Assembly: GCA_030426955.1 (NCBI GenBank)
Contig: JAUHXS010000004.1
Span: forward strand, 248,001-312,000
DNA: 64,000 nucleotides
Direction: 5' to 3'
Origin: Bacteroidia bacterium
Lineage (GTDB): Bacteria; Bacteroidota; Bacteroidia; Chitinophagales; JAUHXS01
Position numbers and translations under genes: made by a program. Shown here in pieces: positions 1-64,000 of the stretch. The notes below the pieces were generated by a model, which saw only the letters and a list, made by a program, of their open reading frames with translations, was not told the origin of the DNA and did no database searches. Positions within the stretch are counted from its first letter, which is position 1. Each line of letters begins with the position of its first letter.

Positions 1-1915
1 AACTATCCGATGCCCTCAAAGCTAATTCTTTTGTACCTCCTCCCCCAGGAATTAGCCCAACACCGACCTCTACCAACCCTATATACGTTTCAGCTGCCGC
101 TTGAACACTATCCGCATGCAAAGATAGCTCACACCCTCCTCCTAGTGCTAAACCATGGGGGGCAACAACTACGGGGACAGAGGAATACCTAGCCCGCATG
201 GTGGTATTTTGGAAAGTCGAAATGGCAAAGTCTAATTGCTTATAATCTTGTTCTATTGCTAACATGAAAACCATGCCAAGATTAGCACCCGCCGAAAAAT
301 TTGCTCCCTCATTTCCAATAACTAGCCCTTTGTAATCCTTTTCAGCCACATCAATGGCATGATTAATTCCCTCTAGCACCTCTTTACCCATTGTATTCAT
401 CTTGGTATGAAACTCAAGGTTTAAAATACCGTCTCCTAAATCAAATAAAGTAACAGCCTCATTTTGCTGAACTATATTTTTATCTCCACGATAGTTATTC
501 AAATAAATAACTTCATCCGTACCTGGAACAATTTGGTAAGACTTGGATTTAAAATCATAATATTTTCTAGCACCATTTTCAGTAGTATAAAATGAGGTTG
601 CGCCTGATGCTACCATATCTTTTACCCATTGTGCTACCTTTTGTCCACTTTTCTCAATTTCTGCAATAGACTCTTTGACTCCTATTATATCCCAAGTCTC
701 AAACGGTCCTCTCTCCCAACCAAATCCTGTTTTTAGCGCATCATCTACTTTATATACCTCATCTGTAATCTCTGGAATACGGTTAGAAACATATGCAAAA
801 ATGCCGTAGTTAAACTTTCGATAAAAATCTCCCGCCTTGTCACTTCCTTTTACTGATTCCCTCAATCGATCATCCAAACCATCAATTTTCTTCAGATCAT
901 CCAATGTTTTAAACTTCACCTTGCTTTTAGGTTTATATTCAAAAGCATTGACATCTAGCGTCAAGATTTCACTCTTACCGTCTTTGTTCTTTTCCTTTTT
1001 GTAAAACCCCTGCCCTGATTTAGATCCCAACCAATTATTCTCAACAAGTTTTTTTACGTACTCAGGAACCTGAAATAGCTCTTTTGCTTCATCATTTGGA
1101 CAGGCCACTGATAAATTATCCGTAACCTTTACTAAAGTATCAATTCCAACTACATCACATGTTCGAAAGGTTGCCGACTTAGGACGACCAATTACCGGTC
1201 CTGTTAGTTTATCAATTTCATCAACATTCAGCTCCAACTCCTTCATTAAATGAAAAATAGATGCGATAGAGTAAACACCGATTCTATTTGCAATAAACGC
1301 CGGAGTATCTTTACATAATACGGTTGTCTTACCCAAGAATAAATCTCCGTAATGCATTAAAAAGTCAATGACTTCTTGATCTGTTTTTTCTGTTGGAATG
1401 ACCTCCAATAGCTGCAAATATCTCGGTGGATTAAAGAAATGTGTTCCGCAAAAATGTTTTTGAAAATCCTCACTTCTGTCTTCCAACATCATATTAATTG
1501 GAATTCCTGACGTGTTGGAAGAAATGATCGTTCCTGGCGTTCTATATTTTTCTACATTACCAAAAACAATTTTCTTGATGTCCAGCTTTTCAATAACAGC
1601 TTCAATGATCCAATCTGCCTCTTTAATTTTAGGCATATCATCATCAAAGTTTCCAGTAGTGATGAGTTTGCCATAAGACTTCTTGTAAAGTGCTGCTGGA
1701 TTTGACTTAATTGTGGATTGCAATGCGTCGTTTACTATTCTGTTCCTTACTTGCTTATCTTCTAACGTTAGTCCTTTTGCGTTTTCGGCATCGGTTAATT
1801 CCTTAGGAGCTATATCGAGCAACAACGTCTTTACTCCAATGTTGGCAAAGTGACAAGCAATCCTTGAGCCCATTACTCCAGAACCTAATACAACTACATT
1901 CTCAATATGACGCAT
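1..1915 (-). CDS. 3-hydroxyacyl-CoA dehydrogenase / enoyl-CoA hydratase fusion (3' end cut by window edge)
   Basis: This is a bifunctional beta-oxidation enzyme that hydrates enoyl-CoA and oxidises 3-hydroxyacyl-CoA in the cytoplasm. The reading frame is open from an ATG to the left edge, giving 638 visible residues and no stop. The N-terminus has the NAD-binding Rossmann motif VLGSGVMGSRIA. A dehydrogenase C-terminal part follows (GTHFFNPPRYLQLLE). The hydratase domain begins near residue 480, with the oxyanion-hole motif FSAGANL near 538 and a GGGCELSLHAD motif after it. The domain order, dehydrogenase first, is the reverse of E. coli FadB, so no symbol is given. It lies 24 bases behind the acyl-CoA synthetase gene on the same strand, and the two probably form an operon. 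About 150 residues are probably missing, judged from family length. Confidence 0.93.
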   Translation of the reverse strand, partial: MRHIENVVVLGSGVMGSRIACHFANIGVKTLLLDIAPKELTDAENAKGLTLEDKQVRNRIVNDALQSTIKSNPAALYKKSYGKLITTGNFDDDMPKIKEADWIIEAVIEKLDIKKIVFGNVEKYRTPGTIISSNTSGIPINMMLEDRSEDFQKHFCGTHFFNPPRYLQLLEVIPTEKTDQEVIDFLMHYGDLFLGKTTVLCKDTPAFIANRIGVYSIASIFHLMKELELNVDEIDKLTGPVIGRPKSATFRTCDVVGIDTLVKVTDNLSVACPNDEAKELFQVPEYVKKLVENNWLGSKSGQGFYKKEKNKDGKSEILTLDVNAFEYKPKSKVKFKTLDDLKKIDGLDDRLRESVKGSDKAGDFYRKFNYGIFAYVSNRIPEITDEVYKVDDALKTGFGWERGPFETWDIIGVKESIAEIEKSGQKVAQWVKDMVASGATSFYTTENGARKYYDFKSKSYQIVPGTDEVIYLNNYRGDKNIVQQNEAVTLFDLGDGILNLEFHTKMNTMGKEVLEGINHAIDVAEKDYKGLVIGNEGANFSAGANLGMVFMLAIEQDYKQLDFAISTFQNTTMRARYSSVPVVVAPHGLALGGGCELSLHADSVQAAAETYIGLVEVGVGLIPGGGGTKELALRASDS

Positions 1916-1939
1916 CTACCAGTTTTAATATGTAACGAA

Positions 1940-3706
1940 CTAATTGTATAAATCGTTTATCACGTCTTTATACTTTTCTGTTATTACCTTTCTCTTAATT
2001 TTCATAGTTGGAGTTAAGTCTCCGCTTTCGACAGTCCATTCATCGGCAACTAATACTATTTTCTTTAGCTGCTCTACTTGGCTAAATGTAATATTGAATT
2101 CATCTCTAATTTTATCAAACTCAGCCAAGACCTTATCATTTTTTATAATCGTATGCTTATCCGTCCAAGTAATACCATTTTTCTCACACCACTCTTGTAA
2201 AGCCTCCGTTGCAGGCATAATGATACCAGCAATAAACTTTTGCCCTTCACCAACAACCATAATTTGCTCAATTAAGGGAGATTCTTTGTATTTATTTTCA
2301 ATTGGCTGCGGCGCACAGTACTTCCCCCCCGAAGTTTTAATTAGCTCTTTCTTGCGATCAGTAATTTTCAAAAATTTGCCATCGACAAACTCTCCTATAT
2401 CACCTGTATGAAACCACCCATCTTTATCAATCACTTCATCTGTCAAGTCTTGCCTTTTGTAGTATCCCATCATCACATTAGGTCCTTTACACAAAATTTC
2501 TCCATCTTCAGCAATCTTCACGTCAACTCCTGAAATCACTGGACCAATTGTCCCAAATTTGTTTCCACCTTTTGAAAGCAAGTTAACACCAATTACTGGG
2601 GAGGTTTCGGTCAACCCATAGCCCTGCAATACTGGAATTTGTCCAGCAGTAAACACTCTCGCTAATCGCTCTTGTAAAGCAGCCCCACCAGATATTATGG
2701 CAATGATGTTCCCTCCTAGAGCCTCTCTCCATTTGCTAAAGATCAACTTATTTGCGATGGCTAGTTTAATTTTATACCATAGACCTTTGCCCTCAGTATC
2801 ATATTCTAATCCTAAATCCAGTGCCCAGAAGAATAGTTTTTTCTTAATACCAGTTTGCTCTAATCCCTTATTGTAAATTTTGTCATAAACTTTTTCGAGC
2901 AAACGCGGCACCGTTGTAAAGAGATTTGGCTTCACTTCCTTTAGGTTCTCACCAATCGTCTCCATACTCTCAGCATAGTATATAGAGACACCAAGTGCCA
3001 TGTAAGCATAGGTTACCATTCTTTCAAAAACATGATTCAAGGGCAAGAAACTGAAAGCACGGTGATTACTATTAATAGGTAATATTTTCATACACGCCCG
3101 AACGTTGCTTGCAACATTATCATGCGATAGCATTACCCCTTTAGGTGTGCCTGTGGTTCCCGAAGTGTATATAATCGTTGCCAAATCCCTAGCATCAATT
3201 GTTTGCATGATCTCGTCGACAACGCTTTGTTCTTTTTGACTTGCTAATCCTATAAAATCTGTAAAGTGTTTTGCTCCTATTACACTATCAAATGTGTATA
3301 TTTCTTGAAGTGTTGAAACTTGAGGTTTTATATTGGTTAGCTTCTTGAATAGATCTTCATCAGAAACAAAAGCCAACTTAATTTCGGCATCATTAAAGAT
3401 GAATTTATAATCATCCTCACTAATTGTAGGATAGATAGGAACATTTATTGCGCCAATTTGCGCCACACCTAGGTCGACATAGTTCCATTCAGGTCTATTA
3501 TTTGCTATGATTGCTACCTTATCATCTTTTTGGATGCCAAATGCTAATAAAGCACGACTAACCTTATTGACATTTTCGACAAATTCAGCGGTTGTATATT
3601 TACTCCATACATCTTTCTCTTTCGCAGCCAATGCATCCTCATTGGGGTAGTATTGCAATTGGAAACGAGGTATGTCAAACAATCGTTTTATAGCACTATT
3701 ATCCAT
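1940..3706 (-). CDS. fadD: long-chain acyl-CoA synthetase (AMP-forming)
   Basis: This enzyme activates fatty acids with ATP and CoA to give acyl-CoA plus AMP. It has 588 residues, normal for the long-chain synthetase family. The ATP/AMP-binding P-loop YTSGTTGTPKGVMLSHD is near residue 180. The YGLTET motif is near 362, WFHTGDIGE near 427, and the ligase motif TDRKKELIKTSGGKY follows shortly after. The product feeds the beta-oxidation fusion enzyme encoded directly downstream. There is no signal peptide, so it is cytoplasmic or peripheral to the membrane. A terminator that serves the gene upstream lies just before it, so it should have its own promoter in the roughly 50 AT-rich bases before the ATG. 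I could not pick out a clear promoter there. Confidence 0.93.
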   Translation of the reverse strand: MDNSAIKRLFDIPRFQLQYYPNEDALAAKEKDVWSKYTTAEFVENVNKVSRALLAFGIQKDDKVAIIANNRPEWNYVDLGVAQIGAINVPIYPTISEDDYKFIFNDAEIKLAFVSDEDLFKKLTNIKPQVSTLQEIYTFDSVIGAKHFTDFIGLASQKEQSVVDEIMQTIDARDLATIIYTSGTTGTPKGVMLSHDNVASNVRACMKILPINSNHRAFSFLPLNHVFERMVTYAYMALGVSIYYAESMETIGENLKEVKPNLFTTVPRLLEKVYDKIYNKGLEQTGIKKKLFFWALDLGLEYDTEGKGLWYKIKLAIANKLIFSKWREALGGNIIAIISGGAALQERLARVFTAGQIPVLQGYGLTETSPVIGVNLLSKGGNKFGTIGPVISGVDVKIAEDGEILCKGPNVMMGYYKRQDLTDEVIDKDGWFHTGDIGEFVDGKFLKITDRKKELIKTSGGKYCAPQPIENKYKESPLIEQIMVVGEGQKFIAGIIMPATEALQEWCEKNGITWTDKHTIIKNDKVLAEFDKIRDEFNITFSQVEQLKKIVLVADEWTVESGDLTPTMKIKRKVITEKYKDVINDLYN

Positions 3707-3750
3707 AATACATATATACGGATATATAGTGACAATGTTGCAAATTTTCT

Positions 3751-3788
3751 CAAATAAAAAAGCCTGACGAAAGATTCCATCAGGCTTT
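3751..3788 (-). terminator. Rho-independent terminator after the secreted esterase gene
   Basis: The arms AAAGCCTGA and TCAGGCTTT pair perfectly over 9 bp around a 12-base loop. On the minus strand the hairpin is followed by a run of T (TTTTTATTTG). It ends transcription of the esterase gene and separates it from the acyl-CoA synthetase gene. Confidence 0.85.
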
Positions 3789-3812
3789 AAATATATACTT
3801 TATTATAAATGC

Positions 3813-4928
3813 TTATCTCACTATTATTTTCTGAGAATATGTGTTTAACTCATGCGTGATTTTTACCAAATAATACCCCTTCGATTGAAGAGAAAAGCTA
3901 TTACCTAGATTGACTATCTTAGACTCTAGTACGACTCTTCCAGAAAGATCAAATACTTTTATACTTGAATTATCATCTAATTGATTCACATAAAAAGTTC
4001 CTTCAGAGATAGTTGGATGAACAAACCTTCCTCCAACCGATAAGAAATCGCCATGGTCAATAACTGCTCCTTTATAAAAGCTTGGAGGTGGGCAAACTTG
4101 ATCATTCCATACAGAATCTAAGTAATTTAAGATTGTTAGCGTATCATCTAGAGAGTCGTACCAGTTATGACCCATTGGAGACGTTTCATAATACTTACCA
4201 CAATATCCTTTATCAAGTAGCTTATAATGCATATTTCTACCCTGAAGACCTCCTGCTGTATCATCATTAATGCTATGAAAAATCAAAAACCCTGGTTTTG
4301 CTTTACCTGTTCTATTAGCAACTGGCTGCGAACTCCACCAATACTGTGTGCTATCGCGAACCATATTTTTGATTAACGACAAGGTTCTATTTGAATACAC
4401 CCAATCGTATCCATACACACCAGCTAGGCCAACAATCATCAATTTATGTTTAGGGTGATATACATATAGGCTATCTAGCAACTGCTTATCCCCTTGTTTC
4501 AAGCCATAGGTTGAAGCAATATGCGCCCCAGCTGAAGATCCAACTATCGCTATATTTGCGGGATCAGCATTTAATGAGTCAGGGTTATCTTTTGCCCATT
4601 TTACTACTTTAGCGACATCTATTACTTGTTCAGGAAAGCCTGTATAAGTAGAGCTTATTGATGTATCAGCTAGTCTATAATTCATATTGATCACAGCATA
4701 GCCCTGACCATAAAACATATTTGCAAAAAATGTCATTGCAGCTTTATCACCCCCCATCCATCCTCCACCATGCACCAAAATAGCTACTGGTGCCTTTCCA
4801 GAAATACTTCTGTAATAATCAAACACTTGATCTGAATGATTGCCATATGCTACATTCGACCTAGTTGGGCTTGCTGAATAGCTATAAACACAAAATACTA
4901 GTAATAGTAACGTAAAAGGTTTTCTCAT
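3813..4928 (-). CDS. secreted alpha/beta-hydrolase (esterase/lipase-like) with type A type IX sorting tail
   Basis: This is a secreted serine hydrolase of 371 residues. A signal peptide covers about residues 1-20. The alpha/beta-hydrolase fold follows: the oxyanion-hole motif HGGGW at 53-57, the nucleophile elbow GSSAG with Ser132, a candidate acid at Asp222/223 (SINDDT), and His254 (PMGHNW). This arrangement is that of the BD-FAE / carboxylesterase group; the substrate is not known. The last ~70 residues (FDLSGRVVLESK, GYYLVKI, ending KIIVR) form a Por-type secretion tail, so the protein should cross the outer membrane by the type IX system whose genes lie a few kb away. It is transcribed alone and ends at a hairpin terminator. 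Confidence 0.88.
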   Translation of the reverse strand: MRKPFTLLLLVFCVYSYSASPTRSNVAYGNHSDQVFDYYRSISGKAPVAILVHGGGWMGGDKAAMTFFANMFYGQGYAVINMNYRLADTSISSTYTGFPEQVIDVAKVVKWAKDNPDSLNADPANIAIVGSSAGAHIASTYGLKQGDKQLLDSLYVYHPKHKLMIVGLAGVYGYDWVYSNRTLSLIKNMVRDSTQYWWSSQPVANRTGKAKPGFLIFHSINDDTAGGLQGRNMHYKLLDKGYCGKYYETSPMGHNWYDSLDDTLTILNYLDSVWNDQVCPPPSFYKGAVIDHGDFLSVGGRFVHPTISEGTFYVNQLDDNSSIKVFDLSGRVVLESKIVNLGNSFSLQSKGYYLVKITHELNTYSQKIIVR

Positions 4929-5014
4929 TTTCTTTTTGCCACGAAGCTAGACTTAAATGATAGGTTTGCTAAGAAAAAAATGCAGACACTTTACTATTTT
5001 CAGAAAACCTTGTA

Positions 5015-6292
5015 TTAGCCCTCCAAAACCTTTTCTAACGTCCCTCCACGAGAACCTTTGATCAAGATATAATGATCCTTAATACCGCTCTTATCAAACC
5101 ATTTAGCAGCTTCAACACTATCAGCGAAATGTCGACACTCTAGCTGATCTTTTAGTTTACCAAACTCTGTTCCGATTAAAACAATTTGGCTCAAATTCAT
5201 TTGCTTGATCTTATTCACAATGGCAAGATGCTCTCTATCGCTGTAATCTCCCATTTCCAACATATCACCTAATATGACCATTTTATTTTTCGTAGAGATT
5301 AGGGCTAAGTTATCTAATGCCAACTCCATGCTTGACGGGTTAGCATTGTAAGCATCTAAAATAATAGTATTAGTTCCTCTCTTAATTACCTGAGACCTAT
5401 TATTTTGTGGTTCGTACCTTTCAATAGCAGCAACTATCTTTTTCAACTCAATGTTAAAATACTCTCCTAATGCTATCGCAGCCATTACATTCTCAAAATT
5501 GTAATGTCCAGCCAAATTTGTTTGAATACTTTTTCCTTTATACTCAATAGATAACTCTGGCATGACTTCTTTTACCCTACCGCCAAAGCTTGATCCATCG
5601 TCATTTCCATATGTTATTCGGCTTATCCCGTTCGAAATTTCAATTAGATCTTGATTTGTAGCATTAATAAAAACTGTTCCACTCTTAGCTCGTAAATAAT
5701 CAAAAAGCTCTCCATTTGCCTTCTTTACATTTTCTATACTCCCGAAGCCCTCGAGATGTTCTTTTCCAATATTTGTAATCAAACCATAATCAGGATTGGC
5801 AATATCACAAAGTTGTTTTATTTCTCCTAGATGGTTCGCTCCCATTTCTATTATGGCATAATCGTGCTCATTATTTATAGATAAGACAGATAATGGTAAG
5901 CCTATATGGTTATTGAAGTTACCTGGGGTAGCAAATGTTTTATACTGAGAAGATAGCACCGCATGAATTAACTCCTTTGTTGTTGTTTTTCCATTTGATC
6001 CAGCAATTGCAATCAAACAAACATCTAAATTGTCTCTATGATGTCTTGCCAACAATTGCAACATCAATAAACAGTCCTCTACCAGAACGTAACGTTCATC
6101 TTTTTCATCATAGAGGTTAATATCATCTACAATTGCAAATCTAGCTCCATTTTCGAGCGCCGACTTAGCAAATTGATTCCCATTTAAGCGTTCTCCCTTA
6201 ATGCTGAAAAAAAGATCTCCCTCTTTTACCTGACGATTGTCAATTACAACTCTATTGGAGTTAAGAAATAATTGATATATTTTTTCTACCAT
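5015..6292 (-). CDS. murF: UDP-N-acetylmuramoyl-tripeptide--D-alanyl-D-alanine ligase
   Basis: MurF adds D-Ala-D-Ala to the UDP-MurNAc-tripeptide, the last cytoplasmic step of peptidoglycan precursor synthesis. The 425-residue protein has the Mur-ligase N-terminal domain (VKEGDLFFSIKGERLNG) and the ATP-binding loop AGSNGKTTTKE at residues 97-107. It also has the central-domain motifs IIEMGANHLGEI and TNIGKEHLEGFGS. The C-terminal domain carries LDAYNANPSSM and ILGDMLEMGD, typical of MurF rather than MurC, D or E. It follows gldJ on the same strand, with a terminator between them. The gldJ-murF neighbourhood recurs in gliding Bacteroidota. Confidence 0.95.
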   Translation of the reverse strand: MVEKIYQLFLNSNRVVIDNRQVKEGDLFFSIKGERLNGNQFAKSALENGARFAIVDDINLYDEKDERYVLVEDCLLMLQLLARHHRDNLDVCLIAIAGSNGKTTTKELIHAVLSSQYKTFATPGNFNNHIGLPLSVLSINNEHDYAIIEMGANHLGEIKQLCDIANPDYGLITNIGKEHLEGFGSIENVKKANGELFDYLRAKSGTVFINATNQDLIEISNGISRITYGNDDGSSFGGRVKEVMPELSIEYKGKSIQTNLAGHYNFENVMAAIALGEYFNIELKKIVAAIERYEPQNNRSQVIKRGTNTIILDAYNANPSSMELALDNLALISTKNKMVILGDMLEMGDYSDREHLAIVNKIKQMNLSQIVLIGTEFGKLKDQLECRHFADSVEAAKWFDKSGIKDHYILIKGSRGGTLEKVLEG

Positions 6293-6304
6293 ATAACTTT
6301 TAGA

Positions 6305-6342
6305 AACAAAAAACCCCGTTCCAAATAGATTGAAACGGGGTT
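6305..6342 (-). terminator. Rho-independent terminator after gldJ
   Basis: AACCCCGTT and AACGGGGTT form a perfect 9-bp GC-rich stem with a 13-base loop. On the minus strand it is followed by TTTTTTGTTT. It lies in the 70-base gap between the gldJ stop and murF, so murF needs its own promoter or read-through. Confidence 0.85.
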
Positions 6343-6362
6343 CTCAAAATAATTTTCAATAA

Positions 6363-7838
6363 TTATTGTCCGAAATGATTTCCTCCTGGGAAAGCATTAC
6401 CCGCAGGACTTCCAACCCTAAGCATCGCGCATCTAAATCCAATTTGCGCAGAGCCGAGTTCTTCCTGCATATATCTTCTATTGCCTGGAGATAGCCAGTA
6501 AGCTCTATCATTCCAAGAACCACCTTTATATACTCTTGCTTTATTGCTGATCAAAGTAGTAATACCATACTCATATTCAACATTAGATGCCTTGTCTCCA
6601 TCTAAATAATCAATAACATTAGATGTATTAAAGTCTCTTCTACCTACCAACTCTTCATCTTTCAACTCCCTATACTTTAAGCGACCAAGGCTATCTTTTT
6701 CCGCAATCGCACCATCTTCATCCGTTTCTAATGTCTTAAATACGTTTCCTCTAAATGAATTGAAATCATTCATATCCTCTAGGCTAAGTTTTCTGTATAC
6801 ATCCAAGACCCACTCACTCACATTACCTGCCATATTATAAAGACCGAAATCATTAGGCATGAAAGCATCTACTGGAGCAGTAATATCAGCATTGTCGTTT
6901 AACCCACCTGCAACACCCATATTATCTCCTCTTCCTCTTTTAAAGTTTGCTAGAAACTCACCTTGCCATGTTCCATGAACTGGATTTCTTAAGCTGTGCC
7001 CGTTCCAAGGATATACTTTTCTATCTGTAATTAGTTCTTCTCCTAAATACACATTATTCCCCATTAAGGCTAGTGCTGCATACTCCCACTCTGCTTCAGT
7101 TGGCAAACGATAATCTGGCAATAGTATACCATCGTCAAACCTCACTCGCCTTTCACCACTACCATTAGGATCAAGGTCTGGTAGGTTTTGTTTTACCATA
7201 CCCTCATACTGACCTGCAAGATAGGAACCTGTGTTAAAATTATCCTCATTGATTTGATTGGGATTAAGTTCTAAAATCCCCCTTTCTATCAACAAAAACT
7301 CATTTACCCTATCTGTTCTCCACTTACAGAAATCATTAGCCTGCAACCAATTCACGCCCACCACTGGATAATAGTTATAAGATGGGTGCCTCAAATAATA
7401 CTCTACATAAGGATCATTATATGCCAATTCATCTCTCCAAACCATAGTGTCTGGCAAAGCAGCTTTTACTACTTCTGGGTAATCTTGTCCGAAAACTCTT
7501 TTAAGCCAATATAAGTATTCCTTATAGTGTACATTAGCAACTTCTGTTTCATCCATGTAAAATGAAGCTAGAGTTACTCTTCTTGGAATCGCGCTATAGT
7601 CATACATCACATCTTGCTCTGTCTGCCCCATAGTCATTGTACCTCCTTCTATTAAAACAAGTCCAGGTCCTGTTTCTTGCCCCATGTCAGGCCTAACTTC
7701 AAATCCTCCCCAGTCAGGGTTATTATATTCCCACCCTGTAAGACTTGACCTATCACCTCCACCTCCTCCACAGGCAAATAGAGATATGCTAATTATAGCT
7801 AGTAACGATTTTGAGATTTTACCTTTTAACTTTTCCAT
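6363..7838 (-). CDS. gldJ: gliding motility / type IX secretion lipoprotein GldJ
   Basis: GldJ is an outer-membrane-anchored lipoprotein required for gliding and for stability of the type IX secretion ring proteins. I chose the ATG that gives MEKLKGKISKS, because it sets a standard lipoprotein signal with lipobox LFAC followed by Gly-rich residues; an ATG eight codons upstream is possible. The rest is a formylglycine-generating-enzyme-like (SUMF1/FGE) domain, with motifs DETEVANVHYKEYL, VVGVNWLQANDFCKWR, YRLPTEAEWEYAA, MAGNVSEWVLDV and a final GGSWNDR / IGFRCAM. About 491 residues is close to the usual GldJ length. It is divergent from porU, which with porV encodes other parts of the same system. 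Confidence 0.9.
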   Translation of the reverse strand: MEKLKGKISKSLLAIISISLFACGGGGGDRSSLTGWEYNNPDWGGFEVRPDMGQETGPGLVLIEGGTMTMGQTEQDVMYDYSAIPRRVTLASFYMDETEVANVHYKEYLYWLKRVFGQDYPEVVKAALPDTMVWRDELAYNDPYVEYYLRHPSYNYYPVVGVNWLQANDFCKWRTDRVNEFLLIERGILELNPNQINEDNFNTGSYLAGQYEGMVKQNLPDLDPNGSGERRVRFDDGILLPDYRLPTEAEWEYAALALMGNNVYLGEELITDRKVYPWNGHSLRNPVHGTWQGEFLANFKRGRGDNMGVAGGLNDNADITAPVDAFMPNDFGLYNMAGNVSEWVLDVYRKLSLEDMNDFNSFRGNVFKTLETDEDGAIAEKDSLGRLKYRELKDEELVGRRDFNTSNVIDYLDGDKASNVEYEYGITTLISNKARVYKGGSWNDRAYWLSPGNRRYMQEELGSAQIGFRCAMLRVGSPAGNAFPGGNHFGQ

Positions 7839-7978
7839 ATTCTTTTCTATTGAACAGTACATCTGCGTAAATATAATAAAAAATATTTCTTAGGATATAC
7901 CATATGTGAACTTTTTCCACTAAAAATACTTTATAATAACGTATGCTCTAGAAGAAATATTGTACTAGGATTTGTATC

Positions 7979-10900
7979 ATGATTACTCCCATATTATATA
8001 TTTTACAATATTTGCAAGAACTTATCGTTACTTATTACGTCAATCAATTAAAACCTTTGAGACTCTTTTTATCTATATTTCTTTTAATCTTCCTGAATAC
8101 GGCTCTCGTATTTGCAAAAATTGATCAGAAGATTTATTTAGATGAAACGATCTCTTGGAATATTGATCAAGTCTCAGATGGAGTTGTTATCGTCAACAAT
8201 GAGTATTTTAACCTAAACAAAACCCAACCTGTTTTTTACAAAAAAATCGACATTCCTTCTTCTGAAATTATTGGGTATAATATCTCATCAATAGAATTCT
8301 CTCCAATCAATGCTAATTGGATAAAAGACGATTCAAAAATATCTAAGGATATAGCTCTTGACCTTGCTATTGCCTATGAAAAAAAGCAAGCTTATTTAAT
8401 TTTACAATTAAATCCTCTTATCAAAGATGCCGTTAATCAAACTTATAAATATGTTACAAGAATTAACTTAGAAGTTGAATTAGAATACAGACCTGCTGAA
8501 AGTTTAAAATCTAACAAAACTCATTTTGCATCTAACTCAGTACTTAACTCAGGAAACTGGTATAAAATACGCCTACAACAAGATGGTATATACAGGTTAA
8601 ACTATGCCTTTCTTAAAAATTTGGGACTAGATGTAGATAATATCAATCCCAAAAATATCCGAATTTATGGAAATGGAGGAGGTATGCTTCCTGAATCAAA
8701 TGCAGTAGTGAGACATGATGATCTTGAAGAAAATGCCATTTTAGTTGCAGGCGAAGCCGATAATCAATTTAACGCTAATGATTATGTGCTATTTTATGGA
8801 AAAGGACCTCATACTTGGAACTATAATATAACTGATAAAAGATTTCATCATGCTAAGCATCTATATGACAACTATGCCTATTATTTCATTACTGTAGACA
8901 AGGGCACAGGCAAACGAATTACAAATCAAGCATCTTCGACACTTCCTCCAAATAGTTTTTCCTTGAGCTTTGACGACTTCTATTTTTATGAAGAGGATTA
9001 CGAAAATCTCATAGAAAGTGGCAGAAACTGGTACGGAGACAAATATGACTTTACAACAAACTACAGTTATAACTCTAAAGTTTTTTCAAATCTTATCCCC
9101 AACGATTCCATTTATTTGAGAACAAGCTTGGCTGCCAGAGCCATTCCTTCAACCAGCAGTAGTAATTTTGATATAAAAGCTAATGGTATTTCGATAGTAA
9201 ATCATAGTATAAATGGCGTTGGAGAAGACTATACTGATATATATGCCAATACATCCACAAAGTCTACTACCTTTTTTTCTAGCGCTAATCAGTTTGTATT
9301 TAACATTAAGTACAACAAAGCAAACTCCTCTAATGTAGGATGGCTGGACTATTTTGAACTCAATGTTAGAAGGACTTTAAATATGTCTGGAGACATGATG
9401 TTATTCAGAGACAGTCGAGTGGTTAGCAATGGCAATATAACACAATACACTCTAGGCAATGTCACTTCCTCTATCAATGTATGGGATGTCACCAATGTTG
9501 TTGATGTAAAAAAACAAGCCTTATCAATTACAGGGAATGAAGCTACTTTTACGTTACCTTCAGACTCTTTAAAAACCTTTTTAGCTTTTACAGATAATTC
9601 CTTTTTAACTCCCGAGATTGTTGGAGGACAACCTAACCAAAATTTACATGGTATTGGACAAATAGATATGTTGATTGTGACTAATAATGTACTAACAACT
9701 CAAGCCAACCAGTTAGCTAGCTTTCATGAAACTAATGATGGAATTGATGTTGCTGTCGTCACAACAGATAAAATATACAACGAGTTTTCTAGCGGAGCTC
9801 AAGACGTCACAGCAATTAGAGATTTTGTAAAGATGTTTTATGATCGAGCAGGGGCGGACAGCTCACTACTTCCAAAGTATTTATTGATTTTTGGCGATGG
9901 CTCTTACGACATGAAAAATCGTGTAAACAATAATACTAACCTTGTACCAACTCATCAAAGCCCTAATTCTCTCAATCCTCTTGGCACATATTCTTCTGAC
10001 GATTTTTTCGGATTGTTAGACTTCAATGAAGGTAAGAACATTCACTCTGGCAATCAGTTATTAGATATCGCAATCGGTAGACTTCCTGTCAAGAACCCAC
10101 AAGAAGCCTCTACCGTAGTTAATAAGATCATACACTACGCTACTTCAAAATCTACTTTCGGAGACTGGAGAAACAAAATTTGTTTTGTTGCAGACGATGA
10201 AGATGGCAATACACACATTAACCAAGCGGATAACACACTGGCTAAAGATGTGGAGCAAAATCACCCCGATTTTAATGTCCAAAAAATTTATCTTGATGCA
10301 TATCAACAGATATCTACCTCTGGTGCTAGCAGGTATCCTGGAGTAAATGATGCTATAAGAAACCAATTATCCAGAGGAGTTATGATCATGAACTATACTG
10401 GTCATGGAGGAGAGGCAGGATGGGCTCACGAAAGAATATTCAATACTAATGATATTAATAACCTTGAGAACAAAGACAAACTACCGCTATTTATCACAGC
10501 AACTTGCTCATTTAGCAAATACGACAATCCTGAAAAAGATGCTGGAGGCGAACTACTATTACTTAATCCCAATGGAGGCGCTATAGCCTTAATGACCACC
10601 GTCCGAATAGTCACGTCAGGTGACAACTTGAGCTTAAATACAAATTTTCTAAAAACTGTCTTAGATATTTCAGATCAACAAATCCCAACCTTTGGTGAAG
10701 TAGCAAGAAAAGCAAAGAACGTTATCAATACTAATATCAACAATAGAAATTTTACACTTTTAGGAGACCCTGCTTTAAAATTACCTTATCCAGAATATGT
10801 TATTAATGCCGACAGTATTAATGGAGTATCTATTTCATCTAATGTTGATACCATTAAAGGCCTAGGAAAAGTAACCATCAGCGGAACACTAAAAGACAGG

Positions 10901-11875
10901 AATGGGAACCACTTAAACAACTTCAATGGTATTATTTATCCTACTATTTATGATAAAGCAAAGGAAGTTTCGACACTTGCAAATGACCCCTCTAGTAATG
11001 TGAAGAATTTCAAGCTTCAAAACAGTATCATTTATAAAGGGAAGGCAAGTGTCAAAGATGGAAAGTATCGCTTTACATTTATCACGCCAAAAGATATTGC
11101 ACAAAATTATGACTATGGGAAAATCAGCCTATATGCTGATAATGGAACGGAAGATGCTGGTGGAAACTTCGATAGTGTAATCGTTGGGGGGACCTCTTCT
11201 GATTTTGAAGCAGATAACGTTGGACCTGAAGTAAAAGTTTTTTTAAATGATGAAAAGTTCGTCTCTGGTGGAATTACAGACGAGAGTCCTGTATTAATAA
11301 TAAAACTATCTGACCTTAATGGGATCAATACTGTAGGTGCAGGCATTGGCCATGACATCACAGCAGTTTTAGATGGCAATACCCAAAACACCATTATTCT
11401 AAATGAGTTTTATGAGGCAGAGCTAGACAATTATCAAGCTGGAGAAGTTAGGTATCAGCTATTCGATATTGAAGAGGGAACTCATACTTTAAAAGTAAAA
11501 GCTTGGGATGTCTATAACAATTCTTCTGATGCCACACTAGACTTTATTGTTGCATCTTCTGAAGAATTTGCCATTAATCATGTATTGAATTACCCTAACC
11601 CTTTTACTAGCAATACAGACTTTCACTTTGAACATAACCGTCCTGGTGATTTAATAGATATTGATATTAAAATATATACTGTTTCTGGCAAGCTTGTTAA
11701 AACGATTCAAACAAGTCGACTAACAACTGGATATCGTATTGACGATATCAATTGGGATGGGCTAGATCAATTTGGGGATAAAATTGGACGAGGAGTTTAT
11801 ATTTACAAAGTAAAAGCGAAAGCCTCTAATGACCAGACAGCAGAGGAGTTGGAAAAATTGGTCATATTAAGATAA
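7979..11875 (+). CDS. porU: type IX secretion system sortase PorU (gingipain-type C25 peptidase)
   Basis: PorU is the cell-surface sortase that removes the C-terminal signal of type IX cargo and links the cargo to anionic LPS or releases it. The protein has 1298 residues with a hydrophobic N-terminal signal (about residues 27-46). The peptidase C25 domain carries the catalytic His809 in NYTGHGGEAG and Cys843 in ITATCSFSKYD. A C-terminal region contains NYPNPF and a FlgD-like DGLDQFGDKIGRGVYIYKV segment ending in VILR, which is the usual PorU end. It is divergent from gldJ, with 140 bases between the start codons, and is followed by porV 68 bases downstream, probably in one transcript. The ATG used places about 25 residues before the hydrophobic core, rather long; a TTG near 8057 is an alternative. 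Confidence 0.93.
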   Translation: MITPILYILQYLQELIVTYYVNQLKPLRLFLSIFLLIFLNTALVFAKIDQKIYLDETISWNIDQVSDGVVIVNNEYFNLNKTQPVFYKKIDIPSSEIIGYNISSIEFSPINANWIKDDSKISKDIALDLAIAYEKKQAYLILQLNPLIKDAVNQTYKYVTRINLEVELEYRPAESLKSNKTHFASNSVLNSGNWYKIRLQQDGIYRLNYAFLKNLGLDVDNINPKNIRIYGNGGGMLPESNAVVRHDDLEENAILVAGEADNQFNANDYVLFYGKGPHTWNYNITDKRFHHAKHLYDNYAYYFITVDKGTGKRITNQASSTLPPNSFSLSFDDFYFYEEDYENLIESGRNWYGDKYDFTTNYSYNSKVFSNLIPNDSIYLRTSLAARAIPSTSSSNFDIKANGISIVNHSINGVGEDYTDIYANTSTKSTTFFSSANQFVFNIKYNKANSSNVGWLDYFELNVRRTLNMSGDMMLFRDSRVVSNGNITQYTLGNVTSSINVWDVTNVVDVKKQALSITGNEATFTLPSDSLKTFLAFTDNSFLTPEIVGGQPNQNLHGIGQIDMLIVTNNVLTTQANQLASFHETNDGIDVAVVTTDKIYNEFSSGAQDVTAIRDFVKMFYDRAGADSSLLPKYLLIFGDGSYDMKNRVNNNTNLVPTHQSPNSLNPLGTYSSDDFFGLLDFNEGKNIHSGNQLLDIAIGRLPVKNPQEASTVVNKIIHYATSKSTFGDWRNKICFVADDEDGNTHINQADNTLAKDVEQNHPDFNVQKIYLDAYQQISTSGASRYPGVNDAIRNQLSRGVMIMNYTGHGGEAGWAHERIFNTNDINNLENKDKLPLFITATCSFSKYDNPEKDAGGELLLLNPNGGAIALMTTVRIVTSGDNLSLNTNFLKTVLDISDQQIPTFGEVARKAKNVINTNINNRNFTLLGDPALKLPYPEYVINADSINGVSISSNVDTIKGLGKVTISGTLKDRNGNHLNNFNGIIYPTIYDKAKEVSTLANDPSSNVKNFKLQNSIIYKGKASVKDGKYRFTFITPKDIAQNYDYGKISLYADNGTEDAGGNFDSVIVGGTSSDFEADNVGPEVKVFLNDEKFVSGGITDESPVLIIKLSDLNGINTVGAGIGHDITAVLDGNTQNTIILNEFYEAELDNYQAGEVRYQLFDIEEGTHTLKVKAWDVYNNSSDATLDFIVASSEEFAINHVLNYPNPFTSNTDFHFEHNRPGDLIDIDIKIYTVSGKLVKTIQTSRLTTGYRIDDINWDGLDQFGDKIGRGVYIYKVKAKASNDQTAEELEKLVILR

Positions 11876-11943
11876 GGTTAAGCAATAAATGTTTATATTT
11901 ATACGTTTAGGTTATGTTGATTCAAGTAGATAAAGTTTAAGAA

Positions 11944-13116
11944 ATGAGAATATACGCCCTATTACTAATAATTGCAGCAACTTGTACCTCTTCCATTTTT
12001 GCACAAAATCTTCAGTTACTAGATGGTCGTGAGGTAAACACAGTCACTTCTGCAGTACCTTTGATGCGTATATCTCCGAATGCAAGATCTGGAGCTATGG
12101 GAGAAACAGGAGTTGCTACTTCTCCAGATGCAAACTCTCTGCATTGGAATGCTGCTAAGTTTGCCTTCATTGATGATGATATGGGATTATCTGTATCCTA
12201 TACACCATGGCTACGTCAGTTAGTTGACGATATTTACCTAGCTTATTTGTCTGGTTATAAAAAAATTGATGACGACCAAGCAGTAGCCCTTTCACTAAGA
12301 TATTTTTCATTAGGAAATATTCAGTTTACAGACATCAATGGGGAAAGTACTGGCGAAGGAAATCCTAATGAGTATGCCATTGATGCTGCTTACTCTAGAA
12401 AACTTACTCCTAATCTTTCTACCTCATTGGCATTTAGGTTTATCAGATCAGACTTAGCATCAGGACAGGTGGTAAACAACTCCGTGATTAGACCCGCCAG
12501 TGCAGTTGCTGCTGACTTAGGAATATACTATAAAAAAGAAACACAAATTAGTGGCTTAGATGCAGAATATGCATTGGGAGCAAATATATCAAATCTTGGG
12601 TCTAAAATCAACTATACAGAATCTATTGAAAAAGACTTTATTCCCATGAACTTAGGTCTAGGCTCATTTTTGAGTATTGACATTGATGATTACAATAGAA
12701 TTGGCTTTGCTTTAGATGTAAATAAGTTATTAGTTCCAACGCCTGATACTATTGATGCAGATGGTAATCTAATCCTTGACCACAAAGAAAAAGGAGTTCC
12801 TGAAGCGATTTTTGGCTCATTCTCAGATGCTCCAGATGGATTTGCCGAAGAAATGAGAGAGTTTACGATCTCCTCAGGAATAGAATATTGGTATGACAAC
12901 CAGTTTGCAGTTAGAGCTGGCTATTTTCATGAAAACGCAACTAAGGGAAATAGAAAATATTTCACAATGGGATTAGGTCTTAGATATAATGTATTTGGAC
13001 TAGACTTTTCTTATCTAGTTCCTGTTAACGGTCAGCAAAACCCTTTAAACAACACATTAAGATTCACACTACTGTTTAACTTAGAGGCATTTAAGAAAGA
13101 TAATGGTGATGCATAA
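11944..13116 (+). CDS. porV: type IX secretion outer-membrane protein PorV (LptO)
   Basis: PorV is an outer-membrane beta-barrel that receives cargo C-terminal signals from the SprA translocon and shuttles them to the PorU sortase. The 390-residue protein has a signal peptide ending at IFAQ. The PorV signature region follows: VPLMRISPNARSGAMGETG and PDANSLHWNAAKFAF. Alternating beta strands end with the conserved YNVFGLDFSYLVPVNGQ and NTLRFTLLF. It lies directly behind porU. Its 3' end faces that of the aldehyde dehydrogenase-like gene, only 15 bases away, with no obvious terminator between. Confidence 0.93.
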   Translation: MRIYALLLIIAATCTSSIFAQNLQLLDGREVNTVTSAVPLMRISPNARSGAMGETGVATSPDANSLHWNAAKFAFIDDDMGLSVSYTPWLRQLVDDIYLAYLSGYKKIDDDQAVALSLRYFSLGNIQFTDINGESTGEGNPNEYAIDAAYSRKLTPNLSTSLAFRFIRSDLASGQVVNNSVIRPASAVAADLGIYYKKETQISGLDAEYALGANISNLGSKINYTESIEKDFIPMNLGLGSFLSIDIDDYNRIGFALDVNKLLVPTPDTIDADGNLILDHKEKGVPEAIFGSFSDAPDGFAEEMREFTISSGIEYWYDNQFAVRAGYFHENATKGNRKYFTMGLGLRYNVFGLDFSYLVPVNGQQNPLNNTLRFTLLFNLEAFKKDNGDA

Positions 13117-13131
13117 ATGTCTTCCCAACAA

Positions 13132-14589
13132 CTAACTTTGGATGCAAACATTTTTGGTCTCAGTATATAAATTATAGCTAAAGTCTCCTCCCATTTTACC
13201 AATGCCTGATCCTACATACCCACCCTCAGGAACTCTTAGGTCATCTACCTGCCAACTGTTTATCCATATAGTACCATATTGGAGCCTTTTAGCTAACTGT
13301 TGAGCTCTTTGAACATTACTAGTCCAAACACTAGCTGCTAATTTATATTTTGAGTTATTTGCCTGCTTGACAACACTCGTAATATTCCTAAACGGAGCTA
13401 AAGTAACTACTGGGCTATGAATTGGCATATGATGGCTTTTTGAAGCTATCGGTACTTTTTCAAATACTGTAGGCTTGATAAACCAACCATTTTTGCACCT
13501 GCTTCCTGAAACTTCTGCTCTCTCTCCTCCACATAATAAAACAGCATTTTCTTCTTTCAGTAACTTTATATGTTGTATGATTTTTTCATACTGCTTAAAA
13601 GATCCTATTGCCCCTTGGCGACTTCTGACTGCTAGTGGATCTCCTACTGTTAGCTTATTAACTCGTAATACAAATTCATTTTTAAAGGTTTCATATATTT
13701 TTTCTTCAATAAATATCCTAGAACTACAAAAATAGTTTTGTCCCTGATTATAAAAGCATGAACGTAATGCCGTACGCATCATCTCTTCAAAGTCACAATC
13801 GGCAAAAACTATATTTGGATTTTTGCTTCCTGTTTCAATAAAAGTCTTCTTAAATAATGGTAGTGTTTTTTTCGCTACATACTTTGATAGCCTTGGACTT
13901 CCAGCAAATGATAGCGCCTTAACACCCTTACTTTTTGTCATCAAGCTAGTTAACTTTTTATCATATCCATTAATTACATTGATTACTCCTTTGGGCAATC
14001 CTGCATCATTGCATATTTGGGCAAATAGGTATGCACTAAAAGGTGTTATCTCGGAAGGCTTAACTATTACAGTATTTCCTGCAACCACTGCAGGTATGAT
14101 CATCTTTGTTAATGCATATAGTGGCAAGTTCCAGGGAATGATACACCCGACTACACCTATCGCTTTTTTCAAGGTGTAATTCACCACATCACCCTCTTGA
14201 TATATATTAGAAGAAGTATTATAGGCACTTAATCCTAAATATCTACAATGTTTTATTGCCATTGGTATATCTACAGACTTTGCAAGAGATAAAGGCTTCC
14301 CATTGTCGTTAGCTTCTGCTTCTGCCAGCTCATCTATATGCTGTTCCATAATGTCTGCAACACGTAAAAAAATCCTAATTCTATCTTCAACTGATAACCT
14401 ATACCAAGAATTTTGTGCATTCTCAGCAGATTTTACTGCATTATTTAAGTCAGTAGCACTGGAATCAGGCATATAAGAGTATATAGTGCCTGTTGCTGGG
14501 TTGTAATTGCCTATTTGTTTATTCGATTTAGCTGGCAAAAAGTCTCCATCAATGAAATTATAAATGTTCTTCTCCTTAGTATTTAACAT
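13132..14589 (-). CDS. aldehyde dehydrogenase family protein lacking the catalytic cysteine
   Basis: This 485-residue protein has the whole aldehyde dehydrogenase fold and is closest in length and style to the semialdehyde dehydrogenases. The cofactor-binding loop PWNLPLYALTKMI is kept, as are KPSEITP and the general base Glu252 (IETGSKNPNIVFAD). The catalytic motif reads NQGQNYFCSSR, where family members have NQGQxCxAxxR. Tyr286 sits exactly 34 residues after Glu252, the spacing between Glu268 and Cys302 in human ALDH2, so the nucleophile is replaced by Tyr. The ribose-binding EEIFGPV motif is also changed, to MPIHSPV. It is divergent from gyrB. I infer a pseudoenzyme, or an enzyme with altered chemistry; substrate and role are unknown. 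Confidence 0.85.
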   Translation of the reverse strand: MLNTKEKNIYNFIDGDFLPAKSNKQIGNYNPATGTIYSYMPDSSATDLNNAVKSAENAQNSWYRLSVEDRIRIFLRVADIMEQHIDELAEAEANDNGKPLSLAKSVDIPMAIKHCRYLGLSAYNTSSNIYQEGDVVNYTLKKAIGVVGCIIPWNLPLYALTKMIIPAVVAGNTVIVKPSEITPFSAYLFAQICNDAGLPKGVINVINGYDKKLTSLMTKSKGVKALSFAGSPRLSKYVAKKTLPLFKKTFIETGSKNPNIVFADCDFEEMMRTALRSCFYNQGQNYFCSSRIFIEEKIYETFKNEFVLRVNKLTVGDPLAVRSRQGAIGSFKQYEKIIQHIKLLKEENAVLLCGGERAEVSGSRCKNGWFIKPTVFEKVPIASKSHHMPIHSPVVTLAPFRNITSVVKQANNSKYKLAASVWTSNVQRAQQLAKRLQYGTIWINSWQVDDLRVPEGGYVGSGIGKMGGDFSYNLYTETKNVCIQS

Positions 14590-14759
14590 CCAGTTTCAAT
14601 ATACGCAAGTTTACAAATTTAGTTTCTGAAACATCTCAACAAAGTCTGAATATATTGTTAACAAAATGTTAATAAAACACCAGCTGTAGCGCACTAAATA
14701 GCTTATTTCAGGGTGTATTATTTCGTATCTTTATACTTTGTAAAAAGCATTATAAAAAC

Positions 14760-16715
14760 ATGAGTGAGGAAGCTAAAAAACAAGGGAATTATTCAGCAGA
14801 TAATATTCAGATATTAGAAGGTCTTGAAGCGGTCAGAAAACGTCCAGCGATGTATATTGGGGACGTCGGCGTTAAAGGGCTTCATCACCTTGTATATGAA
14901 GTAGTCGACAACTCTATTGATGAAGCACTCGCAGGACACTGCAAAAATATCGAAGTGATTATCAACTCAGGAAATTCCATTACTGTAAAAGATGATGGAC
15001 GAGGAATTCCAACCGAGATGCACAAGAAGGAAAACAAGTCCGCACTCGAAGTTGTAATGACTGTTTTGCATGCAGGAGGAAAATTCGACAAAGACACTTA
15101 TAAAGTTTCTGGAGGTCTGCACGGCGTGGGCGTATCTTGTGTAAATGCACTTTCCACCAATCTTAAAGCCGAAGTACATCGAAATGGGAAGGTATTTGTT
15201 CAAGAATATTCTCAAGGAAAACCACTTTATGATGTAAAAGAAACAGGCACTACTGATAGAACAGGTACTGAGGTCACCTTTCAGCCTGATACTAGTATTT
15301 TTACCGTTAGTGAATATAAATACGAAACACTTTCTGCAAGACTTAGAGAGCTTGCCTTTTTGAACAAAGGCATCAACCTAACCATTAGGGATGAGAGAGA
15401 AAAAAATGAAAATGGAGAGTTTGAAGAAGGTAATTTCTATTCAGAAGGTGGGTTAAAAGAATTTGTAACGTTTTTAGACAGTACAAGAGAAGCACTTATT
15501 CCAGAACCTATATATGTTGAAGGAAGCAAAGACAATGTTGCTGTAGAGCTGGCACTACAATACAATACTTCTTTTAGTGAAAATCTTCACTCCTATGTAA
15601 ATAACATTAACACTATTGAGGGAGGAACACATGTTGCTGGTTTTAAGAGAGCCATTACCAGGATTTTCAAAAGCTATGGTGAGAAGAATGGTATGTTTGA
15701 AAAGTTAAAATTTGACATTTCAGGAGATGACTTTAGAGAAGGGTTAACTGCCATAGTCTCTGTTAAGGTTCCGGAACCACAATTTGAAGGTCAAACAAAA
15801 ACTAAGCTGGGTAACTCTGAGGTTACTGGTATAGTTGAAACATGTGCTGGAGAGACTGTTACCAACTACCTAGAAGAGCATCCCAAAGAAGCTAAACAAA
15901 TCATCCAGAAAGTCATCTTAGCAGCAACTGCTCGACACGCTGCTAGAAAAGCAAGAGAACTAGTTCAAAGAAAGAATGTACTTTCAGGCTCTGGACTACC
16001 TGGAAAACTGTCTGACTGTTCCAGTAAAGAGGCGGACAAATGTGAGATATACCTTGTAGAGGGAGACTCAGCAGGAGGAACAGCTAAACAAGGTCGTGAT
16101 AGAGTGTTTCAGGCTATTCTTCCACTAAGAGGTAAAATCCTGAACGTAGAGAAAGCAATGGAACATAAAATCTACGAAAACGAGGAGATCAAAAATATGT
16201 TCACTGGACTAGGCGTAAAAGTAGGAACAGAAGATGATGATAAGGCATTAGATATCTCTAAACTAAGGTATCACAAAATCATTATCATGACGGATGCTGA
16301 CGTTGACGGAAGCCATATTACAACCCTAATATTGACCTTCTTCTTTAGATATATGAAAGAGTTAATTGAACGAGGTTACATTTATATTGCAACGCCACCA
16401 CTTTATTTAGTTAAAAAAGGCAAGGAGGCTGTTTATGCTTGGAATGATGAAGAGCGCGATAAAACAGTTACGGAGTTAGCAGGTGAAGGAAAAAAAGAAA
16501 ACGTACACATTCAAAGATACAAAGGTCTTGGAGAGATGAATGCTGAGCAACTTTGGGATACCACTATGAATCCAGAGACCCGAACACTACGACAGGTAAC
16601 CATCGACAGTGCAGCTGAGGCAGATCATATTTTCTCCATGCTCATGGGAGATGAAGTTCCACCAAGAAGGGAATTTATTGAGAAGAATGCTACTTACGCT
16701 AATATTGACGCATAG
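14760..16715 (+). CDS. gyrB: DNA gyrase subunit B
   Basis: GyrB is the ATPase subunit of DNA gyrase, which introduces negative supercoils. The 651-residue protein starts with the GHKL ATPase domain: RKRPAMYIGDVG, then VDNSIDEALAGHC, then KDDGRGIP, and the lid motif GGLHGVGVSCVNALS. The transducer domain follows. The TOPRIM domain has EGDSAGG and the metal-binding DADVDGSHI. The C-terminal motif QRYKGLGEMNAEQLW is also present. Length and motifs fit GyrB rather than ParE, for example the start EEAKKQGNYSADNIQILEGL. A possible Bacteroidota-type -7 element (TATCTTTA) lies about 27 bases before the ATG; this is weak. Confidence 0.96.
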   Translation: MSEEAKKQGNYSADNIQILEGLEAVRKRPAMYIGDVGVKGLHHLVYEVVDNSIDEALAGHCKNIEVIINSGNSITVKDDGRGIPTEMHKKENKSALEVVMTVLHAGGKFDKDTYKVSGGLHGVGVSCVNALSTNLKAEVHRNGKVFVQEYSQGKPLYDVKETGTTDRTGTEVTFQPDTSIFTVSEYKYETLSARLRELAFLNKGINLTIRDEREKNENGEFEEGNFYSEGGLKEFVTFLDSTREALIPEPIYVEGSKDNVAVELALQYNTSFSENLHSYVNNINTIEGGTHVAGFKRAITRIFKSYGEKNGMFEKLKFDISGDDFREGLTAIVSVKVPEPQFEGQTKTKLGNSEVTGIVETCAGETVTNYLEEHPKEAKQIIQKVILAATARHAARKARELVQRKNVLSGSGLPGKLSDCSSKEADKCEIYLVEGDSAGGTAKQGRDRVFQAILPLRGKILNVEKAMEHKIYENEEIKNMFTGLGVKVGTEDDDKALDISKLRYHKIIIMTDADVDGSHITTLILTFFFRYMKELIERGYIYIATPPLYLVKKGKEAVYAWNDEERDKTVTELAGEGKKENVHIQRYKGLGEMNAEQLWDTTMNPETRTLRQVTIDSAAEADHIFSMLMGDEVPPRREFIEKNATYANIDA

Positions 16716-17033
16716 AAGTTGGCTCTTCTTTTATAAGGCTAGAACTTTAGATTAGCTCCAGATACACAAAGTTTCGACTAGGTCATATCAACACACTAAT
16801 TGTGGAAAACTTCCCATTGTATAAAGCAACTAAAGTGGCATTGCATCCGTATAAGTCATAGATTTGCAACTCTAAAAACGTAATGGCAATTTATGACTGA
16901 TAAAAAAAATCGTAAAAAGGAGCATATAATGAGTAGTCTCGATAAATCTTCTCCGAAGGTTGTAATATCACATTATAAGAGAGAAGAGAATGCAAAAAAT
17001 TTACGAGATATTATAAGAGAGCTCAACTGCATT
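16716..17033. other. intergenic stretch between gyrB and egtD
   Basis: About 320 bases hold no conserved gene. A short hairpin just after the gyrB stop (AGAAG, six bases, CTTCT, then TTTATAA) could be a weak terminator. The right half holds the possible 48-codon reading frame listed separately. No promoter, repeat or RNA gene was recognised. Confidence 0.6.
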
Positions 17034-17039
17034 CTATAG
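16893..17039 (+). CDS. possible short ORF or gene remnant of 48 codons
   Basis: An open frame of 48 codons runs from an ATG to a TAG that overlaps the 3' end of egtD on the other strand. A second in-frame ATG 12 codons in is preceded at normal spacing by AAGGAG, an unusually good Shine-Dalgarno for this genome. The peptide is Lys/Arg-rich. The part PKVVISHYKREENAKNLRDI resembles the first beta-strand and helix of family 2 glycosyltransferases, but then it stops. It may be a truncated remnant or simply chance. I cannot assign a function. Confidence 0.25.
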   Translation: MTDKKNRKKEHIMSSLDKSSPKVVISHYKREENAKNLRDIIRELNCIL

Positions 17040-18005
17040 CTTCTGCCATATTGAGTCTATAAAAAAATGTTTACTGTCAAAAAGATTTTGACAAACCTTA
17101 AATCCTGAATTTTCAGCTAATTCACGAACTTCTCTTAGGTTGAACTTGTAGGAAAACTCGGTATGCACCGATTCATTTTCATCAAAATGGAATGTTTTTT
17201 GCAAAAAATCAATTTCCACATCTTGTTGCTCAACACTTATTAAAAAACTTTCTACTGCTCCTGTACGGGGATTATATGTGGTATAATACTCAAACTTGGA
17301 TGCATCAAAGTTTGCTCCAAGTTCCTTATTCATCCGATGGAGTAAGTTTAAATGAAACTCCTTAGTCACTCCTTTTGCATCATCATATGCATCTATAATG
17401 GTTTGAGGCTTCTTTTTAAGATCAAAACCAATCATTGCATAATCTCCTTGTTCAAGACTATCATTTAAACGAAGGAGAAAATCCTGAATGGCCGTTTTAT
17501 TAAAATTGCCAATATTGGACCCTAAGAACAACACAAAACTGGTTTTGTTCGTTTTTTTTCGAATCGACTTGAGCCCTCTAAAGTACTCTGCCTTAATTCC
17601 TTCAAACGAAACTTCAGGAAGTTCTTCTGTTAATGTTTGTGATATTTTATTTATCGCTTCCCGGGATATGTCAATTGGGAAATACTTATAGCTCAAGTGT
17701 CTTTTTGAAAGCTCTCTCAACAATAACTTTGTTTTCTCTCCATTGCCAGCCCCTAGCTCAATCAAATTAAATTCGCCGCCAGCTATCAATTCAGCAACTT
17801 CGCCTGACTGCTTTGCTAGAATTTCATATTCACAGCGAGTTGGATAGTATTCATCAAGCTGCATGATTTCCTCAAAGATTTGGCTTCCTCTATCATCATA
17901 GATAAACCTAGTAGGAAGTTCTTTATTAACTTTAGTAAGTCCTTCTTCTACGGCCTGAGCAAAGTCTGCAATTACCGGATTTGTCAGTGTTTCGATAGTT
18001 TTTAT
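17034..18005 (-). CDS. egtD: L-histidine N-alpha-methyltransferase EgtD (apparent ATA start)
   Basis: EgtD trimethylates histidine to hercynine with S-adenosylmethionine, the first step of ergothioneine synthesis. The SAM-binding motif LIELGAGNGEKTKLLL and the conserved FLGSNIGNF are present. The first ATG lies well inside the conserved N-terminus and would give only 276 residues. The frame stays open 47 codons upstream and encodes typical EgtD sequence there (TNPVIADFAQAVEEGL, FIYDDRGSQIFEEI, then YYPTR). No ATG, GTG or TTG occurs in that stretch. The codon where the start is expected is ATA, overlapping the egtB stop as ATAA. With it the protein has 323 residues, the normal length. One G-to-A change from an ATGA overlap would explain this. 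It is translationally coupled to egtB, or the start is damaged. Confidence 0.82.
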   Translation of the reverse strand: MKTIETLTNPVIADFAQAVEEGLTKVNKELPTRFIYDDRGSQIFEEIMQLDEYYPTRCEYEILAKQSGEVAELIAGGEFNLIELGAGNGEKTKLLLRELSKRHLSYKYFPIDISREAINKISQTLTEELPEVSFEGIKAEYFRGLKSIRKKTNKTSFVLFLGSNIGNFNKTAIQDFLLRLNDSLEQGDYAMIGFDLKKKPQTIIDAYDDAKGVTKEFHLNLLHRMNKELGANFDASKFEYYTTYNPRTGAVESFLISVEQQDVEIDFLQKTFHFDENESVHTEFSYKFNLREVRELAENSGFKVCQNLFDSKHFFIDSIWQKL

Positions 18006-19267
18006 TCTGTTTTAGCTAATCTTATCCCTGTAAACTGCCAACGTTTATCAGCATGGAAAAAGTTCCGATAAGTTGTTCTAATGTGATCGCGCGCAGTGGC
18101 ACATGACCCTCCTCTCAGTACCATTTGGTTAATCATAAATTTACCATTGTACTCTCCAAGTGCTCCCTCGGCTTGTTTATAACCGTGATAAGGCAAGTAA
18201 GAACTGCCAGTCCATTCCCAGGCATTCCCTAAAAAATTTGTAACGGCATCTGAATCATAATTTTCATAAATAGCTGTCTGAGGGTGATAAGTTTTAGATT
18301 CCAAAAAATTGCATTCTTCCATGTCAATGTTTAAACTATTAGCGGCAACTTCCCACTCAAATTCTGTAGGTAATCGATGGTTTTTCCAGGTGGCATAAGC
18401 TTCAGCTTCGTAGAAACTGATATGTGTTACAGGGCTAGATAGATCAAGTTTTTGATAACCATTTAAAGTCATTTCATACCAATTTGTTCCTTCTTTATGC
18501 CAATACATTGGAGCATTAATGTTATTCGCTTTTCTCCATTCCCAACCCTCCATTAACCAATGTCTAAAGTCATTATATCCTCCCGAGTCAATAAATTCAA
18601 TATATTCTTTATTAATAACCGGAGATGAAGCAATTGAAAAATCATTAACACGAACTTTATTTACAGGCTTTTCATTATCGAAGCAAAAGGCACCTCCAGT
18701 ATACCCAATATCATGTACACCTCCTTCAAAAGACAAATATCCCTTATTGGCTATTTGCCTTTCGCTTTTCAATATTTTCTGTGAGGAATAAACTGGTTTC
18801 AATGGGTTATGACATAATATATATTTAAGGTCTGTTAACAACAACTCTTGATGTTGCTGCTCGTGGTTAATACCCAGTTCAATTGTATTAATCATTTCGG
18901 TATCCTTTTCAGTATCTAAACGGCTAATTAAATCTCGCATACGCTCATCTACATATGCCCTATATTGATAAACTTCTTTAACGGTTGGCCTTGTCAAGTA
19001 ACCTCTTTCTGGTCTTTTCCATCGTTCCCCTTCATGCTCGTAATAAGAGTTGAACAAGTAAAAAAACAAATCATCATAGACCTTATATGACTTGTCTTTT
19101 TTTAAAATGAAGTTTTCAAAAAACCAGGTAGTATGAGCAAGATGCCATTTAGGAGGACTCACATCTTCAATGGGTTGAACCACGTAGTCTTCAATCTCCA
19201 AAGGTTTGCATAGCTCCTCAGTTTGAGCACGAGTGGACAGATATGATTTTGCTAACCCTTTCATCAT
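18002..19267 (-). CDS. egtB: ergothioneine biosynthesis sulfoxide synthase EgtB
   Basis: EgtB is a non-haem iron enzyme that joins hercynine to a thiol donor (cysteine or gamma-glutamylcysteine) with oxygen. The 421-residue protein has an N-terminal DinB-like part with the iron ligands in WHLAHTTWFFE and the HxxxH pair of INHEQQHQELL. A C-terminal FGE-sulfatase domain follows (THISFYEAEAYATWKNHRLP, TEFEWE, NFLGNAWEWTGSSY, VLRGGSCAT, FTGIRLA). The egtD gene follows with a 4-base overlap. No egtA, egtC or egtE is visible here, so the thiol donor and the lyase step cannot be judged. It is divergent from pyrF, with 75 bases between the starts. Confidence 0.93.
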   Translation of the reverse strand: MMKGLAKSYLSTRAQTEELCKPLEIEDYVVQPIEDVSPPKWHLAHTTWFFENFILKKDKSYKVYDDLFFYLFNSYYEHEGERWKRPERGYLTRPTVKEVYQYRAYVDERMRDLISRLDTEKDTEMINTIELGINHEQQHQELLLTDLKYILCHNPLKPVYSSQKILKSERQIANKGYLSFEGGVHDIGYTGGAFCFDNEKPVNKVRVNDFSIASSPVINKEYIEFIDSGGYNDFRHWLMEGWEWRKANNINAPMYWHKEGTNWYEMTLNGYQKLDLSSPVTHISFYEAEAYATWKNHRLPTEFEWEVAANSLNIDMEECNFLESKTYHPQTAIYENYDSDAVTNFLGNAWEWTGSSYLPYHGYKQAEGALGEYNGKFMINQMVLRGGSCATARDHIRTTYRNFFHADKRWQFTGIRLAKTE

Positions 19268-19342
19268 TATCTAACCAAACCTACGTGATTCTTTTTAGAG
19301 ATCAAAAAATTATTAGTGCTATCTTTAACCAAATTTTTCACG

Positions 19343-20149
19343 ATGACTTCAGAGGAAATTCATGCACAAATCATCTCTAAAAAATCTTTTTTATGTGTTG
19401 GTCTAGATACTGATATTGAAAAGATTCCCAGCTTCTTAAAAGAGCGTTATGACAATCCGATTTTAGCGTTTAATAAAAGAATTATTGATGCGACAAAGTC
19501 ATACTGTGTGGCATACAAAATTAATACAGCTTTTTACGAGAGCATGGGTAGTAAAGGGTGGGACACCATGCAAGAGACTGTTTCCTATATCCCAGATGAG
19601 ATATTTACCATAGCCGATGCAAAAAGGGGTGACATTGGAAACACCTGTAATATGTACGCCAAAGCCTTTTTTGAAAACATGAACTTTGATGCAGTTACAA
19701 TTAGTCCATATATGGGAAAAGATAGTGTGACTCCGTTTCTAGCATATAAAGACAAATGGGTCATTATATTAGCACTAACTTCAAATGAGAGCAGTAGAGA
19801 TTTTCAGCTGATTGATAATACTGACGGTAAACTATATGAGCAAGTTCTTGAAAAAGCTAGTAAGTGGGGAAATGAAAATAACATCATGTTTGTGGTTGGT
19901 GCCACTAAGGCAGAAGCATTCAAAGGTATTCGAGACATTGCACCCAATAATTTTTTACTGGTACCAGGTGTTGGAGCACAAGGAGGAAGCCTTAAAGAAG
20001 TTGCGGAAAATGGAATTAATGAAAAGTGTGGCTTGTTGATCAACTCCTCCAGAGGAATCATTTATGCAGGGGATGGAGAGGACTTTGATCAAAAAGCAGG
20101 AATGGCGGCTAAGACTCTACAAGAAGAAATGAGTGAGTATTTAACCTAA
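19343..20149 (+). CDS. pyrF: orotidine 5'-phosphate decarboxylase
   Basis: PyrF converts OMP to UMP, the last step of de novo pyrimidine synthesis. I chose the ATG giving [10 protein letters not shown], nine codons after an upstream GTG, because conserved sequence starts there. The 268-residue protein is of the longer, group 2 type. It shows FLCVGLDTD near the N-terminus, [10 protein letters not shown], the catalytic [10 protein letters not shown], and [12 protein letters not shown] near the C-terminus, with [11 protein letters not shown] at the phosphate-binding end. It is divergent from the egt genes and is followed by a palindrome-rich intergenic region. Confidence 0.94.
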
Positions 20150-20166
20150 ATGGTCTAGTTTCTGCC

Positions 20167-20201
20167 ACTCTCCAAAGGTTTAAAGAACTCCTTTGGAGAG
20201 T
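20167..20201. repeat. perfect 12-bp inverted repeat after pyrF
   Basis: ACTCTCCAAAGG and CCTTTGGAGAGT pair perfectly around an 11-base loop just behind the pyrF stop. No T-run follows on the plus strand, so it is not a classic terminator, although it could stabilise the pyrF 3' end. Part of the word (CCTTTGGA) occurs again just after. Confidence 0.7.
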
Positions 20202-20213
20202 CCTTTGGACCTT

Positions 20214-20247
20214 GTCCCTCCTCCCGATAGCTATCGGGAGGAGGGAC
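20214..20247. repeat. perfect 34-bp palindrome with CCCGATAGCTATCGGG core
   Basis: The two 17-base halves are exact reverse complements with no loop: the left half is GTCCCTCCTCCCGATAG and the right half is its complement. From memory, the core CCCGATAGCTATCGGG is a frequent intergenic palindrome in Bacteroidota genomes, so this is probably one copy of a dispersed repeat family. Only one copy was noticed in this window. Confidence 0.75.
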
Positions 20248-20259
20248 ATATATAAACAT

Positions 20260-20289
20260 AAATAAAAAGGCCTCCATATGGAGGCCTTT
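20260..20289 (-). terminator. Rho-independent terminator after the small peptide gene
   Basis: AAAGGCCTCCAT and ATGGAGGCCTTT form a perfect 24-base palindrome. On the minus strand it is followed by TTTATTTATG, so it serves the peptide gene that ends 27 bases upstream on that strand. On the plus strand only TTTC follows. Confidence 0.8.
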
Positions 20290-20315
20290 CAAAACTAAAT
20301 AATGTTTAATTGAGC

Positions 20316-20540
20316 TTAAGCGTGAGCAGCTCTATATCGCTCAATAGCATGCGGATGCTCAGCTAAAAAGTGTCTTCTTCTATTATGATCTCCTTCTTCG
20401 TCGTCTGAATTAGCTAATCTCCATCTTGCAATTGCATTAGGATGCTTTCTTAAAAAGAATCTCAATCTCCTAAATAAACCTCTTCTCCCTCCTTTGATTT
20501 CACCTAATGAATCTTTATTGATAATTTGAATATTTTCCAT
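20316..20540 (-). CDS. small cationic peptide with double-glycine leader and duplicated HPxAI motif
   Basis: The 74-residue product begins with a leader, IINKDSLGEIKGG. It fits the double-glycine type: Gly at -1 and -2, Ile at -4, Leu at -7 and Ile at -12. Such leaders are cut by C39-peptidase ABC exporters. The 56-residue remainder is Arg/His-rich (13 Arg). It contains two copies of a 17-residue motif at 27-43 and 56-72, of the form R-x-F-L-x-x-H-P-x-A-I-x-R-[WY]-R-x-A, with 10 of 17 positions identical. An acidic linker NSDDEEGD joins them. The gene has its own terminator and lies 117 bases behind gpsA. I do not recognise the family. A secreted bacteriocin-like or signalling peptide is possible, but no exporter or immunity gene is nearby. 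Confidence 0.7.
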   Translation of the reverse strand: MENIQIINKDSLGEIKGGRRGLFRRLRFFLRKHPNAIARWRLANSDDEEGDHNRRRHFLAEHPHAIERYRAAHA

Positions 20541-20657
20541 GATATTATTGTTTACTTTAATTAAAAACTAATTACACCCTTTAGACCTGAGGTTTTGCAA
20601 ATAGTTTGTTTTGACAATAAAAAAAATCAAAAAAGTGTAAATATGACTGAAAATAAA

Positions 20658-21692
20658 CTAATTGAGCTTCTCGGAAAGTAACCTCATCTCAAGCATAGGT
20701 GCATACTTTTCATAAAGTATGTTATAAACAGCAGTTGTAATTGGCATATCAACTTTGTACTTTGCTTGATTTAGATCATGTAAACATTTTACGGCATAAT
20801 ACCCTTCTGCTACCATTTGCATCTCTAGTTGAGCTGATTTTACAGAATACCCTTTGCCAATCATATTGCCAAATGTTCTATTTCTACTAAATTGAGAATA
20901 TGAAGTAACCAATAAGTCTCCGAGATAAACACTATCATTAATGTTTCTCTCTTTAGGATCAACCACATCTACAAAATGCTCTATCTCTCTAATGGCATTT
21001 GATATTAAGACTGCTTGAAAATTATCCCCAAAACCACATCCTCTGCAAATGCCACTTGCAATAGCAACAATATTTTTAAGTACTTCTGCATATTCTATGC
21101 CTGCCACATCCGTCGATACTTTGGTCCTTACATATCTATTCTTAAGCAGGCTTGCAAGCTTTTCAGCTCTTACTTTTGTCGACCCTCCAACCGTTAAGTA
21201 TGATAACTTTTCCTGTGCCACTTCCTCCGCATGACAAGGACCTCCAACAACTAGGTAATCTGCTAGTTTTACTCCAAACTCGTTGACAAAATAATCTGCC
21301 ATGATATAATTGTCCTCTGGAATCATGCCTTTTATTGATGATACAATTGTTCTTCCCCTTATGATCCGTGCTGAAAAACCATCAAAAACACTTTTAACAA
21401 AAGCCGAGGGAACAGCTACTACAACAATGTCAGAAGTTCTAATAACTCTTTTTAAATTGTTGCTTAGCTTACACTTTTTTAAGTTTAACTGGACAGAACT
21501 AAGATACTTGCCATTATGACCATACCTTTCAATATAGTTAATAGACTCTTGGCTTCGCATCCACCAGCGTACTCTAAGGCCGTTATCTGTAATGATTTTA
21601 ACTAAAGCCGTAGCCCAGCTTCCTCCACCTATTACAGCAATTCTTGGATTCGGATGCTGCTCAATCTTACGTTTTAAAATCGTATTTACCAT
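20658..21692 (-). CDS. gpsA: NAD(P)H-dependent glycerol-3-phosphate dehydrogenase
   Basis: GpsA reduces dihydroxyacetone phosphate to sn-glycerol-3-phosphate for phospholipid synthesis. The 344-residue protein has the nucleotide-binding motif IAVIGGGSWATAL at about 18-30. It also has SSIKGMIPE and the substrate-binding VVGGPCHAEEVA. The catalytic region EYAEVLKNIVAIASGICRG follows, then NRTFGNMIGKGYSV near the C-terminus. It is probably monocistronic, or co-transcribed with the small peptide gene downstream. No clear promoter was recognised in the roughly 150 bases shared with the divergent ABC-F gene. Confidence 0.94.
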   Translation of the reverse strand: MVNTILKRKIEQHPNPRIAVIGGGSWATALVKIITDNGLRVRWWMRSQESINYIERYGHNGKYLSSVQLNLKKCKLSNNLKRVIRTSDIVVVAVPSAFVKSVFDGFSARIIRGRTIVSSIKGMIPEDNYIMADYFVNEFGVKLADYLVVGGPCHAEEVAQEKLSYLTVGGSTKVRAEKLASLLKNRYVRTKVSTDVAGIEYAEVLKNIVAIASGICRGCGFGDNFQAVLISNAIREIEHFVDVVDPKERNINDSVYLGDLLVTSYSQFSRNRTFGNMIGKGYSVKSAQLEMQMVAEGYYAVKCLHDLNQAKYKVDMPITTAVYNILYEKYAPMLEMRLLSEKLN

Positions 21693-21769
21693 ACTCCGCT
21701 AGAGAAAAGGACACGAAAAGTAAGGTGTTTTGTCGTAAAATCCAAATTGTGAGTTAGGACGAAGATTGC

Positions 21770-21815
21770 AGTCAGAAATTGGAAGCTTCTATCTTCGTTC
21801 TTCCAACTTCTGACT
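21770..21815. repeat. 16-bp inverted repeat upstream of the ABC-F gene
   Basis: AGTCAGAAATTGGAAG and CTTCCAACTTCTGACT pair at 15 of 16 positions around a 14-base loop. It ends 35 bases before the chosen ATG of the ABC-F gene, so it may fold in the 5' leader. Leader structures are common for antibiotic-resistance ABC-F genes, but here this is only a structural observation. A dispersed intergenic repeat is the simpler explanation. Confidence 0.6.
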
Positions 21816-21850
21816 ACCCACTTCTGGGACTATTCTCTATCTTTACTATA

Positions 21851-23734
21851 ATGAATTATATCTATGCAGAGAACCTTCGGCGTGACTTTGGCGAAAGAGT
21901 GCTTTTTGAAAATCTTACTTTTTCCATCAATAAAGGCGAGAAGGTTGCCTTAGTTGCTAATAACGGAACTGGTAAGTCTTGTCTACTTCAAATTTTAGCC
22001 GGGTATGATACGCCTAACTCGGGAACGGTTCAGGTGCGAAAAGACCTTAAAATAGGCTTTTTACCTCAAGAACCAAGCTTCAACAATGCTGACACTATTA
22101 AAGACTTAGTAAAAACGGCTAACTCAAAGGTTCTGGAGATTATTAGAAATTATGAGGCAGCTTTAGATGCCCAATCTCAAAACTACAACCAACAAACAGA
22201 GACTGCCTTCAATGAAGCTAGCGCTTTAATGGATAAATACAATGCATGGGACTATGAAAGATCGATGACTCAAATTTTGACTCAATTTAACATCTCAGAT
22301 CAGGAACAAAAAATAAACACCCTATCAGGTGGACAAAAGAAAAGACTTGCCCTAGCTTTAGTTTTACTGGATAGTCCAGAGTTATTAATTCTTGATGAAC
22401 CTACCAATCATTTAGATATTGATATGATTGAGTGGCTGGAAAAACACCTTTCACAATCTAACTTAACCTTATTAATGGTTACCCACGATCGCTACTTTTT
22501 AGACAATGTCTGTGATCACATTATAGAATTAGACGAAGGCAAATTGTACAAGCACAATGGTAATTATAGCTACTTTTTGGAAAAGCGAATCCAAAGAAAA
22601 GAGATCAATGCAACAGAAGTAGAAAAGGCAAACAAGCTTATGAAGAAAGAGCTAGAGTGGATGAGAAGAATGCCTAAAGCAAGGGGGACAAAGTCCAAAG
22701 CAAGAATTGATAACTTTTACAATATTAAAGACAAGGCGGAAAGTGGCGAGCATCAGCAAGAATTAAAGCTTGATGTAAAAATGACAAGGATGGGTGGAAA
22801 GATTTTAGAAATGAAGAAAGTCTACAAAAACTACGACTCTAATACCATTTTAAAAGGCTTTGATTATACTTTCAAGAAAGGAGAGCGCATAGGTATAATA
22901 GGTGCCAATGGAACTGGAAAGTCCACTTTTCTAAATATTATTACTGGAAAAGAAAAAGCAGATTCAGGAAAAATAAATGTTGGAGATACGATTGTTTACG
23001 GCTATTACAGTCAAGCTGGAATTAAACTGAAAGAAGACAAACGAGTCATCGAAGTACTAAAAGACATTGCTGAAGTTATTACCTTGGCAGATGGAAGTAA
23101 GCTAACGGCTTCGCAGTTTTTGCAATACTTTATGTTTCCTCCAGAGATGCAGTACAATATGGTATCTAAGTTGAGTGGAGGGGAGCGCAGAAGACTGTAC
23201 TTACTAACTGTGTTAATCAAAAATCCTAATTTTTTAATCTTAGATGAGCCGACCAATGATTTAGATCTCATTACATTAAATAAGCTAGAAGCCTTTTTAT
23301 CCAACTTTGCAGGATGTTTAATTATTGTATCTCACGATAGGTACTTTATGGATAAGTTGGTAGATCATTTATTCGTTTTTGAAGGTAATGGAAATATAAG
23401 AGACTTTAATGGTAATTATACCCAGTACAGAATAGAGCAGGAAGAGAAAAGCAAGATCGAAAAAGAGGTAGCAAGTTCAAAAAAGAACCAAGCTGAGTCG
23501 ATTAGTCAGAAATCCGTTGAAAAGAAAAAATTATCCTACAAAGAAAAGCTAGAGCATGAATCTTTAGAGAAAGAAATTGAACTACTGGAGCAAGAAAAAG
23601 CAAATCTAGAAGAGACCATATACAACAATAAGGATTATCAAAAATTGGAGGAAACTTCGAAAAGACTGGGAGAGGTCTCCTCTCAAATTGATGAAAAAAC
23701 AATGCGATGGATGGAGTTAGATGAATTAGTATAG
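21851..23734 (+). CDS. ABC-F family ATPase, Uup-like
   Basis: This is a soluble tandem-ATPase protein of 627 residues with no membrane domain. I chose the ATG that gives MNYIYAENLRRDFGE; the upstream codons are not conserved-looking. It has Walker A loops VANNGTGKS (36-44) and GANGTGKST (near 351), signature motifs LSGGQKKRLALA and LSGGERRRLYLL, and Walker B motifs LLILDEPTNHLD and FLILDEPTNDLD. The charged coiled-coil tail of about 90 residues (KEKLEHESLEKEIELLEQEK) matches the Uup C-terminal domain. Uup relatives act on stalled ribosomes and branched DNA. The lipid acyltransferase gene follows 20 bases later. Confidence 0.9.
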   Translation: MNYIYAENLRRDFGERVLFENLTFSINKGEKVALVANNGTGKSCLLQILAGYDTPNSGTVQVRKDLKIGFLPQEPSFNNADTIKDLVKTANSKVLEIIRNYEAALDAQSQNYNQQTETAFNEASALMDKYNAWDYERSMTQILTQFNISDQEQKINTLSGGQKKRLALALVLLDSPELLILDEPTNHLDIDMIEWLEKHLSQSNLTLLMVTHDRYFLDNVCDHIIELDEGKLYKHNGNYSYFLEKRIQRKEINATEVEKANKLMKKELEWMRRMPKARGTKSKARIDNFYNIKDKAESGEHQQELKLDVKMTRMGGKILEMKKVYKNYDSNTILKGFDYTFKKGERIGIIGANGTGKSTFLNIITGKEKADSGKINVGDTIVYGYYSQAGIKLKEDKRVIEVLKDIAEVITLADGSKLTASQFLQYFMFPPEMQYNMVSKLSGGERRRLYLLTVLIKNPNFLILDEPTNDLDLITLNKLEAFLSNFAGCLIIVSHDRYFMDKLVDHLFVFEGNGNIRDFNGNYTQYRIEQEEKSKIEKEVASSKKNQAESISQKSVEKKKLSYKEKLEHESLEKEIELLEQEKANLEETIYNNKDYQKLEETSKRLGEVSSQIDEKTMRWMELDELV

Positions 23735-23754
23735 ATTTCGTTATTTTGCAATTG

Positions 23755-24627
23755 ATGCAAGCCCTTATTTATTATTTAGTTCGTCCAATATTGTATATAA
23801 TATCCTTGCTTCCATTTAGGATATTATATATACTTTCTGACATCCTATATGTGATCGTTTATAAACTAATTGGTTATCGTACTAGAGTGGTAAATACCAA
23901 CTTGCAAAACTCTTTTCCTGAAAAATCAACAGCCGAAATAAAACAAATCCAAGATAGCTTTTACCGTTATCTATGTGATTTAATATTAGAAACAGTAAAA
24001 ACAATTTCCATCACCCCTAAATCACTAAAAAAACATGTCAAATTCATTGATATGGCAGCTTTTGATCGTTTTTACAAGCAACAACAAAGCGTAATCATTG
24101 TTATGGGGCATCAGGGAAACTGGGAGCTAGGAGGAGCACGATTTAGTCAAGATCCATATCACCAGTTATATGTAATATACCATCCATTGGCGAACAAGTA
24201 TTTTGATAAGATGTTCTATTACATGAGGACTAGATTGGGAAATAAGCTTTACGCAATGAAAGATACGATTCGAGGTATGATTAAAAACAAAACACAACTG
24301 ACAGCAACTGCTTTCATCGCAGATCAAACGCCTTCACCTCATAATGCCTATTGGACGACTTTTTTAAATCAAGAAACACCCGTATTTACGGGTACAGCAA
24401 AAATTGCAAAAAAGCTTAATTATCCCATCATCTATGTTTCTATCACTAGGCCCAAGAGAGGATTATATGAAGTCAATAGCGAGCTATTAGTAGAGAATCC
24501 AGCTAATATGGACGAAGATCATATCTCGGAACTACATACCAAAAGGCTAGAAAAAGATATTCAAACACAACCAGAAATTTGGCTTTGGACACACAAACGT
24601 TGGAAGCATAAAAAACCAATTGCTTAA
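23755..24627 (+). CDS. lysophospholipid / lipid A-type acyltransferase (LpxL/HtrB family)
   Basis: This is a membrane-bound acyltransferase of 290 residues that moves acyl chains to lipid A or another glycolipid. I chose the ATG over a TTG three codons upstream. A hydrophobic N-terminal segment (about 3-40) anchors it. The catalytic H-x4-E motif is GHQGNWE with His119 and Glu124, and IADQTP with TPVFTGTAKIAKKL follows at the expected distance. It sits in a likely operon with the ABC-F gene (20 bases before) and the desaturase (9 bases after), which suggests a shared role in membrane lipid composition. The acceptor is not determinable from sequence. Confidence 0.87.
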   Translation: MQALIYYLVRPILYIISLLPFRILYILSDILYVIVYKLIGYRTRVVNTNLQNSFPEKSTAEIKQIQDSFYRYLCDLILETVKTISITPKSLKKHVKFIDMAAFDRFYKQQQSVIIVMGHQGNWELGGARFSQDPYHQLYVIYHPLANKYFDKMFYYMRTRLGNKLYAMKDTIRGMIKNKTQLTATAFIADQTPSPHNAYWTTFLNQETPVFTGTAKIAKKLNYPIIYVSITRPKRGLYEVNSELLVENPANMDEDHISELHTKRLEKDIQTQPEIWLWTHKRWKHKKPIA

Positions 24628-24636
24628 CTTAGCCCC

Positions 24637-25611
24637 ATGCTAACTGGAAAAGCATTAATACAAGCCACAAGAAAATACGCTAAAGAAGATCGAAAAAAAA
24701 GCTGGTTATTGCTCATTAGTACAATGATTCTATTAATTTTGGCTTATGCTGGCGCTATTCAGAATACTAATATCATCATTCAAATAGCATGCTCTATTGT
24801 AGCTGGATTACTCGGTGTAAGAATGTTTATCATGTACCATGATTACCTTCATCGAACGATCCTACAAGATTCTTGGATAGCTCAAATATGGTTCACTTTA
24901 TATGGTATGTTCATTTTAGCACCTACCAGCATATGGAAAAGATCTCATGATTACCACCACTCACATAATGCAAAACTCTACACCTCAAGTATTGGGTCTT
25001 TTCCTCTTGTGACCAAAAAGGATTATTTAGCTGCCAGCAGGTTTGATCGTGGAGTTTATCTATTCATTCGACATCCACTAACCATTTTATTTGGATATAT
25101 TTTTGCCTTTATTTGGGGAATGTGTTTAAGAGCTTTTATCAAAAGCACTTCTAAGCATTTAGATACCATATTGGCATTGATATTCCACTTTGGAATTGGT
25201 GCGCTTATATACCACTATTGGGGATTCCAAAACTTTTTATTAGGATTTTTATTCCCCGCATTTCTAAACAGTGCCATGGGGGCTTACTTATTCTATGCCC
25301 AACACAATTTCCCTGATGCTAAGTATACTTCTAAGGAGGATTGGGATTATACATATGCCGCTTTAAAGTCCTCCAGCTATATGCAAATGAGCAGCTTAAT
25401 GCAATGGTTTACTGGCAACATTGGCTACCATCATATTCATCATATCAATCCCAGAATACCATTTTATAAATTACCGCTGGTTTACAAAGAGATGGAGGAA
25501 TTTCAGAGTCCTGGCGTTACTTCTTTATCACCAAAATCTATTTATAAGTGCTTTCGAGTAAAAGTGTGGGACGCTGAAAATAATAAGATGATAGGCTTGA
25601 AGGAACTCTAA
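24637..25611 (+). CDS. membrane fatty acid desaturase family protein
   Basis: This is an integral-membrane di-iron enzyme of 324 residues. The three His boxes of the desaturase/hydroxylase superfamily are present: HDYLH at 68-72, HDYHHSH at 104-110 and HHIHH at 265-269, with an extra AQHNFP at 221-226. Hydrophobic segments lie at about 22-60, 80-97, 148-168 and 176-220. It most likely introduces a double bond into an acyl chain; a carotenoid or sphingolipid substrate cannot be excluded. It follows the acyltransferase gene by 9 bases. No terminator was recognised in the 116 bases after it. Confidence 0.88.
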   Translation: MLTGKALIQATRKYAKEDRKKSWLLLISTMILLILAYAGAIQNTNIIIQIACSIVAGLLGVRMFIMYHDYLHRTILQDSWIAQIWFTLYGMFILAPTSIWKRSHDYHHSHNAKLYTSSIGSFPLVTKKDYLAASRFDRGVYLFIRHPLTILFGYIFAFIWGMCLRAFIKSTSKHLDTILALIFHFGIGALIYHYWGFQNFLLGFLFPAFLNSAMGAYLFYAQHNFPDAKYTSKEDWDYTYAALKSSSYMQMSSLMQWFTGNIGYHHIHHINPRIPFYKLPLVYKEMEEFQSPGVTSLSPKSIYKCFRVKVWDAENNKMIGLKEL

Positions 25612-25727
25612 CCTTTATTGTCCTTTCAAGTAGACAACAAAGTATCTTTTTTCCATTTGTTGATTATTATCTTTTGGGAGTATAGGCTTTTCGTGATATA
25701 TTGCAAGCTACACTAATCTCTTCATTG

Positions 25728-28661
25728 ATGCTGAATCGGTTTATTTTCTTAGGGATACTTACTCTATTTCTCACAACGAATGTTTTTTCACAATGTTCCG
25801 ATATTTTTTTCTCGGAGTACGTAGACGGCGATACTACAAACAATGTTTTAGAACTATATAATCCATCTGTAAGAGATACTATCTATTTAAATAATTACGT
25901 CATTTACCGAAATGATGATGGTTCTGCTATACCAACTGATAGTTTTTACATGAATGATACAATTGCCCCAAGAAGTGTTTACGTAATTGGTGATACAGCT
26001 GCAAGTTCCAGTATAACAAACATAGCAGATACACTGCACAGCATTTCTACCTTCAATGGCAATGATGCTATTTGGATTAAAAACTTAATTTCAGGAGATA
26101 CGATTGATATCATTGGTGAGATAGGAGTAAATCCAGATTCGGGATGGATTGTTGGAACCGGCTTTACAGATAGTTTTACACTGGTTAGAAATAGCCTTGT
26201 AAATGGTGGACAGACTGATTGGCTTATTGGTACTACGGAGTGGAGTGTTTTGCCCTTTAATACTTTTGATTCCTTGGGAAATCATTCTAAAGAGATTTGT
26301 GACTGTGGTTGGAGCCAAGACTCCTTTCCGATGGTAGCTTGCAACATAGACACTTTTGTATCTCCATCAGGCAAAATTTGGGATTCAGTCGGAGTGTACT
26401 ATGATACTATTCCAAATGCTATAGGTTGTGACTCTTTCATAACGATTGCACTTTCATTTGACAGCACTTCTGCTGACACTTTTGCTGTAATAGCTTGTGA
26501 TAGTTTTGTATCTCCTAGTGGAATATACACCTGGTATGCATCAGATACCGTAATGGATACAATATTGAATGCAGGTGGCTGCGACTCTTTTATGACGATT
26601 TATCTAACAATACTAAATAGCACTAGTAGCACGGTAGATACAACCGTTGTCGGGTGCTACATTGGTCCTGATGGCTATGCAAGAACATCTTCGGGGCAAG
26701 ACACAGCTATATTGACTAATGCTGTTGGATGTGACAGCTTTATCTTCATTAATATCATCATAGACAGTAGTGACATCATTGGTACATTCAAGGGAAATTC
26801 ATTTAGACTGGTGCAAGATGTTAATATTGGAGGATCAGGTTCTAATCCGTCAAACATTTTTGAATTTAACGGTAATCTCTATTTTACCGGAACGGATGGA
26901 ACAGGAACCGAGCTTTGGCAATACAATGGAGACTCTATCAGTCTGGTTGATGAAATTGCTATTTCAGGGAATGCCATTTTATCTAATGAATTTTATGAAT
27001 TTGACAGTGCAATTTATTTTAGCGCAAATGATGGACTTAACGGATTTGAATTGTGGAAATATGATGGAGATACTATTGTGATGGTTGACAATACTAGTGA
27101 GTTTGGGGATGCAAACCCTAATAAGTTGATCACCTTTGATAGCACATTATACTTTAGAGCTGACGATGGTTTTATTACTTATGGTTTATACAAACTGGAT
27201 AGTGCCGGGAAACCTGAACTGGTAAAGAACGGTAAACCGTTTACTAGTAATGGAGGAATAGATTACATAGTATTTGACAACGAATTGTATTTTGTGTTAG
27301 ATGATGATACCGTTGGAGTAGAGCTTTGGAAAACAAATGGTGATACCACAATGCTGGTTAAGGACATCAACCCGCTTGGTAGTTCTACCCCTTCTGAGTT
27401 TATTATTTTTGAGGAAGAGTTTTATTTTACCGCAGATAATGGCACAAATGGTACAGAGCTGTGGAAAATAAGCGGTGATTCTGCTTTAATGGTTATTGAC
27501 CTTTTTTCCGGTGTTGGTTCTTCTTCTCCTCTGGACTTTACTATTTTCCTAAACAAATTATACTTTACTGCACATGTTAATCCATTTGGAAGGGAGCTCT
27601 GGTACTTTGATGGAGATACTTTTGTATTAACTCAAAATATCCATCCTGCATCTTCTGCTTTCTCTCCTACTTCTCAAGAAAGCAGACTTGTTCGGGCAGT
27701 CAATGAATTGATTTTCAAAGCAACCAATGGTGTACATGGTAATGAACTTTGGGAATACGATGGAGAAAAGTCCACACTATTAGCTAATATTCACCCTTCA
27801 AGTGATGCAAATCCTGCTACATTAACTAGTTTTGAAAAAGAAGTATATTTTAAAGCCAAGGATCATATTAACGGCATAGAGCTCTGGAAATACTCAGATG
27901 GCGATATTTCAAGAATATCAGACATTAATACGTCGGGAGATGCGTTCTTACCGACGGATGTATTTAACATTTTACCTTTCGGTAGGGATTTATATTTCAG
28001 TGCATCAAATGGCAAGAGTGGACAAGAATTATGGGAGCTAAATACTTGCTTTATTCCAGACACACTTGATGAGACAGTCTGCTTTTCTTACACTTCTCCA
28101 AGTGGCAGATATACTTGGACTAAATCAGGCATATACCATGATACGATATATAGAATGGGCAAATGTGACTCCATTTTTCACATTACTTTAAATATTACTT
28201 CTGTTGATTTAAGTGTTACTACAATGGGCGATACATTAATTGCTGAAGATAGCGGTGCTACTTATCAATGGTTAAAATGTGATAGCAATATCACGACCAT
28301 AGGTGGAGAGACCAATCAATCTTTTATAGCTAATGAGAGTGGTGACTACGCTGTAATTGTAGAGCGAAATGGTTGTGCCGACACTTCTGATTGCTATTCA
28401 ATTATAAAAACAGTCATTGATAATATTGAGCAGAATATATCTATCTACCCAAATCCCACAAGTGACTTCGTTACTATAGCAAGCCAGCATAATAATGGAT
28501 TTACCATTAAGCTTAAAGACATTTCTGGGAAACTAATCATTCAAAAAAGAACAACCTCAAGAAAAACCAATCTGGATTTAAAGGCTGTTTTAAAAGGGAT
28601 CTATATTCTTGAAATCGAAAGTGATCAAGGAAGGTTTTATCAGAAGGTTTTTAAACAATAA
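25728..28661 (+). CDS. large secreted repeat protein with lamin-tail-like domain and type A sorting tail
   Basis: The 977-residue protein starts at the ATG giving MLNRFIFLGILTLF, with a signal peptide ending VFSQ. A lamin-tail-like domain (FFSEYVDGDTTNNVLELYNP) covers about the first 170 residues. Then come short repeats with SPSG and GCDSF motifs. About nine repeats of the type F-x-x-x-x-Y-F-x-A-x-D-G-x-x-G-x-E-L-W-K follow, which look like beta-propeller or hyalin-type blades. An Ig-like segment (SGDYAVIVERNGCADTSDC) and a Por secretion tail (ISIYPNPTSDFVTI, ending KVFKQ) close the protein. It should be exported by the type IX system and held at the surface or released. Function unknown, adhesion possible. 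Confidence 0.85.
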   Translation: MLNRFIFLGILTLFLTTNVFSQCSDIFFSEYVDGDTTNNVLELYNPSVRDTIYLNNYVIYRNDDGSAIPTDSFYMNDTIAPRSVYVIGDTAASSSITNIADTLHSISTFNGNDAIWIKNLISGDTIDIIGEIGVNPDSGWIVGTGFTDSFTLVRNSLVNGGQTDWLIGTTEWSVLPFNTFDSLGNHSKEICDCGWSQDSFPMVACNIDTFVSPSGKIWDSVGVYYDTIPNAIGCDSFITIALSFDSTSADTFAVIACDSFVSPSGIYTWYASDTVMDTILNAGGCDSFMTIYLTILNSTSSTVDTTVVGCYIGPDGYARTSSGQDTAILTNAVGCDSFIFINIIIDSSDIIGTFKGNSFRLVQDVNIGGSGSNPSNIFEFNGNLYFTGTDGTGTELWQYNGDSISLVDEIAISGNAILSNEFYEFDSAIYFSANDGLNGFELWKYDGDTIVMVDNTSEFGDANPNKLITFDSTLYFRADDGFITYGLYKLDSAGKPELVKNGKPFTSNGGIDYIVFDNELYFVLDDDTVGVELWKTNGDTTMLVKDINPLGSSTPSEFIIFEEEFYFTADNGTNGTELWKISGDSALMVIDLFSGVGSSSPLDFTIFLNKLYFTAHVNPFGRELWYFDGDTFVLTQNIHPASSAFSPTSQESRLVRAVNELIFKATNGVHGNELWEYDGEKSTLLANIHPSSDANPATLTSFEKEVYFKAKDHINGIELWKYSDGDISRISDINTSGDAFLPTDVFNILPFGRDLYFSASNGKSGQELWELNTCFIPDTLDETVCFSYTSPSGRYTWTKSGIYHDTIYRMGKCDSIFHITLNITSVDLSVTTMGDTLIAEDSGATYQWLKCDSNITTIGGETNQSFIANESGDYAVIVERNGCADTSDCYSIIKTVIDNIEQNISIYPNPTSDFVTIASQHNNGFTIKLKDISGKLIIQKRTTSRKTNLDLKAVLKGIYILEIESDQGRFYQKVFKQ

Positions 28662-28680
28662 GTATCTTGACACTTTATCA

Positions 28681-28698
28681 AAATGACATCTGTCATTT
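28681..28698. promoter_or_regulatory. dyad AAATGAC-N4-GTCATTT, first copy upstream of the CBS-ccoI pair
   Basis: This is a perfect 18-bp dyad whose core is ATGAC-ATCT-GTCAT. A second copy of the core lies 22 bases further on, centre to centre, so both would be on the same face of the DNA. The half-site TGAC with a 4-base spacer has the form of a Crp/Fnr-family operator. The regulator is inferred, not identified. Confidence 0.6.
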
Positions 28699-28704
28699 GG
28701 CAAC

Positions 28705-28718
28705 ATGACTAAAGTCAT
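28705..28718. promoter_or_regulatory. dyad ATGAC-N4-GTCAT, second copy
   Basis: The core ATGAC-TAAA-GTCAT repeats the dyad found 22 bases upstream. It lies about 60 bases before the ATG of the CBS protein. The same core occurs again before ccoS. Confidence 0.6.
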
Positions 28719-28778
28719 CATTTAAAGTATAATCAATTTTTATCTTGATCATAATTAATCATTCTAAAATGATCGATT

Positions 28779-29186
28779 ATGAAAATTGATGTTATACTAA
28801 CCAAAGATCTCAAAACAGTCACTCCAAACACCAGTTTACCAGAAGCACAAGGTCTATTTTCAAAAGCGAAAATCAGACATTTGCCTGTAATGGAAGGTGA
28901 TAAGCTTGTCGGAATTTTAAGTCTTACCGATATACAAAGGTTAAGCTTTGGAGAAACTTATGGTACGGATGAATCAAAGGTTGACAGTACTTTATATGAA
29001 ATGTTAAGTGTTGGGCACGTGATGAAGTCGAATCCAAGAACAGCATCCCCTGATACAACTATAAAAGAAGCCGCTGATATTTTCATGGAAGAAGAGTTTC
29101 ATGCATTACCAGTTGTAAAAGGGGAAGAACTAGTAGGTATTATTACTACTACTGATTTGATTAAACTACTGGTCAGTGAATACTAG
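28779..29186 (+). CDS. two-CBS-domain protein linked to the cbb3 oxidase genes
   Basis: The 135-residue protein consists of a tandem CBS pair (about 8-60 and 75-130), with motifs IRHLPVMEGDKLVGILSLTDI and FHALPVVKGEELVGIITTTDL. CBS pairs bind adenosine nucleotides or SAM and act as sensors. It is cytoplasmic, with no other domain. It lies 5 bases before ccoI and behind two dyad operators, so it is probably the first gene of a ccoI transcript. A role in sensing energy or redox state for oxidase assembly is inference only. Confidence 0.88.
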   Translation: MKIDVILTKDLKTVTPNTSLPEAQGLFSKAKIRHLPVMEGDKLVGILSLTDIQRLSFGETYGTDESKVDSTLYEMLSVGHVMKSNPRTASPDTTIKEAADIFMEEEFHALPVVKGEELVGIITTTDLIKLLVSEY

Positions 29187-29191
29187 CGCTT

Positions 29192-31606
29192 TTGAAAACT
29201 CAAGAAGACAAAAAATCAATACGCAATGTAACGCTCTGTAGCCATTGTGGAGATAAGTGCGGTAAAACTACTATCGTCTACAATCACCATTACTTCTGTT
29301 GTAGTGGGTGTAAAATGGTATTTGAAATACTATCTTCTTCTGACTTAGATAACTATTATTGCTTAAATGAGTTTCCTGGAGCTAAAAATGAATCAATAGA
29401 CCCCGGCAAATATGATTTTCTAACAGATCCTCAAATAATATCTTCTTTAGTTCAATATCAAGGTAAGGAATTAACAAGAGTAACTTTCGATATTCCTACA
29501 ATACATTGTTCATCATGCATATGGCTTTTAGAACGGCTACATAAATTAAATACAGGAATTATCTCTTCAACTGTCAATTTTCCTAAAAAGCAAATAATGG
29601 TATCTTTTGATACGGCAAAATATTCTCTAAAAGAACTTGTCATCTTACTGGCATCAATCGGTTATAAGCCTGATTTAAACTTATCCCACATCAGTGGTAC
29701 TAAAAAAGAAAAGTCAAAAAGTTTATTAACTATTCAGCTGGGTGTTGCTGGTTTCTGCTTTGGTAATATTATGCTCTTCAGTTTTCCTGAATATTTATCT
29801 CTAGGAATTCCTCTTGCTCCAGAATACTCCATGATGTTTTCGTATCTCAATATCGGTTTATCATTACCTATTGTTTTTTTTAGTGCAAAGGATTATTTTA
29901 TCTCTGCATTTAAGAGCCTTCACTCAAAATCACTAAGCATAGATGTACCTATTGCATTAGGTGCCTCCGTTTTGTTTATCCGAAGCGTTATAGATATTAT
30001 ATTTTATAATCAAGCCGGATATCTCGACTCTTTAGCTGGTCTGATATTTTTTCTATTGATTGGTAAATGGTTTCAAAATAAGACATACCAAAGCATCTCC
30101 TTCGACAGGGACTATAAATCATATTTCCCGATTAGTGTTTCCGTTAAGAGAGGAAAAACAGTTACCAATATCTCCCTTTCTAACCTGAAAATTGGTGATA
30201 CCTTATTGATAAGAAATAATGAGCTCATTCCAGCCGATTCAATACTTCAATCTGACAATGCACTAATCGATTTTAGTTTTGTCACTGGAGAGGCTGAGCC
30301 AATCCAAAAGAATAAGGGTGATTTAATTTATGCTGGAGGCAAATTACATGGCACTCATATTAGTGTTAAGACTATTAAAGATGTATCTCAAAGCTACTTG
30401 ACACAATTATGGAATGAAGTATCTCCTAAGCACAAGATTGATAAAAATATATCTCATATCACCAATACAGTAAGTCGCTATTTCACTCCTACAATATTAG
30501 CTATATCCCTTATAGCTGCAATTGCATGGTGGTTTATCGACAAAACTCAAGTTATCAATGTATTTACCACTATATTAATTATAGCATGCCCCTGTGCTTT
30601 AGCATTAACAGTACCGTTTACTTATGGCAATGCTTTAAGAATTTTAGGTAAAAAAAGAATTTACCTCAAGCACGCTAATGTTGTTGAAGCTATATCTAAA
30701 ATCGATACTATTGTCTTTGACAAAACAGGCACATTGATGATAAATGACATAAAATCCATTGTATATGCAGGAGATAGCCTTTCTGAAAAAGAAAAAGCTA
30801 TGGTACATCAGCTTACTCAAAATTCTATTCATCCACAAAGCATAGCTATCTCAAGAAACACCCCCACTCAGAAGTCCTTAAAAGTGGATTTATTTGAAGA
30901 AACAATCGGGATGGGTATAAAAGGAAATATTTCCGGGAATAGCATTAAAATAGGGTCAACAGCTTTCCTAAATGCAAATAATGTAAGTGCTATTGATAAT
31001 AACATAAATGGTACTTGGCTTTGTATCAACAATGAAGTAAAAGGACAGTTTATTGTAAAAAGGAACTTGCGGAAAGGCTTAAAAAATATGTTTAGGCGAT
31101 TAAAGAACAAATATCACCTTCACTTATTATCTGGTGATAATGACACTCAAAAAGATGATTTCGACGGACTAATACGTCCTGAAAATCTTGTATTCAATCA
31201 ATCTCCATCCGATAAGCTTGATTACGTATCAAGCTTAAAGAATCTTCAGAAAAATGTCTTAATGGTTGGTGATGGACTGAATGATGCAGGAGCATTACTC
31301 GAGTCTCAAGTAGGCATGGCTGTCACAGACGAGACAAACCAATTTTCACCGGCATGTGACGTTATCATTGAAGGGGATAAGTTAAAAAGTTTACCTAATA
31401 TACTTGCCTTTTGCAAAAGGCAAAAGTGGATCGTTTACGCTGGGTTTGTAATATCGATAGCATATAATATAATAGGTTTGTCATTTGCATTGCAAGGACT
31501 TTTGTCGCCAATTATTGCGGCAATTCTAATGCCCCTCAGTTCTATTACCGTAGTATTAGCTTGTATTTTCTTAAGCCAAGTTACCGCCCATAAATACAGA
31601 TTTTAG
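29192..31606 (+). CDS. ccoI: cbb3 oxidase maturation copper P-type ATPase CcoI (TTG start)
   Basis: CcoI is a P1B-type ATPase that moves copper across the inner membrane for assembly of cbb3 oxidase. The N-terminal metal-binding region has the Cys-rich LCSHCGDKCGK and FCCSGCKMVFE, then a heavy-metal-associated domain with IHCSSC. The transport motif CPC lies at about 466-468, DKTGT at about 510-514, and GDGLNDAGALLES near the C-terminus. The 804-residue length is typical for Bacteroidota. No ATG or GTG lies between the upstream stop and the Cys-rich domain, so the TTG five bases after the CBS stop is taken as the start. Confidence 0.92.
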   Translation: MKTQEDKKSIRNVTLCSHCGDKCGKTTIVYNHHYFCCSGCKMVFEILSSSDLDNYYCLNEFPGAKNESIDPGKYDFLTDPQIISSLVQYQGKELTRVTFDIPTIHCSSCIWLLERLHKLNTGIISSTVNFPKKQIMVSFDTAKYSLKELVILLASIGYKPDLNLSHISGTKKEKSKSLLTIQLGVAGFCFGNIMLFSFPEYLSLGIPLAPEYSMMFSYLNIGLSLPIVFFSAKDYFISAFKSLHSKSLSIDVPIALGASVLFIRSVIDIIFYNQAGYLDSLAGLIFFLLIGKWFQNKTYQSISFDRDYKSYFPISVSVKRGKTVTNISLSNLKIGDTLLIRNNELIPADSILQSDNALIDFSFVTGEAEPIQKNKGDLIYAGGKLHGTHISVKTIKDVSQSYLTQLWNEVSPKHKIDKNISHITNTVSRYFTPTILAISLIAAIAWWFIDKTQVINVFTTILIIACPCALALTVPFTYGNALRILGKKRIYLKHANVVEAISKIDTIVFDKTGTLMINDIKSIVYAGDSLSEKEKAMVHQLTQNSIHPQSIAISRNTPTQKSLKVDLFEETIGMGIKGNISGNSIKIGSTAFLNANNVSAIDNNINGTWLCINNEVKGQFIVKRNLRKGLKNMFRRLKNKYHLHLLSGDNDTQKDDFDGLIRPENLVFNQSPSDKLDYVSSLKNLQKNVLMVGDGLNDAGALLESQVGMAVTDETNQFSPACDVIIEGDKLKSLPNILAFCKRQKWIVYAGFVISIAYNIIGLSFALQGLLSPIIAAILMPLSSITVVLACIFLSQVTAHKYRF

Positions 31607-31610
31607 GCAC

Positions 31611-31624
31611 ATGACTAATGTCAT
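31611..31624. promoter_or_regulatory. dyad ATGAC-N4-GTCAT, third copy, upstream of ccoS-ccoNO
   Basis: ATGAC-TAAT-GTCAT, extended by C and G to a 16-bp palindrome, lies in the 75-base gap between ccoI and ccoS. It matches the two dyads before the CBS-ccoI pair at all ten defined positions. It centres 64 bases before the ccoS ATG, so ccoS-ccoNO may have its own regulated promoter. Confidence 0.6.
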
Positions 31625-31681
31625 GCCAGGCATTGATTCTTATCATAAAGAAAAAAGAATCCATAAGATAAATTTACGCTC

Positions 31682-31837
31682 ATGAGTGCCATAATAGTAA
31701 TGATAGCTGTAAGTATTGCAATTGCATTGGTTTTCTTAATTGCATTTTTATGGGCATCATTTAATGGTCAGTATGAGGATGACTATACACCTTCCATTAG
31801 AATGTTATGGGATGATAAAAGAAAAGATCACAAATAA
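31682..31837 (+). CDS. ccoS: cbb3 oxidase maturation protein CcoS
   Basis: CcoS is a small single-span membrane protein needed to insert cofactors into cbb3 oxidase. The 51-residue product has one hydrophobic helix (about 4-26). The typical CcoS end follows: FLWASFNGQYEDDYTPSIRM, with the charged tail DDKRKDHK. It begins at an ATG and ends 9 bases before the ccoNO start, so the two are co-transcribed. Confidence 0.9.
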   Translation: MSAIIVMIAVSIAIALVFLIAFLWASFNGQYEDDYTPSIRMLWDDKRKDHK

Positions 31838-31846
31838 TCAAAACCA

Positions 31847-33979
31847 ATGAGTGGCAAATTAGAACAGTTTAGTTACGACAATAGAATAGTAAGAGATTTT
31901 GCATATGCTACAGTTGTATGGGGCATAGTGGGAATGTTAGTGGGTGTCATTGTGGCATTGCAAATATTCGACCCATTCTTCAACTTTGATACTTCTTTCT
32001 TAACCTTTGGTCGATTACGACCTTTACACACTAATGCCGTCATTTTTGCTTTTGTAGGTAATGGAATTTTTATGGGTACTTATTACTCTTTGCAAAGACT
32101 CCTAAAAGCCAGAATGTACAGTGACTTACTCAGTAAAATACACTTTTGGGGATGGCAGTTCATCATTGTCGCAGCAGCCTTAACGCTACCATTTGGTTTT
32201 ACGACAGGTAAAGAGTATGCTGAATTGGAATGGCCTATCGATATTGCTATTGCTTTGATATGGATCGTATTTGGCATCAATATGTTTATGACCATTGCTA
32301 AAAGAAGAGAACGACATTTATATGTAGCCATATGGTTTTTTATAGGAACATGGATCACTGTCACAATATTACACGTAGTTAACTCGCTTGGTATGCCAAC
32401 TTCCTTCTTAAAGAGTTATTCTGTATTTGCCGGAGTTCAAGATGCACTAGTTCAGTGGTGGTATGGTCATAACGCTGTTGCCTTTTTCTTAACAACACCG
32501 TATTTGGGGCTGATGTATTACTTTGTTCCGAAAGCTGCCAACCGCCCTGTATATTCCTATAGATTATCTATTATACATTTTTGGGCATTAATTTTCATAT
32601 ATATATGGGCAGGACCACACCATTTATTATACACTGCTCTTCCCGACTGGGCACAATCTTTAGGAACTGTTTTTTCAATTATGCTAATCGCACCTTCATG
32701 GGGTGGTATGCTTAATGGACTACTTACACTAAGAGGAGCATGGGATAAAGTGCGGCAAGACCCAATCTTAAAGTTTATGGTTATTGCCATTACAGCATAT
32801 GGTATGGCAACATTTGAAGGACCAATGATGTCATTAAAGAACGTAAATGCCATAAGCCATTATACAGACTGGACGATTGGACACGTTCATATCGGTGCAC
32901 TTGGATGGAATGGCTTTTTAACCTTTGGAATATTATATTGGCTCATTCCAAGAATATTCAATACCAAACTATTCTCTGTTAAACTAGCTAATATTCATTT
33001 TTGGATTGGTACACTTGGAATTTTATTTTATGCTATTCCACTTTATTGGGCTGGGTTTGCACAAAGCTTGATGTGGAAAGAATTTACTATAGATGGGTTT
33101 CTTAAGTATCCAAACTTTTTAGAAACTGTTATTCAAATTATTCCAATGTATCAAATGAGAGCATTCGGGGGTCTTATGTATTTAGTTGGTGCTCTATTGA
33201 TGAGCTACAATCTATTTAAGACAATAAAAGCAGGAGCATTAGAAGCAAATGAACCTGCCGAAGCTCCAGCTTTGGTAAGAGTAAACGAGAGTAGCTTCGC
33301 AGGGGGATATTGGCACAGATGGATTGAAAGAAGACCGTTCCAAATGTTAATTATCAGCGCTATTCTAGTCCTTATAGGAGGGCTAGTGGAAATGATACCT
33401 ACTTTTATGATCAAGTCAAATATTCCTACTATCGAGGCAGTAAAACCTTATACTCCCTTAGAATTACATGGTAGAGATATTTATATAAAAGAGGGATGCT
33501 ACACTTGCCATTCTCAAATGATCAGACCATTTAGATCGGAAACAGAACGATATGGGGAATACTCAAAAGCTGGAGAGTTTGTTTATGATCATCCATTTCA
33601 GTGGGGTTCTAAAAGAACTGGACCAGATTTACATAGAATTGGCGGAAAATATCCTGATAGTTGGCATTTTTATCATATGCTAGATCCAGCAAGTATGTCT
33701 CCAGGATCAATCATGCCTAGTTATCCATGGCTATTCGAGAATGAAATTGATATGAGAAGTACTCCATCAAAAATCATGGCTATGCAAGCACTAGGGGTCC
33801 CATACAAGGAAGGTTATGAGCTCAAAGCCAATCAAGACATAGAAATCCAAGCTAAAGCTATCACAGAGAGTTTAAAAAAGGACGATATAAAAGTAGTAAG
33901 CAACAAGGAAATTATTGCTTTAATAGCTTATCTGCAGAGACTAGGTACAGACATTAAAGTTGAAAACACAAAAAAATAA
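31847..33979 (+). CDS. ccoN: cbb3-type cytochrome c oxidase, fused CcoN-CcoO subunit
   Basis: This 710-residue protein joins the catalytic haem-copper subunit (CcoN) to the monohaem cytochrome c subunit (CcoO). The fusion is common in Bacteroidota. The CcoN part, to about residue 490, has twelve or so hydrophobic helices and the haem/copper His ligands in RPLHTNAVIFAF, GHNAVAFFLT, GPHHLLYTALPDW and GHVHIGALGW. The CcoO part begins near 530 and has one haem c site, CYTCH, at about 551-555, followed by MIRPFRSE and GPDLHRIGGKYPD. It is the main subunit of a high-affinity terminal oxidase in the inner membrane. Confidence 0.96.
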   Translation: MSGKLEQFSYDNRIVRDFAYATVVWGIVGMLVGVIVALQIFDPFFNFDTSFLTFGRLRPLHTNAVIFAFVGNGIFMGTYYSLQRLLKARMYSDLLSKIHFWGWQFIIVAAALTLPFGFTTGKEYAELEWPIDIAIALIWIVFGINMFMTIAKRRERHLYVAIWFFIGTWITVTILHVVNSLGMPTSFLKSYSVFAGVQDALVQWWYGHNAVAFFLTTPYLGLMYYFVPKAANRPVYSYRLSIIHFWALIFIYIWAGPHHLLYTALPDWAQSLGTVFSIMLIAPSWGGMLNGLLTLRGAWDKVRQDPILKFMVIAITAYGMATFEGPMMSLKNVNAISHYTDWTIGHVHIGALGWNGFLTFGILYWLIPRIFNTKLFSVKLANIHFWIGTLGILFYAIPLYWAGFAQSLMWKEFTIDGFLKYPNFLETVIQIIPMYQMRAFGGLMYLVGALLMSYNLFKTIKAGALEANEPAEAPALVRVNESSFAGGYWHRWIERRPFQMLIISAILVLIGGLVEMIPTFMIKSNIPTIEAVKPYTPLELHGRDIYIKEGCYTCHSQMIRPFRSETERYGEYSKAGEFVYDHPFQWGSKRTGPDLHRIGGKYPDSWHFYHMLDPASMSPGSIMPSYPWLFENEIDMRSTPSKIMAMQALGVPYKEGYELKANQDIEIQAKAITESLKKDDIKVVSNKEIIALIAYLQRLGTDIKVENTKK

Positions 33980-33982
33980 GCC

Positions 33983-34192
33983 ATGTATAAAGAATTACTT
34001 CGGTCAATTGAGAACATCGCAACATTCCCGATTATTTCCTTAATACTATTTGTGTTAATATTTGCAATCATGTTGTGGTGGACATTTGCTCATGACAATT
34101 CTTTTTTAAAACAAATGAGCTTAATACCATTGGATACGGAAGAAAGTGAATTTAATAACCTCGAAAACGATGATTATGAAGTTAAGTCTTAA
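33983..34192 (+). CDS. ccoQ: cbb3 oxidase small subunit CcoQ-like
   Basis: The 69-residue protein has one transmembrane helix (about 16-36, ending MLWWTFAHD) and a short acidic tail. Position and shape match CcoQ/FixQ, which stabilises the oxidase. It starts 3 bases after the ccoNO stop, and its 3' end overlaps the next small gene. Confidence 0.8.
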   Translation: MYKELLRSIENIATFPIISLILFVLIFAIMLWWTFAHDNSFLKQMSLIPLDTEESEFNNLENDDYEVKS

Positions 34193-34406
34193 AACAGTGA
34201 TCTCTGTCATTTTGCTCAGTACTATGATCATCGAATCAGCATCAGCAGGTAATGGTATTAATCAAGACTCTATGGTATTATTGGCAACAGCGTTCATATT
34301 TCTACTAATTGTCATAGGTATAATTGCAATGGTAAGCATCGTAAGAACATTGTCAAAAATTTATATAAAAACTAGTCAACAAAACAAGTTAGAGAATAAA
34401 AAATGA
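34176..34406 (+). CDS. small signal-peptide and single-helix membrane protein of the cco cluster
   Basis: I take the ATG giving MKLSLKTVISVILL, which sets a clean signal peptide (to about ESASA); ATGs 2 and 10 codons upstream are possible. The 76-residue product has a second hydrophobic helix (about 32-58) and a basic tail ending QNKLENKK. It overlaps ccoQ by 17 bases and ccoP by 4. The layout (signal peptide, short loop, helix, charged stretch) copies that of the first ~75 residues of CcoP just downstream, including the segment around LSK after the helix. It is not a subunit I can name. Possibly an accessory protein or a split-off copy of the CcoP anchor. Confidence 0.7.
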   Translation: MKLSLKTVISVILLSTMIIESASAGNGINQDSMVLLATAFIFLLIVIGIIAMVSIVRTLSKIYIKTSQQNKLENKK

Positions 34407-35380
34407 GAATATTAAGCTTTATCACATTTTTAGTAACATCGTCAACCTTATTAGGACAAGAAGACAATCCAGTAGCGACAGCTTCCCCATTATCACTTAG
34501 TGATATCATGTCTATTTCACTCATAATGTTATTATCTCTAATATTATTAGTGGCTATCCTCGTACTCTATAAGGCTATCAATATTTTAAGTAAAGATGTT
34601 AAGCGAGAACTTGCAATTTCGAGAGGAGAAGATGCTCCTGAAATCGTTTATGAACCAGAAGAAGACTTTTTAACTAAAGTCTGGAAGAAGTTAGAACGAA
34701 AAATGACTGATTCCGTTCCAGTTGAAGTAGAGGAGCAGATAGCTATGGATCATTCTTATGATGGCATTGTTGAGTTAGATAATAATTTACCACCTTGGTG
34801 GCTATATATGTTTTATTTATCCATAGTTTTCTCAGTAGTTTATTTATTTTACTATCATGTTTCAGATGAGGGAAAGCTATCAAAACAAGAGTATTTAGCT
34901 GAAATGGAAGAGGCAGCTTTACAGAAAGAAGCCTACTTATCTCAACTCGCCAATGCTGTAGACGAAAATAACGTAGTTGCCCTAACTGATGGTGGCACTA
35001 TCGCCAATGGCAAAAAAACCTATATTGAGTTATGTCAGGTATGCCATGGTGATCAGGGGCAGGGAGGTGTTGGACCTAATTTTGCCGATAACTATTGGTT
35101 ACATGGAGGCGATATTAAAGACATTTTTAAGACCATTAAGTATGGTGTTCCTGAGAAAGGCATGATTTCATGGCAAAGTCAACTAAGTCCAAAGAAAATG
35201 CAAGAAGTTGCCAGCTTTATCTTAACATTTCAAGGTACAAATCCACCAAATTTGAAAGAACCTCAAGGAGACCTTTATGTTAGAATGGGCGAAGAATCTC
35301 CAACAGTATCAGAGTTACCAAGTGATTCTGTAAATACTGTTGAAATGGCAACTAAGAATGACGGGACAGAAGGAAAATAA
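34403..35380 (+). CDS. ccoP: cbb3 oxidase cytochrome c subunit CcoP (one haem)
   Basis: CcoP passes electrons to the catalytic subunit. The 325-residue protein has a signal peptide or first helix, a helix at about 35-57, and a cytoplasmic-type charged loop. The CcoP anchor motif is NNLPPWWLYMFYLSIVFSVV. One cytochrome c domain follows, with CQVCH at 211-215 and an axial Met candidate in KGMISWQS. Only one CxxCH is present, whereas proteobacterial CcoP has two. The extra N-terminal helix is also unlike the proteobacterial form. The end overlaps ccoG. Confidence 0.92.
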   Translation: MRILSFITFLVTSSTLLGQEDNPVATASPLSLSDIMSISLIMLLSLILLVAILVLYKAINILSKDVKRELAISRGEDAPEIVYEPEEDFLTKVWKKLERKMTDSVPVEVEEQIAMDHSYDGIVELDNNLPPWWLYMFYLSIVFSVVYLFYYHVSDEGKLSKQEYLAEMEEAALQKEAYLSQLANAVDENNVVALTDGGTIANGKKTYIELCQVCHGDQGQGGVGPNFADNYWLHGGDIKDIFKTIKYGVPEKGMISWQSQLSPKKMQEVASFILTFQGTNPPNLKEPQGDLYVRMGEESPTVSELPSDSVNTVEMATKNDGTEGK

Positions 35381-36758
35381 TGAATCTTCGTTTAGAGATA
35401 AACTTTCAACTGTAAGTGAGAAAGGAGAAAGGGTTTGGATATACCCCAAAAAACCAAAAGGAAGGTACTACTCAGCTCGGGGCATTGTAAGTATTTTCTT
35501 ATTATTACTACTTTTCACTGCTCCTCTATTGAAGATTGACGGACAACCCTTATTTCTATTTAATTTTTTTGAACGCAAGTTCATCATTTTCGGGCTTACT
35601 TTCTGGCCGCAAGACTTTCATCTTTTCGTACTGGCCATGATTACATTTGTCGTATTTATAGTGCTTTTTACTGTTGTCTTTGGTCGTTTATGGTGTGGAT
35701 GGGCATGTCCTCAAACAATCTTTATGGAATTGGTATTCAGAAAAATCGAATACTGGATTGAAGGTGATTACAAACAACAAAAAAGACTAGATGAATCAAA
35801 ATGGAATCGTGAAAAGATCTTAAAAAAAGGAACTAAACATATTATCTTCTTCGCTATTGCGGCTTTAATAGGTCATACATTTATGGCTTATATGGTTGGT
35901 ATTGACCAAACAATAGATATCGTCACACAACCTCCTAGCAAACACCTTTCTGGATTTATCGCTGTTATCCTGTTCTCAGGAGTATTCTATTTTATATTTG
36001 CAAAATTTAGAGAACAAGCTTGTACCATTGTTTGCCCATACGGTAGACTTCAAGGAGCCATGCTCGATAAGAACTCTATTGTTGTGGCCTATGACTTTAT
36101 TAGAGGAGAACCTAGAGGAAAAATGAAGCGTGGAGAGGAACAAAAGAAAGGAGACTGTGTAGATTGTAATTTATGTGTCCACGTTTGTCCAACAGGGATA
36201 GATATCAGAAACGGGACACAGCTAGAATGTGTCAACTGTACAGCATGCATTGATGCTTGTGATGAAGTTATGGACAAAATAAATCGTCCAAAAGGATTAA
36301 TTCGCTATGACTCCTATAACCATATCAGTAACGGAACTAAGTTTAAGCTCACGCCAAGAATTATTGCATATACTCTTGTTCTTATAGCATTATTAGGCAT
36401 TCTTGCATTCTCACTTACTGGAAGATCCGACATAGAAACGACTGTATTGAGGGCAAAAGGAGGATTATATCAAAAAGTCGGAGAAAACTATATTACAAAT
36501 CTTTATAATATTCAGATAATCAATAAGACAATGAACTCAATACCTGTCGAAGTAAAACTGATAAACCCGAATGGAAAAGTAAAACTGATAGGAAAAGACT
36601 TAATTGTACCAGAAAGAGGTATAGAAAAAGGAAGTTTTTTACTAGAAATCCACCGAGATAGCTTGATGTCTAGAAAAACTGAAGTCGAACTATTAATTAC
36701 CTCCAAGGGAAAAAAGATTGAATTTATTAATACAAACTTCTTAGGTCCTTTTAAATAA
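35358..36758 (+). CDS. ccoG: cbb3 oxidase accessory protein CcoG
   Basis: CcoG is a membrane iron-sulfur protein proposed to reduce copper during cbb3 assembly. I use the ATG giving MTGQKENNESS; another ATG lies six codons upstream, and both overlap ccoP. The 466-residue protein has several hydrophobic helices. The conserved WCGWACPQTIFMELVFR motif is present. Two 4Fe-4S ferredoxin motifs are CVDCNLCVHVCPTGIDIR and CVNCTACIDACDEVMDK. The C-terminal Ig-like domain (FixG_C) carries RGIEKGSFLLEI. It is followed 7 bases later by ccoH. Confidence 0.94.
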   Translation: MTGQKENNESSFRDKLSTVSEKGERVWIYPKKPKGRYYSARGIVSIFLLLLLFTAPLLKIDGQPLFLFNFFERKFIIFGLTFWPQDFHLFVLAMITFVVFIVLFTVVFGRLWCGWACPQTIFMELVFRKIEYWIEGDYKQQKRLDESKWNREKILKKGTKHIIFFAIAALIGHTFMAYMVGIDQTIDIVTQPPSKHLSGFIAVILFSGVFYFIFAKFREQACTIVCPYGRLQGAMLDKNSIVVAYDFIRGEPRGKMKRGEEQKKGDCVDCNLCVHVCPTGIDIRNGTQLECVNCTACIDACDEVMDKINRPKGLIRYDSYNHISNGTKFKLTPRIIAYTLVLIALLGILAFSLTGRSDIETTVLRAKGGLYQKVGENYITNLYNIQIINKTMNSIPVEVKLINPNGKVKLIGKDLIVPERGIEKGSFLLEIHRDSLMSRKTEVELLITSKGKKIEFINTNFLGPFK

Positions 36759-36765
36759 GACTAAT

Positions 36766-37200
36766 ATGAATTGGGGAGTCAAAATTGGAATATTTTATAG
36801 TGCTTTTGTAATAGGAATGCTGACATTAGTTTTCTTATCTGTTTCTCAGGACTTCCATTTGGTATCTGAAGATTATTACGAAAAAGAGCTAAACTATCAA
36901 GACCATATAAATAAATTAGAAAACAGTAATTCCCTCAAAGAACCCTTAGTCATAAACTACGAACCTAATCAAAACATTCAATTAAGCTTTCCTAGACAGA
37001 AAAAAGGAATAGAAGGTATTATAAGATTCTATAATCCTACAAATGCTGAAAAAGATAAAAACTATCAACTAAAATTGGATTCAACTAATCAACAGGTTAT
37101 AAATATTTCTGCACTACCTAGAGGTGTTTGGAAGGTCCAGGTTGACTGGTCATCGAATAATACTGATTTTTTTGATGAGAAAACAATAGTAATTAATTGA
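36766..37200 (+). CDS. ccoH: cbb3 oxidase maturation protein CcoH (FixH family)
   Basis: The 144-residue protein has one N-terminal helix (about 7-27) followed by VSEDYYEKELNYQDHI, the FixH hallmark, and a beta-rich periplasmic domain (LPRGVWKVQVDWSSN). It works with CcoG and CcoI in oxidase maturation. Its TGA stop overlaps the TTG start of the next gene. Confidence 0.88.
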   Translation: MNWGVKIGIFYSAFVIGMLTLVFLSVSQDFHLVSEDYYEKELNYQDHINKLENSNSLKEPLVINYEPNQNIQLSFPRQKKGIEGIIRFYNPTNAEKDKNYQLKLDSTNQQVINISALPRGVWKVQVDWSSNNTDFFDEKTIVIN

Positions 37201-37907
37201 TAGAACTAATTACAACTGCTTTCATATTGGGAATTGCTGGAAGTATGCATTGTGTAGGGATGTGTGGTACTATTGTTTTGGCAACGGGCTCCTTCAATGA
37301 CTCCTTAACAGTTTCAATGCTAAAACGTCTTTTTTATAATCTAGGAAGAACGACCACCTATACTTTGCTCGGCTTATTATTTGGGTTAATCGGACTTGGG
37401 ATTTCTCTGGGAAAGTACCAACAACAACTGTCAATCATAATAGGCTCGCTCATGCTTCTAACTGCTATTTTTCAACTTAAATTACCGTTAAAATATTTTG
37501 AAAATATTTCAATAAAGATTAGCCATTGGCTAAAGTCAAAATTTCAAAAACTATTAAAGTCTAAGAGTTTAATTACTCAGCTTTCTTTAGGTTTTTTTAA
37601 TGGTCTTCTTCCTTGCGGGCTAGTATACGTAGCCTTGGCTGGTGCCACCTCTACGGCCGATCCAATAAAGGCAGCTGTTTTCATGGCTTTTTTTGGTCTA
37701 GGAACAATCCCTGCATTATTTCTTTTGGGAATTATAACATCTTACATTACTGATCGAACAAAAAAATATTTTCAAGAGGTCATTCCGTTGATGATTATCC
37801 TTTTTTCTTTACTACTAATATTGAGAGGTCTCAACTTAGATATACCATACCTAAGTCCAAAATTTTCAAACAACTCAACAGACTTACAAAAGGTAAAATG
37901 TCACTAA
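37197..37907 (+). CDS. SafE/UreH-like membrane protein of the cco cluster (TTG start)
   Basis: This is a polytopic membrane protein of 236 residues with about six hydrophobic helices. It belongs to the sulfite-exporter-like UreH/DsbD_2 family often found behind ccoH. The conserved N-terminal motif is GIAGSMHCVGMCG, and the second half has the matching NGLLPCGLVYVALAGA. Cys pairs in these motifs suggest metal or thiol handling, perhaps copper supply to the oxidase (inference). The start is a TTG overlapping the ccoH stop as TTGA. It ends 3 bases before the facing stop of the NagZ fusion gene. Confidence 0.85.
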   Translation: MIELITTAFILGIAGSMHCVGMCGTIVLATGSFNDSLTVSMLKRLFYNLGRTTTYTLLGLLFGLIGLGISLGKYQQQLSIIIGSLMLLTAIFQLKLPLKYFENISIKISHWLKSKFQKLLKSKSLITQLSLGFFNGLLPCGLVYVALAGATSTADPIKAAVFMAFFGLGTIPALFLLGIITSYITDRTKKYFQEVIPLMIILFSLLLILRGLNLDIPYLSPKFSNNSTDLQKVKCH

Positions 37908-37910
37908 AAG

Positions 37911-40856
37911 CTAAGAATTTGCTTTATGCTTGGCTAGTGATTGATAAATCACATCTTGTATTCGTGTTCTCACATTAGTAGAAATCAAGGTGCGATTGTC
38001 TGCACTGGGGTGAACACGGTTGGATAAAAAGACATAAACTAGATTGTATTCTGGATCTGCCCAAACACAAGTTCCTGTAAATCCAGAATGACCAAAAGCT
38101 TTAGGAGAGGCGTAGATAGATGTTGGTCCTGGTTTAGAAGTGTCTGGCTCTGGTTTGTCAAACCCTAGTCCCCTTCGATTACTGGTTAATTGTTTTGAGG
38201 TAAATTCGCTAATAACCCCCGAGCTTAAATAATTTTGATAACCATAATCCCCTCTGTTCAACAACATTTGCATTAAAATTGCCAAGTCATTAGCATTAGA
38301 AAAAACACCTGCGTGACCTGCAACCCCACCCATCATCGCTGCTCCTTGATCGTGAACATAACCATGTATCAATTGTCTTCTAAACATAGAATCAGCCTCC
38401 GTGGGTACAATTCTAGACAAAGGAAACTTATTGATCGGATTATAAGTCATAGTAGATAATCCTAGTGGTGCATAAAAGGTAGCATTAACATATTGATCTA
38501 AGGGTTGTTCACTTAGCTGCTCAACTATATATTTATTAAAGTAAAAGCCTAAGTCACTATAGACATATCTCTTCTGTCTTCTCAAGTCTGAATCAACGAT
38601 AAACTTCCAAATACTATCCGTGTAGCTATTTTGAATGTATAATTCGTTAGCTACTTTTATTGAGTAATTATCGTTTGGAGCATAGCAGTAATGTTCATCG
38701 CAAAAGCCCTCCTCATTCAGTGTTTCTTGATAAAAAGGGATCCATGCTTTTAGTCCCGCTTGATGTAATAGCACATCACTAATTAAGATATTCTTTTTAT
38801 CCGTTCTCCTTAGATCTGGAATATAACGGGATATCTTTTTTTTTATTTTGAGCTTTTTATCATCTACTAACTTCATCATGGATATAGTAGTGGCCGATAT
38901 TTTAGTAATAGATGCTAGATCATAAATATCTGTATTTCTAACGGGTCGTTCATTTTCATAAGTATGAAAGCCGTATGATTTTTGAAAAAAGACTTTATTA
39001 TCTTTAGCAATCAATATCTGGCATCCTGGAGTTGCTTTTGCCCCTATTGCCTCCTCAACAATTGTGTCAATCGCCAATAGATCATCATAGTCAATTCCAA
39101 CCTCCTCGGGAATGGTATACTTTAAGCGTTGTGGCAAATCTCCTGTCAACCCAGTATTAAACTTAAACTTTGAAGTAGAAACAGGTAATCTGCCATTTGC
39201 TTGTATACCGCCAAATATTAGCTGCGCAGCGAGACTTTGGGTTATATCATTGTCTTCATAAGCAACAATAAGATGTTGTTGTTGCTCAAAAAACTTTAAA
39301 CTATACGGACTTCCAAATAGCACTACGATGGTATTAATTTGTTTCGACAGTTCATTGACAAAGCCAATGGTTTCCAACTCTAATCCATAGTCTCTTGAGG
39401 CATACCTGCTCATATCTTGTATCCCAATAATCACCAAGTTGAACTTTTTTGCTTCTTTTATAATCGCACTCATGGTCTGTGGAGACATATCTTTTTCAAC
39501 TCTGAAAATCTTCGTTGGCGCATATTGACTAATTGTCTCCTGAAACTTGCTTGCCTCATTTTTTCTATCACCAATAATAATAGAAGCAATTTTAAGTTTG
39601 TCTAGTTGCTTTATAGGCACTAAGTTCTTCTCATTATTTACCAACGTGATTGCTGACTCATATAGCTTCCTGTTGAGTAGCTCACCGTAAGGAGTGTGTA
39701 GCTCATATTGTAAGCTATCCGTTTTGATTGGTTTATAATTATTGAGTCCAGCCCAATATTTAGTCTGTAATATCTTTTTTACGCTCTTCAAAACAACCTC
39801 TTCTCGAATAATTCCATCTTCTATCGCCTCTCTAATTCTGCTAATTGCCGTAGGCACATCTTCCGGAAAAAGTAATACATCATTACCTGCAATGAGCGCC
39901 TCTAAATCAACTTCTCCAGGACCATAAAAACTACTAACCCCTCTCATATTTAATGCATCTGTAAATACCAGCCCTTCAAACCCCAACTTTTGCTTCAAAA
40001 GAGTATCAATAGCATTTTTTGATAATGATGTTGCTTTATTCGGGGTACTATCTATTGATGGAATAAATAAATGTGCTGCCATCATGCTCCCGACACCGCT
40101 TTTTATCATTTGCTTAAATGGATATAGTTCCAAAGAATCCAGTCTATTAAAAGAGTGAGTAATGGTAGGTAAGGTTTTATGCGAATCTTTATCGGTATCT
40201 CCATGACCGGGAAAATGTTTGGCACATGCCAGGACATAGCCATCTTGTAATCCTTTCATGTAGGCTATGCCTTTTGCGGCAACATTATTCATGTCTTCAC
40301 CAAAGGAACGGTCATTGATCACGGGATTATTAGGGTTGTTATTTACATCAACGACAGGAGCAAAATTAACATGAACGCCCATTTCTTTACATTGTCTTGC
40401 AATCTCTCTCCCCATTTGATAGATCAATTGATTATCCTTTATTGCTCCAAGCGTCAGCTGTCTAGGAAAGTTCATTGTGCTATCGAGACGCATACCCAAT
40501 CCCCATTCAGCATCCATCGCAATCAAAAGTGGAATTTTTGTTATTTCCTGATATCGATTAGTTAAATGAACTTGCTTCTTAGGTTGATCCTGAAAGAAAA
40601 TCAGTCCTCCGATGTGATGCTCTGTAATTAATGCTTCTATTTCCTTTTGGTGCTCAATACCCCGATTAGAATATGCTGCCACCATAAAAAGCTGACCTAT
40701 TTGTTCATCCAGTGAGAGTGTTCCCAGAATAGAATCCGCCCATTTTTCACCTTTTTTATCTTTCAAAAAAGGAGGAGTATGTTCTATTGGAGGATGAAAA
40801 GAAGATGAAACTATGAGCGTAACAACAACAGAAAATACTACAAAAATAGACTTCAT
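37911..40856 (-). CDS. beta-N-acetylhexosaminidase (GH3, NagZ-like) fused to a class C beta-lactamase-type serine hydrolase
   Basis: The 981-residue exported protein has a signal peptide of about 23 residues. The GH3 domain (about 35-400) carries the NagZ motif KHFPGHGDTDKDSHKTLP and the nucleophile region VFTDALNMRGVS. A GH3 C-terminal domain follows to about 560. The C-terminal third is a beta-lactamase/AmpH-type fold with the SxxK motif ASITK near 650, YSD in place of YxN, and HSGFTG as the third box. Such fusions are known in Bacteroidota and probably trim peptidoglycan sugars and peptides in the periplasm. It shares a transcript direction with the SPOR-domain protein 36 bases upstream. 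Confidence 0.92.
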   Translation of the reverse strand: MKSIFVVFSVVVTLIVSSSFHPPIEHTPPFLKDKKGEKWADSILGTLSLDEQIGQLFMVAAYSNRGIEHQKEIEALITEHHIGGLIFFQDQPKKQVHLTNRYQEITKIPLLIAMDAEWGLGMRLDSTMNFPRQLTLGAIKDNQLIYQMGREIARQCKEMGVHVNFAPVVDVNNNPNNPVINDRSFGEDMNNVAAKGIAYMKGLQDGYVLACAKHFPGHGDTDKDSHKTLPTITHSFNRLDSLELYPFKQMIKSGVGSMMAAHLFIPSIDSTPNKATSLSKNAIDTLLKQKLGFEGLVFTDALNMRGVSSFYGPGEVDLEALIAGNDVLLFPEDVPTAISRIREAIEDGIIREEVVLKSVKKILQTKYWAGLNNYKPIKTDSLQYELHTPYGELLNRKLYESAITLVNNEKNLVPIKQLDKLKIASIIIGDRKNEASKFQETISQYAPTKIFRVEKDMSPQTMSAIIKEAKKFNLVIIGIQDMSRYASRDYGLELETIGFVNELSKQINTIVVLFGSPYSLKFFEQQQHLIVAYEDNDITQSLAAQLIFGGIQANGRLPVSTSKFKFNTGLTGDLPQRLKYTIPEEVGIDYDDLLAIDTIVEEAIGAKATPGCQILIAKDNKVFFQKSYGFHTYENERPVRNTDIYDLASITKISATTISMMKLVDDKKLKIKKKISRYIPDLRRTDKKNILISDVLLHQAGLKAWIPFYQETLNEEGFCDEHYCYAPNDNYSIKVANELYIQNSYTDSIWKFIVDSDLRRQKRYVYSDLGFYFNKYIVEQLSEQPLDQYVNATFYAPLGLSTMTYNPINKFPLSRIVPTEADSMFRRQLIHGYVHDQGAAMMGGVAGHAGVFSNANDLAILMQMLLNRGDYGYQNYLSSGVISEFTSKQLTSNRRGLGFDKPEPDTSKPGPTSIYASPKAFGHSGFTGTCVWADPEYNLVYVFLSNRVHPSADNRTLISTNVRTRIQDVIYQSLAKHKANS

Positions 40857-40892
40857 CAGTATTACAACGTCAAATTAATAATAAAGTTGTTC

Positions 40893-43304
40893 TTAGTGAT
40901 GCACAATAAATGCATCATAAAACTTGTGTAACAACTCTTTCCTATGCTCATTTGCATCCTCAAAAGAATCAAAATGACCAACTGTATATCGAGTTAGCCC
41001 GTCATCCCATTCACGAACTTCTATGTCTTGTGTAGACTTGAAGAAGGGACTGCTTATAGGTATTGTTCTACTAAAAGCAGCAATCTGTACTTTATACCCT
41101 TTAGACAAGTCGTCTTTAGGCACTTCCACCTTATCTGTAGATTCCTGTTCTTGCTCCGGTTCTTCAACTGTTTCCTCCTCTTTTAGTGGAATAGGGTGAT
41201 GCTCCTCTGTCACTTGTTCGATTGCTTTCTCTTTTATATCTTCCTCATGTTCTTTGTCCACCTCTTCTGATATTTTGTCTACTTCTTTATTCTTGGCACT
41301 ACCTCCTGATATTAATTCTTCAACTATGTCACCCTCTTTTACAAATACCTTATTATCTTTTACAACAATTTTGTCAGCAACATTACCATGGAGGACTTTT
41401 ACTTGTATTTCTTGATCTAATAAAGGATTTGCAGTGCTTACTATTTTAGGGACAACACGGTTGGTATCTGCTCCTTTTTCTAATAAACGCTGTTTTAACG
41501 ATCCGCCAAGACTACTGGCAAGATTTACTTTATTTGAATTAGTCGTGTCAGCAAACATAGCTACTTCTAATTTCAAATCAGGATTATTCTTAAGCACATC
41601 TTGGATTTTGTTAAAGCTTTTCGTAGAGCTTTTTTTAATTTCTCCTGTTTCGGGATCAACTTCAACCTTACCCACTTTTTGTTCTTTTTCAAAATCTTCT
41701 TTCATTTCCACGTCGTGTTCAATCTTCACATACTCTTCGACATCTTTTAAGTTTACTTCCACATGTTTATCTAAAGTTCCATCTTGCGACAAAAAGTGTA
41801 CGTCGTACTTAGCTCCTGGAGGAAGTGCTAGTAAATAATCTCCAGACATCGCATTTGAATTATACTCTCCGATAACCAAGTCTTTATCAATATCAGTAAC
41901 AATAATAACAGCATCTACGGCTTGCCCTAACTCATTTACAATTCCTTTCAACACCACTACCACAGGCTCGCCAAACTCGTAGTTTACTTCAACGGTATAT
42001 ATATCTGCTCCACCGAACCCGCCATCTCTTCTAGAAGTATAATATCCTTTTTTGCCATCTGCGGATAGCACAAAATAAACATCATCACCTGAAGTGTTTA
42101 GCGGATACCCGATGTTTTTTGGTTTATCCCAACTCTCACCGTTAAAGGCTGTTTTAAAAATATCATATCCCCCCATACTTTTATGCCCTTTTGAGCTAAA
42201 AAACAATGTTTTACCATCGACATGCATATAGGGACCCACCTCGTTATACTCTGTATTTACATCCGGTCCCAAGTTTATAGGCTCGCTCCAAGAACCATCT
42301 TCCTCTTTCTTACAAACATAAATGTCTCTCCCTCCAAATCCACCGGGACGATCACTTGTAAAATATATTTCGTTACCAGTTCCTGAAAGGCTGACATGCG
42401 CCTCCATAAAAGTGTTGGTATTAATGGGTTTAGGCAATAAATAAGGCTGTGTCCAATGTTCACCTACTTTATCACTTTCATATACATCACCAAACTTTCC
42501 AAATGCACTGATGTAGAGAAACATCTTTTGTCCATCTGCTGACAAACCAGTAGTTGCTTCATGTGCAATTGTATTAATTGTATCAGTTATGTTATAGGGT
42601 TTTCTCCAAATTCCTCCATCGTTTCTGGATACATAGATATCCTCAAAATACATACCATTGGGATCAGGATCGCCATGTATATCTAATTTATCACCTACAT
42701 TACCCGGTCTTTTTGTCGTAAAAAATAAGTACTCCTCATCTGCCGTCACCAAAGCACTATGCTCATCATACCTGGAGTTAATTGGCTTTCCTAAGTTTTT
42801 TATTTCAATATCAATGGGGTTGCCATAAATTTCTTTCGCATTCTTACAATGTTGGATACTTATTTTAGCATCATCTATCAACTCATAATCAGCCATATCA
42901 AGCTCGATACATTTTTTATATGACTCCATAGCGGCATCAAAGTGATTATTTAAATGATGGCTTTTGGCGACATAATAATGCAATTCGCTCAGATTGATTT
43001 TAAATTTTCCAGACTTTGTAATACCACTTTTCAAAATACTCTCTAAAGTCTTTTCAGCATCTTCTTTATGCTGATAAGTCCTTGTCTGACAGACGGCAAG
43101 TTTATATTGATATTCCAAATTATTTGGACTCATACTATCCAATCTTTGATACATGCTTTCGGCACCATCAAAATATCCACTTGCAAAGTAGTTCTCTGCT
43201 AAGAATCTCAGCTTCTTTTCTTCTTTACTCACCTTAGCAAAAGTTGATGCAATAGCTATAACAAATAAGCTAGTTAATAAAGATGATTTATATTTTACTG
43301 CCAT
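40893..43304 (-). CDS. PorE-like envelope protein: TPR, WD40-like propeller, OmpA-like region and SPOR domain
   Basis: This is an exported protein of 803 residues. I use the ATG giving MAVKYKSSLLTS; an upstream GTG is less likely. A TPR region (about 25-145) is followed by a PD40/WD40-like propeller (RPGGFGGRDIYVCKK, RRDGGFGGADIYTVE). Then come a small CNA-B-like domain, a segment resembling an eroded OmpA domain (DVLKNNPDLKLEVAMFADTT), an acidic Glu-rich linker, and a C-terminal SPOR domain (KGYKVQIAAFS). PorE of the type IX system has the same first parts but ends in an OmpA peptidoglycan-binding domain. SPOR domains bind stripped glycan strands, and the downstream gene encodes a glycan-trimming enzyme. 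Confidence 0.82.
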   Translation of the reverse strand: MAVKYKSSLLTSLFVIAIASTFAKVSKEEKKLRFLAENYFASGYFDGAESMYQRLDSMSPNNLEYQYKLAVCQTRTYQHKEDAEKTLESILKSGITKSGKFKINLSELHYYVAKSHHLNNHFDAAMESYKKCIELDMADYELIDDAKISIQHCKNAKEIYGNPIDIEIKNLGKPINSRYDEHSALVTADEEYLFFTTKRPGNVGDKLDIHGDPDPNGMYFEDIYVSRNDGGIWRKPYNITDTINTIAHEATTGLSADGQKMFLYISAFGKFGDVYESDKVGEHWTQPYLLPKPINTNTFMEAHVSLSGTGNEIYFTSDRPGGFGGRDIYVCKKEEDGSWSEPINLGPDVNTEYNEVGPYMHVDGKTLFFSSKGHKSMGGYDIFKTAFNGESWDKPKNIGYPLNTSGDDVYFVLSADGKKGYYTSRRDGGFGGADIYTVEVNYEFGEPVVVVLKGIVNELGQAVDAVIIVTDIDKDLVIGEYNSNAMSGDYLLALPPGAKYDVHFLSQDGTLDKHVEVNLKDVEEYVKIEHDVEMKEDFEKEQKVGKVEVDPETGEIKKSSTKSFNKIQDVLKNNPDLKLEVAMFADTTNSNKVNLASSLGGSLKQRLLEKGADTNRVVPKIVSTANPLLDQEIQVKVLHGNVADKIVVKDNKVFVKEGDIVEELISGGSAKNKEVDKISEEVDKEHEEDIKEKAIEQVTEEHHPIPLKEEETVEEPEQEQESTDKVEVPKDDLSKGYKVQIAAFSRTIPISSPFFKSTQDIEVREWDDGLTRYTVGHFDSFEDANEHRKELLHKFYDAFIVHH

Positions 43305-43325
43305 AGTTTTAAAATATTTAAGCAC

Positions 43326-43523
43326 TAAAAATTAGTAACCTTAAACATCAATATATTTCAAGTCACTTATAAAGATATGTTTATCAAACTCAAACATATA
43401 GAAAAACCAGCTTTATAAATCAACAGTAGCAAAAGTTACATTTAGATTCGTCCATTTTTTAGTACATTTCAAACTTCTTTTCTGTTTCAAAAAATGTAAT
43501 TTTACGCCTTAAATATTTGAAAT
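43326..43523. other. divergent intergenic region between the SPOR protein gene and lysS
   Basis: About 200 AT-rich bases hold no gene. TAATTTTA, 20 bases before the lysS ATG, is a fair match to the Bacteroidota -7 element TAnnTTTG. No convincing -33 element, operator or RNA gene was seen. Confidence 0.4.
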
Positions 43524-45026
43524 ATGTCATTAAGCGAACAAGAGCAAGTCAGGAGGGAATCGTTAAACCAAATTAAAGATTTAGGTATTAATCCGTATCC
43601 AGCAGCCCTATTCCCTGTAAACAGCACTTCTAAAGAAGCAAAAGATACTTTTGAAGAAGATAAAGAAGTTATTCTTGCCGGAAGGTTGATGAGTAGAAGA
43701 ATTATGGGAAAGGCCTCTTTTGCAGAACTTAAGGATAGTAAAGGGAAAATCCAGATTTATATTAACCGTGATGAAATCTGTCAAGGGGAAGATAAAACAT
43801 TATACAATACTGTTTTTAAAAAATTACTGGACATTGGTGATTTCATCGGTGTAAAAGGAAATTTATTCACTACAAAAGTCGGTGAGCAATCAGTAAAAGT
43901 TAAAGAGTTAACAGTTCTGAGCAAATCTATTCGACCACTTCCCATTGTCAAAACAGATGAGGAAGGCAATGTACATGATGCATTCACAGACCCTGAATTA
44001 CGCTACAGACAACGATATGTTGACTTAATAGTTAATGAAGGTGTTAAAGAAGTTTTTCTGGCAAGAACGAAAGTCATGAATACCATGCGTGACTTCTTCA
44101 ATGAAAAAGGATATTTAGAAGTTGAAACGCCTATTTTACAACCCATTCCTGGAGGTGCTGCAGCTCGCCCTTTCATTACACACCACAATACGTTGGACAT
44201 GCCTTTGTATTTAAGAATCGCGAATGAGCTATATCTAAAAAGGCTTATTGTAGGTGGATTTGACGGAGTATATGAATTTGCTAAAGACTTTAGGAATGAA
44301 GGGATGGATCGTACCCATAATCCAGAATTTACGGTGATGGAAATCTATGTCGCTTATAAAGATTATAATTGGATGATGGATTTCACAGAAGAGATGATTG
44401 AACGCGTTGCTAAGACAATTCATGGTAAACCGTCTTGTACTTTTGGAAAAAATGAAATTAGTTTTGCAAGACCCTTCAAAAGAGTCACAATGACTGATGC
44501 TATTAAAGAACACACAGGGTTTGACATAACAGGCAAAACAGAAGAAGAGTTAAAAACCTGGTGTAAATCTAATGGAATCGAAGTGGATGATACTTTTGGG
44601 AAAGGTAAGCTAATTGATGAAATTTTTGGGGAGAAATGCGAGCAACATTATATCCAACCCACTTTTATTACCGACTATCCTAAAGAAATGTCTCCATTGT
44701 GCAAAGAGCATAGAGACAATCCTGAATTAACAGAACGTTTTGAGCTTTTCGTAAATGGTAAAGAATTAGCCAATGCCTACTCGGAGTTAAATGATCCAAT
44801 AGATCAAAGAGAGCGCTTTGAAGAACAACTCAAACTATCTGAAAAGGGAGACGATGAAGCTATGTTTATTGATCAGGACTTTTTAAGAGCACTTGAATAC
44901 GGCATGCCACCTACTTCAGGAATGGGAATAGGAATCGACCGTTTAGTTATGTTTATGACCAACAAGCAATCTATTCAAGAAGTTTTGTTTTTCCCGCAGA
45001 TGAGACCTGAAAAGCAAGAAAGCTAA
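43524..45026 (+). CDS. lysS: lysyl-tRNA synthetase, class II
   Basis: LysS charges tRNA-Lys. The 500-residue protein has an N-terminal OB-fold anticodon-binding domain ([21 protein letters not shown]). The class II core carries motif 1 ([20 protein letters not shown]), motif 2 ([20 protein letters not shown]) and motif 3 ([14 protein letters not shown]). Length and order are standard. It converges on pyk, with a strong inverted repeat between. Confidence 0.96.
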
Positions 45027-45093
45027 AACTTGAAACACAGAAATCAGAAAGATATGGGTTTCGAGTTTCAATATTTCTGATTTCCAGTTTTAG
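45023..45093. terminator. long imperfect inverted repeat, bidirectional terminator between lysS and pyk
   Basis: An outer stem CTAAAACT/AGTTTTAG and an inner stem GAAATCAGAAA-(g)-ATAT / ATATTTCTGATTTC enclose a loop of about 15 bases. The structure spans the gap between the convergent lysS and pyk genes. The T-rich flank on each strand makes it usable in both directions. Confidence 0.65.
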
Positions 45094-45100
45094 TTTTACC

Positions 45101-46531
45101 TCAAGCTTTACTTACCTTTAGCATATTTGCCCTCCCCTCTTCTCCGATAGGCATACTGGCGACGTTGATTACATTATCTCCTTTTTCAATAAGACCCTTT
45201 TCCAAAATAAAGTCTTTGAGGTCTTTAATGGTATCATCTGTACTTACCATTTTGTCATAGAAAAACGTTCGCACACCCCAGGTCAAACTCATGGTAAATC
45301 GAAGATTGGGATTATCAGTAAAAATGAAAATTTGCGCTTTGGGTCTAAAGCTAGAAACCATAAACCCTGTATATCCTGACCTCGACATACCAATGATGGC
45401 TTTAGCATCTACTTCATCAGCAATTTTACATGCCGAATAACAGATAGCATCTGACAAAAATGTTGGAGAGGACTCTTCAGCAATATGATACTTATTATAA
45501 ATATCTTCTTCAGACTCTATATGCGCAATGATCTTATTCATTGTCTGCACCACTTTCAGCGGATGTTTCCCTACTGAAGTTTCTCCACTCAACATCAAAG
45601 CATCTGCACCATCAATTACAGCATTAGCTACATCTGTTATCTCTGCTCTTGTGGGCTTAGAACGTTCAATCATACTATCCATGATCTGAGTTGCAATGAT
45701 TACTGGCTTTGCTGCAATGTTACACTTCCTCGTAATTTCTTTCTGAATCAATGGCATTTGCTCCATAGGTACTTCCACTCCTAAGTCTCCTCTAGCAATC
45801 ATAATCGCATCACTGACCTCAATAATTTCATCAATATTTTTGCAAGCTTCAGGCTTTTCAATTTTTGCAATTACTCTTGCTTTTGCCCCTTTCTCCTTGA
45901 TGATCTTTTTTAATTCAAGAATATCCGATGCTTTCCTTACAAAGGAAAGAGCTACCCAGTCTGCATAATTTTCAAGTGCAAAGGTTAAATCTTCATGATC
46001 CTTTTCAGTCATGGAAGGAATGGATATTTTAGTATCTGGTAGGTTAACGCCTTTCTTTGGAAACAATGTACAATCATAAAGTGCTTTTGCCTTAACCTCA
46101 TCCTTTTTGTTAGTACTTGTAACCTCAAGCTCTACCTTTCCATCATCTAACATTACAATATCTCCAACTGCAACATCTTGTGGGAATTTTTGATAACTCA
46201 TGTAAATGCATTTCTTAGTTCCAATGCATTCCTTTGTTGTAAAAGTTACGGTCTCCCCTACTTTAAAATCAATTGATCCATTTTCTAAATCACCAATTCT
46301 TAACTTAGGTCCTTGAAGGTCTGCTAAGATTCCAATATCTTCATGATATTCTTTATTGATCTTTTTGATGTTTGATATGATATTTTTATGATCTTCATAA
46401 CTGCCATGGGAAAAGTTCAACCTAAAAACATCAGCACTAGCTTGAACTAAACTTAGTAACTCTTCATAAGTTGAACTTGCAGGCCCTGTGGTGGCTATTA
46501 CTTTTGTTCTATTAAATGATACTGTCATCAA
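45101..46531 (-). CDS. pyk: pyruvate kinase
   Basis: Pyruvate kinase makes pyruvate and ATP from phosphoenolpyruvate at the end of glycolysis. The 476-residue protein has RTKVIATTGPAS and DVFRLNFSHGSYEDH near the N-terminus. The active-site signature is ARVIAKIEKPEA and the metal-binding region is IMIARGDLGVEVP. The typical TRAEITDVANAVIDGADALM is followed by a C-terminal regulatory domain with IIGMSRSGYT. Its 5' end overlaps the IPExxxVDY gene by 20 bases, so the two are coupled. Confidence 0.95.
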   Translation of the reverse strand: MMTVSFNRTKVIATTGPASSTYEELLSLVQASADVFRLNFSHGSYEDHKNIISNIKKINKEYHEDIGILADLQGPKLRIGDLENGSIDFKVGETVTFTTKECIGTKKCIYMSYQKFPQDVAVGDIVMLDDGKVELEVTSTNKKDEVKAKALYDCTLFPKKGVNLPDTKISIPSMTEKDHEDLTFALENYADWVALSFVRKASDILELKKIIKEKGAKARVIAKIEKPEACKNIDEIIEVSDAIMIARGDLGVEVPMEQMPLIQKEITRKCNIAAKPVIIATQIMDSMIERSKPTRAEITDVANAVIDGADALMLSGETSVGKHPLKVVQTMNKIIAHIESEEDIYNKYHIAEESSPTFLSDAICYSACKIADEVDAKAIIGMSRSGYTGFMVSSFRPKAQIFIFTDNPNLRFTMSLTWGVRTFFYDKMVSTDDTIKDLKDFILEKGLIEKGDNVINVASMPIGEEGRANMLKVSKA

Positions 46532-46949
46532 AAATGAGGTTTTTCTTTGAAGCTAATTGATTTGGATCAACTTCAAATATAGCTTGGATTATATTAAGTG
46601 AACGTAATTTTTCAGTTAAATCTTCTTTTTCCTCCTCGGAAATATATCCATATATGGCAATAAAAAAATCGACTTCTTTTAATTCTTTCACCAGAAAACT
46701 ACCAGAAGACTTATTACTCACTAAGTAATAGTCTCTTTTACTCAAACCATCAAAATGATGAAATAGACTGAAAAAACTGACCTGTTTTAGTTTAGCACTA
46801 TTGATCTCCAAGTCATTCTTTCTTTTAAATTTAGTTTTAATTTCATTGTTGATATACCAACAAAGACGATAATCTTTAACTGGACTTACAATGGCGAGTA
46901 AGTCGAAATCATAATCAAACTCTACTTTGAGGATGCTTTTCTTCATCAC
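46512..46949 (-). CDS. IPExxxVDY family protein
   Basis: This is a 145-residue cytoplasmic protein of unknown function. It is recognised by context (between rnc/fabF and pyk, as in many Flavobacteriia and Cytophagia) and by the start KSILKVEFDYDFDLLAIVSP and the segment DYRLCWYINNE. There is no signal peptide or membrane helix. It overlaps pyk by 20 bases. Divergent acpP lies 150 bases away. Confidence 0.75.
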   Translation of the reverse strand: MMKKSILKVEFDYDFDLLAIVSPVKDYRLCWYINNEIKTKFKRKNDLEINSAKLKQVSFFSLFHHFDGLSKRDYYLVSNKSSGSFLVKELKEVDFFIAIYGYISEEEKEDLTEKLRSLNIIQAIFEVDPNQLASKKNLIFDDSII

Positions 46950-47102
46950 TTATACAATAATATCCCTAATATAGTAAACTTGGACAACCTACTATTTGTT
47001 CAGGAATGATCTTGTAAAAAAAAAGCTAAAAAATTTTGTAATGAATGAACAAATAATTTACTTTGCTTCGCTTAAGGCATATTGTTAATTAAAAAACAAA
47101 CA

Positions 47103-47339
47103 ATGGCAGATACTGCATCTAGAGTTAAAAAAATTATCGTAGATAAATTAGGAGTTGACGAAAGCGAAGTTACTCCAGAAGCTAGCTTTACTAATGACTT
47201 GGGAGCTGATTCACTTGACACTGTTGAGTTGATCATGGAATTCGAAAAAGAATTCAACATCTCTATTCCAGATGAGCAGGCTGAAAACATCAGTACTGTT
47301 GGACAAGCGGTTTCTTACTTAGAAGAAAACGTAAAATAA
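47103..47339 (+). CDS. acpP: acyl carrier protein
   Basis: AcpP carries growing acyl chains in type II fatty acid synthesis. I use the ATG giving [11 protein letters not shown], which yields 78 residues, the normal length. The phosphopantetheine attachment site is the Ser in [13 protein letters not shown]. It is acidic and is the first gene of acpP-fabF-rnc. Upstream, TTTTG and TTTACTTTG about 20 bases apart could be a promoter, but the match is partial. Confidence 0.96.
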
Positions 47340-47362
47340 TTTTTCATTTAATCTAATTTACA

Positions 47363-48616
47363 ATGGCTTTCAATAGAGTCGTTGTTACCGGACTAGGTGC
47401 ATTAAATCCATTAGGCAATTCTGTCGAAGAATACAAAGACAATTTGCTTAATGGAGTTAGTGGAGCAGCCCCTATTACTCGGTTTGACGCAAGTAAATTC
47501 AAAACGCAGTTTGCCTGCGAAGTCAAGAATTTTGACATCCTCGATCATCTAGATAGGAAGGAAGCTCGGAAGCAAGATGCATTTGTGCATTATGCTATTG
47601 CAGCTTCAGATCAAGCCATCAAAGATGCTGGATTGAGTGCGGATAGCATGAATGTTGATAGGATCGGTGTTATCTGGGGGTCAGGAATTGGAGGACTAGA
47701 TACTTTTCTTACTGAGGTTGGCGGGTTTGCCACTGGTGATGGCACACCTAGGTTTAACCCTTTCTTTATCCCCAAAATGATTATTGACATTTGTCCAGGG
47801 CTAATTTCTATAAGGCATGGCTTCAGAGGAATCAACTTCTCCACTGTTTCAGCATGTGCTTCTTCCACTCACGCACTAATAGATTCATTCAATTATATCC
47901 GATTAGGTAAAGCAGACGTAATTGTTACTGGAGGATCAGAGGCAGCAGTAAATGAGCCAGGTGTTGGCGGATTTAATGCAATGAAAGCACTTTCTGAAAG
48001 AAACGACGACCCTAAAACAGCTTCAAGACCTTTTGATCTGGATAGAGATGGGTTTGTACTTGGAGAAGGTGCTGGAGCGATTATACTCGAAAACTATGAG
48101 CACGCAAAGGCTAGAGGAGCAAAAATCTATGCAGAGATGGTAGGTGGTGGCATGTCAGCAGATGCTCACCATATGACAGCACCACATCCTGAAGGCTTAG
48201 GTGCAAAGAACGTCATGTTAAATGCTATGGAAGATGCAGGTATAACTGCTCAAGATATTGATTACATCAATGTACACGGAACATCTACTCCGTTAGGGGA
48301 TATCGCAGAGATAAAAGCGATACAAAGCATATATGGAGATCATATTTATGATTTAAATATTAGTTCTACAAAATCTATGACAGGACATTTATTAGGTGCT
48401 GCTGGTGCAATAGAAGCGATGGCTTGTATTTTTGCGGTACAAGACAATATCATTCCACCAACAATCAACCATTTTACCGATGATCCAGCATTTGATGAAA
48501 AGATAAACTTAACTTTTCACAAGGCTCAAAAGAGAAATGTAAGGGCGGCTTTGAGTAACACCTTCGGCTTTGGTGGACATAATGCATCCGTTATCTTCAA
48601 AAAGTTTGAAGACTAA
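47363..48616 (+). CDS. fabF: beta-ketoacyl-ACP synthase II
   Basis: FabF condenses malonyl-ACP with acyl-ACP during chain elongation. The 417-residue protein has the nucleophile Cys in TVSACASSTHALIDS and the two active-site His in NVHGTSTPLGD and KSMTGHLLGAAGA. The C-terminal NTFGFGGHNASVIF completes the set. It follows acpP by 23 bases and is followed, in the same frame after its TAA, by rnc. Confidence 0.96.
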   Translation: MAFNRVVVTGLGALNPLGNSVEEYKDNLLNGVSGAAPITRFDASKFKTQFACEVKNFDILDHLDRKEARKQDAFVHYAIAASDQAIKDAGLSADSMNVDRIGVIWGSGIGGLDTFLTEVGGFATGDGTPRFNPFFIPKMIIDICPGLISIRHGFRGINFSTVSACASSTHALIDSFNYIRLGKADVIVTGGSEAAVNEPGVGGFNAMKALSERNDDPKTASRPFDLDRDGFVLGEGAGAIILENYEHAKARGAKIYAEMVGGGMSADAHHMTAPHPEGLGAKNVMLNAMEDAGITAQDIDYINVHGTSTPLGDIAEIKAIQSIYGDHIYDLNISSTKSMTGHLLGAAGAIEAMACIFAVQDNIIPPTINHFTDDPAFDEKINLTFHKAQKRNVRAALSNTFGFGGHNASVIFKKFED

Positions 48617-48619
48617 TTC

Positions 48620-49354
48620 ATTTTTCTGAGACATTTTATTTTCGGTTTATACAATCTGTATTTTTCTCCTAAAAGGAAATTTTGCAAGTCGCTTCGTAAA
48701 ATTACTGGTATAATTCCTAGCAATACAACGCTGTACCTTCAGGCATTACAACACAAGTCTATCGATAATGATGTAAAAGGAAATAATGAACGCCTAGAGT
48801 ACCTAGGTGATAGTATTTTAGATGCCGTCGTAGCATCTTATTTATTTAAAAAATTCCCCCTCAAGGGAGAGGGATATTTAACACAGCTAAGGTCAAAGAT
48901 TGTTTCCAGAGAACAACTCAAGAGTGTTGCTCAAAATATGCATCTAGATACCTTAATAAGGTTTGACAAAAAGATCAACTTGTATAAAAGCTCTATTATG
49001 GGTGATAGCCTTGAGGCGCTTATTGGAGCCACATATTTAGATAAAGGTTATCAATATTGCGAGCAATATATCCTTGATGTATTGATTGCTCAATATATGG
49101 ATATGGAATCTATTAAGGAACAGGAATCAAACTATAAAGGTCGGTTGATTGAATTTTGTCAGCAACATAGGAAGGGCATTACCTTTGAAGTAGCCGAGGA
49201 AAAACGAAATAAACATAATTCGTTCTTTGTGATACATGCAATTATTGAAGACGAGTTAGTAGGGGTAGGTAAAGACTTTTCTAAAAAGATAGCTACGCAA
49301 ATGGCGGCAGAAGATGCTTATTTTAAGTTAGTAGCACCTAAGGCAAAGTCATAG
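48620..49354 (+). CDS. rnc: ribonuclease III (apparent ATT start)
   Basis: RNase III cuts double-stranded RNA in rRNA and mRNA processing. The first ATG lies after the catalytic region and would give only 138 residues. The frame is open back to the fabF stop and encodes the N-terminal and catalytic parts: NTTLYLQALQHKS, the signature NERLEYLGDSILDAVV and EGYLTQLRSKIVSREQL. A double-stranded RNA-binding domain ends the protein (NYKGRLIEFCQQH, KIATQMAAEDAYFKL). No ATG, GTG or TTG occurs in the 107 codons upstream of that ATG. ATT three bases after the fabF stop gives about 244 residues, the usual length. CTG six bases further on is an alternative. The 3' end overlaps a facing gene by 17 bases. 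Confidence 0.85.
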   Translation: MFLRHFIFGLYNLYFSPKRKFCKSLRKITGIIPSNTTLYLQALQHKSIDNDVKGNNERLEYLGDSILDAVVASYLFKKFPLKGEGYLTQLRSKIVSREQLKSVAQNMHLDTLIRFDKKINLYKSSIMGDSLEALIGATYLDKGYQYCEQYILDVLIAQYMDMESIKEQESNYKGRLIEFCQQHRKGITFEVAEEKRNKHNSFFVIHAIIEDELVGVGKDFSKKIATQMAAEDAYFKLVAPKAKS

Positions 49355-50024
49355 TCAAGCCTGCAGAAAGTTGTCTTGATGCTTCTGCCTCCCCATTAAG
49401 AAAAGGGCTACTTAGGGCATAATATGCAACAAGGTTAACCTTTCCATAGCCAATCCTGAAGGTAGGACCATATCGCCACTCGTTAATATTCGGAAGGTCA
49501 AACACCTTTATCTTCATATCCTCATTAGTAAGCCCAGTAAGATCTTTCCCCTTATATTTTGTGTGATTATTAATAAGGTATCCAGCTTTAAAACCTAACC
49601 CAACATGAAACCCTTTACCTTGACCATTTGCCTGACTTCTAAACCTTAGCTCCACAGGGATATCAAAATAAGTCGTAGCGATTTTATTTTTTTCGTACTC
49701 TGTTGTTAATTCTGTAAAGGTTGTGATTTCATTGGTATCCTTTCCAACTGCCATATTGTTCTTTATATTACTTACACCAACACCTACCCCAACTCCTAGA
49801 CCAAAATTGGATTCTCCAAATGGAACATGATTCATTAGATAAAAATTAAACCCAAATGAGTTCCATTTCATTTTCATATTATTAGGGGCGTCTAACCAAG
49901 TATCGTAAGTGAAGTCTAAAACAAATTGATTATTTCCTGCATTGTCTTTTATGGCATCTACTTCTTGTGCTATTACAAAAATGCTGTTCATGAAAAGTGC
50001 TAATAAAATAATAACCTTAGACAT
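49338..50024 (-). CDS. outer-membrane beta-barrel protein (PorT-like family)
   Basis: The 228-residue protein has a signal peptide ending FVIAQ, then alternating beta strands: FGLGVGVGVGVSNIK, TTYFDIPVELRFRSQ, GFHVGLGFKAGYLI and YGPTFRIGYGKVNLVAYYALS. A final strand, QLSAGLTMTLP, fits a barrel. It resembles the outer-membrane beta-barrel domain found in PorT-like proteins; I do not claim it is PorT itself. It overlaps the rnc 3' end on the other strand and lies 76 bases downstream of the secreted protein gene on its own strand. Confidence 0.82.
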   Translation of the reverse strand: MSKVIILLALFMNSIFVIAQEVDAIKDNAGNNQFVLDFTYDTWLDAPNNMKMKWNSFGFNFYLMNHVPFGESNFGLGVGVGVGVSNIKNNMAVGKDTNEITTFTELTTEYEKNKIATTYFDIPVELRFRSQANGQGKGFHVGLGFKAGYLINNHTKYKGKDLTGLTNEDMKIKVFDLPNINEWRYGPTFRIGYGKVNLVAYYALSSPFLNGEAEASRQLSAGLTMTLP

Positions 50025-50100
50025 ACTTTTAGTTTATTTATTCAAAGATACTTCTCTATTATGATAAACAAAAATCGTGCCAAGACGCAAGGACAAAAAA

Positions 50101-52443
50101 CTATCGAAGTAGCGTGATGGTGCCACTTTTTGATATGACACCTCCAGAAGAAAAGTTACCTGTAATGTAATAAGTATATGCATCCTCTGGAAGATTCTGC
50201 CCCTTGTAAGTACCATCCCAAGCAGTCTTCGTATTCATTGTGTCAAATACTTTTGTTCCTCTATAATCGAAAATTCGAAGATGAATATTTTTAACACCAT
50301 CTCCAATAATCTTAAAAAGCTCATTGCTTACATTACTATTTGGAGAAAATGCATTAGGCACAAAAAGAATACAGGAGATCAAGGTAACATCAGCATTTAA
50401 TGTATCTATACCGCAGTTTTTGGTAATAACAAGGTGGTACTGTGTGTGCTCTTCGGGACTTACATTTATTTGATTATTTAAAGAATCAATATGAACACCA
50501 TTTTCCAGCCATCTGTAATTCAATCCTCCATCAGCTAAAAAAATAAGCTCCTCTCCATAACATATCGTGGTATCTCCAAAACCACTGAGATGAATGCTAT
50601 CATCAATAACCTCAATGTCTACAAAAGCCGTATCAAACTGGCATCCGTTTGAAACCACTAATTTAGTATGAAAGATTCCTGGGCTTTCATAAATATGGTT
50701 GGCATTCATTGTTGTTGCCGATGAATTATCAGAAAAAGTCCATGTATATCCTGCAATATTACCGCTTGAGGTATCGGTAAACTGAATGCTATCTCCTACA
50801 CAAATAAAAGTGTCAGAAGGCATAAAACCTGCTTCTAGTCCAAAATCCCACTTAGAAAGCCAATAGTCAACTCCACCTTTACCGTCAACAGTTTTGTCTC
50901 CTGCTGCTGAATCATTTGCTGATCGAGAAAACAAAACATAGCTACCATCTGGTCTTTCATAAACACGTCCATCTTTTTCCCCTCCAAAAGCATCACCAAT
51001 TGTATAATCCCATTCTTTATTACCCGAACTATCTAGTTTTAAAAACCATATACCTAACGGTGAACCAAACGGAGCAGAATCAATATCTTCTGTAACGTCT
51101 CCTGTATTGGGAAGAATACTGTACGTATCGCCAGAAAGCAAAAAACCTTTATCACAAGTCTCTTCAAAGTGGAACAATTCTTCAATAGAATCTCCTCCAA
51201 AAGCTTCTGTCGCCCAAATGATGTTGCCACTTGACAGGTCTAATTTAGCCACCCAGTAATCCCCAGTCACTGACGATCCAAGATACCCACCATTTACATC
51301 TCCGTCATTAGAAAAAGTGACGCTTGCCATTAATGGATTTCCATCTGATGCATTAACAAGAAACTGAGGCTGCCCTTCATCTTTGAAGCCACCAATTGCA
51401 TTTGTCCAAAGGGTATCGCCTGTATTCGCATCCAGTTTAACTAGCCAAGCATCTGTACAGTCTCCTATTGGACAAGTCATTCCCGCATGATAATCTCTCA
51501 CATCACCATTATCTGAATTTGTCAGTACCGCTAATAAGTAGTTATTATCATCCAATAACAGTAAATCACCAGACCACTCATATTGATCTCCTCCCAATAT
51601 CTTTGTCCATAAGGTGTCTCCAGTATTTTGATTTAATTTAACAACCCAAGCATCTAGCCCAAAACCACCATGATAACCGTGAACGTCTCCATCAACGGAG
51701 TTGCTTGTTCCTGAGATAACATAATTTCCATCGCCACCTTGAATGACCGTGTTTGCGGCATCTGTATTTGAACCACCGAGGGCTTTTGTCCAAATAGTAT
51801 CACCTGTTGTCTCATTTAGTTTCACAACCCAAATATCTAATCCATTGTGAAATCCAACTACATCCCCATCGTTGGAATTTGTTATACCAAGTAAAATATA
51901 GTTTCCGTCTGCACTTTGGATAACTTCAATAATATCATCATCTCCTGTACCACCTAAAACGTTTGTCCAAATAGTATCACCTGTATTTCCATCTATTTTT
52001 ATAGCCCAGATATCATCATAAAATGCCCCTCCATGCTTACCGTGTATATCATCATCATCAGACTGCGTGATACCAGTGACTAAATAGTTGTTATCATTAG
52101 TGGCGATGCAATGTAATGATCCAAGTCCTGGCGACTCATCCCACATACCACCCAATGCTCTTGTTGTCCAAATAGTATCACCATTATTCATATCTACTTT
52201 TACCGCCCAAAGATCTGTATTAAACTCAGCAAAGCCTCCTCCATGCTTTCCTCTCACATCTCCGTCAATAGAATTTGTTGTCCCTATGATAAGCGCATTA
52301 CCTTGTTGATCAAAAACGATCTCTTCTGGAGCGTCTTCATTGCTTCCACCGTATACATTTTGCCAAACGGAATTACTAGGTTGAGCAATGGCAGAAAAGC
52401 CAATTACCAAACAAAGTAGTAAGTTAAAATAGCATTTTGTCAT
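50101..52443 (-). CDS. secreted propeller-repeat protein with PKD domain and type B (CHU_C) sorting tail
   Basis: This 780-residue exported protein has a signal peptide ending SAIAQ. About seven repeats of 55-75 residues follow, of the form LGG-x5-D-x-x-x-x-x-x-x-x-G-(N/G)-Y-x-x-x-G-x-(T/S)-x-S-x-D-G-D-V-x-G-x-H-G-x-x-D-x-W-V-V-K-L. They probably form a beta-propeller. A PKD domain (GYTWTFSDNSSATTMNANH) and an Ig-like segment follow. The gliding-associated C-terminal domain (FVPNAFSPNSNVSNELFKI, ending ITLLR) directs type IX export. It is a paralogue of the protein encoded 1.3 kb away on the other strand. Function unknown; adhesin-like. Confidence 0.86.
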   Translation of the reverse strand: MTKCYFNLLLCLVIGFSAIAQPSNSVWQNVYGGSNEDAPEEIVFDQQGNALIIGTTNSIDGDVRGKHGGGFAEFNTDLWAVKVDMNNGDTIWTTRALGGMWDESPGLGSLHCIATNDNNYLVTGITQSDDDDIHGKHGGAFYDDIWAIKIDGNTGDTIWTNVLGGTGDDDIIEVIQSADGNYILLGITNSNDGDVVGFHNGLDIWVVKLNETTGDTIWTKALGGSNTDAANTVIQGGDGNYVISGTSNSVDGDVHGYHGGFGLDAWVVKLNQNTGDTLWTKILGGDQYEWSGDLLLLDDNNYLLAVLTNSDNGDVRDYHAGMTCPIGDCTDAWLVKLDANTGDTLWTNAIGGFKDEGQPQFLVNASDGNPLMASVTFSNDGDVNGGYLGSSVTGDYWVAKLDLSSGNIIWATEAFGGDSIEELFHFEETCDKGFLLSGDTYSILPNTGDVTEDIDSAPFGSPLGIWFLKLDSSGNKEWDYTIGDAFGGEKDGRVYERPDGSYVLFSRSANDSAAGDKTVDGKGGVDYWLSKWDFGLEAGFMPSDTFICVGDSIQFTDTSSGNIAGYTWTFSDNSSATTMNANHIYESPGIFHTKLVVSNGCQFDTAFVDIEVIDDSIHLSGFGDTTICYGEELIFLADGGLNYRWLENGVHIDSLNNQINVSPEEHTQYHLVITKNCGIDTLNADVTLISCILFVPNAFSPNSNVSNELFKIIGDGVKNIHLRIFDYRGTKVFDTMNTKTAWDGTYKGQNLPEDAYTYYITGNFSSGGVISKSGTITLLR

Positions 52444-52517
52444 TTTCTAAAGTTATATAATTTCAAATAATTACGATGATTTAAAGCTATCTTAGCGACC
52501 AGAGTATAATTTGTACT

Positions 52518-53639
52518 ATGAAATTTTCAGCGCTTAACTTAGATCAACAAATATTAGAGGCACTCTCCTACATGAACTTTGTTGAGCCAACTCCCATTCA
52601 AGAAAAGATAATACCCGAAATACTACAAGACAAAGATGTAATCGCCTGCGCACAAACAGGAACTGGCAAAACAATAGCTTTTGTTTTACCCATTCTTCAA
52701 GATCTTATCAAAAAACCTCGTGAAACGGTAAGCGCACTTATTTTAGTTCCAACACGAGAATTGGCCATTCAAATCGACCAACAAATTCAAGGATTAGCGT
52801 ATGACCTTCCAATAGAATCTATCGCTATATATGGTGGTGGGGATGGCAGCAACTGGGATACTCAAAAGCGGGCATTAACATTGGGAAGTAATATCATTGT
52901 GGCAACGCCAGGAAAACTAATCTCACATTTGAATTTAGGTTATGTAAAGTTTGGTGATGTTACTCATTTAGTCCTAGACGAGGCGGACCGAATGCTGGAC
53001 ATGAATTTTTATGATGACATTCAAAAGATAGTTAAACACTTACCTGGACTCAAGCAAAAGTCGATGTTTAGCGCTACCATGTCACCAAAAATAAAGAAGC
53101 TAGCTAAAAGTTTACTTCATAACCCAACGGAGGTAATATTAGAGCTATCAAAGCCTGCTGAAGGTGTTTTACAGGCTGCGTACTCTGTTCATGAATTAGA
53201 GAAGGCAAAACTTATTCAAGGCCTGATACTAGACAAACCTAACTTGAACAAAGTTTTGATTTTTTCATCTACCAAAAAGAAAGTTTCTGAAATCGTAAGA
53301 GCACTTCGTGAGGTTGGTATACCAGCTGCTGGAATCTCTTCAAATTTGGAACAAAATCAACGGGAAGAAGTACTTTTGAGTTTTAGGGCTGACAAAATAA
53401 AAGTTCTTGTTGCTACCGATGTTTTAAGCAGAGGTATTGACATTAAAGATATCAACTTGGTTATTAACTACGATGTGCCTAATGATGCTGAAGATTATGT
53501 TCATAGAATTGGAAGAACTGCAAGAGCTAATACCACAGGAATTGCAATAACGCTAATTAATAGAAAAGATGAGCCTAAGTTTAAGTCTATAGAAACTCTT
53601 ATTCAAAAGAGCGTACATAGAATTCCAATGCCTTACTAA
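52518..53639 (+). CDS. DEAD-box ATP-dependent RNA helicase (RhlE-like)
   Basis: The 373-residue protein has the Q motif (FSALNLDQQILEALSYMNF, then PTPIQEKIIP) and motif I AQTGTGKTIA. Motif Ia is PTRELAIQ, motif Ib ATPGK, motif II LDEADRMLD and motif III SAT. The second domain carries VLIFSSTKKKVSE, TDVLSRGIDI and HRIGRTAR. There is no long basic tail, so it is a minimal helicase core. It probably remodels RNA in ribosome assembly or decay. It stands between two paralogous secreted-protein genes that are unrelated to it. Confidence 0.93.
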   Translation: MKFSALNLDQQILEALSYMNFVEPTPIQEKIIPEILQDKDVIACAQTGTGKTIAFVLPILQDLIKKPRETVSALILVPTRELAIQIDQQIQGLAYDLPIESIAIYGGGDGSNWDTQKRALTLGSNIIVATPGKLISHLNLGYVKFGDVTHLVLDEADRMLDMNFYDDIQKIVKHLPGLKQKSMFSATMSPKIKKLAKSLLHNPTEVILELSKPAEGVLQAAYSVHELEKAKLIQGLILDKPNLNKVLIFSSTKKKVSEIVRALREVGIPAAGISSNLEQNQREEVLLSFRADKIKVLVATDVLSRGIDIKDINLVINYDVPNDAEDYVHRIGRTARANTTGIAITLINRKDEPKFKSIETLIQKSVHRIPMPY

Positions 53640-53790
53640 ATTTCTTATTGGAATAATAATTCAATCTTTTCATTAAAATAATGTAATAAAATCAATATCA
53701 ACACATTGAAAGCAGATGTGGGGTTTTCAAAATATTAAGATAAAGAAAAGCTTTATTTAGATTTCAAGGCTCTAGTTGTATTTTCTTTTC

Positions 53791-56334
53791 ATGAAAAATA
53801 CGATACTAGTTCTAGCTTTATTATTTTCTATCTCCTCATTAGCCCAAAACCCTTCAGATAAACTCGTTAGTAAATTTCAATATAGCATTGGAGGTTCATT
53901 TAATGAAAGACTACATAGGGCTGAAGAATTTGACGATAATATCATTTTAATCATGTCTTCTAGTTCATCTGATGGGCACATCGAGGGACAACATGGATCT
54001 TCATCAACTTATGACATTATTATTGCAAGCCTGAGTAAAGTCAATGGTGATACACTCTGGATATCTAGAGCACTTGGAGGAAGTCAAACTGAGGCTTTAC
54101 TTGGCGACTTAAGGGTTATTCAAACCACTGACGGTAATTATGTTTTCACAGCAACTGTCAATTCCAATGATGGCGATGTTTTTGACAAATTTTCAGGAAG
54201 TGGCGGAGATAGGGATATTTGGGTTTTTAAGCTAGACCAAGCTACTGGAGATCCAATTTGGTTTTCAGAAGCATTTGGCGGAAGTCGTGATGAATATTTC
54301 CCAGAAATGATAGAAGATGGCAATGGAAATATCATAATAAGAAGCACTACTTTTTCAGATGATGGAGATATTACTGGGAAATTCACTTCTGGTGCTGGAG
54401 ATAGGGATATTTGGATAATAAAAGTTGATGGAACAAATGGAACGACGATCTGGGAATCGGAAGCACTTGGGGGTTCTGGAATTGAATGGATTACTGGAAT
54501 ACTTTTAGGCAATGATGGCAATCTGATCTGTTACGGATCAACCTCATCGGACAATGATGGAGACGTTACTGGGGGACATGGGGGCTCTCAGGATATGTGG
54601 ATTATAAAACTTGATGCCGGCAATGGAAACAAAATCTGGGATATCCCAATCGGTGGAACAGGAATAGAGTTTGCAAGAGATGCCCACTTAACTTCTGATG
54701 GCAACATTATCATTTTCGGAAATACGAATTCATCAGATGGTGATATTCTGAGCAATCATGGCGCAAAAGATGCTATCGTTGCTAAAGTCAACACAACTAA
54801 CGGCTCTTTAATCTGGGTTAGCAGAGGGTACGGTGGCTCAAATAATGATGATCCAATAAAAGTACACCCATTAGGCTCAGATAAGTTTCTAATGCTTTGC
54901 CATACACAATCTTTTGATGGAGATATCAAGCAGAAGTTTAGTACTAACATAGGAGCTCAAGACATTTGGTTTGTTGAATTTGATGCCACCACACAAGATA
55001 CCTCTTGGACATCCAGAGCTTATGGAGGATCACTTGGTGCTTTTGTTAAAGATATTTACCCATATAACTCTGAACTTTATGTTGTCGCAACTTCTAGCTC
55101 CAATGACGGTGATTTAATCGGCAAAGAAGGACCTGATAATAAAAATGACTGGTGGGTATTAAAGATAAATACATTAACGCACGACATAAGTTTTTCAGAA
55201 GCTTTAGGAGGAGATTTTCAGGAAGAATATTATTACTCTACATTAGATTGCTATGGCGGATTATTAATTAGTGGTGACACCTACTCTATGTCTCCTATTG
55301 GGGAAGTAACTCAATCCAGTCCCCCTGGAGTTTTTGAATCTTTATGGATGATTCAATTGGACAGAGACTTAAATGTGAGGTGGGATAAAGTTTGGTCTGA
55401 CAGTAGTACTGGCAGTAATCATGTCGAACATGGATGGGGTTTCCCTTTAGATGACGGCGGTGTTGTTCTCATAGGAAGCACTGGTTCAGATGCAGCAGCA
55501 GCAAATAAAGTAGTTACCTCACATGGAGCAACTACTAATGTTAGAGATGTATGGGTTACTAAACTAATTTGGGATGTTGACTACAGCATCACGACTAATT
55601 TTGACTCTTTATCTAATGATGATACGCTTTGCACGGGAACCATAATTAATTTCAACTATAATGTTGATGCGGATATTGCAGATGAATATATTTGGAGTTT
55701 TGGCAATGGAGATTCCTCTTTGGAATTAACTCCTAATTATACCTTAAGCGACTCTGGTGAATATAATATTACACTTGTTCTAAGGAAAAATTGCGCTCCT
55801 CTGGATACGGCATTTTACTCAATACTAGCGAAAGGACTTGAGCTAGACCTTGGTTCCGATACTATGTTATGCAGTAATGAGACTTTAGTATTAGATGCTC
55901 AAAACCATAATGCCCAGCATTTATGGAACACTGGGGAGACCAGTCCAAGTATAATTGTATCGGATACTGGAATCTATTTTGTCACTAGTATTGATCCAAT
56001 TTCAGGATGTGACGTTTCAGATTCTCTCACAATTAGCCCTTGTGATGACAGCAACAATATGACGAATAACTTAATCTTTATTCCCAATAGTTTTAGACCA
56101 GAAAGTAATAACGTAAATGAGTCTTTCAGAGTATTAGGTCTTTCTTCTAATGATAATGTCTTAATGAGCATATATGATAGACATGGAAAGCTTCTATTTG
56201 CAGAAGCAGGTACTGAGATTTTTTGGGATGGCTCTTTTAGGGAGTCTCAAAAACTAAATGCAGGAAACTATATATATGCTATTACCATAAATAATACGGA
56301 ATTCTATACTGGTAATATTACCTTAATAAGGTAA
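53791..56334 (+). CDS. secreted propeller-repeat protein with PKD domain and type B (CHU_C) sorting tail (paralogue)
   Basis: The 847-residue protein starts at the ATG giving MKNTILVLALLFSI, with the signal peptide ending SSLAQ; an upstream TTG is unlikely. It has the same order as the other secreted protein: propeller repeats (TVNSNDGDVFDKFSGSGGDR, GDRDIWIIKVDGTNGTTIWE), a GDTYS segment, a PKD domain (EYIWSFGNGDSSLELTPNY), an Ig-like part with LDAQNHNAQHLWNTGETS, and a type B tail (IPNSFRPESNNVNESFRVL, ending ITLIR). The repeats differ from the paralogue at many positions, so the duplication is not recent. Type IX export is expected; function is unknown. Confidence 0.86.
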   Translation: MKNTILVLALLFSISSLAQNPSDKLVSKFQYSIGGSFNERLHRAEEFDDNIILIMSSSSSDGHIEGQHGSSSTYDIIIASLSKVNGDTLWISRALGGSQTEALLGDLRVIQTTDGNYVFTATVNSNDGDVFDKFSGSGGDRDIWVFKLDQATGDPIWFSEAFGGSRDEYFPEMIEDGNGNIIIRSTTFSDDGDITGKFTSGAGDRDIWIIKVDGTNGTTIWESEALGGSGIEWITGILLGNDGNLICYGSTSSDNDGDVTGGHGGSQDMWIIKLDAGNGNKIWDIPIGGTGIEFARDAHLTSDGNIIIFGNTNSSDGDILSNHGAKDAIVAKVNTTNGSLIWVSRGYGGSNNDDPIKVHPLGSDKFLMLCHTQSFDGDIKQKFSTNIGAQDIWFVEFDATTQDTSWTSRAYGGSLGAFVKDIYPYNSELYVVATSSSNDGDLIGKEGPDNKNDWWVLKINTLTHDISFSEALGGDFQEEYYYSTLDCYGGLLISGDTYSMSPIGEVTQSSPPGVFESLWMIQLDRDLNVRWDKVWSDSSTGSNHVEHGWGFPLDDGGVVLIGSTGSDAAAANKVVTSHGATTNVRDVWVTKLIWDVDYSITTNFDSLSNDDTLCTGTIINFNYNVDADIADEYIWSFGNGDSSLELTPNYTLSDSGEYNITLVLRKNCAPLDTAFYSILAKGLELDLGSDTMLCSNETLVLDAQNHNAQHLWNTGETSPSIIVSDTGIYFVTSIDPISGCDVSDSLTISPCDDSNNMTNNLIFIPNSFRPESNNVNESFRVLGLSSNDNVLMSIYDRHGKLLFAEAGTEIFWDGSFRESQKLNAGNYIYAITINNTEFYTGNITLIR

Positions 56335-56429
56335 CTTAAGTAAATGCATTTTTACATTTCATTGTAGTGGAAAAAAAGTGCATAACTCACCTTTTCCATG
56401 ATTTTCAATAGTGATACCTTTACGCTCTT

Positions 56430-57956
56430 ATGAGCAAAAAAATAAAATCAGCACTAATCTCAGTTTTTCACAAAGATGGATTAGAACCAATAGCCAGACT
56501 TCTTAACGAGCAAGGTGTAAAAATATACTCTACTGGAGGAACCCAGTCTTTTTTAGAAGAATTGAACATCAAACCTGTTGCAGTTGAAGATATTACCAGC
56601 TATCCATCTATACTAGGCGGACGTGTTAAAACTTTGCATCCCGCTGTTTTTGGTGGCATCTTAGCAAGAAGGGATGAAAAAAATGACATTGAACAGATCA
56701 ATGAATACAATATTCCAGAAATAGATCTCGTTATCGTTGACTTATACCCATTTGAGGCAACCGTTGCTTCAGGAGCTAGTGAGCAAGATATTATCGAAAA
56801 AATTGATATTGGTGGCATCAGCCTTATTAGGGCCACTGCCAAGAATTTTAAAGATACATTGATTGTTTCCTCAATGACTCAATATGGTGAGGTGCTTGAT
56901 ATTTTAAAGAATAATAACTGCGAAACAACGCTAGAACAAAGAAAGTCTTTTGCTGCGAAAGCTTTTGATATATCATCGCATTATGATTCAGCTATTTATA
57001 ATTACTTTTCAGAAGACCAAGAGGCTTCAGCATTAAAAATAAGTCACACTTCTTCTAAAACTTTGCGCTACGGTGAAAACCCCCATCAAAAAGGAGTGTT
57101 TTACGGTAATTTAGATGAACTATTCGACCAATTACACGGCAAAGAGCTATCTTATAATAACTTATTAGACGTTGATGCTGCTGTTAATCTAATAGGAGAC
57201 TTTTCTCAAGAGCAACTCGTATTTGCTATACTCAAACATAATAATGCTTGTGGTGTTGCCATTAGAACTTCTTTATTAGAAGCGTGGAAAGACGCTCTTG
57301 CTGGAGACCCAGTATCTGCTTTTGGTGGAATATTAATTACCAACACTACAATCGATACAGCAACTGCTGAAGAAGTTAACAAGCTATTTTGTGAAGTAGT
57401 CATTGCTCCAGATTATACGAATGAAGCATTGGAAATCTTAAAGTCAAAAAAGAATCGAATAATTCTTAAGCAAAAGCCTACTGTATTGCCTTCTATGCAA
57501 TACAGAAGTGCCTTAAATGGGATTCTAGCACAAGAAAAGGATTCTAAAGTAGATATACGCTCAGATTTTAAAACTGTCACTAAAAAAACTCCAACGGAGG
57601 AAGAATTATCTGATTTAGAATTTGCTAACGTTTTAGTAAAACATACTAAATCTAACACAATCGTTCTTGCAAAAAACAATCAATTGTTGGCAAGTGGAAC
57701 TGGGCAAACCTCAAGAGTTGACGCATTGAAGCAAGCTATTCACAAAGCCAAGTCTTTCAATTTTGATCTAAACGGTGCAGTAATGGCATCAGATGCTTTT
57801 TTCCCATTCCCTGATTGCGTGGAAATTGCTCATAATGAAGGAATCAACACAGTTATTCAACCAGGAGGATCAATAAAAGATCAAGAGTCAATTGACTATT
57901 GTGATAACAATGATGTGACTATGGTGATGACTGGGACACGTCATTTTAAGCACTAG
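56430..57956 (+). CDS. purH: bifunctional AICAR transformylase / IMP cyclohydrolase
   Basis: PurH carries out the last two steps of de novo IMP synthesis. The 508-residue protein has the MGS-like cyclohydrolase domain (ALISVFHKDGLEPIARLL, IYSTGGTQSFLEE, GGRVKTLHPAVFGGILARRD). The transformylase domain follows, with LRYGENPHQKGVFY, the catalytic KHNNACGVA, GDPVSAFGGI and the C-terminal DAFFPFPDCVE. The gene is complete. Its last 38 codons recur in diverged form 5.3 kb downstream, which marks this 3' end as a probable insertion or recombination point. Confidence 0.96.
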   Translation: MSKKIKSALISVFHKDGLEPIARLLNEQGVKIYSTGGTQSFLEELNIKPVAVEDITSYPSILGGRVKTLHPAVFGGILARRDEKNDIEQINEYNIPEIDLVIVDLYPFEATVASGASEQDIIEKIDIGGISLIRATAKNFKDTLIVSSMTQYGEVLDILKNNNCETTLEQRKSFAAKAFDISSHYDSAIYNYFSEDQEASALKISHTSSKTLRYGENPHQKGVFYGNLDELFDQLHGKELSYNNLLDVDAAVNLIGDFSQEQLVFAILKHNNACGVAIRTSLLEAWKDALAGDPVSAFGGILITNTTIDTATAEEVNKLFCEVVIAPDYTNEALEILKSKKNRIILKQKPTVLPSMQYRSALNGILAQEKDSKVDIRSDFKTVTKKTPTEEELSDLEFANVLVKHTKSNTIVLAKNNQLLASGTGQTSRVDALKQAIHKAKSFNFDLNGAVMASDAFFPFPDCVEIAHNEGINTVIQPGGSIKDQESIDYCDNNDVTMVMTGTRHFKH

Positions 57957-58051
57957 CTGACCAACAAATCGTTGAGATATTTGCATTATACAAATTTTAT
58001 CTATTTAAAATGTCACTCATTACCATCAATATTTTAAACTATACCTGCTTT

Positions 58052-58531
58052 CTATTTAACAAACTTGTAAAAATAAATCTGACTGCTGCTTGGATCACAT
58101 TTTTTTAGCCATAGTTTCTTTTTAGTTCGAGCTTCAATGATAAATTCTCCATTTGAATTTTCATTACTATATTCAAGATAAAATTGAACCATATTAGGGC
58201 ATTCTGGGGTGTTAATCTTCCTTTTAAAAATTCCCCAAGAATACTCTGAAGCCATACTTTCTCCATTTTTTTTGTATATCATCTCTAGTTCTTTGCTCTC
58301 ATTAACCTTTAACGTATGCATATCATTTTCTGATATTGAATTTTTTGAGGCAAAATGATATGAAACCCCCTCATCCGTTGTTTCACGAATCTCCTCAAGT
58401 TTCCAGATCCCATTAATTTTCTTCCGATGATTTTCCAGTTGTTTTTTAGCTATCGGCTCTTCCAATTCAATTACTACTCGTTCACACGCAATTAAAGAAA
58501 TTAGTGATAAAGAAATAAGTACCTTTTTCAT
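58052..58531 (-). CDS. putative lipoprotein, last gene of the ECF-sigma cluster
   Basis: The 159-residue product has a lipoprotein signal, MKKVLISLSLISLIAC, with the lipid-carrying Cys at 16. The rest is a small beta-rich domain (KINGIWKLEEIRETTD, SEYSWGIFKRKI) resembling lipocalin-like lipoproteins of Bacteroidota. No function can be given. It lies 29 bases behind the DUF2752 gene on the same strand. Confidence 0.75.
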   Translation of the reverse strand: MKKVLISLSLISLIACERVVIELEEPIAKKQLENHRKKINGIWKLEEIRETTDEGVSYHFASKNSISENDMHTLKVNESKELEMIYKKNGESMASEYSWGIFKRKINTPECPNMVQFYLEYSNENSNGEFIIEARTKKKLWLKKCDPSSSQIYFYKFVK

Positions 58532-58560
58532 TTTTAGTAAATTTTAGTCGTTTAAAAATC

Positions 58561-58866
58561 TCAGAACCATTGGAACACTTTTGTGCCAAATTGCTCTAGT
58601 AAAAGATTCATCCAAAACAAAACGAGAAGTGGCAACACCAGTATGCCAAGCTTGTTGAAGTGCCATCCTGCTAAAATCTCCCCATGAATCAGATGCATGA
58701 TAGAACGCGTCATTCCGCATGCATAACACTCCATATTGGCAAGCGATTTTGATAAACAAATACTATGACCGTTATCAAAATAATCAGCAGATAAGAGCAT
58801 AAGCACAATTGGAATTAAAAGCAGAATAGCTACTCTTAATAAGTTCATTAATCTTTTATATTTCAT
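58561..58866 (-). CDS. DUF2752 family membrane protein
   Basis: I use the ATG giving MKYKRLMNLL, which overlaps the upstream TM2 gene by 11 bases. The 101-residue protein has two hydrophobic helices and the family motif CYACGMTRSIMHLIHGE between them. The function of DUF2752 is unknown. TM2-domain genes are often its neighbours, as here. It is in the middle of the ECF-sigma cluster. Confidence 0.85.
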   Translation of the reverse strand: MKYKRLMNLLRVAILLLIPIVLMLLSADYFDNGHSICLSKSLANMECYACGMTRSIMHLIHGEILAGWHFNKLGILVLPLLVLFWMNLLLEQFGTKVFQWF

Positions 58867-59458
58867 TATAATAGTCTCCATTTTTCGGTCTTAAATCGCC
58901 AAGAATTATTCTAATAAAATCTACTAGAGCCCAAATACCACATCCCCCTAGCGTCAACAATTGAATAATACCTATTCCGATATACCCTAAATAGATACGA
59001 TGAACCCCTATAGCCCCAAAAAAGAATGCCAATAACAAGGCTACCCACTGATTTCTATCTTTTTCACTTTGCATTGTATTTGCCTTAGTAACCTTTGATT
59101 GAGGTTGATCAAGATTTATTTTCATTTCATCTAATTCCTCGTTCAACATCTTCGTATCAACAACATTATAAAACGAATTTGTTTTTGTTGAAGCAGTTAG
59201 GGTTAACAATTCAGGTTTTCTTAAAGAAACACTAGAATAATTTTTTGAGTCAAATCCTCTGGATTGCATCGTTTTTAGAGTGTTTATCACAACAGTTTTC
59301 TCATCCCGATGTTTTCTTTTACTTGATCTAACTCGTTTTGTTTTTAAGTTGTCAAATGCTGTCTTACTATCAAAAGAATAGCAGGCCAACTCCTGTGAAG
59401 TTTGGCATGAGCTAAATGCCAGACTGATAGCAATTGTCAGTAATAATATCTGTTTCAT
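58856..59458 (-). CDS. TM2 domain lipoprotein
   Basis: The 200-residue protein has a lipoprotein-type signal (LAFSSCQ, Cys18) and a basic, low-complexity middle. A C-terminal TM2 domain of two helices follows (ALLLAFFFGAIGVHRIYLGY, then GIWALVDFIRIILG). The combination of a lipid anchor and a TM2 hairpin is unusual, so the first segment could instead be a plain signal anchor. It follows the barrel protein gene by 22 bases. Confidence 0.82.
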   Translation of the reverse strand: MKQILLLTIAISLAFSSCQTSQELACYSFDSKTAFDNLKTKRVRSSKRKHRDEKTVVINTLKTMQSRGFDSKNYSSVSLRKPELLTLTASTKTNSFYNVVDTKMLNEELDEMKINLDQPQSKVTKANTMQSEKDRNQWVALLLAFFFGAIGVHRIYLGYIGIGIIQLLTLGGCGIWALVDFIRIILGDLRPKNGDYYNEI

Positions 59459-59480
59459 TTTTATTTTATTTTGTAGTTAA

Positions 59481-60095
59481 TTAAAAAGCTAGCCCAAAAT
59501 CAATATTGGTTTCCAAACCTACCTGCTCTCCAGACGGTCGGACAAAGTAGCCTGGTCCAAAATTGATGTCCATATATGCATATTTCCCTATGCGTCTTTG
59601 AATCCCATACAATACTGAGAAAATAGCTTTATAATTACTATTATTAACATGAAAGGAATGCTCTCCCTGCACCGATATATAATCTGCCGAAAAGTTATTT
59701 GCACTTTTCCCTTCATCAATCCTTTTATTTAAGTTATAATAATAGCGTGGCGCTATGACATAAAATGCCTGAAGGTCATCTCTTATGTCGGATACATCTT
59801 GTCTATTCCAGGAAAATAGACCCAATCCTCTTGTACCCACTTTTACCAACATTGAGAAGTTACTAACCACTTTCCTTTCGTATCCAAACTCAAGTCTATT
59901 AAAGGCTTTACTCCATAAATCAATTTTAATCAATTGAAGTTTCTCTTCCTGTGCTCGAACTAGGTAGTCGTATTTATATTTAAAACTAGTTGTATCCAAT
60001 TCTTCCTCTGAATATTCAGAGGATACACTATTCTGCGCAAAACTTAAACTGGCAAAAAAAACAATTATTACTGATAAATTAAAAACCTTATTCAT
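59481..60095 (-). CDS. outer-membrane beta-barrel-like protein
   Basis: The 204-residue protein has a signal peptide ending SLSFAQ and then alternating strands: LEFGYERKVVSNFSMLVKVG, QAFYVIAPRYYYNLNKR, AIFSVLYGIQRRIGKYAYMD, INFGPGYFVRPSG and a final NIDFGLAF. The C-terminal Phe is typical of barrels. It is not assignable to a named family by eye. Its start overlaps the stop of the DUF4097-like gene by 8 bases. Confidence 0.75.
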   Translation of the reverse strand: MNKVFNLSVIIVFFASLSFAQNSVSSEYSEEELDTTSFKYKYDYLVRAQEEKLQLIKIDLWSKAFNRLEFGYERKVVSNFSMLVKVGTRGLGLFSWNRQDVSDIRDDLQAFYVIAPRYYYNLNKRIDEGKSANNFSADYISVQGEHSFHVNNSNYKAIFSVLYGIQRRIGKYAYMDINFGPGYFVRPSGEQVGLETNIDFGLAF

Positions 60096-60990
60096 ATACT
60101 ATATTTAATATTTTAATCTCTCCAAACGAGTTTGAAATTTGTATCTCCTTTTCCCCATTTGTTTGAAATGTTTGTCTTGAATCATCAATAATCAATTTAT
60201 CCCTTAACTTATTGGGAACAGTTATATCTCCGTATTGATTAACAAAATCAAATCCAAACTCCGTCAGACTTCCTGTTTCTATTTGAATATCGGAACGTTT
60301 TGCTGTTATATTAATATTGGACACATCATTTAGAATTCCAAGTATAACATCCGCGTAGCTAAGGTTTGCGACAAACACCCCTCTGTGTTTATGCATTTCT
60401 ATTTTAGCATATTTGGCAGTACAATTAACATTTCCTGAGCAATTTCTCATAACAATATCCCCATATTTAGCAGTAATATCTATATCAGAAAGCAAATCAT
60501 TTAGATACAAATCTCCGTATGCCGCGTCCATAGTTAGGCTTCCCGATACCTTTTTTATAACTGTATTGCCATAATTATTGGTAATTTTAGCTTCCACTCC
60601 AATTGGTAAAAACACTTCATATTCCGCCCTTAGGTCTGCTTGAACACCATCTGTATTCTTCGGTAATACAAAAAAGTTCTTCAACTCAATAACATCATGC
60701 TCATCTTTAAGTATATATCGGCAATAATCAATCTCTCTATCAATAACCTCTCTGCTGTTATGTTTTGCAATCAGCTTTAATTGAACAACAACTAATTTCT
60801 TGGTCCATCCTGTTATATTAACCATTGCTTTCTCTCCTATGATTTCAATCCTTTGGTTTTGGTAAGGAAAGCTTTTGTCAATAGTTTTTGTCAACACTTT
60901 TACATTCTCTTGACCATGTCCCAATGATATGTAGCTTGCAAAGGCACAGATCAACCAAAGTTTATTATATTTTCTAATTACCTTTATCAT
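60088..60990 (-). CDS. exported adhesin-like repeat protein (DUF4097-type)
   Basis: The 300-residue protein has a signal peptide (to about SLGHG). A beta-helix-like repeat of about 20-22 residues per turn follows, marked by AAYGDLYLNDL, TAKYGDIVMRN, TAKYAKIEMHK, LSYADVILGIL, TAKRSDIQIET and NQYGDITVP. This layout is that of the putative-adhesin DUF4097 / head-GIN group. Its start overlaps the anti-sigma gene by 4 bases (ATGA), so it belongs to the same transcript. Confidence 0.8.
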   Translation of the reverse strand: MIKVIRKYNKLWLICAFASYISLGHGQENVKVLTKTIDKSFPYQNQRIEIIGEKAMVNITGWTKKLVVVQLKLIAKHNSREVIDREIDYCRYILKDEHDVIELKNFFVLPKNTDGVQADLRAEYEVFLPIGVEAKITNNYGNTVIKKVSGSLTMDAAYGDLYLNDLLSDIDITAKYGDIVMRNCSGNVNCTAKYAKIEMHKHRGVFVANLSYADVILGILNDVSNINITAKRSDIQIETGSLTEFGFDFVNQYGDITVPNKLRDKLIIDDSRQTFQTNGEKEIQISNSFGEIKILNIVYE

Positions 60991-61700
60991 CCTGCTAAAT
61001 ATTGAAATAGTTCTTTTGAAATTTCTACTCGTTCTTTTCTGATTCTTATTTGATATTTTAATAATTGATCGTTAGGCATTTTGCTTATTTCTTTTTTCAA
61101 CTCCTCTTCAGCCTGAGTTAAATCTTGATATTGCTGCATCAAATCTTTGAAGTATGGTTTTTCACACTGTAGTTGAACACTTGCACACTGATATTGAATA
61201 TAATCCAACAAATCAGCTTCTTCAGCTTCTTCACTTAATAGCACATTAGGCTTAACCTCTACTTTTTCGACATCATATTGTACAGTATAACCTTCAACGT
61301 TGGTTTTAATTGGATTAACAATCCAGAACAAACCGACTATCAGTAATATTGATGCAGCAATTCCTACAAACCACCGCTTATTTTCAAGCTGTAACCCTAT
61401 CTTTCGTGGATGTAACCGTTGCTGCATCTCTGTCCATACTTCTGGAGCCTGATAGTTTGGCAACTCACGGATAGCTATTCGCAATGCATCATAGTTTTCC
61501 TCCTCCCAAGTCTCGTGTCGTAACCTATTACTAAGCTTTTCCCAAACGTCCTTTCGTGGTTTTCGTTGCTCCATATCGGATAGTTCCGATGACATCTTAT
61601 TTTGTATCTTGCCTGAAATGAATTCCCAAGAACTTTCCTTCGGCATATATTCTGGCAAATGCTGAATTGCTTGACGTAGTATGTGTTTATTTTGTTCCAT
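60987..61700 (-). CDS. putative anti-sigma factor with one transmembrane helix
   Basis: The 237-residue protein has a cytoplasmic N-terminal part, one helix at about 110-129 (WFVGIAASILLIVGLFWIV) and a periplasmic C-terminal part. It directly follows the ECF sigma gene with a 1-base TAATG overlap, the standard position for an anti-sigma factor. I see no zinc-binding HxxxCxxC motif. The N-terminal part has an internal repeat: L-x-x-A-I-x-x-L-P-x-Y at 8-18 and 73-83, each followed by a P-x-x-x-W-x-x-(I/M)-x-x-(K/R)-(I/L) pattern, with a third half-copy at 48-60. The assignment rests on topology and position. Confidence 0.75.
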   Translation of the reverse strand: MEQNKHILRQAIQHLPEYMPKESSWEFISGKIQNKMSSELSDMEQRKPRKDVWEKLSNRLRHETWEEENYDALRIAIRELPNYQAPEVWTEMQQRLHPRKIGLQLENKRWFVGIAASILLIVGLFWIVNPIKTNVEGYTVQYDVEKVEVKPNVLLSEEAEEADLLDYIQYQCASVQLQCEKPYFKDLMQQYQDLTQAEEELKKEISKMPNDQLLKYQIRIRKERVEISKELFQYLAG

Positions 61701-62233
61701 TAATACATCAACTCTTTTAATTTACCTTGCAACATTTTTTTTGAATGGTACAATTGGGATTTAGAGGTTCCCTCCGAAATATCAAGCATATTGGCAACTT
61801 CCTTATGTGAGTATCCTTCTACCTCGATTAGCGTAAAAACAGCTCTATAACCTGTAGGCAACTCTTTAATCCCCTTTTCTAGATATTCTCCTGTAAGGTT
61901 TTCATCCCAAATTATTGGTTGATCATGCTGTTCATGATGTAAAACAACTGTTTCTCTTTGCTTTTTTATTTTGGCAAGTGCCGCTCTTACCACAATTGTT
62001 TTAATCCATGCACCTAATGTGGATTGCTTCTTAAATTTTGATAAGCTCTTAAATACTTCAATGAATCCATCTTGTAATACATCATGTGCTTCGTCATCAT
62101 CGTTCATCATCCTATAACATATCGTGTACATGGCATCTTTATATCTATCATACAAAGCCTTTTGCATTTCTGGCTTATTGTCTAAACATCCTGACAATAA
62201 TTCTTCTTCATATTTATCCAGCTTAAAGTCCAT
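61700..62233 (-). CDS. ECF-type RNA polymerase sigma factor
   Basis: The 177-residue protein has sigma region 2 (about 15-90: NKPEMQKALYDRYKDAMYTI, DEAHDVLQDGFIEVFKSLSK, TLGAWIKTIVVRAALAKIKK). Region 4 covers about 120-172 (LPTGYRAVFTLIEVEGYSH, EVANMLDISEGTSKSQLYHS). It should direct transcription of envelope genes when released by the membrane anti-sigma factor encoded next. It is the first gene of a seven-gene cluster with overlapping ends. A promoter-like module shared with the upstream lipoprotein gene ends 19 bases before its ATG. Confidence 0.93.
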   Translation of the reverse strand: MDFKLDKYEEELLSGCLDNKPEMQKALYDRYKDAMYTICYRMMNDDDEAHDVLQDGFIEVFKSLSKFKKQSTLGAWIKTIVVRAALAKIKKQRETVVLHHEQHDQPIIWDENLTGEYLEKGIKELPTGYRAVFTLIEVEGYSHKEVANMLDISEGTSKSQLYHSKKMLQGKLKELMY

Positions 62234-62252
62234 TTAGAAGTTCTATTTATTC

Positions 62253-62284
62253 AAAGTGGTTTTAAGATTGCAAAAGGTTGTATG
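62253..62284 (-). promoter_or_regulatory. predicted ECF-type promoter of the sigma gene
   Basis: Reading on the minus strand: CATACAACC, 6 bases, AATCT, 6 bases, CACTTT, then 19 bases to the sigma gene ATG. The same module with the same spacings stands before the broken lipoprotein gene. CATACAACC would be the -35 element (AAC core) and CACTTT, after a 17-base spacer, the -10. Self-regulation by the ECF factor is inferred. Confidence 0.6.
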
Positions 62285-62297
62285 AGATATATAATTT

Positions 62298-62929
62298 TTA
62301 TTCGTAAACGTATCTTCCAGCACCTTGTAAAAACGTTTTATCACTGTGACTTAGCTCAGAATCTTCTATAATTAATTTATTTTGTGCCAATTCTACAATG
62401 TTCATATTTGCCACTTGTGCAAGATCAATTAACTCTTCAAATTTGACTCCATTTTCGTCTTCCAAAATCACTTTTTTCGTTGTAAAAACCAATTGATCTT
62501 TTCCATTTGTTGTCTCATTATCAATAAAACTCCATGAACCAGAAGCTTTCATAGTATAGTCTTCTAATTGACTACCAGGCAATGCTTTATATTCAATAGT
62601 AATGGTGTAGGTTTTATCATTATTAAGTTCCAATATTACTTAAGTAATACTCACGTGCTTCTTCAGTTGATGTAACTGCTTTATCATCTCTAGTTATTGT
62701 CACATAATTTACTGTTTCTATTGAACCATCATAGGTACCCTCTTTACTATAAGAAAATGAACCAAAATCATCAATCGATTCATTTTGAGGATCGTAAGTC
62801 CACTCGGAGGATATCATGATAAGATCTTTACAATTGCTCTTCTTTCATATCACTCGTAACAAGTTCATCCTTTTGGCAACTAAACAAAGCAATTGCTGTG
62901 AATAGACCGAATATAATTTGTCTTTTCAT
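62298..62929 (-). pseudogene. broken lipoprotein gene (two frameshifts)
   Basis: Three consecutive frames together make one lipoprotein. The first 33 codons encode a lipoprotein signal (IALFSCQKDE) and then stop at TAA. A second frame of 64 codons (SSEWTYDPQNESIDDFGSF) ends at REYYLSNIGT. The third frame continues with ELNNDKTYTITIEYKALPG to VYE. Removing one G from ATTGGAACTT would join the second and third frames as YLSNIELNNDK. The third frame has only a TTG to start from, and no RBS. I infer a recent pseudogene, or sequencing errors. It sits behind a promoter module shared with the ECF sigma gene. Confidence 0.75.
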
Positions 62930-62948
62930 TTTAAGGTTTAAATAACTT

Positions 62949-62980
62949 AAAGTGAATATTAGATTTGAAATGGTTGTATG
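62949..62980 (-). promoter_or_regulatory. predicted ECF-type promoter of the broken lipoprotein gene
   Basis: CATACAACC, 6 bases, AATCT, 6 bases, CACTTT, then 19 bases to the ATG of the lipoprotein signal. All 20 defined bases and all three spacings equal those before the ECF sigma gene, while the bases in between differ. Confidence 0.6.
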
Positions 62981-63185
62981 AAGGTTTATTTTTTAATATT
63001 TTCTATTACTTACATTCTAGATCGAAGTGTAAAGAACAATAGCTAAGTACATTTAGCCTCTAACTTTTTGTTCCTAAACTAGCGTTAACTTTTCATAACC
63101 AAAACAAATGGCACATCAGTATTAAATTGCCCGAAATTTAAATTCCTAAGAAGAATGATAATCTAGCACGAATCGTAAAAAAGTC
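62981..63185. other. intergenic stretch upstream of the broken lipoprotein gene
   Basis: About 200 AT-rich bases with stops in all frames. Nothing was recognised apart from a faint continuation of the purH similarity at its right end. Confidence 0.5.
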
Positions 63186-63299
63186 ATAAATACAGTTATT
63201 CAACCAGGTGACTCCATCAAAGATCAAGAATCAATCGATTATCGTGATAATAATGATATTATCATGGTGATGACTGGAACACGCCATTTTAAGCACTAG
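63186..63299 (+). pseudogene. diverged duplicate of the purH 3' end (38 codons)
   Basis: The 114 bases align without gaps to the last 38 codons of purH, including the TAG stop, with 96 identical bases. Fifteen codons differ, and eleven of these differences are synonymous (for example GAG/GAA, GAC/GAT, CGT/CGC). The four amino acid changes are Gly-Asp, Cys-Arg, Val-Ile and Thr-Ile. No start codon or upstream purH sequence is present. This is the pattern of a 3' end that evolved under selection in another genome and was brought in, as at the far end of an element inserted at purH. Confidence 0.9.
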
Positions 63300-63328
63300 A
63301 AATCTAGTTAACTCATAAGTTCCAGAGC

Positions 63329-64000
63329 TTAAAGTTGCAACACATTTAGCCCATCCTCATGCATATCTCTTGATGTTGGCATACCCACAAAAGAAAGCGG
63401 AAATTGAGGATATTCTTTTACGAAGCGTTTGTATTTGCTTTTTTTAATATTGCTGGCATCGTATTTTACTTCTAATGCATACCCTTGATCATTTTGCTCC
63501 TCAATCACAAAATCTACTTCACCTCCATTGGCTAACCGCCAGTAGTTAATATTTTCTAAGTAATGCTGATCTCTTAGAACTTGATAAACATAGTTCTCAA
63601 CTATCTGCCCTTGGTCCAGTCGATTATGCAAATCCTGAAAGTTATTTAGAATGGAATTCCTAAATCCTAAGTCGTTAAAGTATAACTTAGGCATTTTGGT
63701 TAATTCACTTCTAATGTTTTTATAATAGGGTCTAATTAACTCTACATGAAAGCATTTTTGTAGAATCATCGCATATCGATCTATCGTTTTGATATCTACA
63801 CCAAGTGTATTAGATAGTTCATGCTTATTTAACAAATTGCCAATCTGACTAGCAAGCAGTTTAAGTAAATTATAGAAGACAGACTCCTTATCAATTCCCG
63901 ATTCTAAAATATCCTTTTTTAGGTAGGATTGTGTTAATTCTCGCAATCTATCTATTTTATGCTCCAAGTTAGCTTCTAATACTACTGCAGGGTATCCGCC
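63329..64000 (-). CDS. DUF4143 domain ATPase (5' part cut by window edge)
   Basis: The visible 223 codons are the C-terminal part of an AAA_14/DUF4143 ATP-binding protein. The frame is open through the right edge (GGYPAVVLEANLEHK), so the true start and the P-loop domain lie outside; a TTG that could be read as a start is inside conserved sequence. Motifs seen are YLKKDIL, a winged-helix part (LSNTLGVDIKTIDRYAMIL), KLYFNDLGFRNSIL, and the nuclease-like GGEVDFVIEEQ with ALEVKY. Members are often accessory genes linked to mobile or defence regions, and their function is poorly known. It ends 29 bases after the purH remnant. Confidence 0.88.
   Translation of the reverse strand, partial: GGYPAVVLEANLEHKIDRLRELTQSYLKKDILESGIDKESVFYNLLKLLASQIGNLLNKHELSNTLGVDIKTIDRYAMILQKCFHVELIRPYYKNIRSELTKMPKLYFNDLGFRNSILNNFQDLHNRLDQGQIVENYVYQVLRDQHYLENINYWRLANGGEVDFVIEEQNDQGYALEVKYDASNIKKSKYKRFVKEYPQFPLSFVGMPTSRDMHEDGLNVLQL

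What the first reader, a model, noticed from the sequence alone, without database searches (positions are those of the whole stretch)
62253..62980. Identical promoter-like module before the ECF sigma gene and the broken lipoprotein gene
CATACAACC-N6-AATCT-N6-CACTTT followed by exactly 19 bases to the ATG occurs twice on the minus strand. All 20 defined bases and all spacings agree while the flanks differ. A 17-base gap between an AACC-type -35 and CACTTT fits an ECF promoter, so the sigma factor probably drives itself and the lipoprotein gene. It would give a ready-made motif for finding the regulon.
Basis: partly seen in the sequence, partly recalled or inferred. Interest (0 to 1): 0.66.

Follow-up and report, generated by a model that had tools for sequence, protein, structure and literature searches.

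The report
Self-driven envelope sigma factor promoter
The repeated DNA module is very probably the switch-on site of a bacterial stress sigma factor; the same site precedes that sigma gene in about 80 related species, and in many of them also the genes that build the outer membrane, so it looks like an independent counterpart of E. coli's sigma-E system.

Summary
Observation confirmed. CATACAACC-N6-AATCT-N6-CACTTT occurs exactly twice, each 19 bases before an ATG, and nowhere else in the 3.4 Mb genome at up to 3 mismatches. Interpretation largely supported, with one trim: AATCT is not part of it. The conserved core is ATACAACC(TTT)-N17-C[TAC]C[TC]TT.

78 of 82 orthologous ECF genes (45% identity or more) carry this core upstream, against 3 of 324 control windows and 4 of 34 more distant ECF genes. 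A matrix made only from other species ranks the two window sites first and second in the window; a related profile ranks them first and second in the whole genome. Motif-bearing sigma factors fall in one strongly supported clade.

In the window's own genome the detectable regulon is only the sigma operon and the broken lipoprotein gene; its bamA lies in an uppS-bamA operon without a site. No transcription start has been mapped, so promoter function is inferred from conservation.

The parts
62253..62284 (-). Promoter-like site of the ECF operon: -35 ATACAACC (62276-62283), 17-base spacer, -10 CACTTT (62253-62258); 19 bases to ATG
   Evidence: Exact match; top score in the window with a matrix from other species, 26.9 bits; top in the whole genome with profile R1, E 4.8e-4
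62949..62980 (-). Promoter-like site of the broken lipoprotein gene: -35 ATACAACC (62972-62979), 17-base spacer, -10 CACTTT (62949-62954); 19 bases to ATG
   Evidence: Exact match; second in the window, 25.5 bits, and second in the genome, E 6.4e-4
61700..62233 (-). ECF sigma factor, 177 aa, with regions 2 and 4
   Evidence: PF04542 3.4e-15 and PF08281 2.7e-15, both above cut-off; 82 orthologs at 45% identity or more
60987..61700 (-). Putative anti-sigma factor, 237 aa: repeats of the type LP.Y.P...W..I...L, one membrane helix at about residues 109-128, C-terminal domain; start overlaps the sigma stop
   Evidence: No Pfam or NCBIfam assignment above cut-off; tblastn hits in 46 ortholog loci, and a protein with a hydrophobic segment directly next to the sigma gene in 56 of 67 loci. 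Role inferred from position and topology
60088..60990 (-). DUF4097 ('toastrack') protein, 300 aa, third gene of the operon
   Evidence: PF13349 2.1e-8; homologs in 71 ortholog loci
59481..60095 (-). Probable secreted outer-membrane-type protein, 204 aa, fourth gene
   Evidence: Signal-peptide-like N-terminus read from sequence; homologs in four ortholog loci: L063, L064, L095, L096
62298..62929 (-). Broken lipoprotein gene: signal peptide with lipobox (LFSC), then pieces in two other frames (two frameshifts)
   Evidence: Translation and ORF list; weak DUF5004 match 0.015, below cut-off; no homolog in 298 other genomes of the order

Best explanation
The two modules are promoters read by RNA polymerase carrying the ECF sigma factor encoded at 61700-62233. 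The sigma factor drives its own operon (sigma, membrane-bound anti-sigma, DUF4097 protein, outer-membrane-type protein) and the neighbouring lipoprotein gene, now broken. The anti-sigma factor presumably holds the sigma factor at the inner membrane until an envelope signal releases it, after which the loop amplifies itself. In related Bacteroidia the same sigma clade and promoter also drive outer-membrane assembly genes (bamA, bamD, SurA-like PPIase, skp, degP, lptF/G), so the system works like enterobacterial sigma-E. Shown by sequence: the sites, their conservation, clade specificity and target genes. Inferred: transcription from them, recognition by this sigma factor, anti-sigma action and the envelope signal.
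For: Site found upstream of 78 of 82 orthologs against 3 of 324 control windows and 4 of 34 distant ECF genes; of 37 orthologs not used to build the matrix, window included, 33 carry it. Strict form 47 of 82 against shuffle mean 0.29, maximum 3. Window sites rank 1 and 2 with a matrix made without them and with profile R1 over the whole genome. Motif-bearing sigma factors form one clade, 79 of 83 rows, support 100/99; the other side has 3 of 33. Exact motif in 80 ortholog-bearing genomes precedes bamA, bamD, PPIase lipoprotein, ompH, degP and lptF/G, identities checked with Pfam and NCBIfam. A matrix made from sigma-gene sites alone finds bamA-upstream sites of 14 bits or more in 17 of 38 ortholog-bearing genomes and 0 of 25 others, p 3e-6. 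The operon with the membrane protein and DUF4097 is conserved.
Against: No transcription start or sigma binding was measured. In the window's own genome no further site is found: the seven weaker profile hits all lie in coding sequence, and its bamA has no site, so the outer-membrane regulon is shown only in relatives, nearly all in one family (f18). The bamA contrast between genomes is partly confounded with phylogeny, since most comparison genomes are from other families; two tested f18 genomes without a close ortholog also lack the site. The lipoprotein gene is broken and has no homolog, so its value as a target is unknown.
Confidence: 0.88

Rival explanations
1. The module is the binding site of a conventional transcription factor rather than a promoter; the ECF operon and envelope genes are its targets.
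For: A conserved two-block motif at variable distance from starts could be a bipartite operator; no start sites are mapped.
Against: The AAC-type -35, spacer of 17 or 18 bases and position a few tens of bases before starts are ECF promoter geometry; presence tracks the ECF clade itself; no inverted or direct symmetry in the core.
Confidence: 0.07
2. The module is an ECF promoter but is read mainly by another of the genome's ECF sigma factors.
For: The genome has 10 ECF-type matches; ECF regulons can overlap, as PMC9723704 notes for Flavobacterium psychrophilum.
Against: The motif sits before this clade's own genes in 78 of 82 cases and before few other ECF genes (4 of 34), several of which show GCAAC...CGTC-type upstreams instead.
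Confidence: 0.06
3. The match of the two window sites is a local copy or coincidence without function.
For: The lipoprotein gene downstream of one copy is broken, and the sites are only 700 bases apart.
Against: Flanks and spacers differ; chance expectation 0.01; the core is conserved across many genera and several families.
Confidence: 0.02

Closest known systems
Enterobacterial sigma-E (RpoE-RseA) envelope stress response
   Same: ECF sigma factor with membrane-bound partner, own operon as target, and in relatives the same target classes: bamA, bamD, skp, SurA-type PPIase, degP (sigma-E control of the BAM genes and of periplasmic chaperones and proteases: PMC6737893); lptF/G as an LPS-transport gene here
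   Different: Different promoter sequence (ATACAACC-N17-CNCTTT); partner protein without detectable family match; in the window's own genome the BAM genes are not visibly included
ECF21 sigma (Das) and dual membrane-spanning anti-sigma (Dma) of Bacteroides thetaiotaomicron
   Same: Bacteroidota ECF sigma next to an anti-sigma gene, linked to outer-membrane physiology (PMC13088901)
   Different: Dma proteins carry a tether and C-terminal beta-barrel; here the neighbour is 237 aa with one membrane helix and little room for a barrel, and a separate outer-membrane-type protein is encoded further down
Flavobacterium psychrophilum SM6 promoters (ECF type)
   Same: Computed ECF promoter class of a Bacteroidota species, including one sigma/anti-sigma gene pair among its targets (PMC9723704)
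   Different: SM6 has a CGT box at -10 and targets type IX secretion genes; here the -10 is CNC[TC]TT and targets are outer-membrane assembly genes
Bacteroidota sigma-A promoters (TAnnTTTG)
   Same: Lies close before start codons
   Different: The -7 box TAnnTTTG is not present in the conserved core

Membership tests
ECF (group 4) sigma factor | Sigma regions 2 and 4 only, small protein | tested here: met
   177 aa; PF04542 and PF08281 above cut-off
ECF (group 4) sigma factor | Conserved promoter-like site with AAC-type -35 before its own gene (sequence test of autoregulation) | tested here: met
   Conserved CAACC box upstream in 78 of 82 orthologs; actual transcription not measured
ECF (group 4) sigma factor | Cognate membrane anti-sigma factor encoded next door | tested here: inconclusive
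   Conserved adjacent gene with one hydrophobic segment in 56 of 67 loci, but no anti-sigma family match
Sigma-E-type outer-membrane stress regulon | Promoter-like sites before bamA, bamD, skp, surA-type and degP genes, in relatives | tested here: met
   skp and degP one genome each by exact pattern; the PPIase match is weak (Rotamase_2, below cut-off)
Sigma-E-type outer-membrane stress regulon | The same in the window's own genome | tested here: not met
   Only two non-coding sites; bamA locus without a site
Sigma-E-type outer-membrane stress regulon | Activation by unfolded outer-membrane proteins through regulated proteolysis | not testable with these tools
   Needs experiments
ECF21-Dma system | Anti-sigma protein with C-terminal beta-barrel | tested here: not met
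   237 aa with membrane helix at about 109-128 leaves about 110 residues; no structure predicted
F. psychrophilum SM6 promoter class | CGT box at -10 | tested here: not met
   C[TAC]C[TC]TT in 47 sites, no G at the second position

The most novel reading that the evidence does not exclude
A previously undescribed Bacteroidota sigma/anti-sigma system with its own promoter code has independently taken over control of outer-membrane assembly (BamA, BamD, SurA-like, Skp, DegP, LptF/G), the same gene set that sigma-E governs in Enterobacteria, while the window's lineage has kept only the self-activating core.
Probability: 0.6. Interest if true: 0.78.

Novelty: new variant of a known kind. Interest (0 to 1): 0.64.

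Why it matters
How Bacteroidota match outer-membrane assembly to damage is poorly known, and the papers found here tie their ECF factors to type IX secretion, vesicles, polysaccharide loci or oxidative stress. A simple motif that predicts a sigma-E-like regulon over many genera makes the question directly testable in cultured relatives, points to a candidate new anti-sigma protein family (LP.Y.P..W repeats), and gives a case of a similar regulon built twice with different promoter codes.

Tried and rejected
AATCT as a third element: rejected, no preference in other species. A wider regulon in the own genome by loose pattern: rejected, 127 hits against 165 for the reversed control at up to 2 mismatches; one-mismatch hits checked lie in coding sequence. 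Third window hit at 40145-40181 minus (16.4 bits): rejected, within the range of simulated maxima and opposite to a 737-aa frame. Exact hits inside coding frames of one genus, g49 (L235, L237, L239, L242-L244): rejected as conserved coding sequence. Lipoprotein relatives: none in 298 other genomes. The protein scan of named genomes gave only two relatives, though one, Rhodocytophaga aerolata, has the site. Structure prediction was not used. Literature searches for a Bacteroidota sigma-E controlling BAM genes found none; the library lacks most subscription papers, and the main ECF classification paper did not turn up in it.

Full report
The observation. The module CATACAACC-N6-AATCT-N6-CACTTT is present exactly twice on the minus strand, at 62253-62284 and 62949-62980, each 19 bases before an ATG. 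Dinucleotide shuffles of the window give 0.01 expected matches at up to 3 mismatches, and the whole 3.4 Mb genome (23 contigs, 97.4% complete) holds no other copy at that tolerance.

What lies around it. The first site precedes a 177-aa ECF sigma gene (regions 2 and 4 above Pfam cut-offs). The next gene overlaps it and encodes a 237-aa protein with one strongly hydrophobic segment at about residues 109-128, then follow a DUF4097 protein and an outer-membrane-type protein. The second site precedes a lipoprotein gene broken by frameshifts, without homologs in 298 other genomes of the order.

Conservation. Upstream regions of 82 ECF orthologs at 45% identity or more, from two searches of about 400 genomes each and fetched stretches, were compared. 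A strict form CAAC[CG]-N17-CNC[CT]T stands within 130 bases of 47 of them, against a mean of 0.29 and a maximum of 3 in shuffles, and 6 of 1959 other windows in the same loci. With a weight matrix and a spacer allowed to vary, 78 of 82 have a site of 10 bits or more, against 3 of 324 control windows and 4 of 34 ECF genes below 45% identity; the spacer is 17 in 59 cases and 18 in 17. Part of this set trained the matrix; of the 37 that did not (window included), 33 carry the site. The consensus is ATACAACC, often followed by TTT, 17 bases from AACC to C[TAC]C[TC]TT, then usually A, with an A-rich stretch 5 to 8 bases further that would suit a start site. AATCT falls in the unconserved spacer.

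Independent ranking of the window sites. A matrix built from 45 sites of other species gives the two window sites 26.9 and 25.5 bits; the third best in the window has 16.4, within the range of simulated maxima. A sequence profile (R1) built from 51 sites of other species ranks them first and second in the whole genome (E 4.8e-4 and 6.4e-4); the seven weaker hits lie in coding frames.

Clade. In a tree of 116 ECF proteins, 79 of the 82 motif-bearing ones fall in one group of 83 rows separated by a branch with support 100/99. Some more distant ECF genes show GCAAC...CGTC-type upstream sequences instead (by eye).

Targets in relatives. In 80 ortholog-bearing genomes the exact pattern ATACAACC-N17-CNC[CT]TT was searched, and the non-sigma sites were read. 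Sites stand before bamA in 17 genomes (two of them near-identical to a third), bamD in 4, a PPIase-type lipoprotein in 3, and one each before ompH/skp, degP, lptF/G and a TonB-dependent receptor, the last from a slightly different exact pattern. BamD and DegP pass NCBIfam cut-offs; OmpH, LptF_LptG, YfiO and POTRA pass Pfam cut-offs; the PPIase match is below cut-off. In a gene-first test, the matrix from sigma-gene sites alone scored the region before bamA: 17 of 38 ortholog-bearing genomes reach 14 bits, 0 of 25 others, Mann-Whitney p 3e-6. Nearly all positives belong to one family (f18), so phylogeny is a partial confounder. Genomes without a close ortholog gave few exact hits, and those read look like chance hits in coding frames. 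Profile R1 at E up to 0.1 gave 66 matches in the 40 ortholog-bearing genomes and 10 in the 40 others, a contrast that is partly circular because the profile was trained on many of the former.

The own genome. Its bamA starts a few bases after uppS and has no site in 12 kb around it. The detectable regulon here is thus the sigma operon and the broken lipoprotein gene.

Mechanism. Best supported is an autoregulated ECF promoter. By analogy with known sigma/anti-sigma pairs, the membrane protein with LP.Y.P...W repeats, conserved next to the sigma gene, would hold the sigma factor until an envelope signal frees it. The sites, their conservation and their target genes are shown; transcription, recognition, anti-sigma action and signal are inferred.

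Comparison with the known. Enterobacterial sigma-E controls all BAM genes and periplasmic chaperones and proteases (PMC6737893). In Bacteroidota, ECF21-Dma pairs affect vesicles (PMC13088901); an ECF promoter class with a CGT box serves type IX secretion in F. psychrophilum, where envelope stress genes were assigned to sigma-54 promoters (PMC9723704); and B. thetaiotaomicron ECF factors serve stress and polysaccharide loci (PMC12596196). None of the papers found describes this promoter or a sigma-E-like BAM regulon in the phylum; the library is incomplete, so novelty is probable, not proven.

Noticed in passing
window 63173-63299 (+): Remnant of a second copy of the 3' end of purH (gene at 56430-57956): 127 bases, 82% identical to the last part of purH, ending in the same GTRHFKH-stop.
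   Followed up: partly
window 60987-61700 (-) and ortholog loci such as L063, L065, L071: A conserved family without Pfam or NCBIfam name next to the sigma gene: N-terminal repeats LP.Y.P...W..I...L, one membrane helix, C-terminal domain; candidate new anti-sigma family.
   Followed up: partly
L294, L295 (G031, G044, family f18): Genomes of the same family without a close ortholog show TGCAACAC...CGTT-type sequence before bamA instead of ATACAACC...CNCTTT; possible switch of promoter code together with the sigma factor.
   Followed up: no
L029 (G011) upstream of the ECF gene: A more distant ECF (40% identity) outside the main clade has ATACAACCTTTTT...CCACT upstream, and its genome gives three profile hits: possible second lineage with this promoter.
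   Followed up: no
L170 (G334): An exact motif copy 92 bases before a possible start of ruvA and 47 before an in-frame upstream TTG. From memory, ruvA often neighbours the type IX secretion gene sprA in this phylum; not checked here.
   Followed up: no
window 63329-63967 (-): DUF4143 part of an AAA-type ATPase gene (PF13635, 3.4e-37) running towards the window end.
   Followed up: no
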